From positions 1-25,510 of IMG/VR virus record IMGVR_UViG_3300040801_006120: DNA of 25,510 nucleotides. One strand, 5' to 3'. Source of the stretch: a virus. The notes below the pieces were generated by a model, which was not told the origin of the DNA, did not search any database, and was given only the letters and a program-made list of their open reading frames with translations. Position 1 is the stretch's first letter, and each line of letters starts with the position of its first letter. Of the stretch, positions 1 to 25,510 are shown in pieces. Both the position numbers and the translations under genes were made by a program.

Positions 1-1389
1 ATGTCCCGCACGAAGTCAAAACCCGCATGGCAAAATCTCACATGGCACGCTGCTCGAGGGCAGTGGAAGAAATACCGCAAAGGATCAACGTACTACCTAG
101 GCGACAGCGGGGTCAAGCGAACCCGCAAGACCCACGATCAAGCGCTGGCAGAATGGAAGCGCAAGGAAGCGGAGCTGATCGCCACGGCCACCGACACCGC
201 CGAGGCTGATCGGCGGGCCACCCTGCGGCAAACCCACCCCGCCACCTATCAAGCCGCCGCCCTAAGCCGCGGCGAGATCATCCCCGAAGTCGATGTCGTC
301 AGCGGCGACCCCACCAACGAGATCGGCCGACTGCTGGCCCGAGCCGCGGCGCTATCGGCAGGGGTCGCCGATGAACCCGACTTCGCCGTGGGTATCGACG
401 ACCAGCCCCAGGCCCAGACCATCGGCCACGCCATCGACGCCTACCTCAACTTCTTCCGTACCCAGGTCGAGGCCGGCCAACGCACCCGCAGCCGGTACGA
501 ACCCCTGCGGGTCCACCTCGAAAAGTTCCGAACATGGACCCCGCCCACCAGCCCCGCCGAGGCCGGCAAACTGAACACCTCGTCCATCTCCGCCAGCCTG
601 CTGACCGCATGGCACGCCCACCTGATCCAACAGATGGCCGACGGCGAGGCCAAGGCCAGCTACGCCCATGACCAACTGGGCACCATCAAACAGTTCGTCA
701 GATGGGCATGGGAAAACGAACTATGCGACATGCCGCGGAACCTGGGCAGCAAGTCGCTAAGCATCCCCATCCCCAGCCGCAAACCGAAGCACCTGACCAC
801 CGAAGACATCCAGCGGATTCTGGCCGCGGCCACCGACCGCACCCGCCTGCTCATCCAGCTCATGCTAAACACCGGCGCGACCGCAAAAGACCTTTCGGAC
901 CTCGCCCCCGATGAACTGGATATCAAGGCCGGCCGCATCACCCGCCAGAGGAGCAAGACCCGGCGACACGGCGACAACGTCCCGACGGTCAGCTACACAA
1001 TCTGGCCCAGCACTATCAAGCTGCTGAAAAAGTACCGCGAGAAATCCGGCGACCGGGTGCTGCTGACCGCCAAGGGCCAACCGCTGGTCCGCGACTGGAT
1101 TAGAGACGACGGTCAGGTCGGCAAGGTGGACAGCGTCCGGCTCGCTTTCGGCCGGGCAGTGAAGGCCGCGAACAAAAGCGGGGCGGAGGCCGAGATCAAA
1201 GCGACAGTCAAGATGCTGCGTGCCACCGCGGCCAACATGCTGGAACAGCACCCCGACCATCAAGCCATCACTTCGCTGTTCTTGGCCCACTCGCCCCGAA
1301 GCATCAAGGAAAAACACTATGTCGCGGCCAACCAGCAACAACTGGACGCCGCGGTCAAATGGCTAGGCGAGTACCTCGAATTGGCGTAA
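1..1389 (+). CDS. Tyrosine recombinase / phage integrase (atypical catalytic set)
   Basis: 462 aa, complete from an ATG at the window edge to TAA. It is the expected enzyme for site-specific integration and excision of the prophage. The N-terminus (about residues 15-60) is basic and Arm-type-like. Residues about 135-250 look like a SAM-like core-binding domain and 265-460 like the catalytic domain. The C-terminal signature is clear: an Arg in the LRATAAN segment (R407), H430 in AHSPRS and the nucleophile candidate Y440 in KHYVA, with K319 (RSKT) as the beta-hairpin Lys. In the first box the sequence is NTGATAKDL, so T294 stands where most family members have the first catalytic Arg. K404 stands where a His is usual in box II. 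The family call is firm. Activity is uncertain because of these substitutions, though a divergent lineage may use other residues. The neighbouring repeats at 1394-1494 could be its arm sites. Confidence 0.9.
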   Translation: MSRTKSKPAWQNLTWHAARGQWKKYRKGSTYYLGDSGVKRTRKTHDQALAEWKRKEAELIATATDTAEADRRATLRQTHPATYQAAALSRGEIIPEVDVVSGDPTNEIGRLLARAAALSAGVADEPDFAVGIDDQPQAQTIGHAIDAYLNFFRTQVEAGQRTRSRYEPLRVHLEKFRTWTPPTSPAEAGKLNTSSISASLLTAWHAHLIQQMADGEAKASYAHDQLGTIKQFVRWAWENELCDMPRNLGSKSLSIPIPSRKPKHLTTEDIQRILAAATDRTRLLIQLMLNTGATAKDLSDLAPDELDIKAGRITRQRSKTRRHGDNVPTVSYTIWPSTIKLLKKYREKSGDRVLLTAKGQPLVRDWIRDDGQVGKVDSVRLAFGRAVKAANKSGAEAEIKATVKMLRATAANMLEQHPDHQAITSLFLAHSPRSIKEKHYVAANQQQLDAAVKWLGEYLELA

Positions 1390-1530
1390 TCGGGCAATGT
1401 TCCGACATTACATTCAGGGTTTATACAGGTCGCAATGTCTAAAGATCGCACATTACAAAATCGAATGCCAGCGGCAGTAAAATAGCAACATTACTACAAT
1501 GCAAGTGTCTGTAAAATATACGCTTACAGC
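1390..1530. promoter_or_regulatory. AT-rich control region with five GYAATGT boxes
   Basis: This stretch after the integrase stop is much more AT-rich than the surrounding genes and holds no convincing ORF. The heptamer GYAATGT occurs at 1394-1400 (+), 1405-1411 (-), 1432-1438 (+), 1450-1456 (-) and 1488-1494 (-). Four of the copies form two inverted pairs with 4-nt and 11-nt spacers. Such clustering suggests binding sites for a phage protein (integrase arm sites, excisionase or a repressor). Which protein binds cannot be told from the sequence. Confidence 0.5.
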
Positions 1531-1559
1531 TTGACAGGCACGTTTGAACGGGCTATCAT
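1531..1559 (+). promoter_or_regulatory. Near-consensus sigma-70 promoter for the early genes
   Basis: TTGACA at 1531-1536 and TATCAT at 1554-1559 are separated by exactly 17 nt. Transcription would start near 1566 and give a leader of about 165 nt before the ATG at 1732. It is the best-matching promoter I see in the window and points into the early gene block. Confidence 0.65.
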
Positions 1560-1565
1560 CTTGAA

Positions 1566-1731
1566 AAGCCCTTGCGGTGGCCTCGCAACCGCAACTGCAG
1601 CCTTGGATACCCAACAGGCTGCACATGCCGGGGCGGGCTAAACCCCGCCTCCGCCTTTCACACAACATCAGCGAAAAGCAAAACGGCCACGTTGGCCGCA
1701 GCGCGATCGCTACGCCCGAAAGGAACGACTG
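1566..1731 (+). promoter_or_regulatory. Structured 5' leader of the early transcript
   Basis: There is no ORF of note between the predicted start site and the first gene. Two clear short stem-loops are visible: GGCGGG (1632-1637) with CCCGCC (1644-1649), and CGGCCA (1684-1689) with TGGCCG (1693-1698). A ribosome binding site AAAGGA lies at 1719-1724, seven bases before the ATG at 1732. No known riboswitch class is recognised. Confidence 0.35.
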
Positions 1732-2028
1732 ATGACGCCTCCTGAATCGATTGCCCACATTTTCGCCCGCAGTAATGACACCCGAGCAAAAATCTACGAC
1801 CTCCAGATGGTGCTGCTCCAAGTCGCCGCCATCCGAGCGAACTCAGGCGGGTACGGCCTGGATGAAGCAAACCAAGTTATGAGCATCGTCTCCGATCAAA
1901 ACCTGCCCAACGGGTTGGCAGAGTTCGTCGACCGGTGGCCTCAGGTGAAATCTGGCGAAGCCAGCAATACAGAATGGGCTGCCGGCGTCCATGATGCCGT
2001 AGTCGCCGAACTGCAGGCCGATTCATGA
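1732..2028 (+). CDS. Early protein of unknown function (98 aa)
   Basis: First gene after the candidate promoter, with AAAGGA seven bases ahead of the ATG. The product is small, soluble and slightly acidic, with a predicted helical first half (residues 15-55) and no signal peptide, membrane segment or Cys/His cluster. The stop overlaps the next start (ATGA), so the two genes are translationally coupled. I do not recognise a family. The position between integrase and the replication-like gene suggests an early accessory or regulatory role, which is inference only. Confidence 0.65.
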   Translation: MTPPESIAHIFARSNDTRAKIYDLQMVLLQVAAIRANSGGYGLDEANQVMSIVSDQNLPNGLAEFVDRWPQVKSGEASNTEWAAGVHDAVVAELQADS

Positions 2029-2324
2029 AGGCTCTTCCTCCCGCCCACCACCTCACCCGCGCCGCCGAGCATGAACACGCCGCCGCCCACCACCGCGAAC
2101 GCGCCCGGCGACTATGGGCCGACCTGCTGCCCGACCCCATCAGCCTGCAGGCCAAGCCTACCGCGGCGAAAACCCCGCACCAGTTCAAACTGGCCACGGC
2201 CAGGGCGCGGTACGCCGAGGCTCTCGCCCGGAAACTCGACGACATGGCCCGCCGTGAAGTTGACGCATGGGCCAAGGCCAAAGCCGGTCAAAGCCAAGAC
2301 GCGGACCCGACGACGAATGAGTAA
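2025..2324 (+). CDS. Early protein of unknown function (99 aa, helical)
   Basis: Starts inside the stop of the preceding gene (ATGA overlap). The protein is rich in Ala, His and Arg, with a His-rich N-terminal stretch (HHL..., EHEHAAAHH within residues 8-23). Two predicted amphipathic helices follow (about 15-35 and 60-90), ending in an acidic Thr/Asp tail. It has no recognised domain. A small nucleic-acid-binding or helical adaptor protein is possible but unproven. The gene is followed by the paired stem-loops at 2353-2437. Confidence 0.6.
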   Translation: MKALPPAHHLTRAAEHEHAAAHHRERARRLWADLLPDPISLQAKPTAAKTPHQFKLATARARYAEALARKLDDMARREVDAWAKAKAGQSQDADPTTNE

Positions 2325-2352
2325 GGCCTCGGGCCTGCGGCTGACTACCGCG

Positions 2353-2393
2353 ACCCCAGCGAAAACACAACCGATCTCAACCCTCGCTGGGGT
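2353..2393 (+). promoter_or_regulatory. Stem-loop with 10-bp perfect stem
   Basis: ACCCCAGCGA (2353-2362) pairs perfectly with TCGCTGGGGT (2384-2393) across a 21-nt loop. It lies just upstream of the terminator hairpin at 2405-2437, so the two could form a regulated leader or a processed small RNA. Confidence 0.4.
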
Positions 2394-2404
2394 TTAGAAG
2401 AAGC

Positions 2405-2437
2405 CCCCCGGGATTAGTCACCCGGGGGCACTTTTTT
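2405..2437 (+). terminator. Rho-independent terminator upstream of the replication-like gene
   Basis: CCCCCGGG (2405-2412) pairs with CCCGGGGG (2421-2428) across an 8-nt loop, followed after three bases by six T (2432-2437). The next gene starts only nine bases after the T tract. Readthrough or a separate promoter would therefore be needed, and transcriptional attenuation is an alternative to simple termination. Confidence 0.65.
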
Positions 2438-2446
2438 AGGTAGACC

Positions 2447-3802
2447 ATGACCCAACATCCCAGCACACCAGCAGAGTCCTTCGCCGCTTCCAACGCCAAC
2501 GAACACGGCGTCTATATCGCCATGCCGCACTGGCTCCGACGCAGCGCCTTCTACCGCGGCAAAACCTACAAAGGCCGCCGCGTCCTGTTTGATCTCGTCT
2601 GGCGGGTAAACCGCCACAAGGGCGGCAGCGACCATCGGGTCAAATCCGGCGGCTATCAAGCTGGCCAATGCGTCGTGACTAGCGAACAGCTGGCGAAGGC
2701 CTGCGGGCTTGATCTTGAGTTCGCAACCATGGACGGAGCCACGAACGCCGTCAAAAAGATTCTCAAGTCCTGCCGCGATGCCGGCATGATCGACACGCAG
2801 CCGCTGCGGAACCAGAGCCAGGGCAAAATCATCACGCAAGGTACGTTCGTGTCGCTCATCGACTGGACCGCCTACGACCGCCCCGATGACTACATCTCCT
2901 CGGGCGAAGCGCACAGCCTCCCCAACACCTGCTTAAAGCCCTGGAGCAATCAGCTCGAAACGCAAAGTTTCACATGGTTCCCATCATGGCTGCGCGACAA
3001 CGCCCTAGGCATGGGATGCCGCGAGCAGCAGCTGGTCCTAACGATGATGTGGATGGCAGGCGAGGAAGGCGGGTACGAAGCTGATGTGAAACGACTGGCG
3101 GCCGAATCAGGAGTGCCAGTCGCCGAGATCGCCGACGCGATGTCGGAAATCAGCGAGCACCACATCTTCGACACCACCCACGACGAACGGCTTGGCGTTT
3201 ACGAATGGCAGCTCCTGGACGCCCATCTCTATGGCCCCGCGAACGACCAAGGCGCGGAGCTTCGCGGCGAAGTTTACGAGCTGGCTTCTACAGCTCATTA
3301 CGCCGAGCCAGACCCGAAAGCCACGGCCAACCTGATGGCACTACGGGATGGCACCCCGGATGGCACCACGGATGGCACCACGGGTAGCACTACGGATGGC
3401 ACTGCAGATGGCACCCCGGATGGCACCAGTATAAATACCAACGGTAAAACCGACATGCGCACCAACAGAACACCGACGGACACCTACGGCACACCAACCC
3501 AACAACCAACCCGAAGGAGCGAGGGGCCAGCCCAAGGGCTGACCCCGTCGCCTTTGTCGCCTGCCGGCGTTGGTTCCAGATCGACGCCCACGGCACCTAG
3601 CACAATCGACTTCGAGCAGCAGGCCAAAGCCCAAAGCGAACCGTCGGTCCCCCCCGTCGCATTCCCCACGCCGCAAGCGCGGCCAACGACCACGCCGCCC
3701 GAGGATGTCGATGAGGCGGCAGCCGCCCAGCAGATGCTGGCCGAGCAGGACGCCCAGCAGCGAGCCGCCGAAGCCCGCCTCGAAGAATGGCCGGACGGCT
3801 GA
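2447..3802 (+). CDS. Tandem winged-helix protein, probable phage replication initiator
   Basis: 451 aa. Residues about 20-150 form a winged-helix unit of the kind seen in phage replication organiser proteins: a CVVTSEQLAKACGL helix-turn segment, a recognition helix near NAVKKILKSCRDAGMI, and a wing strand near GKIITQGTFVSLIDW. A second winged-helix-like unit spans about 175-270 (VKRLAAESGVPVAEIADAM). Residues 301-328 are a low-complexity DGTx repeat, encoded by 12-bp direct repeats. The rest (330-451) is Pro/Gln/Ala-rich and probably disordered. The architecture recalls lambda O, with DNA-binding N-terminus and origin repeats inside the gene. DNA-binding replication initiation is the preferred reading; a large transcription regulator is the alternative. 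Confidence 0.65.
   Translation: MTQHPSTPAESFAASNANEHGVYIAMPHWLRRSAFYRGKTYKGRRVLFDLVWRVNRHKGGSDHRVKSGGYQAGQCVVTSEQLAKACGLDLEFATMDGATNAVKKILKSCRDAGMIDTQPLRNQSQGKIITQGTFVSLIDWTAYDRPDDYISSGEAHSLPNTCLKPWSNQLETQSFTWFPSWLRDNALGMGCREQQLVLTMMWMAGEEGGYEADVKRLAAESGVPVAEIADAMSEISEHHIFDTTHDERLGVYEWQLLDAHLYGPANDQGAELRGEVYELASTAHYAEPDPKATANLMALRDGTPDGTTDGTTGSTTDGTADGTPDGTSINTNGKTDMRTNRTPTDTYGTPTQQPTRRSEGPAQGLTPSPLSPAGVGSRSTPTAPSTIDFEQQAKAQSEPSVPPVAFPTPQARPTTTPPEDVDEAAAAQQMLAEQDAQQRAAEARLEEWPDG
3334..3430 (+). repeat. Array of 12-bp direct repeats (candidate origin iterons)
   Basis: Seven contiguous 12-bp units, consensus GATGGCACCMCG, run from 3347 to 3430. Units 4, 5 and 7 are the most diverged. An eighth copy, GATGGCACTACG (3334-3345), lies one base out of phase just before. 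An AT-rich patch containing TATAAATA follows at about 3430-3440. A repeat array plus AT-rich segment inside an initiator-like gene is what lambdoid origins look like. A simple tandem expansion encoding a DGTx linker is the alternative. Confidence 0.6.
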
Positions 3803-3853
3803 CTCCGGCAAACCCCCGCCGCCATACCCGACGATGGAGGGGGCTGGGGGATC

Positions 3854-4741
3854 ATGGCCACCGAACAACGAACATCCGAACGCATCGGCCCCGCCGCCGA
3901 ATCGCCCCGTGCTGCCGAACAGTTCCCCTATCGCCCGCGGCCGGGCCACCCAGAAGACGCCGAGGAAATCCGCGATGAGGCGGGCCGGGTCCTCGGCGGA
4001 ATCGGCCCGATGATCGCCATGCTGACCCGGCGGGTCTTCCCCAGCGCCCAGGACGCCGACCACGACGAATACGCAGCCCATGCCGCCGCCTACTTCGTCA
4101 CCAACGGCCTGCCCAAGTACGACGTGAGACGCGGGGCCAAGCTGACGACCTTCGCCTTCGCCGTTCTGTACCGCGACCTGCTCGGTCAAAAACGCAAGGC
4201 AGCCCGCCGGGCCGACCGCGAGCAATTCGACGCCGCCGACTTGGACGCGATCCCTACGCCTGACCCACGCCCCGACCTGGGCCGCAAGGCCGCGGCCATC
4301 GCCGAGGATGCAAGGGCAGCGGCAGGCCTAACCCGCAGGCAGGCCGAAGCCGTCGCCGCCAGCACCGGCACCCACCGCCCGCTATACGCCGTGGCCGCCG
4401 ACCTCGGCCTTGCCTCGCCCAGCTCGTTGTCAACCATCCGCCGGCGTGCCCGATGGCGTATCGAAGCGATAGACCCCGAAGACATCCAGCAAACGGTGCC
4501 ATCGCCGGACCCGATGAACTTTCAGCAACTGACCGGATGGACGCTGGCGGAGGCCCAGCAGAGAGAACCCGAGCTAATGCGTTTGCTTCCCGCTGCAGAG
4601 GCATCGACGTTGTCGCTGCTCATTGCGCAGTCGCACCTGACCGCACAGGACTGCGCCGAGCGAATCGGCGTAGACGCCCAGACCATGTCCGATACGTTCC
4701 AAAACATCAAAAGTATAGAAATATCTGACATCAGACCGTGA
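3854..4741 (+). CDS. Sigma-70-like (ECF-type) transcription factor
   Basis: 295 aa, ATG preceded by GGAGGGGG (3836-3843). Residues 53-115 resemble sigma region 2, with a characteristic GLPKYDVRRGAKLTTFAF segment (85-102) followed by a basic helix. Residues 158-206 resemble region 4, with the helix-turn-helix around AVAADLGLASPSSLSTIRRRAR. A further 75-residue tail contains another possible HTH (LTAQDCAERIGVDAQTMSD). It would bind host RNA polymerase core and direct it to phage promoters, plausibly the middle or late ones, though no such promoter set was identified. Region 2 is diverged, so an anti-sigma decoy or a DNA-binding protein derived from sigma remains possible. It is followed by a triple stem-loop region. 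Confidence 0.65.
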   Translation: MATEQRTSERIGPAAESPRAAEQFPYRPRPGHPEDAEEIRDEAGRVLGGIGPMIAMLTRRVFPSAQDADHDEYAAHAAAYFVTNGLPKYDVRRGAKLTTFAFAVLYRDLLGQKRKAARRADREQFDAADLDAIPTPDPRPDLGRKAAAIAEDARAAAGLTRRQAEAVAASTGTHRPLYAVAADLGLASPSSLSTIRRRARWRIEAIDPEDIQQTVPSPDPMNFQQLTGWTLAEAQQREPELMRLLPAAEASTLSLLIAQSHLTAQDCAERIGVDAQTMSDTFQNIKSIEISDIRP

Positions 4742-4757
4742 AGTCGGACCCGATTCT

Positions 4758-4793
4758 GCAGTATCAACACTGCCGGAAAGGGTAAAGCCGGCA
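4758..4793 (+). promoter_or_regulatory. Two consecutive short stem-loops
   Basis: GCAGT (4758-4762) pairs with ACTGC (4769-4773), and TGCCGG (4771-4776) pairs with CCGGCA (4788-4793). The two stems share three bases and are therefore mutually exclusive, as in a switching leader. They directly precede the terminator-like hairpin at 4803-4827. Confidence 0.3.
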
Positions 4794-4802
4794 CTCTTCG
4801 GT

Positions 4803-4833
4803 CCCCGTCGCCCAAAAGGCGGCGGGGGCTTTC
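4803..4833 (+). terminator. Terminator-like hairpin before the HNH gene
   Basis: CCCCGTCGCC (4803-4812) pairs with GGCGGCGGGG (4818-4827), with one G-U pair and a five-base loop. A short T run (TTT) begins two bases after the stem. The T tract is weak, so partial termination or transcript processing is as likely as full termination. Confidence 0.5.
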
Positions 4834-4839
4834 CTACCA

Positions 4840-5145
4840 ATGCCAAAACGCCCACCCGCCTACCGCCTGACCCCCGACGCCCCGAAGCGGCAACCACGAC
4901 CATCGGCCGCCGCCCGCGGCTACGGCCATCGCTGGCGGATCGCATCGCGGCAGTTCCTGACCGACAACCCGCTATGTCTGCACTGCAATGAAGCGGGCCG
5001 CACCACCGCCGCCCAGTGTGTCGATCATCGCGAGCCACACCGCGGCGACGCCGGGAAGTTCTGGGACCGGAACAACTGGCAGCCCCTATGCCACGCCTGT
5101 CACGCCATCAAAACCGGACAGGAACGGGCCGGGTCCAACCCATGA
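4840..5145 (+). CDS. HNH endonuclease
   Basis: 101 aa with a complete HNH signature: zinc-binding C46-x2-C49 and C84-x2-C87, the catalytic VDHREPH segment (D62, H63, H67), N78/N79 in the middle, and CHACHAIKT at the end. Small HNH proteins of this type lie near terminase genes in HK97-like phages and nick DNA to assist packaging. Here the terminase is about 5 kb downstream, separated by regulatory and methylation genes. The start lies just behind a terminator-like hairpin without a clear Shine-Dalgarno. The stop overlaps the next start (ATGA). Confidence 0.9.
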   Translation: MPKRPPAYRLTPDAPKRQPRPSAAARGYGHRWRIASRQFLTDNPLCLHCNEAGRTTAAQCVDHREPHRGDAGKFWDRNNWQPLCHACHAIKTGQERAGSNP

Positions 5146-5666
5146 AAAAACGGGCGCACAAGCTGACCTTCAAGCAACGCTATGGCATCGAGCCGCAAGT
5201 CGTCCGCCGGCTCTGGGTCGAAGAGTTCGAGCCGCGGCTAGGGCCCAGCTCCGCCCGCGTACTGATCGCCTGGGCTCGCCGCCCCCATGCAACCGCCAAA
5301 ATCATCGGGGACGAACTCGGCCTCTCGATCAACGCCGTAGCCGCCATCGCCCGCAGCACCCGCCGCCGCCTCGACGACATGAACCGTCGAAGTATGCGGC
5401 AGCAAACCCATAAGCCGGCGTTGCGAAAGATGGAACTGCTCGGGGCCGATCCGCAACTAATCCAACGTGTCGCGGATCAAATCACCCCCAGGCAACTCGA
5501 CTACCTCGCCGCGGCAATCGAGCAACCCGAAGCCAAGACCTGCGACATCGCAAAGTTCTTGCAGGTCAACCCCACCACTGCGTCCCACATGATCCAAAAG
5601 ATCGTGCCGGTAGTACGCCGTGTGAAAGCCACCCCATGCGCGAAAGAGGATGCCAGCTATGCCTGA
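5142..5666 (+). CDS. Two-HTH DNA-binding protein, probable regulator
   Basis: 174 aa. The start is the ATG overlapping the HNH stop; an upstream extension of the frame is open but runs through the HNH gene. Residues 45-77 form a helix-turn-helix resembling sigma region 4 or LuxR-type HTH (IIGDELGLSINAVAAI). Residues about 110-160 form a second one (CDIAKFLQVNPTTASHMI) preceded by an ITPRQLDYL helix. The N-terminus is basic. There is no cofactor or ligand domain. A late-gene activator is plausible from position, since it sits between early genes and the structural block. The target is unknown. Confidence 0.6.
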   Translation: MKKRAHKLTFKQRYGIEPQVVRRLWVEEFEPRLGPSSARVLIAWARRPHATAKIIGDELGLSINAVAAIARSTRRRLDDMNRRSMRQQTHKPALRKMELLGADPQLIQRVADQITPRQLDYLAAAIEQPEAKTCDIAKFLQVNPTTASHMIQKIVPVVRRVKATPCAKEDASYA

Positions 5667-5982
5667 CCCCGAAACCATCGCCGCCATCCGAGCCGTCGCC
5701 GCCCAGCAACAACGCGCCCCGCTGGTTCAGTTCCTTGACGGCCTGCACTCGCTGACCCGCCGGGCAACCAACACCCGGCCAACCGACTGGGCAGTCGCCA
5801 TCCGCCTGGGGCCGATGACCCTCTACCAGGCGCTGGAAGGCGGACCCGCAGCGTTCCGGCCGCTAACTGGACGATGCCAGATTGAGTACCGCCAACGCCG
5901 GTGGCTGCTCCCGCTGCTGCGGAGCCTACGCGGCAGGCTGCTGGGCCGATGGGCCGGGCGGGGCCGACACCCAGGACGCTGA
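5659..5982 (+). CDS. Unknown basic protein (107 aa)
   Basis: Overlaps the end of the preceding gene by eight bases. ATG 5659 is chosen over ATG 5650 because AAAGAGG (5643-5649) stands nine bases before it but directly touches the earlier ATG. The protein is Ala-rich at the start and strongly Arg-rich at the C-terminus (LRSLRGRLLGRWAGRGR). It has no membrane helix or recognised motif. The basic tail suggests nucleic-acid contact. I do not recognise the family. Confidence 0.5.
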   Translation: MPDPETIAAIRAVAAQQQRAPLVQFLDGLHSLTRRATNTRPTDWAVAIRLGPMTLYQALEGGPAAFRPLTGRCQIEYRQRRWLLPLLRSLRGRLLGRWAGRGRHPGR

Positions 5983-5985
5983 ATC

Positions 5986-6477
5986 ATGCCCAAAACGAAC
6001 ATCAAACATATGGAACGCAGCGAAGCCCTCGCCAGCCTGCTCACCATCGCCGGCGCAGTCGAACGGGTCTATGAACTGGTGCCCGACCACAGCCAGCACG
6101 ACCTGGAACCACTGCAGAACGACATCGCCGCCGCCTTCGATTCGATCCACAAGAACGCCGTCGTCACCATCGGAACAACCCAGACGGAGACCCCGGTTGA
6201 GTCCCTTACCGCAACGCTATGTCTGCTCGAAGAAATGACGGAAGCCGACCTCGTCTACCTGGAAGCCGAACGCTACGAAGGCTGCCTCGTAGCCCGCTGC
6301 TTCCGCGATGGCGTCATCGCCCGAGTCGCCATCGACCCCGACCGGCTGGAAGACGAACAACGACCGCTAGCCGCGGCACTGGCCACCACGGTGCTGGAAA
6401 GCTGGGCCGCCCAAACCGACATCGCCAAGAGCAAGGGGCCGGCGGGGGCCAGACCCAGAGCCACGAAGAAAGCCTGA
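5986..6477 (+). CDS. Unknown acidic protein (163 aa)
   Basis: Starts three bases after the preceding stop without a clear Shine-Dalgarno, so it is probably coupled to that gene. The middle section (about residues 75-125) alternates hydrophobic and charged residues consistent with a small alpha/beta domain. The last 15 residues are basic and Pro/Ala-rich. No catalytic signature, Cys cluster or membrane segment is seen. No family recognised. It stays in the block of small early/middle genes. Confidence 0.55.
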   Translation: MPKTNIKHMERSEALASLLTIAGAVERVYELVPDHSQHDLEPLQNDIAAAFDSIHKNAVVTIGTTQTETPVESLTATLCLLEEMTEADLVYLEAERYEGCLVARCFRDGVIARVAIDPDRLEDEQRPLAAALATTVLESWAAQTDIAKSKGPAGARPRATKKA

Positions 6478-6478
6478 T

Positions 6479-6958
6479 ATGACGACCACCGAACTACACA
6501 ACACCATGAAGCTGCTAGCCAAGCTGATCTACCTCAGCCAGATGCCAGCTGAACAAACGCTCAGCTATCGCAAAGCATCCAACGCCCTGGGCGACCAGCT
6601 ACTGGAAGGCACCGGCACCGCCACCGAGTTCAGCCTCGTAGATGACGTGCAGCTCCCCATCCACAACGCAGTCAAAACCCTGACCTCTGCCCTGAATGGC
6701 ATCCCCGGCCTCGCCAAAGCCGCAGCCGACCGCTACCTGCAGCAGATCATCGGGCCGCAGCTGGGCACCGCGGCCAATGCCAACCCGCAGCTCATCGTCG
6801 ACGCGCTGGCCCAGGCCCTGACCGACGACAACCAAACCGTCCAGGCCGGCGGCATCATCGCCACCTACATCAGCAGCACATACGACCGGCAGCTGCCCAC
6901 CGCGGCCGCCGGCAGCGAAACCATCAGCGACGACTGGGTCACAAACGAAGTCGTGTGA
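6479..6958 (+). CDS. Unknown mostly helical protein (159 aa)
   Basis: Starts one base after the preceding stop. It is predicted helical through residues 5-125, with long Ala/Leu/Gln stretches. An acidic tail ends in SDDWVTNEVV. There is no signal peptide or membrane segment. No family recognised. It is the last gene before a 99-nt gap containing a GC-rich stem-loop, so it probably ends a transcription unit. Confidence 0.55.
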   Translation: MTTTELHNTMKLLAKLIYLSQMPAEQTLSYRKASNALGDQLLEGTGTATEFSLVDDVQLPIHNAVKTLTSALNGIPGLAKAAADRYLQQIIGPQLGTAANANPQLIVDALAQALTDDNQTVQAGGIIATYISSTYDRQLPTAAAGSETISDDWVTNEVV

Positions 6959-6970
6959 CCGCAGGACCGG

Positions 6971-6997
6971 GGGGCCTCAAATTGTTGAAAAGGCCCC
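6971..6997 (+). promoter_or_regulatory. GC stem-loop between the early block and the methyltransferase genes
   Basis: GGGGCC (6971-6976) pairs with GGCCCC (6992-6997) across a 15-nt loop rich in A and T. No T tract follows, so it is not a standard intrinsic terminator. Transcript processing or factor-dependent termination is possible. Confidence 0.35.
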
Positions 6998-7057
6998 TCC
7001 ACAGAGACCCACACGCAGCACGGAACTTTTACCCGCGAAATTGGACAAGGGGGGGTG

Positions 7058-7897
7058 ATGAATGAGCTGGCATTATTTGCAGGAACAGGGGGCGGACTTC
7101 TCGCCAGCCGATTGCTCGGCTGGTCCACCGCCTGCGCAGTTGAATTGGCCGAGTACCCGCGCCAAGTTCTGCTCCAACGACAACGCGACGGACACCTCGA
7201 CCACTTCCCAATCTGGGACGACGTGCGAACCTTCGACGGCCGACCGTGGCGTGGAGGCATCGACATCATCACCGGCGGCTTCCCCTGCCAGGACATCAGC
7301 GGCGCAGGTACAGGTGCAGGACTTGCCGGAAGCCGTAGCGGTCTTTGGTTCGAGTATCAGCGCATCATTGAGGAAGCTAGGCCTCGCTTTGTCTTCGCGG
7401 AAAACAGTCCGAACCTCCGCACCCGTGGCCTCGGCCAGATCATCGAAGGACTTGCCGCGTTGGGGTATGACGCACGATGGTGCGTGCTGGGAGCTTGGCA
7501 CGTCAGCGCGCCCCATCGACGAGACAGAATGTGGGTACTGGCCCACGCCGAAGGCGACCGCCGCGGGTCCGGACTTCGCCAAGCTCAACCGATCATCGAC
7601 GGGTATCAGTCTCCCCACTGCGGTAGCGATAGCGCAACTACCGACCCCGACGGTACAGGACGCGAAGAACAACGGGGGGCCTGCCCAACATCGACGACAC
7701 ACCAAACCGCTGAATGCGGTGGCTGGTGGACCGCTGAACCCGCCCTGGGTCGAGTGGCTCATGGGGTGGCCAATCGGGTGGACCGACTCAAAGCCATTGG
7801 CAACGGACAAGTACCGCTGGTGGCAGCAACAGCATTCAAGCTGCTTAGCCAAGGCTGGATAGAACAGAACGGCACCCAGCAAGTGGAGGGCACATGA
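7058..7897 (+). CDS. DNA (cytosine-5) methyltransferase
   Basis: 279 aa from ATG 7058; a GTG one codon earlier is possible. All core C5-methyltransferase motifs are present in order: motif I ALFAGTGGG near the N-terminus for S-adenosylmethionine, motif IV GGFPCQDIS with the nucleophile C77, motif VI ENSPN with E115, motif VIII APHRRDRMWVLAH, and motif X RLKAIGNGQVP near the end. The region between motifs VIII and IX is short, so the target-recognition domain is small. It would methylate phage DNA and shield it from host restriction. The whole gene also carries a second conserved frame (7062-7862). The stop overlaps the next methyltransferase start (ATGA). Confidence 0.9.
   Translation: MNELALFAGTGGGLLASRLLGWSTACAVELAEYPRQVLLQRQRDGHLDHFPIWDDVRTFDGRPWRGGIDIITGGFPCQDISGAGTGAGLAGSRSGLWFEYQRIIEEARPRFVFAENSPNLRTRGLGQIIEGLAALGYDARWCVLGAWHVSAPHRRDRMWVLAHAEGDRRGSGLRQAQPIIDGYQSPHCGSDSATTDPDGTGREEQRGACPTSTTHQTAECGGWWTAEPALGRVAHGVANRVDRLKAIGNGQVPLVAATAFKLLSQGWIEQNGTQQVEGT
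7062..7862 (+). CDS. Overprinted protein in an alternate frame of the C5 methyltransferase gene
   Basis: 266 aa, entirely open in another frame of the methyltransferase DNA. GGGGGG at 7050-7055 lies six bases before this ATG but only two before the methyltransferase ATG, so this frame is well placed for initiation. From memory of phage proteins, several segments match a recurrent family: LPRWGMTHDGACWELGTSA, GYWPTPKAT, LPTPTVQDAK and the hallmark WVEWLMGWPIGWTDS (from W229), followed by TDKYRWW. Such sequences are usually annotated as methyltransferase-associated. Recognisable segments in both frames argue for true dual coding rather than chance openness in high-GC DNA. Function is unknown. 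A frameshift-derived alternative C-terminus of the methyltransferase is the other reading. Confidence 0.6.
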   Translation: MSWHYLQEQGADFSPADCSAGPPPAQLNWPSTRAKFCSNDNATDTSTTSQSGTTCEPSTADRGVEASTSSPAASPARTSAAQVQVQDLPEAVAVFGSSISASLRKLGLALSSRKTVRTSAPVASARSSKDLPRWGMTHDGACWELGTSARPIDETECGYWPTPKATAAGPDFAKLNRSSTGISLPTAVAIAQLPTPTVQDAKNNGGPAQHRRHTKPLNAVAGGPLNPPWVEWLMGWPIGWTDSKPLATDKYRWWQQQHSSCLAKAG

Positions 7898-9360
7898 CAA
7901 CCACGACGCAAAACCTCACAATCGACTACCGACCGACCGGCGAACTGCGGCCCTACGCCAACAACGCCCGCACCCACAGTGCTGCCCAAATTAAGGCGAT
8001 TGCCCGCAGTATCGAAACTTTCGGGTTCACGGTTCCAATCCTCATCGACGGCAGCGGCACCATCATCGCCGGCCACGGTCGCCTCGAAGCCGCGGGCCAA
8101 ATCGGCATGGAATCCGTGCCCACGATTCAACTTTCGCACCTGACCGACGAGCAGCGGCGAGCCTACATCATCGCCGACAACAAGCTAACCGAGCGCGGCG
8201 GATGGGATAAGGAACTGCTGACCGCCGAGCTGGCCGACCTGCGGGAAGCCGGCCTCGACCTGGAACTCACCGGCTTCGAGGCGGGAGAGCTTGACGACCT
8301 GCTGAGTATCGGCGACGACCCGAAACGGATGTCGCTGTCGGACCGCTTTCTTGTGCCCCCGTTTTCAATTCTGGACGCCCGGCAAGGCTACTGGCAAGCC
8401 CGCAAACGCGAATGGCTCGACCTAGGCCTACAGTCGGAACTGGGCCGCGGCGACAACGAACTGGGCTTCTCGGAAGTCTGCAACAATGGCGGATACCGCG
8501 GCCGGGCCAAGGCCTACAACACAGCCGGAACCAGCGCCGAGAGCGGCGGCAGCAGCGCGAGCGGAACCAGCGTCTTTGATCCGGTGTTGTGCGAGGTTGC
8601 GTACCGCTGGTTCTGCCCGCCCGCCAGCCGGGTGCTGGACCCGTTCGCCGGCGGCAGCGTACGCGGTATCGTCGCCAGCCGCCTGCGTCACCACTACACC
8701 GGCATCGAACTGCGGCCCGAGCAGGTCGAAGCCAACCGCCAACAGGCCGAGGCCATCACCCGCGACGATGACCCGCTGCCCCAATGGATTGAAGGCGACA
8801 GCCAGGACGCCGCGAAGCTGGCCCCCGGCATATACGACTTCATCCTTTCGTGCCCGCCCTACGCCGACCTCGAAGTCTACAGCGACGACCCCCGCGATCT
8901 TTCCACGATGAGCTACGACGACTTCCGCGAGATGCACGCCCGCATCATCGCCGAGGCCTGCGGGATGCTGAAAGACAATCGCTTCGCGGTCTGGGTGGTA
9001 GGCGAAGTCCGCGGCCCCGACGGCAGCTACCGCGGATTCGTCCGCGACACCATCAATGCCTTCGAAGCCGCCGGCTTGAAGCTGTGGAATGACGCCGTGC
9101 TGGTGACCGCCATCGGTTCCCTGCCGATCCGCGTCGGAACCCAGATGATGAAAAGCCGGAAGCTCGGCAAGACCCATCAGGACGCCCTCGTGTTCTTCAA
9201 GGGCAGCATCGACGACTTCCGGGAAAGCTGGGCGTTGGAACCCAGCCACCACAACGTCCTCGTTTTCACCAAAGGCAACGGCCAGGCCGCCACCCGTGCC
9301 ATCGGCGATGTTGATGTGGGGCAGCTGGAACAGCCCGAACCGGAAACGGAGGCGGTGTGA
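7894..9360 (+). CDS. ParB-like domain fused to N4/N6 DNA methyltransferase
   Basis: 488 aa. Residues about 10-110 are a ParB/sulfiredoxin-like domain (RPYANNARTHSAAQIKAI, then GTIIAGHGRLEAA). A linker with VPPFSILDARQGYWQARKREW follows. The methyltransferase core has DPFAGGSVRG (D249 onward, S-adenosylmethionine binding) and SCPPY (S319-Y323, catalytic). The amino-methyltransferase motif is of the S/D-PPY type, so the target base (N4-C or N6-A) cannot be fixed. Fusions of this kind are common in temperate phages, where they modify the phage genome. It overlaps its neighbours on both sides by a few bases, which suggests co-translation with the C5 enzyme and the PLD-like protein. Confidence 0.88.
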   Translation: MTTTTQNLTIDYRPTGELRPYANNARTHSAAQIKAIARSIETFGFTVPILIDGSGTIIAGHGRLEAAGQIGMESVPTIQLSHLTDEQRRAYIIADNKLTERGGWDKELLTAELADLREAGLDLELTGFEAGELDDLLSIGDDPKRMSLSDRFLVPPFSILDARQGYWQARKREWLDLGLQSELGRGDNELGFSEVCNNGGYRGRAKAYNTAGTSAESGGSSASGTSVFDPVLCEVAYRWFCPPASRVLDPFAGGSVRGIVASRLRHHYTGIELRPEQVEANRQQAEAITRDDDPLPQWIEGDSQDAAKLAPGIYDFILSCPPYADLEVYSDDPRDLSTMSYDDFREMHARIIAEACGMLKDNRFAVWVVGEVRGPDGSYRGFVRDTINAFEAAGLKLWNDAVLVTAIGSLPIRVGTQMMKSRKLGKTHQDALVFFKGSIDDFRESWALEPSHHNVLVFTKGNGQAATRAIGDVDVGQLEQPEPETEAV

Positions 9361-10010
9361 TGCTCGATGACCTCCCCGCACTCGACATCGACGCCCCCGC
9401 ATTTTACGAGGAACAGACCGAGGATAGCCGCAATGTGGATGTGACGCTGCACGACGACCGCACCCACCGGAGGACTCCCAGCCGCCGCGCGATGATTGAC
9501 TGGACGAGGGTCAGCAACGCGGCCCAGCACCTAGACCGCCTACCCGATCCCGGCGAATCAGTGCATGGCATTATGCGGTGCAACTTCGACGCTTTCGACT
9601 TTGTGCCCGCCATTGTCCGGCTGCTACAGCCGGCACGTTGCATCGAACTGAACATCGCAACCCTCGGGTTCAATGAGCGTAACGCCGCCGCACTGCTTGA
9701 CCTACTGGATACTGGCGAAATAGAGCGGGCCAGCTTCATCGGCTCGCACTTTTGGAAGTCCCACGAAACAGGCGTGTATGACGCCCTGCACCACGACCTA
9801 ACCACCCGCGGCCATCCATGCCTCGCCATGCGGTGCCACGCCAAGCTGCTGCTATTCGAGGCCGACGACGGCCAGTGTTTCACCATGGAGAGCAGCGCGA
9901 ACCTCCGCAGCTGCCGGAACCTCGAGCAATTCGTTTTAACCCACGACCGCGACCTGCTGCACTTCCACCGCCGGTGGATGACCGAGATGTTCGAGGGGGC
10001 CGGCCAATGA
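9360..10010 (+). CDS. Phospholipase-D-like domain protein
   Basis: 216 aa. The ATG shares a base with the preceding stop (TGATG); a GTG one codon earlier is less likely. The C-terminal half carries one HKD-like motif: H160-x-K162 in RCHAKLLLF, followed after about 16 residues by ESSANL (S178, S179, N181). Upstream sequence contains an IELNIATLGFNERNAAAL segment typical of the strand-helix units in PLD folds. PLD-family nucleases usually work as dimers when only one HKD is present. The Asp of the motif is not obvious at standard spacing. A role in DNA processing is more likely than lipid cleavage in this context, but unproven. The stop overlaps the terminase small subunit start. Confidence 0.7.
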   Translation: MLDDLPALDIDAPAFYEEQTEDSRNVDVTLHDDRTHRRTPSRRAMIDWTRVSNAAQHLDRLPDPGESVHGIMRCNFDAFDFVPAIVRLLQPARCIELNIATLGFNERNAAALLDLLDTGEIERASFIGSHFWKSHETGVYDALHHDLTTRGHPCLAMRCHAKLLLFEADDGQCFTMESSANLRSCRNLEQFVLTHDRDLLHFHRRWMTEMFEGAGQ

Positions 10011-10465
10011 CCCGCGGACGCAAACCCAAACCAACGGCGACCAAGAAGCTGGAAGGCAATCCCGGCAAACGGAAGCTGAACGACGCCGAACCGAGGCCCG
10101 CGGCCACGAAGCCCGCCTGCCCAAAGCACGTTCAAGGCGAGGCGCGGAAGGAGTGGAACCGCGTCAGCAAAGATCTTCACGCCGCCGGTTTGCTCACGAA
10201 GATCGACAAGGCTGCCCTTGCTGCCTATTGCGTCCAGTGGGGCCGGTGGGTCGAGGCCGAAGAAAGCCTACGGAAACACGGCCCGGTGGTGAAGTCACCC
10301 ACCGGCTACCCCATGCAAAACCCCCACCTCTCCATCGCCAACAAAGCCATGACCCAGATGCAAAAATCGCTGGTTGAGTTTGGCATGACCCCGAGCAGCC
10401 GCAGCCGTATCGCCGTAGACCCAACCGACGCCGCCGATGAACTGGCCGACTTTCTGAACGCATGA
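10007..10465 (+). CDS. terS: Terminase small subunit (P27 family)
   Basis: 152 aa. It begins with MTRGRKPKPTATKKLEGNPGKR, the classic P27 opening: a basic arm with the L-x-GNPGKR motif. A helical domain follows, with the conserved EARKEWNRV, LAAYCVQWGRW and NPHLSIANKAMTQM segments. It recognises phage DNA and brings the large subunit to the packaging start. The ATG overlaps the preceding stop and its own stop overlaps the large subunit start, so translation is coupled. Length and motif order fit the family. Confidence 0.93.
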   Translation: MTRGRKPKPTATKKLEGNPGKRKLNDAEPRPAATKPACPKHVQGEARKEWNRVSKDLHAAGLLTKIDKAALAAYCVQWGRWVEAEESLRKHGPVVKSPTGYPMQNPHLSIANKAMTQMQKSLVEFGMTPSSRSRIAVDPTDAADELADFLNA

Positions 10466-12093
10466 CCATCACCCCCGCCGAATCCTGGATCGAAACCGCC
10501 AGCGACCGCCAAGCGGTAGCCGACGGCTGCACTATGGATGAGTCGGCCGGCGACCGGGTGATTAAGTTCGTCGAAACCTTCTGCAAAATCCCCGACCCGG
10601 ACCACCCCAAGCGAGCCATCCCGCTGCAGCTGCTGGACTGGCAGCGCCGCATGATCCGCCAGCTATTCGGCTGGAAGCGGCCCGACGGCACCCGCCGCTT
10701 CCGTTTCGCTTGGGTGGAGATCGCCAAGAAGAACGGCAAATCTACGCTGGCCGCTGCCCTGATCCTGTACCTGCTGGTCGCCGACGGCGAAGCCGACCCC
10801 GAGGTGTACGGCGCAGCCAGCACCCGCGACCAAGCCGGCATCATCTTCCGCGCCGCCCGCAAGATGGTCGAGCGGTCGCCGGCGCTGGCCAAAGCCCTGA
10901 ATGTGAAGGCACACGTCAAGCGGATCGTCAACGCCAAAGCCAACGGCTTCTATACCCCACTCCCCAACAAGCCCGCCGCGGTAGACGGCATCGACGCCCA
11001 CGGCCTGGTCTTCGATGAGATTCACCGCCAGACAAGCCGCGAGCTCTACGACGCCCTCACCTACGCCGGAGCCGCCCGCAGCCAGCCGCTGCAGTTCATC
11101 ATCACCACCGCCGGCGACGACCGGGCGAGCGTCGGCTACGAACTGCACGAACGTGCCGAAGCCATCCTCGCCGGCACCATCATCGACACCGAAACCTTCG
11201 CCTTCATCGCCGCGGCCGGCCCCGACGATGACACCGGCGACCCCGCAACCTGGGCCAAGGCCAACCCGAGCCTTGGCCACACCGTGGACGCCGACGAGTT
11301 CGCCGCCGAGTACGAGCGGGCCAAAGACAGCCCGGCGAGGATGCAAAACTTCAAACGCCTACGCCTGAACATGTGGGTCAGCCAGGCCAGCCGATGGCTA
11401 GACATCGACAGATGGCTGGCCTGCCCGCCGACGGTACCCGATGCGGAACTGGCCGGCCGGACCGCCTACGGCGGCCTGGACCTATCCACCAGCGTGGACC
11501 TGACCGCCTTTGTCGTCCAGATTCCCAGCGAGCAACCCGACGGCCGCCGAACCCACGACGTACGCGCCTGGTTCTGGTTGCCCGAAGACAACATCGTCGA
11601 ACTTGAACGCCTCGCCGGCGTGCCTTACCGAGCCTGGGCCGATGCCGGCCTGATCGAACTGACCCCCGGCGATGTCATCGACTACAGCTACATCCGGCAA
11701 CGCATCCAGGAAACCGCCGCGGCCTACGACCTGCGGGAGATCGCCTACGACCCGAGCGGGGCCACCCAGCTATCGACCGAGCTAGCCGAAGACGGCCTGC
11801 CCATGTTCAGTTTCTGGCAGCGGCCGACGATGCTAAATCCGGTGCTGCGCTACCTGGAATCGTGCGTTATGACCGGCCGGCTACGCCACGGCGACCACCC
11901 CATCCTCAACTGGATGGCGGGGAACGTCGAGGTGGTCGAGAACGCCGACGGCCTCATCAAGCCCAGCAAGCCGCGGAACAGCGGCAAAAAGATCGACGGG
12001 ATCGCGGCGCTGGCCATGGCGATGGGAACGCATTGCAAACAGCAGGCGGCCGGGGAACACCACTACGAAGAATGCCCCGTCCTCATTTTGTAG
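10462..12093 (+). CDS. terL: Terminase large subunit
   Basis: 543 aa, the ATP-driven packaging motor and headful or cos nuclease. The Walker A segment is EIAKKNGKST (K93), and Walker B is GLVFDEIH with D185-E186. Coupling motifs with IITTAGDD follow. The C-terminal nuclease begins at YGGLDLSTSVDLTAF, with D340 the first acidic metal ligand; further acidic residues occur near EIAYDPSG. It resembles the Terminase_1 type found in HK97-like phages. Gene order and overlap with the small subunit are as expected. No truncation is seen. Confidence 0.95.
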   Translation: MTITPAESWIETASDRQAVADGCTMDESAGDRVIKFVETFCKIPDPDHPKRAIPLQLLDWQRRMIRQLFGWKRPDGTRRFRFAWVEIAKKNGKSTLAAALILYLLVADGEADPEVYGAASTRDQAGIIFRAARKMVERSPALAKALNVKAHVKRIVNAKANGFYTPLPNKPAAVDGIDAHGLVFDEIHRQTSRELYDALTYAGAARSQPLQFIITTAGDDRASVGYELHERAEAILAGTIIDTETFAFIAAAGPDDDTGDPATWAKANPSLGHTVDADEFAAEYERAKDSPARMQNFKRLRLNMWVSQASRWLDIDRWLACPPTVPDAELAGRTAYGGLDLSTSVDLTAFVVQIPSEQPDGRRTHDVRAWFWLPEDNIVELERLAGVPYRAWADAGLIELTPGDVIDYSYIRQRIQETAAAYDLREIAYDPSGATQLSTELAEDGLPMFSFWQRPTMLNPVLRYLESCVMTGRLRHGDHPILNWMAGNVEVVENADGLIKPSKPRNSGKKIDGIAALAMAMGTHCKQQAAGEHHYEECPVLIL

Positions 12094-12114
12094 GACGCGG
12101 CCGGAGGGGAACGA

Positions 12115-13707
12115 ATGCGATTTATCAGCAGCATCATGCGCCGCACAAAAGCGGCCGAACCAATCGAGCAGCGCGGGTGGCTCACCGACCCGCATAATGC
12201 CGGCGGCCTCTTCATGCTGGACGCCTGGGGTAGCGCCGACGCCGGCGTCACCGTCACCCCAGAGAACGCGCTGCAGGCTGCATCAGTCTGGGCGTGCGTC
12301 AGCCGCATCGCCCGCGACCTATCCACCCTGCCGCTGCACGTCATCGACCGCCAGACCGACCGCCGCGACACCACCCACCCGGTAGCCCGGCTCCTGCGGA
12401 ACCCAAACCAGTATCAAGCCGGGCCGGGCTTCATGCAGACATTCATGATGAACCTGCTTCTGTATGGGCAGGCGGCGGTGTATCTGGAACGCACCCGCGG
12501 CCGCTACCCATCGAGCCTCTACCCGCTCATGTCCCGCAGCGTGCAACCCGGCCGCATCAACGGCGAACTAATCTACCGCGTCAGCACGACCCAGACCCTG
12601 CGGGCCGAGGAAGTCGCATCGGTGGTTCACATGAGCGCGGACGGCATCAACGGAACCTCGCCCATCCGTATGGGCGGCCGCACCATCGGCACCGACATCG
12701 CACTGGCCCAGTTCGCCGCCCGCTACTTTAAAAACGGCGCGGCAGTCGGCACCGTATTTGAGCTGCCGCCGATGGGGCCGGATGCACTGAAAGAAACCCA
12801 CCGCATCCTCAAACAGCAATACGAAGGCGGCGACAACGCCCACCGACTCGTCGCCATTCCCCAAGTCAAAGTCCACCGCACCAGCAACAGCCCCCGCGAC
12901 AGCCAGGCCGTCGAGGCTCGGCAGTTCCAGCTGGGCGAGGTGGCCCGGCTTTTCAACATGCCCATCGGGCTGCTGGACGCCGAGCGATCCAAGTACGCCG
13001 GCCTGGAAGCCCAATACCGCGACTACGCCCAGGCCACGCTGCGGCCATGGGCGGTGCTGATCGAAGCCGAGCTATCCCGCAAGCTGTTTCTCGAAAGCGA
13101 GCAGGACCGCTACGCAATCCGATTCAATCTTGACGCCATCGTGCGTGCCGATCTATCGGCCCGCGCCGATGCCGACGCCAAGCTAGTCCAGGCGGGCGTG
13201 ATGACGCCGAACGAGGCCAGGGCGCACCACGAGCTAGCGCCGATGGATGGCGGCGACACACTGCTATCGCCGCTGAACATGACCCCCGCCGCCGAGCGGT
13301 CGGTGACTACCCGCAGCCAACCAACCCCGCCAGCAGACGACGATACCGACCCGCAGTTACTGCTCGACTGCCTCGACGTCATCAGCGCCGCACAGCAGGC
13401 GCAGCAACAGGTCGAAACCCTGACCCGCACCATCGCCGAGGGCATCGCCGCCAAGGAGGCCAAGGCGCTGCAGGCCGCGGCGAAGCGGCACGACGACCTG
13501 AACACCTGGGCCGCCGAGTGGTTCGAAGGCCACCGCGAACACCTGCGCAGCCGCCTGCCCACCCTGACCGACGACAGCATCGACCAGCTGACCGAGGAAG
13601 CCCGCGACGCAATTATCGAAGCGCAGGGCAGCGGAACGACCGAGAACGTCGTAGCTGACTGGAAAAATGCACGCAAACTTACAATTTTCCAAACCGCGAT
13701 GGCGTAG
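12115..13707 (+). CDS. Portal protein (HK97 type)
   Basis: 530 aa, preceded by GGAGGGG. The N-terminal region has the family hallmarks ENALQAASVWACVSRIARDLSTLPL, then HPVARLLRNPNQ and FMNLLLYGQAAVYLER. The central section includes RLFNMPIGLLDAE and YRDYAQATLRPWAVLIEAEL. It forms the dodecameric ring at one capsid vertex. The last 120 residues (about 410-530) are a long helical, Gln/Glu/Ala-rich extension beyond the core portal fold. They may be a C-terminal crown or barrel, or a region used in assembly. Confidence 0.93.
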   Translation: MRFISSIMRRTKAAEPIEQRGWLTDPHNAGGLFMLDAWGSADAGVTVTPENALQAASVWACVSRIARDLSTLPLHVIDRQTDRRDTTHPVARLLRNPNQYQAGPGFMQTFMMNLLLYGQAAVYLERTRGRYPSSLYPLMSRSVQPGRINGELIYRVSTTQTLRAEEVASVVHMSADGINGTSPIRMGGRTIGTDIALAQFAARYFKNGAAVGTVFELPPMGPDALKETHRILKQQYEGGDNAHRLVAIPQVKVHRTSNSPRDSQAVEARQFQLGEVARLFNMPIGLLDAERSKYAGLEAQYRDYAQATLRPWAVLIEAELSRKLFLESEQDRYAIRFNLDAIVRADLSARADADAKLVQAGVMTPNEARAHHELAPMDGGDTLLSPLNMTPAAERSVTTRSQPTPPADDDTDPQLLLDCLDVISAAQQAQQQVETLTRTIAEGIAAKEAKALQAAAKRHDDLNTWAAEWFEGHREHLRSRLPTLTDDSIDQLTEEARDAIIEAQGSGTTENVVADWKNARKLTIFQTAMA

Positions 13708-13734
13708 CCAAACCTCGCCCGCAGTACCATCAGT

Positions 13735-14331
13735 GTGGAAAAGCGTACTTTCAATCTATCGGAACTCCGGGCCGTTGATGAAGCCAACCCCCGCCTCCTG
13801 CGGGGTACGGCGGTCGTGTACGAGCAACCCGCCGACATGGGCGGCGAATGGGCGGAGATCATCAGCCCCGGAGCATTGACCCGCAGCCTCGCCTCGACCC
13901 GAGACATCAAAGCGCGTTACGAGCATGAAGCTCTGCTGGCCTCATCCAGCAACCGCACGCTCGTACTGAAAGACGGCCCGCGGGGCCTCGGCGTCGAGAT
14001 CGACGTAGCCAAGACCACCACCGGCGACGACGTGCTGGAACTGGTCGGCCGCGGCGACATCAAAGGCATGTCCTTTGGTTTCATCGTGCCGCCCGGCGGC
14101 AGCCGCTGGTCGCGCGATAGCGGCAAACTGACCCGCACCATCACCGACCTTGACCTGCACGAGGTGACGGTAACGGATAACCCCGTCTACACCGGCACCA
14201 CCGTAGCCCTGCGGTCAATCTCCGCCGCATTACTGGCCGAAGCAAAACAACAGCTAGACGAAATAACCCCGCCGACCGCGACGCTCGCCGAGCGCCGCCG
14301 GCAACTGCAGCGGCAACGCTCCGCCTGCTGA
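13735..14331 (+). CDS. Prohead maturation protease (HK97 type)
   Basis: 198 aa, starting at a GTG since no in-frame ATG gives a full domain; no clear Shine-Dalgarno is present. The serine-protease triad is readable: H64 in KARYEHE, S113 in KGMSFGF and E143 in DLHEVTVTDNPVY. The opening NLSELRAVDE and RLLRGTAVVYEQPAD fits the family. It cleaves the capsid delta domain and itself inside the prohead. The C-terminal 40 residues are Arg-rich and helical and would be removed by self-cleavage. It sits between portal and capsid as usual. Confidence 0.92.
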   Translation: MEKRTFNLSELRAVDEANPRLLRGTAVVYEQPADMGGEWAEIISPGALTRSLASTRDIKARYEHEALLASSSNRTLVLKDGPRGLGVEIDVAKTTTGDDVLELVGRGDIKGMSFGFIVPPGGSRWSRDSGKLTRTITDLDLHEVTVTDNPVYTGTTVALRSISAALLAEAKQQLDEITPPTATLAERRRQLQRQRSAC

Positions 14332-14388
14332 CCACGAACAACCGCGGCCAATACCTCGGGGCCATCGCCGACCAGCCGCACCCACCAC

Positions 14389-14407
14389 CCCCGGAACAGT
14401 TCCGGGG
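14389..14407 (+). promoter_or_regulatory. Perfect 8-bp hairpin just ahead of the capsid gene
   Basis: CCCCGGAA (14389-14396) and TTCCGGGG (14400-14407) enclose a three-base loop. No T tract follows. It sits 20 bases before the strong GGAGG of the capsid gene. It is more likely to stabilise the 5' end or mark RNA processing than to terminate. Confidence 0.4.
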
Positions 14408-14438
14408 CTTGACCAGAACACAACCCGGAGGAAGAAAG

Positions 14439-15719
14439 ATGCCCCAGGCAGAAACCACCACACCCGAAGACAACGCCAAGCCCAGCTGGCAGGAACGCAA
14501 GCGGATCAACGAAGAGCGCAACCAGACCCTCGCCGACATGCAAGCGATGCTGAAAGACGCCGAGGCCGACAAGGGCCGCGACCTCACCGACGAAGAGAAC
14601 GCCAAGTTCGATAAGTTGAACACCCGCAGCGAGCAGCTGGCCACCCAGATCGAGCGGTGGGACAAGCTCGTCGAGGCCTCCGGCCGCATCATCGACAAGT
14701 ACCTGCCCGATGAGCAGCGCAGCCAGCAGCCCGGCCAGCACGACATCATTCCCGGCGAGACCGAGGAACGCGACGACCAGGGCAAGCTGGAGCGCCGAGC
14801 CTTCACCAGCTACCTCCGCCACGGGATGCCCCAGGACCCCGACGAACGCCGCAGCCTCACCATCGGCGGCATGGGCGTGGTCGGTATCCGGCCGTTCTCC
14901 TCGGAGATCTTCGACAAGATGAAATCCTTCGCCGGCGTGCGTGAAGCCGGTGCTGACATCATCCCCACCAGCGACGGTAACCCCATGACCTGGGGCATCG
15001 CCGACGACACCGCCAACGAAGGCCGGCTGGTCGGCGAAGCGGTGACCAACAGCAACGCCACCGACCCCGCCCAGGACACCGTCGAACTTGGGGCCTTCAA
15101 GTTCAGCAGCGACTGGATCAAGGTTTCCTACGAAATGGTGCAGGACGCCGCCTTCGACGTTGAAGCCTACGTCGCCCGCAAGGCCACCGAGCGCATCGGC
15201 CGGGCCTTCAACCGCTACAGCACCACCGGCACCGGCACCGGCCAACCGCAAGGCGTGACCTCCGCCGCTGCCGTAGGCAAGGTTGCCGCCGCAACCAACG
15301 CCATCGTGTACGACGAGCTGCTCGACCTGATCCACGACGTGGACGCCGCCTACCGCTCGCTGCCGAGCTTCACGCTCATGCTCCACGATTCGACGCTGGC
15401 CGCCCTGCGGAAGCTGAAAGACGGCAACGGTGCCTATATCTGGTCCGCCGGTGCCGCCGGTGCCCCGAACCAGATTCTCGGCTACCTCTATGTGGTGAAC
15501 AACCACCTCGCGGAACTGAGCGCCGGAGCTAACGCCAAGGTGCTGCTGGCCGGTGCGTTCGAAAAGTATCTGGTCCGCGATGTCACCACGCCGATCGTGC
15601 TGCGGGACATCTCGCGGTTCGCCGACGACGGCCTCATCGGGTTCAAGGTCGATAGCCGCCACGACGGCCGACTGGGCGACAACACCGCCATCAAAGCGCT
15701 GGCACTGGCCGCCGCCTAA
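14439..15719 (+). CDS. Major capsid protein (HK97 fold)
   Basis: 426 aa. ATG 14439 is chosen because GGAGG (14427-14431) lies seven bases before it; the frame stays open ten codons further upstream without a better site. Residues about 10-95 are a charged coiled-coil delta/scaffold domain (WQERKRINEERNQTLADM and onward). The HK97 core begins near residue 115 (RRAFTSYLRHG). Typical core segments are SDWIKVSYEMVQDAAFDVE, a TTGTGTGQPQGV loop and NQILGYLYVVNNH. The protease upstream presumably removes the N-terminal domain. A terminator-like hairpin follows, as expected for a highly expressed gene. Confidence 0.95.
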   Translation: MPQAETTTPEDNAKPSWQERKRINEERNQTLADMQAMLKDAEADKGRDLTDEENAKFDKLNTRSEQLATQIERWDKLVEASGRIIDKYLPDEQRSQQPGQHDIIPGETEERDDQGKLERRAFTSYLRHGMPQDPDERRSLTIGGMGVVGIRPFSSEIFDKMKSFAGVREAGADIIPTSDGNPMTWGIADDTANEGRLVGEAVTNSNATDPAQDTVELGAFKFSSDWIKVSYEMVQDAAFDVEAYVARKATERIGRAFNRYSTTGTGTGQPQGVTSAAAVGKVAAATNAIVYDELLDLIHDVDAAYRSLPSFTLMLHDSTLAALRKLKDGNGAYIWSAGAAGAPNQILGYLYVVNNHLAELSAGANAKVLLAGAFEKYLVRDVTTPIVLRDISRFADDGLIGFKVDSRHDGRLGDNTAIKALALAAA

Positions 15720-15741
15720 ACCGCCTCTGTTTTCTCGGGTT

Positions 15742-15771
15742 GCGGCGGGTCGACGCCCGCCGCCGCCTTTT
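15742..15771 (+). terminator. Terminator-like hairpin after the capsid gene
   Basis: GCGGCGGG (15742-15749) pairs perfectly with CCCGCCGC (15756-15763) across a six-base loop, and TTTT (15768-15771) follows after four bases. It stands between capsid and the small downstream genes and would lower transcription of the latter relative to capsid. Confidence 0.6.
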
Positions 15772-15794
15772 CATCATCCCTCGGAGCGGTATCC

Positions 15795-15998
15795 ATGCAG
15801 ATCATCCTGACCACCTCGCTGGTCGGCCACGGCTTCGCCCACAACGCCGGCGACACCATCGACCGCCCCGACGCCGAAGCCCAGCGGCTCATCGAAGCTG
15901 GCTACGCCACCGCCCCCGAGGCTGACAAACCGAAGCGGGGCAAAGCGGCGAAGCCGGCCGCAGCCCCGACGCCGCCGGCCACGCCACCCGCCAAGTGA
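15795..15998 (+). CDS. Small head-region protein, copy A (67 aa)
   Basis: A short protein with a compact N-terminal half and a Lys/Pro/Ala-rich tail (residues 42-67). The N-terminal half contains LVGHGFAHNAGDTIDRPDAEAQRLIEAGYATAP, a pattern repeated in the next gene. Small proteins ending their domain in RLIEAGYA are common just after phage capsid genes; their role is poorly defined. GGAG about nine bases upstream supports the ATG. No membrane segment. Confidence 0.7.
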   Translation: MQIILTTSLVGHGFAHNAGDTIDRPDAEAQRLIEAGYATAPEADKPKRGKAAKPAAAPTPPATPPAK

Positions 15999-16001
15999 CC
16001 A

Positions 16002-16211
16002 ATGACCGACAACAATCCCGCCCAACCTGACGCCGCAGAACACTCGGAAGCCCCGGACACCATCCGCATCCGTGCCCGGCTGAACATCGTCGGCCACGGC
16101 CTCGCCCTGCAGACCGGCGACATCGCCGACCTGCCCGCCGCCCAGGCCATGCGGCTGCTGGAAAGGGGCTACGCCACCCCCGCCCCCGCCGCAGAGATTG
16201 AAACCCGCTAG
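16002..16211 (+). CDS. Small head-region protein, copy B (69 aa)
   Basis: Paralogue of the preceding gene, starting three bases after it. Residues 27-61 repeat its pattern: NIVGHGLALQTGDIADLPAAQAMRLLERGYATPAP. The order of domain and tail is reversed: here the extra sequence is an N-terminal acidic extension (residues 1-20), not a C-terminal basic one. The pair looks like a tandem duplication. Function unknown; they may be minor head or decoration-type proteins. Confidence 0.7.
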   Translation: MTDNNPAQPDAAEHSEAPDTIRIRARLNIVGHGLALQTGDIADLPAAQAMRLLERGYATPAPAAEIETR

Positions 16212-16213
16212 CC

Positions 16214-16810
16214 ATGTACCAGCCGTCACGCATCGTGAGCCGCGCCACCGAGGCCGAACCCTTCATCAGCCTGGATGATGTCAAAGCTCACCTGCGCATC
16301 GAACACGACGCCGACGACAACCTACTGGTGGACCTGCAGGATGCCGCCGTTTCGTTCTTCGAGTTTGAGACGCGAACCATCATTCAGCCGTCGATGCTCC
16401 GCACGAGCTTCGACGCATGGCCCGCCGGCCTGCTGCACCTACCCCGGCCACCGCTACGTTTCGTGGACTCCATCCGCTACATCGACCCGCAAGGCCAGAC
16501 GCAGACGCTGCCGCCCAGCGCGTACGTCGCCGACACCGAGGCCCGCCCCGGCCGGGTTCAGTTCACCGGAACCCTACCGCCGCTGGCCGACCGGCCGGGG
16601 GCCATCACCATCGACTACGCCGCGGGCTACGGCCTGACCGTCGCCGGCGAAACCACCACCCCGCCCGACCTGCTGCTGCAGGGCATCAAATTGCTGATCG
16701 GAAGTTGGTACGAGAATCGAGCCGACACCAGCGACCGGCGCGTCAACAGCACCCCCATCGCCGTGGATCGCATCGCCCAGCAGTTCCGCTTCATGGGGGT
16801 GGGAACATGA
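16214..16810 (+). CDS. Head-tail connector (gp6-like)
   Basis: 198 aa. The N-terminal region EPFISLDDVKAHLRIEHDADDNLLVDL is the standard opening of the gp6/phiE125-gp8 connector family, followed by helices around ISFFEFE-like sequence and a beta segment with LPRPPLRFVDSIRYID. It forms a ring under the portal and extends the DNA channel. Length is longer than the minimal family member because of the C-terminal beta-rich part. The stop overlaps the next start (ATGA). Confidence 0.88.
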   Translation: MYQPSRIVSRATEAEPFISLDDVKAHLRIEHDADDNLLVDLQDAAVSFFEFETRTIIQPSMLRTSFDAWPAGLLHLPRPPLRFVDSIRYIDPQGQTQTLPPSAYVADTEARPGRVQFTGTLPPLADRPGAITIDYAAGYGLTVAGETTTPPDLLLQGIKLLIGSWYENRADTSDRRVNSTPIAVDRIAQQFRFMGVGT

Positions 16811-17130
16811 TCGACGCCGGCACCCTACGCCATCGCATCCAGATTCAAAGAAAAGTTGCCGGCAGCGACGACGGCTACCGCCCCCGGTACGACTGGCAGA
16901 CCATCGCAACCGTCTGGGCCGAGGTCGCACCCACCACCGGCACCGAGCGGGAACGCGACGACGGCATCGTCACCGAACAACGCTACCGCATCAAGATGCG
17001 ACATAACCCCGAGCTACGCCGCACCGACCGCATCCTGCACCGCGGCGAGGCCATCGACCTGACCAGCGTCATCGACATCGACGGCCTACGCCGCATCACC
17101 CAGGCCGAGGGGTTCGTCAATGGCGAGTAA
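16807..17130 (+). CDS. Head-tail joining / adaptor protein
   Basis: 107 aa from ATG 16807, which overlaps the previous stop; the frame is open further upstream but that would run through the connector gene. The opening MIDAGTLRHRIQIQRK, then TIATVWAEVAPTTGTERE, and later EQRYRIKMRHN and ILHRGEAIDLTSVIDIDG, are typical of the SPP1 gp16-like / Phage_H_T_join family, which closes the head channel and receives the tail. It overlaps the gp10-like gene by eleven bases. Confidence 0.88.
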   Translation: MIDAGTLRHRIQIQRKVAGSDDGYRPRYDWQTIATVWAEVAPTTGTERERDDGIVTEQRYRIKMRHNPELRRTDRILHRGEAIDLTSVIDIDGLRRITQAEGFVNGE

Positions 17131-17575
17131 ACGACGCGCCGAGCTAGAGGGAGCCGCCGAACTGCAGCGGCTACTGGATCAGCTGCCGGCCAAAGTTCAG
17201 CGGAAAGTCAGCCGCGCCGCTATTTCAGCCGGGCTTACGCCAATCCTGCGGGCCATGCGGAAAGGCGTCCCCGTCAAGGAAGGGACGCTGAAAAAGAGCC
17301 TGGGCCGGAAGGTGAAGGCTTACCCGAAAACGTACACCACCGTCGGCCTCGCCGGACCCAAGAAGTACGCCGCCCCCCACGCCCATCTGGTCGAATATGG
17401 GACCGGCCCACGCTACGACAAGGACGGCAACTACGCCGGGCAGATGCCACCCAACCCCTTCGTTCGCAAGGCCCGCGATGAGCAGACGACCGCGGCCGCT
17501 ACCGCGGTGGCTAAGAAAGTGAAAGAAGGCGTGCACCGGGAGGCGGCCAAGGCCGCGGCGGGGGGCGGCCGATGA
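17120..17575 (+). CDS. HK97 gp10-like tail-completion protein
   Basis: 151 aa. Family marks are a helical start (ELQRLLDQLPAKVQRKVSRAAI), APHAHLVEYGTGPRY with the conserved VEYGT segment, and MPPNPFVRKARDE. The last 30 residues are a basic, Lys/Ala-rich helix. Proteins of this family lie between the head closure and tail terminator genes and take part in tail completion. Overlaps both neighbours. Confidence 0.88.
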   Translation: MASKRRAELEGAAELQRLLDQLPAKVQRKVSRAAISAGLTPILRAMRKGVPVKEGTLKKSLGRKVKAYPKTYTTVGLAGPKKYAAPHAHLVEYGTGPRYDKDGNYAGQMPPNPFVRKARDEQTTAAATAVAKKVKEGVHREAAKAAAGGGR

Positions 17576-17991
17576 TCCTCAAAGCCATCCGCCACCTGCT
17601 GCTAAACGACTTCGGCGTCCAACCCCTGCAGCCCGCCGTCCACGTCGGCTTCAAGCCCCAGGACGAAACGGGCAACTCCGTGGTGCTGCACCTAATCAGC
17701 GCCGCCCGCGGCCACCACATGACCGGACCGTCGGGTTTCGTCAAAGGCACGGTGCAGATTGATGCCTACGCCGCCGAGCCGAAAGACGCCGACGAACTGG
17801 CCGACGCCATCCGGCAGTGCCTGGACGGCCGGCACGGCACCGTTACCGACCTAGCCATCGACTACATCGAACTGGACGACCAGCGTGCCCTGAACATTAA
17901 CCCGCCCAAAGGCCGGGCCACCCCGATCTTCGGCATCTCGGCCGATTACCGCTACGCCCACCGCGAACTGACAACGAACCCGAACCCATAA
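17572..17991 (+). CDS. Tail terminator-like protein (DUF3168 type)
   Basis: 139 aa. The pattern fits the DUF3168 / tail-completion group: an N-terminal helix (MILKAIRHLLLNDFG), then a strand region with VGFKPQDETGNSVVLHLIS, then GTVQIDAYAAEPKDADELADAIRQCLDG. The final strand FGISADYRYAHRE is also usual. It caps the tail tube and joins it to the head. Position between gp10-like and tube genes agrees. Start overlaps the previous stop (ATGA). Confidence 0.8.
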   Translation: MILKAIRHLLLNDFGVQPLQPAVHVGFKPQDETGNSVVLHLISAARGHHMTGPSGFVKGTVQIDAYAAEPKDADELADAIRQCLDGRHGTVTDLAIDYIELDDQRALNINPPKGRATPIFGISADYRYAHRELTTNPNP

Positions 17992-18007
17992 CCCGGAGGA
18001 TTGAATA

Positions 18008-18430
18008 ATGCCCGACACCACCAAAGGCCACCACACCATCATCAAGGTTGGCGACGCCGACAACCACCTGGACGCCGCCACCTGGACCCGACTCGGGAAC
18101 GTCACCGAGCTAACGCCATTCACGGCCGACGCTGACGATATCGATGTTTCTCATATGGAGAGTATCGACCAATGGCGGGAGTTCGATCCCGGCTGGGCCG
18201 AGGCCGGCGAGATCGAAGTCACGCTGCAGTACGTCAAATCTGAGAACGCAACCATCTACGGCCTTTTCCGCGTGAAGCGGGGCTACCAGATCGAGTTCAG
18301 CGATGGCAGCGTCTGGGAGTTCGACGGCTTCATCAACAGCTTCGGCAACGAAGCCGAGCGCGAAGACATCATCACCACCACCGTCGGCGTCAAGATCAGC
18401 GGCAAGCCCGCCTTCACCCCCGCCGCCTAA
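18008..18430 (+). CDS. Major tail tube protein
   Basis: 140 aa, with a strong CCCGGAGG before the ATG, consistent with high expression. The protein is beta-rich: ITELTPFTADADDIDVSHMES-like sequence early, GEIEVTLQYVKSENATIYGLF in the middle and DGSVWEFDGFINSFGNEAEREDIITTTV late, the last segment being typical of siphovirus tube proteins. It polymerises around the tape measure. A terminator-like hairpin follows the gene. Confidence 0.88.
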   Translation: MPDTTKGHHTIIKVGDADNHLDAATWTRLGNVTELTPFTADADDIDVSHMESIDQWREFDPGWAEAGEIEVTLQYVKSENATIYGLFRVKRGYQIEFSDGSVWEFDGFINSFGNEAEREDIITTTVGVKISGKPAFTPAA

Positions 18431-18446
18431 CCAACTTCACGGTTCG

Positions 18447-18479
18447 ACCCTCGGCGGCATCGTCGCCGTCGGGGTTCTT
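18447..18479 (+). terminator. Terminator-like hairpin after the tail tube gene
   Basis: An imperfect GC-rich stem: ACCC and CGGCGGC on the left face GTCGCCG and GGGGT on the right, with one or two mismatches and an ATC loop, followed by TTCTT. As after the capsid gene, it would reduce expression of downstream genes relative to the tube protein. Confidence 0.45.
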
Positions 18480-18515
18480 ACACGCACCCACTAAACACCA
18501 CCCGGAGCTACAACG

Positions 18516-18869
18516 ATGCTCGACCGTACCGCCATCCTGAACGCCGCCACCGCCGCCGAGGCACCCACGCCCGTGGACATGCCCAGCTGGGGCGGCCCCG
18601 TCTACCTCCGCCCCGTCACGCTGGCCCAGGTTCGTGCGGCCACCACCGCCGCCGAGGCCGCCGGCCTGGAAGACGCCACCTACATGCTGCTGGCCCGCTG
18701 CATCGAGCAGGCCGACGGAACGCGGCTATTTGCCGACGAAGACGCCACCGCCCTGGAAGCGATGCCCCTGCGGACGGTCAAGCCGCTGCTGGCCACGCTG
18801 AACGCCATCAACGGCTTCGATGAGACGGCGGAAGCCCTCGCGGGAAACTCCGCGCCGACCCCGGCCTGA
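18516..18869 (+). CDS. Tail assembly chaperone (lambda gpG-like)
   Basis: 117 aa, preceded by GGAG about ten bases upstream. It is a helical protein with acidic patches. The position between tail tube and tape measure is that of the G-type chaperones that coat the tape measure during assembly. Near the end, codons 110-111 (GGA AAC) lie in the slippery heptamer GGGAAAC (18842-18848). A -1 shift there enters the downstream ORF without meeting a stop. Sequence similarity to lambda gpG is not evident by eye; the call rests on position, size and the frameshift signal. Confidence 0.75.
   Translation: MLDRTAILNAATAAEAPTPVDMPSWGGPVYLRPVTLAQVRAATTAAEAAGLEDATYMLLARCIEQADGTRLFADEDATALEAMPLRTVKPLLATLNAINGFDETAEALAGNSAPTPA
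18842..18848 (+). promoter_or_regulatory. Programmed -1 frameshift slippery site GGGAAAC
   Basis: The heptamer sits in phase as G GGA AAC (X XXY YYZ), the arrangement of the lambda GGGAAAG site. The -1 frame reads CTC CGC GCC GAC CCC GGC CTG AGA TTC GAG ATG with no stop, into the 18878 ORF. A weak stem GCCG/CGGC (18854-18865) begins five bases downstream. The fused product would be about 222 aa. Confidence 0.75.
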
Positions 18870-18877
18870 GATTCGAG

Positions 18878-19183
18878 ATGTTCATAGCCCGCACCGTGCT
18901 GCACAGCACCCACGCGGAGCTACAGCAGCGAATGACGCCCCGCGAACTGCGGCAATGGTCGGCTCTGTATTCGATTGAACCCTGGGGCGAGGAACGCGAC
19001 GACGCCCAGGCCGACACCGTATGCAACTTACTGGCGGCGCTGCACACCCCGAAGGGTAAGAGTTTCAAAGCCCGCCGCTACACCCCCGACTATTCGCAGG
19101 CGATGCGGCCGCCGCAGACGGAAGCGGACATGATCCGTACCGCCCAAAACATTAGCGCCATGATGAGCGCATCCGGGAGCTAA
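18878..19183 (+). CDS. Tail assembly chaperone T domain (gpT-like, expressed as frameshift fusion)
   Basis: 101 aa if started at ATG 18878, but more probably the C-terminal part of a G-T fusion made by -1 frameshifting. MTPRELRQWSALYSIEPWGEERDDAQADTV is the DUF4035 / gpT hallmark (helix, then the EPxGEER motif). The rest is short and basic, with no further domain. gpT-type domains recruit the tube protein to the chaperone-coated tape measure. No good Shine-Dalgarno precedes the ATG, which favours the fusion as the main product. Confidence 0.8.
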   Translation: MFIARTVLHSTHAELQQRMTPRELRQWSALYSIEPWGEERDDAQADTVCNLLAALHTPKGKSFKARRYTPDYSQAMRPPQTEADMIRTAQNISAMMSASGS

Positions 19184-19186
19184 ACC

Positions 19187-21724
19187 GTGGCCACCAGCAT
19201 CGGCAATCTCAACGTGAAGCTGACGGCAGGCCTCAGTGGTTTTGCCCGTGGGATGCAACGCGGCGGGGGCTACGTTGACACGCTGCAGAACAAGGTCGGC
19301 GGCCTCACCTCGAAGATCGGAAAGCTGGCGACGGTTGGCGGTGCGCTGCTGGGGGCCGGCGGTCTGCTGGCCGGCCTGGGCACCGGCGTGAAGCTGGCCG
19401 CGGAGTACGAACAGGCCGGCGTCGCCATGGCCACCATGATCGGCTCGGCGTCCAAAGCCGAGGCGGTGCTTGCGGACCTGAACGACTTCGCCGCGTCCAC
19501 CCCCTTCGAGATGCCGGGGCTAACCGACGCCACCAAAAAGCTGCTGGCGTTTGGCTCCACACCGGATGCCGTCATCGGCGAACTGCGGATGCTCGGCGAC
19601 ATCGCCGCCGGTATTGGCCAGCCGGTGGATCAGCTGGCCGAACTGTACGGCAAGGCCAGAGTATCCGGCCGGCTGTTCGCCGAGGACGTGAACCAATTGA
19701 CCGGCCGCGGCATCCCCATCATCGCCGCACTGGCCAAGCAATTCGGCGTGGCCGACGCGGAGGTCAAGAGCCTGGTGCAAAGCGGCCGCGTGAACTTCGG
19801 TCACCTGCAGGCCGCACTCCAAGACCTGACCGCCGACGGCTCGCAATTCGGCGGGATGATGGCCGCCCAAAGCCAAACGCTGGCCGGCCGCTGGTCCACC
19901 TTGCGGGACAATGTCGGGCTGGCCCTGCGGGATCTCGCACGCGCCGGCATCGAGACGTTCAACGTCACCGGGGCCATCGAAGGCCTGACCGTCGCTATCC
20001 AGCACAACATCACCCCAATGATCCAATGGGCCGGGGCCAACGGCGACACAATCCGCACGCTCGCGGTCATGGTGCCCAGTATCTACGCCACCAGCAAAGC
20101 GCTAGCACTGTTCAATGCTACGCTGGCCACTACCAAGACCCTCGCGGTCGGTTCCGCAATCTACGCCGGCCTGGGCCGTATTGCTATGGCCATCGCCTTT
20201 TACGGCGGCGTCATCCCCGCGGCCGTTGCTGGGCTGAAAGCCCTTGCCGTCAGCACCCTTGCACTGAAAGCGGCGACGCTGGGGGCCGTCGCCGTGTTCG
20301 GCACCATCACCGCCGCCTTCGTCAAAAGCCGTATCGAGGGGAAACGGTACAGCGATACCGTCTGGGAGATGGGCCGCAGCCTCGGCATCTTCGACAGCGC
20401 CGCCGCCCGCCTGACCGACGCCTACGAAGACATCAGCGACGCCGCCGATGCCGTCGGTGCCGCCGAGCGGGCCATGGAAGCGGCGAAGAACGACGCCGCA
20501 CGCCTGACCGCCGCCCAGGACTACGCCACCGCCCTGGAACAACAGATCAAGGCCCGCAAGGCCATGCTGAAAATGGAAGGCGAGAGCGTCGGCGATGACC
20601 TACTGACCAACAAGCTGCAGCAGCGGCTGGACGCCGCCCAGGCCGGCATCGAACGAATGCAGGCCGCGGCCCAAACCGCATCACTGGCCCCGCTGACCAC
20701 GCAGCTGGACGCCGCCGGCGACGCCGCGGCCAACGCCCAGCGCGACCTGGACAACTTCGCCGCGTCGGTCTACACCGCCACCCGCAGCCCCGCCGAAGCC
20801 TTCGGCGACGACTTCGCCAAGCTCGAGCAGGCGTTAGCGGCCGGGGCTTTCGACAGCATGGACACTGCCAAACGCGGGCTGCACGCGGCACTAGACGACG
20901 CCATCGGTGGCGCCTCGACCGATCAGCTGCAGAATCTGGCCCGCGACCTGCACGCGCTGGCCATCGCAGGCCGCATCGACCACACCACCTACGAAGCCTT
21001 GTTCTCTAAAGTCGCCGACGCTATCGACCAGCCCGCCGAGAAGATGCGAGAGCTGGCCGCCGCCGGCGCGGCGGTCTATGACGCCACCCGCACCCCAGCC
21101 GAGCAGCACCGGGCCGAGCTGGCCAAGCTGCAAAAAATGCTGGACGCCGGCATCATCGGCTGGACGACATACCAGCGGGCCGTCGATCAGGCCGGCCAGA
21201 AGCTGGCCGACAGCAGCAACGCCGCGGGCCGGGCCGTATTCGAGGCCACCCGCACGCCACTGGAAAAGTACGAAGCCGAGCTCGACAAGCTGTCGGACCT
21301 GCTGAATAACGGCAGCATCGACTGGCAAACGTATGGCCGGGCGGTACAGAAAGCCCGCGGTGAACTGGAATCTGCCGCCGACGCCGCCCAGGCCACCCGC
21401 GCCGAAGCCCTCCGCATCGGATCGGCCGATGCCCAGCTGGCCAGCTTTCAACGGCAAATGGAGGCGGTCACCATCATCGATGCCAGTATGCCGGACATTG
21501 CCTACGCCGCGGCCCCGGCCGCACCAACCCGACCCGACGCCCAGGCCGGCGGCAACGCCCCCGCGATGCCGCCGATGGGCGAAGGCCTGCGGCAGCTACG
21601 GGATGACCTAAGCCAGAAGCAACTGGCCGAGGCCGAGGAACAGACCCGGACGCTGGACCGCATCGAGCGGAACACCCGCACCACCAGCAACAACGTCACC
21701 ACCATCGACATCGTGAGTATCTGA
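19187..21724 (+). CDS. Tail tape measure protein
   Basis: 845 aa from a GTG with GGGAG eight bases upstream. Residues about 70-230 match the tape-measure domain: KLAAEYEQAGVAMATMIGSASKAEAVLADL, FEMPGLTDATKKLLAFG, VSGRLFAEDVNQLTGRGIP. Residues about 290-380 are strongly hydrophobic and may cross the host membrane during DNA entry. The remainder is helical with Ala/Gln/Glu repeats, including three units beginning V-[YF]-x-ATR-[ST]-P at V528, V630 and V684. It sets the tail length; by rough proportion the tail should be in the siphovirus range and not very long. The longest gene in the window. Confidence 0.94.
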   Translation: MATSIGNLNVKLTAGLSGFARGMQRGGGYVDTLQNKVGGLTSKIGKLATVGGALLGAGGLLAGLGTGVKLAAEYEQAGVAMATMIGSASKAEAVLADLNDFAASTPFEMPGLTDATKKLLAFGSTPDAVIGELRMLGDIAAGIGQPVDQLAELYGKARVSGRLFAEDVNQLTGRGIPIIAALAKQFGVADAEVKSLVQSGRVNFGHLQAALQDLTADGSQFGGMMAAQSQTLAGRWSTLRDNVGLALRDLARAGIETFNVTGAIEGLTVAIQHNITPMIQWAGANGDTIRTLAVMVPSIYATSKALALFNATLATTKTLAVGSAIYAGLGRIAMAIAFYGGVIPAAVAGLKALAVSTLALKAATLGAVAVFGTITAAFVKSRIEGKRYSDTVWEMGRSLGIFDSAAARLTDAYEDISDAADAVGAAERAMEAAKNDAARLTAAQDYATALEQQIKARKAMLKMEGESVGDDLLTNKLQQRLDAAQAGIERMQAAAQTASLAPLTTQLDAAGDAAANAQRDLDNFAASVYTATRSPAEAFGDDFAKLEQALAAGAFDSMDTAKRGLHAALDDAIGGASTDQLQNLARDLHALAIAGRIDHTTYEALFSKVADAIDQPAEKMRELAAAGAAVYDATRTPAEQHRAELAKLQKMLDAGIIGWTTYQRAVDQAGQKLADSSNAAGRAVFEATRTPLEKYEAELDKLSDLLNNGSIDWQTYGRAVQKARGELESAADAAQATRAEALRIGSADAQLASFQRQMEAVTIIDASMPDIAYAAAPAAPTRPDAQAGGNAPAMPPMGEGLRQLRDDLSQKQLAEAEEQTRTLDRIERNTRTTSNNVTTIDIVSI

Positions 21725-21728
21725 ACCC

Positions 21729-22640
21729 ATGGCCATCGTCAGCGTCAAGGAAAAGTTCGACCGCCGCAGCACCCGCAAACGGAAAGACGGTAGCAACACC
21801 ATTACCACCCACACCCGCGTGTGGATCGTGGAGTGCTCAGACATCCGCGACGGCACCGCCGAGGCCGCCGAGGCGGCAGGCGTCCCCCAGATCGGCGAGG
21901 CCCACCCCCAGTCCTTCGGCTGCGAATGCACCAGCGTCGATGCTGACCCGCTGGACCGCGATAGCCACAGGTTCGAGGTCACCGCCGAGTACAGCGACGA
22001 GGCCGACGCCGGCGGCAGCGACCGCGAGCTACCGCCGCTGGATCGGCCTTGGGATATCAGCTGGGGCGGCACCGCCAGCACCGGCCCATACTTCATCGAC
22101 ACCGAGGACAAGCCCGTGGTCAACTCGGCCGGCGAGGCCTTCGATAGCTTCCTGGAACGCGAGACCTCGGAACTGACCATCACCATCACGAAGAACCACG
22201 ACCGCGGCGACCCCGGCACCGACGAGCTCTACTCGAATACCACTAACGACAACGATGTCCAGATCGCCGGCACCGTCTTTCTCAGCGGGACGCTCAAGCT
22301 ATCTCCCATCCAGGCCAGCCATGTCACCGAAACCAGCGGCGGCTACACCATCAGCTACTGGCGGAAAACCTTCCAGATGAAGGCCCGCCGCGACGGCTGG
22401 ACCGAACGGCTGGAAGACCGAGGCTACAACGAACGCATCCCCGAGCAGATCGACCACGACGGCGACAGCACGACGATCTACAAGATGCGGCCGATCCTGG
22501 ATACGAACGCACAGAACGCCCGCAAGCCCCAACTGCTCGACGGCGACGGCAAGCTGCTGGCCATCGATGCCCCGCCCGTTGAACTGGAGTTCAAGCCCTA
22601 CCAGCCGCTGGGCTGGGCCGGCCTGGGCTTCACCGCATAG
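21729..22640 (+). CDS. Distal tail-region protein of unknown function (303 aa)
   Basis: Begins four bases after the tape-measure stop. It is an acidic, beta-rich protein with many Thr/Asp residues. Recurrent short motifs include WDISWGGTASTGPYFIDTE and SGTLKLSPIQASHVTE; the end LEFKPYQPLGWAGLGF resembles a structural closing strand. The position right after the tape measure is that of distal tail or baseplate hub proteins, yet no Dit- or Tal-type signature is seen. I do not recognise the family, and a tail-tip component is inference. Confidence 0.75.
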   Translation: MAIVSVKEKFDRRSTRKRKDGSNTITTHTRVWIVECSDIRDGTAEAAEAAGVPQIGEAHPQSFGCECTSVDADPLDRDSHRFEVTAEYSDEADAGGSDRELPPLDRPWDISWGGTASTGPYFIDTEDKPVVNSAGEAFDSFLERETSELTITITKNHDRGDPGTDELYSNTTNDNDVQIAGTVFLSGTLKLSPIQASHVTETSGGYTISYWRKTFQMKARRDGWTERLEDRGYNERIPEQIDHDGDSTTIYKMRPILDTNAQNARKPQLLDGDGKLLAIDAPPVELEFKPYQPLGWAGLGFTA

Positions 22641-22651
22641 GAACCAACGCC

Positions 22652-23131
22652 ATGGCCGACCAACCCACCGCATTTACCAGAGACGCCGCCCGCCGCATCG
22701 CCGACGCCACCCGGCAGGTGGAGGCCACACCGCAGCACACCGGCCAGCGGGCTAACCCATCCCAGCCCGCCGCCGATCAATCCTTCTGGGCACGGATCGG
22801 CTCGATGTCCATCGGTACGGGCGGCTACTCATGGCATCGCATGATCCCGGTGGGCGACGGCCGGCTGGCATTCAGCGACCAGCCGCTATATGGACCCGAT
22901 AGCGCTTTCGAGGCGACGGCCAAGTACAACGTCCCGGTCGGGGCGGTGGTGCGGCTATACCTGAACGGCTACGACGCCAACGGCCAGCCTACCTACACGT
23001 TCAGCTACGGCCCCGCCCCCGAGATGGCGTATCTGCGGCCCCACGACCACCGGGACAATCAGCACGGCGGGTTCGCCTTCGCGGTGTACCACCCCGGCAC
23101 GGCATTGCCGCAGCAGCCATGGGCGATTTAG
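22652..23131 (+). CDS. Tail-tip associated protein of unknown function (159 aa)
   Basis: Last gene of the tail operon. Residues 1-30 form an amphipathic Arg/Ala helix (FTRDAARRIADATRQVE). Residues 30-50 are a Pro/Gln linker. The rest is a small beta-rich domain with aromatic and Gly-rich turns (IGTGGYSWHRM, VRLYLNGYDANGQPTYTFSYG) and a His-rich stretch RPHDHRDNQHGG (possible metal ligands). Such a helix-linker-beta layout suits a minor tail or receptor-contact protein, but no family is recognised. It is followed immediately by an abrupt drop in GC and a convergent minus-strand gene ten bases away. Confidence 0.7.
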   Translation: MADQPTAFTRDAARRIADATRQVEATPQHTGQRANPSQPAADQSFWARIGSMSIGTGGYSWHRMIPVGDGRLAFSDQPLYGPDSAFEATAKYNVPVGAVVRLYLNGYDANGQPTYTFSYGPAPEMAYLRPHDHRDNQHGGFAFAVYHPGTALPQQPWAI

Positions 23132-23177
23132 AGTATTCGAATCACTCAGTCCTAGAGCGACAAGTTGCGAGTATTCG
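23131..23177 (+). repeat. Short direct repeat GAGTATTCG at the composition boundary
   Basis: GAGTATTCG occurs at 23131-23139 and 23169-23177. The first copy is part of an imperfect palindrome centred on TTCGAA (23131-23147). They lie exactly where GC-rich phage DNA changes to AT-richer DNA. A junction (attachment core or insertion scar) is possible, but the pair is short. Confidence 0.3.
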
Positions 23178-23933
23178 TTCGGATAATCCAGCAGAGTTAG
23201 AACGCAACAGCATTTCTGCATTATCCTCCGACTGGAGGTCAGGCACGCACCTGACGATCTTATCGAAGGACCGCCTCAGTAAGCAGTCTTTGATGGTCGG
23301 CAAGTGCTGAGATTGAATTGCCCATTCCAGCTTGGTCTTTCCCTGACTTCCGCCCTTGGAGATAAGAAATCCTGAACTGCTAAGCTTTTTGACAAGTTGC
23401 AATGCCTCTTTTCGAATATCTGGAAAGTCGGGATTTTTAACGGGAGCCTGACCAAATAGATTTTGCTCAGTTGTCCAATGGTGGCCGCTGGTGTTCTTCG
23501 CCCAACTCTTGTTGCGAATCAATTTACACATGATGGCAACGAACGCAGCTTGCGATTGAGTAAGATACCAGTTTTGACAAGGAATTAGGTTCGCATGGGG
23601 TGACACTAACCAATCGTACAAGGCGTCAATGCTATCGATCTTCCGGGGTACGACTACGGGATCAATTAAACCATAAAGTTGATTAGCGTCACGATTATGT
23701 AAAGCGTGTAATTTTACGATCTTGGGTAACGCCTCATTCTTTTGCTTCTTTTCTCGCAATTCATGCAGATAGCGCTTCCATATCTTCGACGGAGGATGGT
23801 AATCATCCTCTTCAAATGCTCTGACCCACTCCCAGATGTAATCGTCGTTCGATATACCCTGTAAGCGCTCAATTAAATCCACACGCTCACCTGGATCAGA
23901 TAGCCCCCCAATGATGATGATTCGCTCGGACAT
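23142..23933 (-). CDS. Unknown protein, second gene of an AT-rich minus-strand operon (263 aa)
   Basis: AT-richer than all phage genes. The ATG has an AGGTGGG-like site just before it and follows the LOTUS gene by 24 nt. It starts with a hydrophobic strand and turn (SERIIIIGGLSDPGERVDLI) reminiscent of a Rossmann-like or TIR-like first strand. A charged, Trp-containing segment follows (YIWEWVRAFEEDD, KIWKRYLHELREKK). Residues about 140-215 appear to be a winged helix (TQSQAAFVAIMCKLI, then RKEALQLVKKLSSSGFLI and SKGGSQGKTKLEWAI). No active-site signature is certain. Its partner carries an RNA-binding-type LOTUS domain, so an effector or DNA/RNA-binding regulator working with it is a reasonable guess, not more. 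Confidence 0.75.
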   Translation of the reverse strand: MSERIIIIGGLSDPGERVDLIERLQGISNDDYIWEWVRAFEEDDYHPPSKIWKRYLHELREKKQKNEALPKIVKLHALHNRDANQLYGLIDPVVVPRKIDSIDALYDWLVSPHANLIPCQNWYLTQSQAAFVAIMCKLIRNKSWAKNTSGHHWTTEQNLFGQAPVKNPDFPDIRKEALQLVKKLSSSGFLISKGGSQGKTKLEWAIQSQHLPTIKDCLLRRSFDKIVRCVPDLQSEDNAEMLLRSNSAGLSERILATCRSRTE

Positions 23934-23957
23934 GGTCCCACCTGCTTACTGGAACAG

Positions 23958-24836
23958 TCACCGAGCGACGAAGTACTTCCGAATATAAACAAGAGGTATT
24001 TCCAGCTTGTCAAGATCGTTTAGCGACATATCTGAGATGATTGATTTGATGGCCTCGCGATACTTATTTGCGTCGGACTTCGATAGAAGGTCAGGAATGC
24101 GATCGTGGTTGAAAGAATCTGAATTGAGCTTTTTATCATTCCGGCTAAATAGCAGCTGTTTCGGTACGCCGTTTTCAGCAGCCCACGATTTTACGTAATC
24201 CAGTACGCGCTCACGACGATATTCGGCCCATTTCGCGCGTACGGCATCGTCGCCTTCCTGCAAGAACTCCTTCCAACTGATCCACCATCGATCGTCACGA
24301 TGAAATATCGAATCCGAGCTTTTTCCAATCGCTTTTAAGAAACTTTCAGCCCATTGCTTCTGCGTTTCACTCGAAATTGAACTCAGAACAACCTTGCTGG
24401 AATCATCTGATACGGAATCTAATTCCGCTAGTGGCACTTGGGTGACAGCACCTGATTCACGATCTAAAACATACGATTCTGTTGCTGACAAAAACACGAA
24501 GGCTTTCCACACGTCGTCACGCAGCCAATTATTTTGTTGCTCAACTTGAGCATACGTAGGTTTGATCGAACTTGACCCGGCGTCTAATTTGGGAAGTGAC
24601 AGCCCAGGTTCAACCAGTAGGTGACCGACTTCTTTTCGACGATGAAGAAGCCCTAGCTCTTCCCCCTTTTTGACGAGATCGGCCAGCTTTTGGCAGCCTA
24701 CGTCCGAGTAGTCAAAATCAGGATATATAGCTTTGAGTTCGTCGGCTAGTTTCGCGCCATGAACAGGCCTGTCGGCATTGCGGACGATTTCGGCCAATAC
24801 TTGAACAACTTGATTTAACGATGTGGGTGCATTCAT
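23958..24836 (-). CDS. LOTUS/OST-HTH domain protein, first gene of the minus-strand operon (292 aa)
   Basis: AGGA lies nine bases ahead of the ATG. Residues 10-75 form a good LOTUS/OST-HTH domain: QVVQVLAEIVRNADRP, AKLADELKAIYPDFDYSDVG, QKLADLVKKGEELGLL. The conserved P-x-F and following G-x2-K-L are all present. Bacterial LOTUS domains bind RNA, often G-quadruplex-like, and are frequently linked to NYN ribonuclease domains. No NYN Asp motif is visible here. Instead residues about 105-205 hold a second domain (LRDDVWKAFVFLSATESYVLD..., then ISSETQKQWAESFLKAI), which may be the OST-HTH-associated type. The C-terminal 60 residues are helical and charged. The LOTUS call is fairly firm; the function of the rest is unknown. 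Confidence 0.8.
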   Translation of the reverse strand: MNAPTSLNQVVQVLAEIVRNADRPVHGAKLADELKAIYPDFDYSDVGCQKLADLVKKGEELGLLHRRKEVGHLLVEPGLSLPKLDAGSSSIKPTYAQVEQQNNWLRDDVWKAFVFLSATESYVLDRESGAVTQVPLAELDSVSDDSSKVVLSSISSETQKQWAESFLKAIGKSSDSIFHRDDRWWISWKEFLQEGDDAVRAKWAEYRRERVLDYVKSWAAENGVPKQLLFSRNDKKLNSDSFNHDRIPDLLSKSDANKYREAIKSIISDMSLNDLDKLEIPLVYIRKYFVAR

Positions 24837-24867
24837 ACTGAGACATCCTATTAAAAATATGGCATAG

Positions 24868-24892
24868 TCCCTAAGATTTTGTACTCTAGGGA
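24868..24892. repeat. Inverted repeat TCCCTA-N13-TAGGGA, candidate operator
   Basis: TCCCTA (24868-24873) and TAGGGA (24887-24892) are exact inverted copies 13 bases apart. They lie 32 to 56 bases upstream of the LOTUS gene ATG, where a promoter is expected. A dimeric repressor, perhaps one of the two operon proteins, could bind here. Confidence 0.45.
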
Positions 24893-25134
24893 ACTAAGCC
24901 AAAGTTTTATGTTGCCTCAGCTTTCGCCAGCGTTCTCATGTATGAGGGGCATAGCCAGGTGCTGAGTACCAAGCGTATGCTCTGAACCTCGTGAACGAAG
25001 ACGGTCCTGTACTCAAAGCAAATGCTCTGGTCAGGTAGGCATAGTATCGGCTTCAATTTATCCCTTGTCAAGCCCAAAACTGCTGCAGAGCGCTTTTCTG
25101 CCTTGATGACGCGAAGAGTATCGACAAATCCATG

Positions 25135-25162
25135 TTGACGGACGGTTTATGTACGGTATGCT
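25135..25162 (+). promoter_or_regulatory. Promoter of the UmuD-like gene, giving a near-leaderless mRNA
   Basis: TTGACG (25135-25140) and TATGCT (25157-25162) are 16 bases apart. A start six or seven bases downstream falls at 25168-25169, that is at the ATG itself. No Shine-Dalgarno precedes that ATG, which agrees with leaderless translation as for lambda cI from its maintenance promoter. Confidence 0.55.
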
Positions 25163-25168
25163 TCTGAC

Positions 25169-25510
25169 ATGCCTCCGAGCCGATGGATAGCCCGCAACTT
25201 CATCTTCTGCGGCTACATCTCCGCCGGATTCCCCAGCCCCGCCGAGGGCTTCGAGGACGACAGCCTCGACCTGCACGCCCATATCGTCCGCAACCCCGCC
25301 GCCACCTACTACTACCGCGTCCAGGGCGACGACCTACGCGATGAGTGCATCCAGGACGGCAGCATCCTGGTGGTGGACCGCAGCATCAACCCCCGCCCCG
25401 GCCGGCTCGCCGTCGTCGAGGAAGACGGGGCCTTCTTCGTCGAACGCATCACCCGCAAGCCCTGCACCGTATTCGGCTGCATCACCGCCATCGTCTACCG
25501 GGTGAAGTGA
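25169..25510 (+). CDS. UmuD-like S24-family protein without catalytic dyad
   Basis: 113 aa, stop at the window edge. An in-frame TGA 33 bases upstream bars a longer form. The alignment to UmuD is clear: an AGFPSPAEG segment (A19-G20 at the self-cleavage position), NPAATYYYRVQGD, then DGSILVVDRSI, PGRLAVVEEDGAFFVERI and a final VYRVK. However, the nucleophile Ser of the GDSM motif is D55 here (GDDL), and the catalytic Lys of the FTVK strand is E92 (FFVERI). A loop of about 20 residues before the last strand is also missing. It cannot self-cleave by the known mechanism. It may dimerise with host UmuD or bind a Y-family polymerase; a umuC gene could follow outside the window. Not a classical CI, since there is no HTH. 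Confidence 0.8.
   Translation: MPPSRWIARNFIFCGYISAGFPSPAEGFEDDSLDLHAHIVRNPAATYYYRVQGDDLRDECIQDGSILVVDRSINPRPGRLAVVEEDGAFFVERITRKPCTVFGCITAIVYRVK

Follow-up and report, generated by a model that had tools for sequence, protein, structure and literature searches.

In most C5-cytosine DNA methyltransferases the TRD and motif IX lie on the same chain as the catalytic motifs, and the split enzymes are the known exceptions. The beta polypeptide of one of these, M.EcoHK31I, is reportedly encoded in another frame inside the alpha gene. The large subunit of M.EcoHK31I carries motifs I-VIII and X, with motif IX in the smaller polypeptide, whereas the beta polypeptide of M.AquI carries motifs IX and X (PMC3404938).

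The window (the whole stretch of viral DNA analysed here, 25,510 nucleotides of an IMG/VR virus contig) holds a phage gene pair that resembles these two-polypeptide enzymes. As in M.EcoHK31I and M.EaeI, its alpha polypeptide has motifs I-VIII and X; as in M.EcoHK31I, motif IX belongs to the second polypeptide, here identified by a profile match to the part of single-chain relatives that contains motif IX, and the beta reading frame, distinct from that of alpha, lies inside the alpha gene. Differences from M.EcoHK31I are the phage setting (M.EcoHK31I belongs to a restriction-modification system and methylates YGGCCR), the starts only 4 nt apart, the near-complete overlap (about 98%) and the TRD-like modules in beta (the TRD of M.EcoHK31I was placed in alpha by a published prediction). 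Searches of plasmids and E. coli for M.EcoHK31I itself returned four copies on E. coli chromosomes and, among plasmids, nothing closer than distant relatives. M.AquI is split in the variable region, as is the window enzyme, but the M.AquI arrangement (motif X in beta) differs from that of the window, where motif X is in alpha. M.AquI-like forms were found as partial overlaps in actinophages (Arthrobacter Juno112 41/42, Mycobacterium Druantia 78/77).

In Paenibacillus phage Shelly, gp55 and gp56 (annotated in the record as 'g55 internal gene') are nested in the +1 frame like the window pair; the Shelly beta start, however, is not at +4 but 184 nt into alpha, and Shelly falls in a separate clade of the alpha tree. 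The ShiLan insertion in mycobacteriophage methylase genes also hides a second protein out of frame, an HNH homing endonuclease carried by an inserted element (PMC11855218), whereas the hidden protein of the window would be the enzyme's own recognition half. The entries for PHROG 363 (alpha) and PHROG 1008 and 26627 (beta) do not, as displayed, mention that one DNA stretch encodes both families. No published description of this phage overlap was found in the literature searched (most subscription journals and REBASE were outside its scope).

Collection of related loci

Relatives were collected by scanning viral contigs twice and genomes once, and from eight phage records. This gave 211 loci, some of which are overlapping pieces of one contig, and 212 sequences with an alpha match when the window and its copy L212 are counted. 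For many loci, the search that found them used alpha or beta itself, and the counts below are not unbiased frequencies. Two subsets were used: a non-redundant set of 149 loci, in which a start codon at +4 was required, and a motif survey (ARRANGEMENTS) of 99 loci that were additional or annotated.

A beta relative was found in the +1 frame of alpha in 211/212 sequences; in the remaining one (L208), which had no beta BLAST match, the beta frame is open too and ends in a WLMGWPPRWTD segment. The tblastn matches of the two frames fell in identical records and positions, offset by +4 (Salmonella S9-5, Acinetobacter ABMM1 and Vibrio ZQ26 are examples). Hundreds of phage relatives thus share the arrangement. 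The proposal, made from the window alone, that the alternate frame belongs to a recurrent phage family is borne out by these database relatives.

The gene pair and its start region

The features of the locus are as follows (all on the plus strand):

7046-7055: Shine-Dalgarno-like tract CAAGGGGGGG, upstream of both starts
7058-7897: alpha, 279 aa from ATG, predicted C5-cytosine methyltransferase catalytic domain with motifs I-VIII and X
7058-7064: double start ATGAATG; in 149/149 relatives alpha codon 2 has T as its last base and is followed by G
7062-7862: beta, frame +1, 266 aa from ATG, with TRD-like WPTP modules and predicted motif IX
7073-7096: alpha motif I, LFAGTGGG, AdoMet site
7274-7300: alpha motif IV, GGFPCQDIS, with catalytic Cys77
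7400-7408: alpha motif VI, ENS
7517-7528: alpha motif VIII, RRDR
7539-7550: first beta WPTP module, facing the end of alpha motif VIII
7638-7667: beta module 2, LPTPTVQDAK
7734-7784: beta motif IX-like segment LNPPWVEWLMGWPIGWT; the alpha synonymous sites there are about 88-100% identical among relatives
7799-7816: alpha motif X, GNGQVP
7894-9360: next gene, a ParB-like N-terminal domain fused to an N4/N6 DNA methyltransferase (context, outside the pair)

The sequence-only reading had described two open frames on the same strand, 266 codons long in the second, and these correspond to the ORFs at 7058-7897 and 7062-7862. The five alpha motifs that it called intact (I, IV, VI, VIII and X) were each located in frame 1, and its WPTP, PTPTVQDAK and WVEWLMGWPIGWT segments are present in the 7062 frame. 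Its six-base G tract at 7050-7055 is in fact seven G long (7049-7055); the spacings that it gave were right, the last G being 2 nt before the ATG at 7058 and 6 nt before the ATG at 7062.

The start region reads CAAGGGGGGGTGATGAATGAG. Alpha could also begin at an in-frame GTG at 7055, and the beta ATG stands 4 nt past the alpha ATG on the same strand (offset +4). In its best register the tract CAAGGGGGGG lies 4 nt before alpha and 8 nt before beta. A Shine-Dalgarno match was recognisable in 116 of the 149 loci, at median distances that are likewise 4 nt (alpha) and 8 nt (beta), in agreement with the earlier suggestion that the two starts share one ribosome binding site; both starts are conserved. 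One ribosome-binding tract probably serves both starts.

The second codon of alpha is AAT (142 loci), CAT (4) or CGT (3), always followed by G; elsewhere in alpha, asparagine is encoded by 781 AAC and 458 AAT codons (63% AAC). A start codon at +4 was a condition for entering the set, so the codon-2 count describes the group and is no test on its own. A start at exactly +4 was absent in only seven of all the loci aligned at the alpha start: three of these (L004, L006, L007) belong to the internal-start group, and the other four are co-start-like, with a beta frame free of stops. Within the same set chosen for the beta start, the usual alpha start position is not a start codon in 12/149 loci, so that alpha has to start further upstream, yet the beta start is kept; beta, not alpha, is thus the fixed point. 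In L008, L161, L125 and others, the alpha start codon is replaced by TTA, CTT, CTA or CTC and the beta ATG or GTG is retained.

Alpha and beta as probable halves of one enzyme

Pfam PF00145 covers only residues 4-166 of alpha (E 1.9e-29), and the profile match of alpha to phrog_363 has an E-value of 1.9e-65. With LFAGTGGG (I), PCQ (IV), ENS (VI), RRDR (VIII) and GNGQVP (X) on a Rossmann-type core, alpha has the motifs of a C5-cytosine DNA methyltransferase (PF00145). In the AF2 model, the core (residues 1-168 and about 245-268) is confident and residues 170-240 are disordered (pLDDT below 50); the Foldseek comparison with M.HhaI and M.HaeIII aligned about 168 columns (E about 7e-14). Motif searches and model agree in predicting that alpha lacks the small domain, the TRD and motif IX, and the matching region was found in the +1 frame.

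Beta matched PHROG 1008 'DNA methyltransferase' (E 3.7e-17) and PHROG 26627 (E 1.5e-14), and no family in Pfam, NCBIfam or PADLOC. The bridge to known enzymes is provided by two single-chain phage proteins, DLane gp65 (464 aa) and Silvy gp53 (550 aa). Their N-termini match the alpha profile (E 7e-39 and 1e-39, respectively) and their C-termini, in the same frame, carry a PEWMMGWPAGW segment that matches the beta profile (E 9e-10 and 5e-9), to which no decoy matched. The order in both proteins is the alpha part, several LPTP modules, PEWMMGWPAGW and then motif X (GNGVCPQQA). Because the single-chain forms match at this point and continue into motif X, the beta segment LNPPWVEWLMGWPIGWT is placed at the motif IX position of C5 methyltransferases, and beta is assigned by homology to the C-terminal half (TRD and motif IX) of the single-chain enzymes. 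AF2 of beta alone was poor (pLDDT 55, pTM 0.22), as expected for half an enzyme, yet uninformative, and the beta profile gave no convincing relative among PDB sequences (best E 0.084, chance level); the TRD and motif IX assignment therefore rests on the phage single-chain bridge and on motif resemblance.

Each beta has 0-6 WPTP-like modules about 32 residues apart, against 0-1 in residue-shuffled C-terminal parts, and the alpha residues opposite the modules are VADAD-like low-complexity text. It is a reasonable guess that the modules form a modular recognition array. Expanded WPTP arrays occur in L034 (1067-2533) and L041 (3001-4278), in which beta exceeds 400 residues and both frames remain open through the added DNA.

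Since alpha lacks exactly the half that beta has, the two are best read as subunits of one enzyme. A separate role for beta, such as that of a regulator or an anti-restriction protein, would suit its N-terminal part of about 110 residues, which has no assigned homology, and would do without the alpha-beta complex that we infer; it is nevertheless improbable, as beta is homologous to the very C-terminal half that alpha is without, and motif X moves between the frames in a way that keeps the motif set complete.

We therefore favour, with high confidence, a split C5-cytosine DNA methyltransferase whose two subunits, catalytic alpha and recognition beta, are encoded in overlapping frames of the same DNA; they would start together, assemble and protect the genome. 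Alpha would be the catalytic large domain, contributing AdoMet binding, the PCQ nucleophile, the ENV-type loop and motif X. Beta would form the DNA-recognition side with its WPTP-type TRD modules, and its motif IX would pack the recognition domain onto the core. Initiation would occur independently at both ATGs, and two starts within 4 nt behind one ribosome-binding tract would give about equal amounts of the halves. The assembled alpha and beta would constitute an active, sequence-specific enzyme, which would most likely methylate the phage genome and so evade host restriction.

A broader proposal is that the phages share a whole class of bipartite enzymes encoded nearly completely in two frames of one DNA stretch, that the adjacent starts and the single ribosome-binding site fix a 1:1 ratio, that the +1 WPTP array (0 to 6 modules, about 32 residues apart) is expandable and can change target specificity, and that alpha accommodates the inserts as a disordered linker. 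This we put forward tentatively, as something that may well not hold in full.

Locus architectures and the catalytic-core tree

In the motif survey of 99 loci, 42 were nested with motif X in alpha, 27 were partially overlapping with motif X in beta, 15 were single-chain and two had separate genes; one half was missing in six, and motif X was not recognised by the simple pattern in five nested and two overlapping loci. Every overlap was +1. The motif set is thus complementary between the two frames. Among the actinophage loci, L214, L215, L216 and L005 have two genes that overlap by 23-239 nt, always in +1, with motif X in the downstream gene; both genes bear the annotation 'DNA methylase' or 'DNA methyltransferase'.

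A catalytic-core tree placed the 44 co-start rows, including the window, on one side of a branch with SH-aLRT 100; the internal-start nested forms fell nearly together, and single-chain and partial-overlap forms were intermixed. The tree was a quick, unrooted one and gives no direction of change. The series of single-chain, partly overlapping, nested and co-start nested forms makes it possible to study how one gene can fold into two frames and how motif X can appear in the other frame.

The existence of single-chain relatives, together with partial-overlap relatives such as Druantia 78/77, where the overlap is short and the downstream start unclear, might suggest a programmed frameshift that joins the alpha N-terminus to the beta C-terminus in one polypeptide. 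For the co-start loci this is very unlikely: the beta ATG or GTG is kept in 149/149 (in a set chosen for that start), forcing AAT over the commoner AAC, and a single shift into beta would lose motif X, which lies in the alpha frame past motif IX.

Selection on both frames

No stop was found inside the beta frame in any of the 149 loci (0 in 149/149), where synonymous shuffling of alpha gave an expectation of about 4.5, or 5.5 when the TGA of A-TGA-ATG is counted; this TGA, just before the beta start, is the single stop counted in most loci. The control frames of the relatives contained more: 15.4 stops on average in +2, and 4.7-7.7 in the antisense frames. The accumulation of stops that would have spoken against an overlapping gene is thus not seen.

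Identity at fourfold third bases of alpha was 0.54 against 0.26 expected, and rose to 0.88-1.0 at the tested positions of alpha residues 226-241, opposite beta LNPPWVEWLMGWPIGW; synonymous-site identity was about 100% opposite LNPxWVEWLMGWPxGWT. At 40-70% amino-acid identity, the fourfold values were 0.45-0.58 for alpha and 0.33-0.37 for the flanking genes, so the synonymous-site comparison at homologous loci came out with alpha more conserved than its neighbours.

Substitutions were also compared in 204 close pairs, which are not independent and in which some C-terminal alignment is loose. Over the C-terminal part, the rate of alpha-nonsynonymous/beta-synonymous change (0.267) exceeded that of alpha-synonymous/beta-nonsynonymous change (0.218), so beta is constrained at least as strongly as alpha there. 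Over the N-terminal part alpha dominates (0.063 against 0.29 for the reverse class), and over its first 110 or so residues beta adds only weak constraint to that from alpha. These comparisons show that purifying selection acts on both frames and that both are coding.

The contig is GC-rich and contains antisense ORFs of 275, 324 and 491 aa, so that ORF length alone is weak evidence of coding. The least credible reading is that the +1 frame goes untranslated and is open only because a conserved methyltransferase gene has GC-rich codon usage: long spurious ORFs are common in the contig and a conserved alpha protein yields some similarity in other frames, but the missing stops, the conserved second start, the near-complete synonymous conservation at motif IX with its lower flanking-gene control, the range of GC among relatives (0.46 to 0.68) and the independent beta homologs within a single frame refute it on comparative grounds.

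The earlier interpretation as true overprinting of two proteins therefore needs qualification. Dual coding stands, but the de novo origin of a new protein is the wrong picture for the C-terminal half of beta, given its TRD and motif IX homology, and the two products are better read as halves of one enzyme than as independent proteins. The overlap (median 98.5% of alpha) is an unusually long and deeply conserved same-strand gene overlap in prokaryotic viruses, and its reason appears readable in these halves. Most of the records examined annotate just one of the two frames; as a result the recognition half goes unnoticed and the methyltransferase seems to lack a part.

Neighbouring genes and antisense ORFs

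The gene at 7894-9360 overlaps the alpha stop by ATGA, and two methyltransferase units thus stand side by side ahead of the terminase genes. Among the downstream genes, those that were scanned specify terminase subunits, a portal, a head protease, and major head and tape-measure proteins. The antisense ORF at 7073-7900 (minus strand, 275 aa) was considered as a gene and rejected: the antisense frames of relatives average 4.7-7.7 stops, and since the ORF is not conserved in them it is likely a GC-rich by-product. Between the methyltransferases and the terminase small subunit, a small gene (9357-10010) has weak similarity to the phage endonuclease family phrog_16945 (E 2.4e-8).
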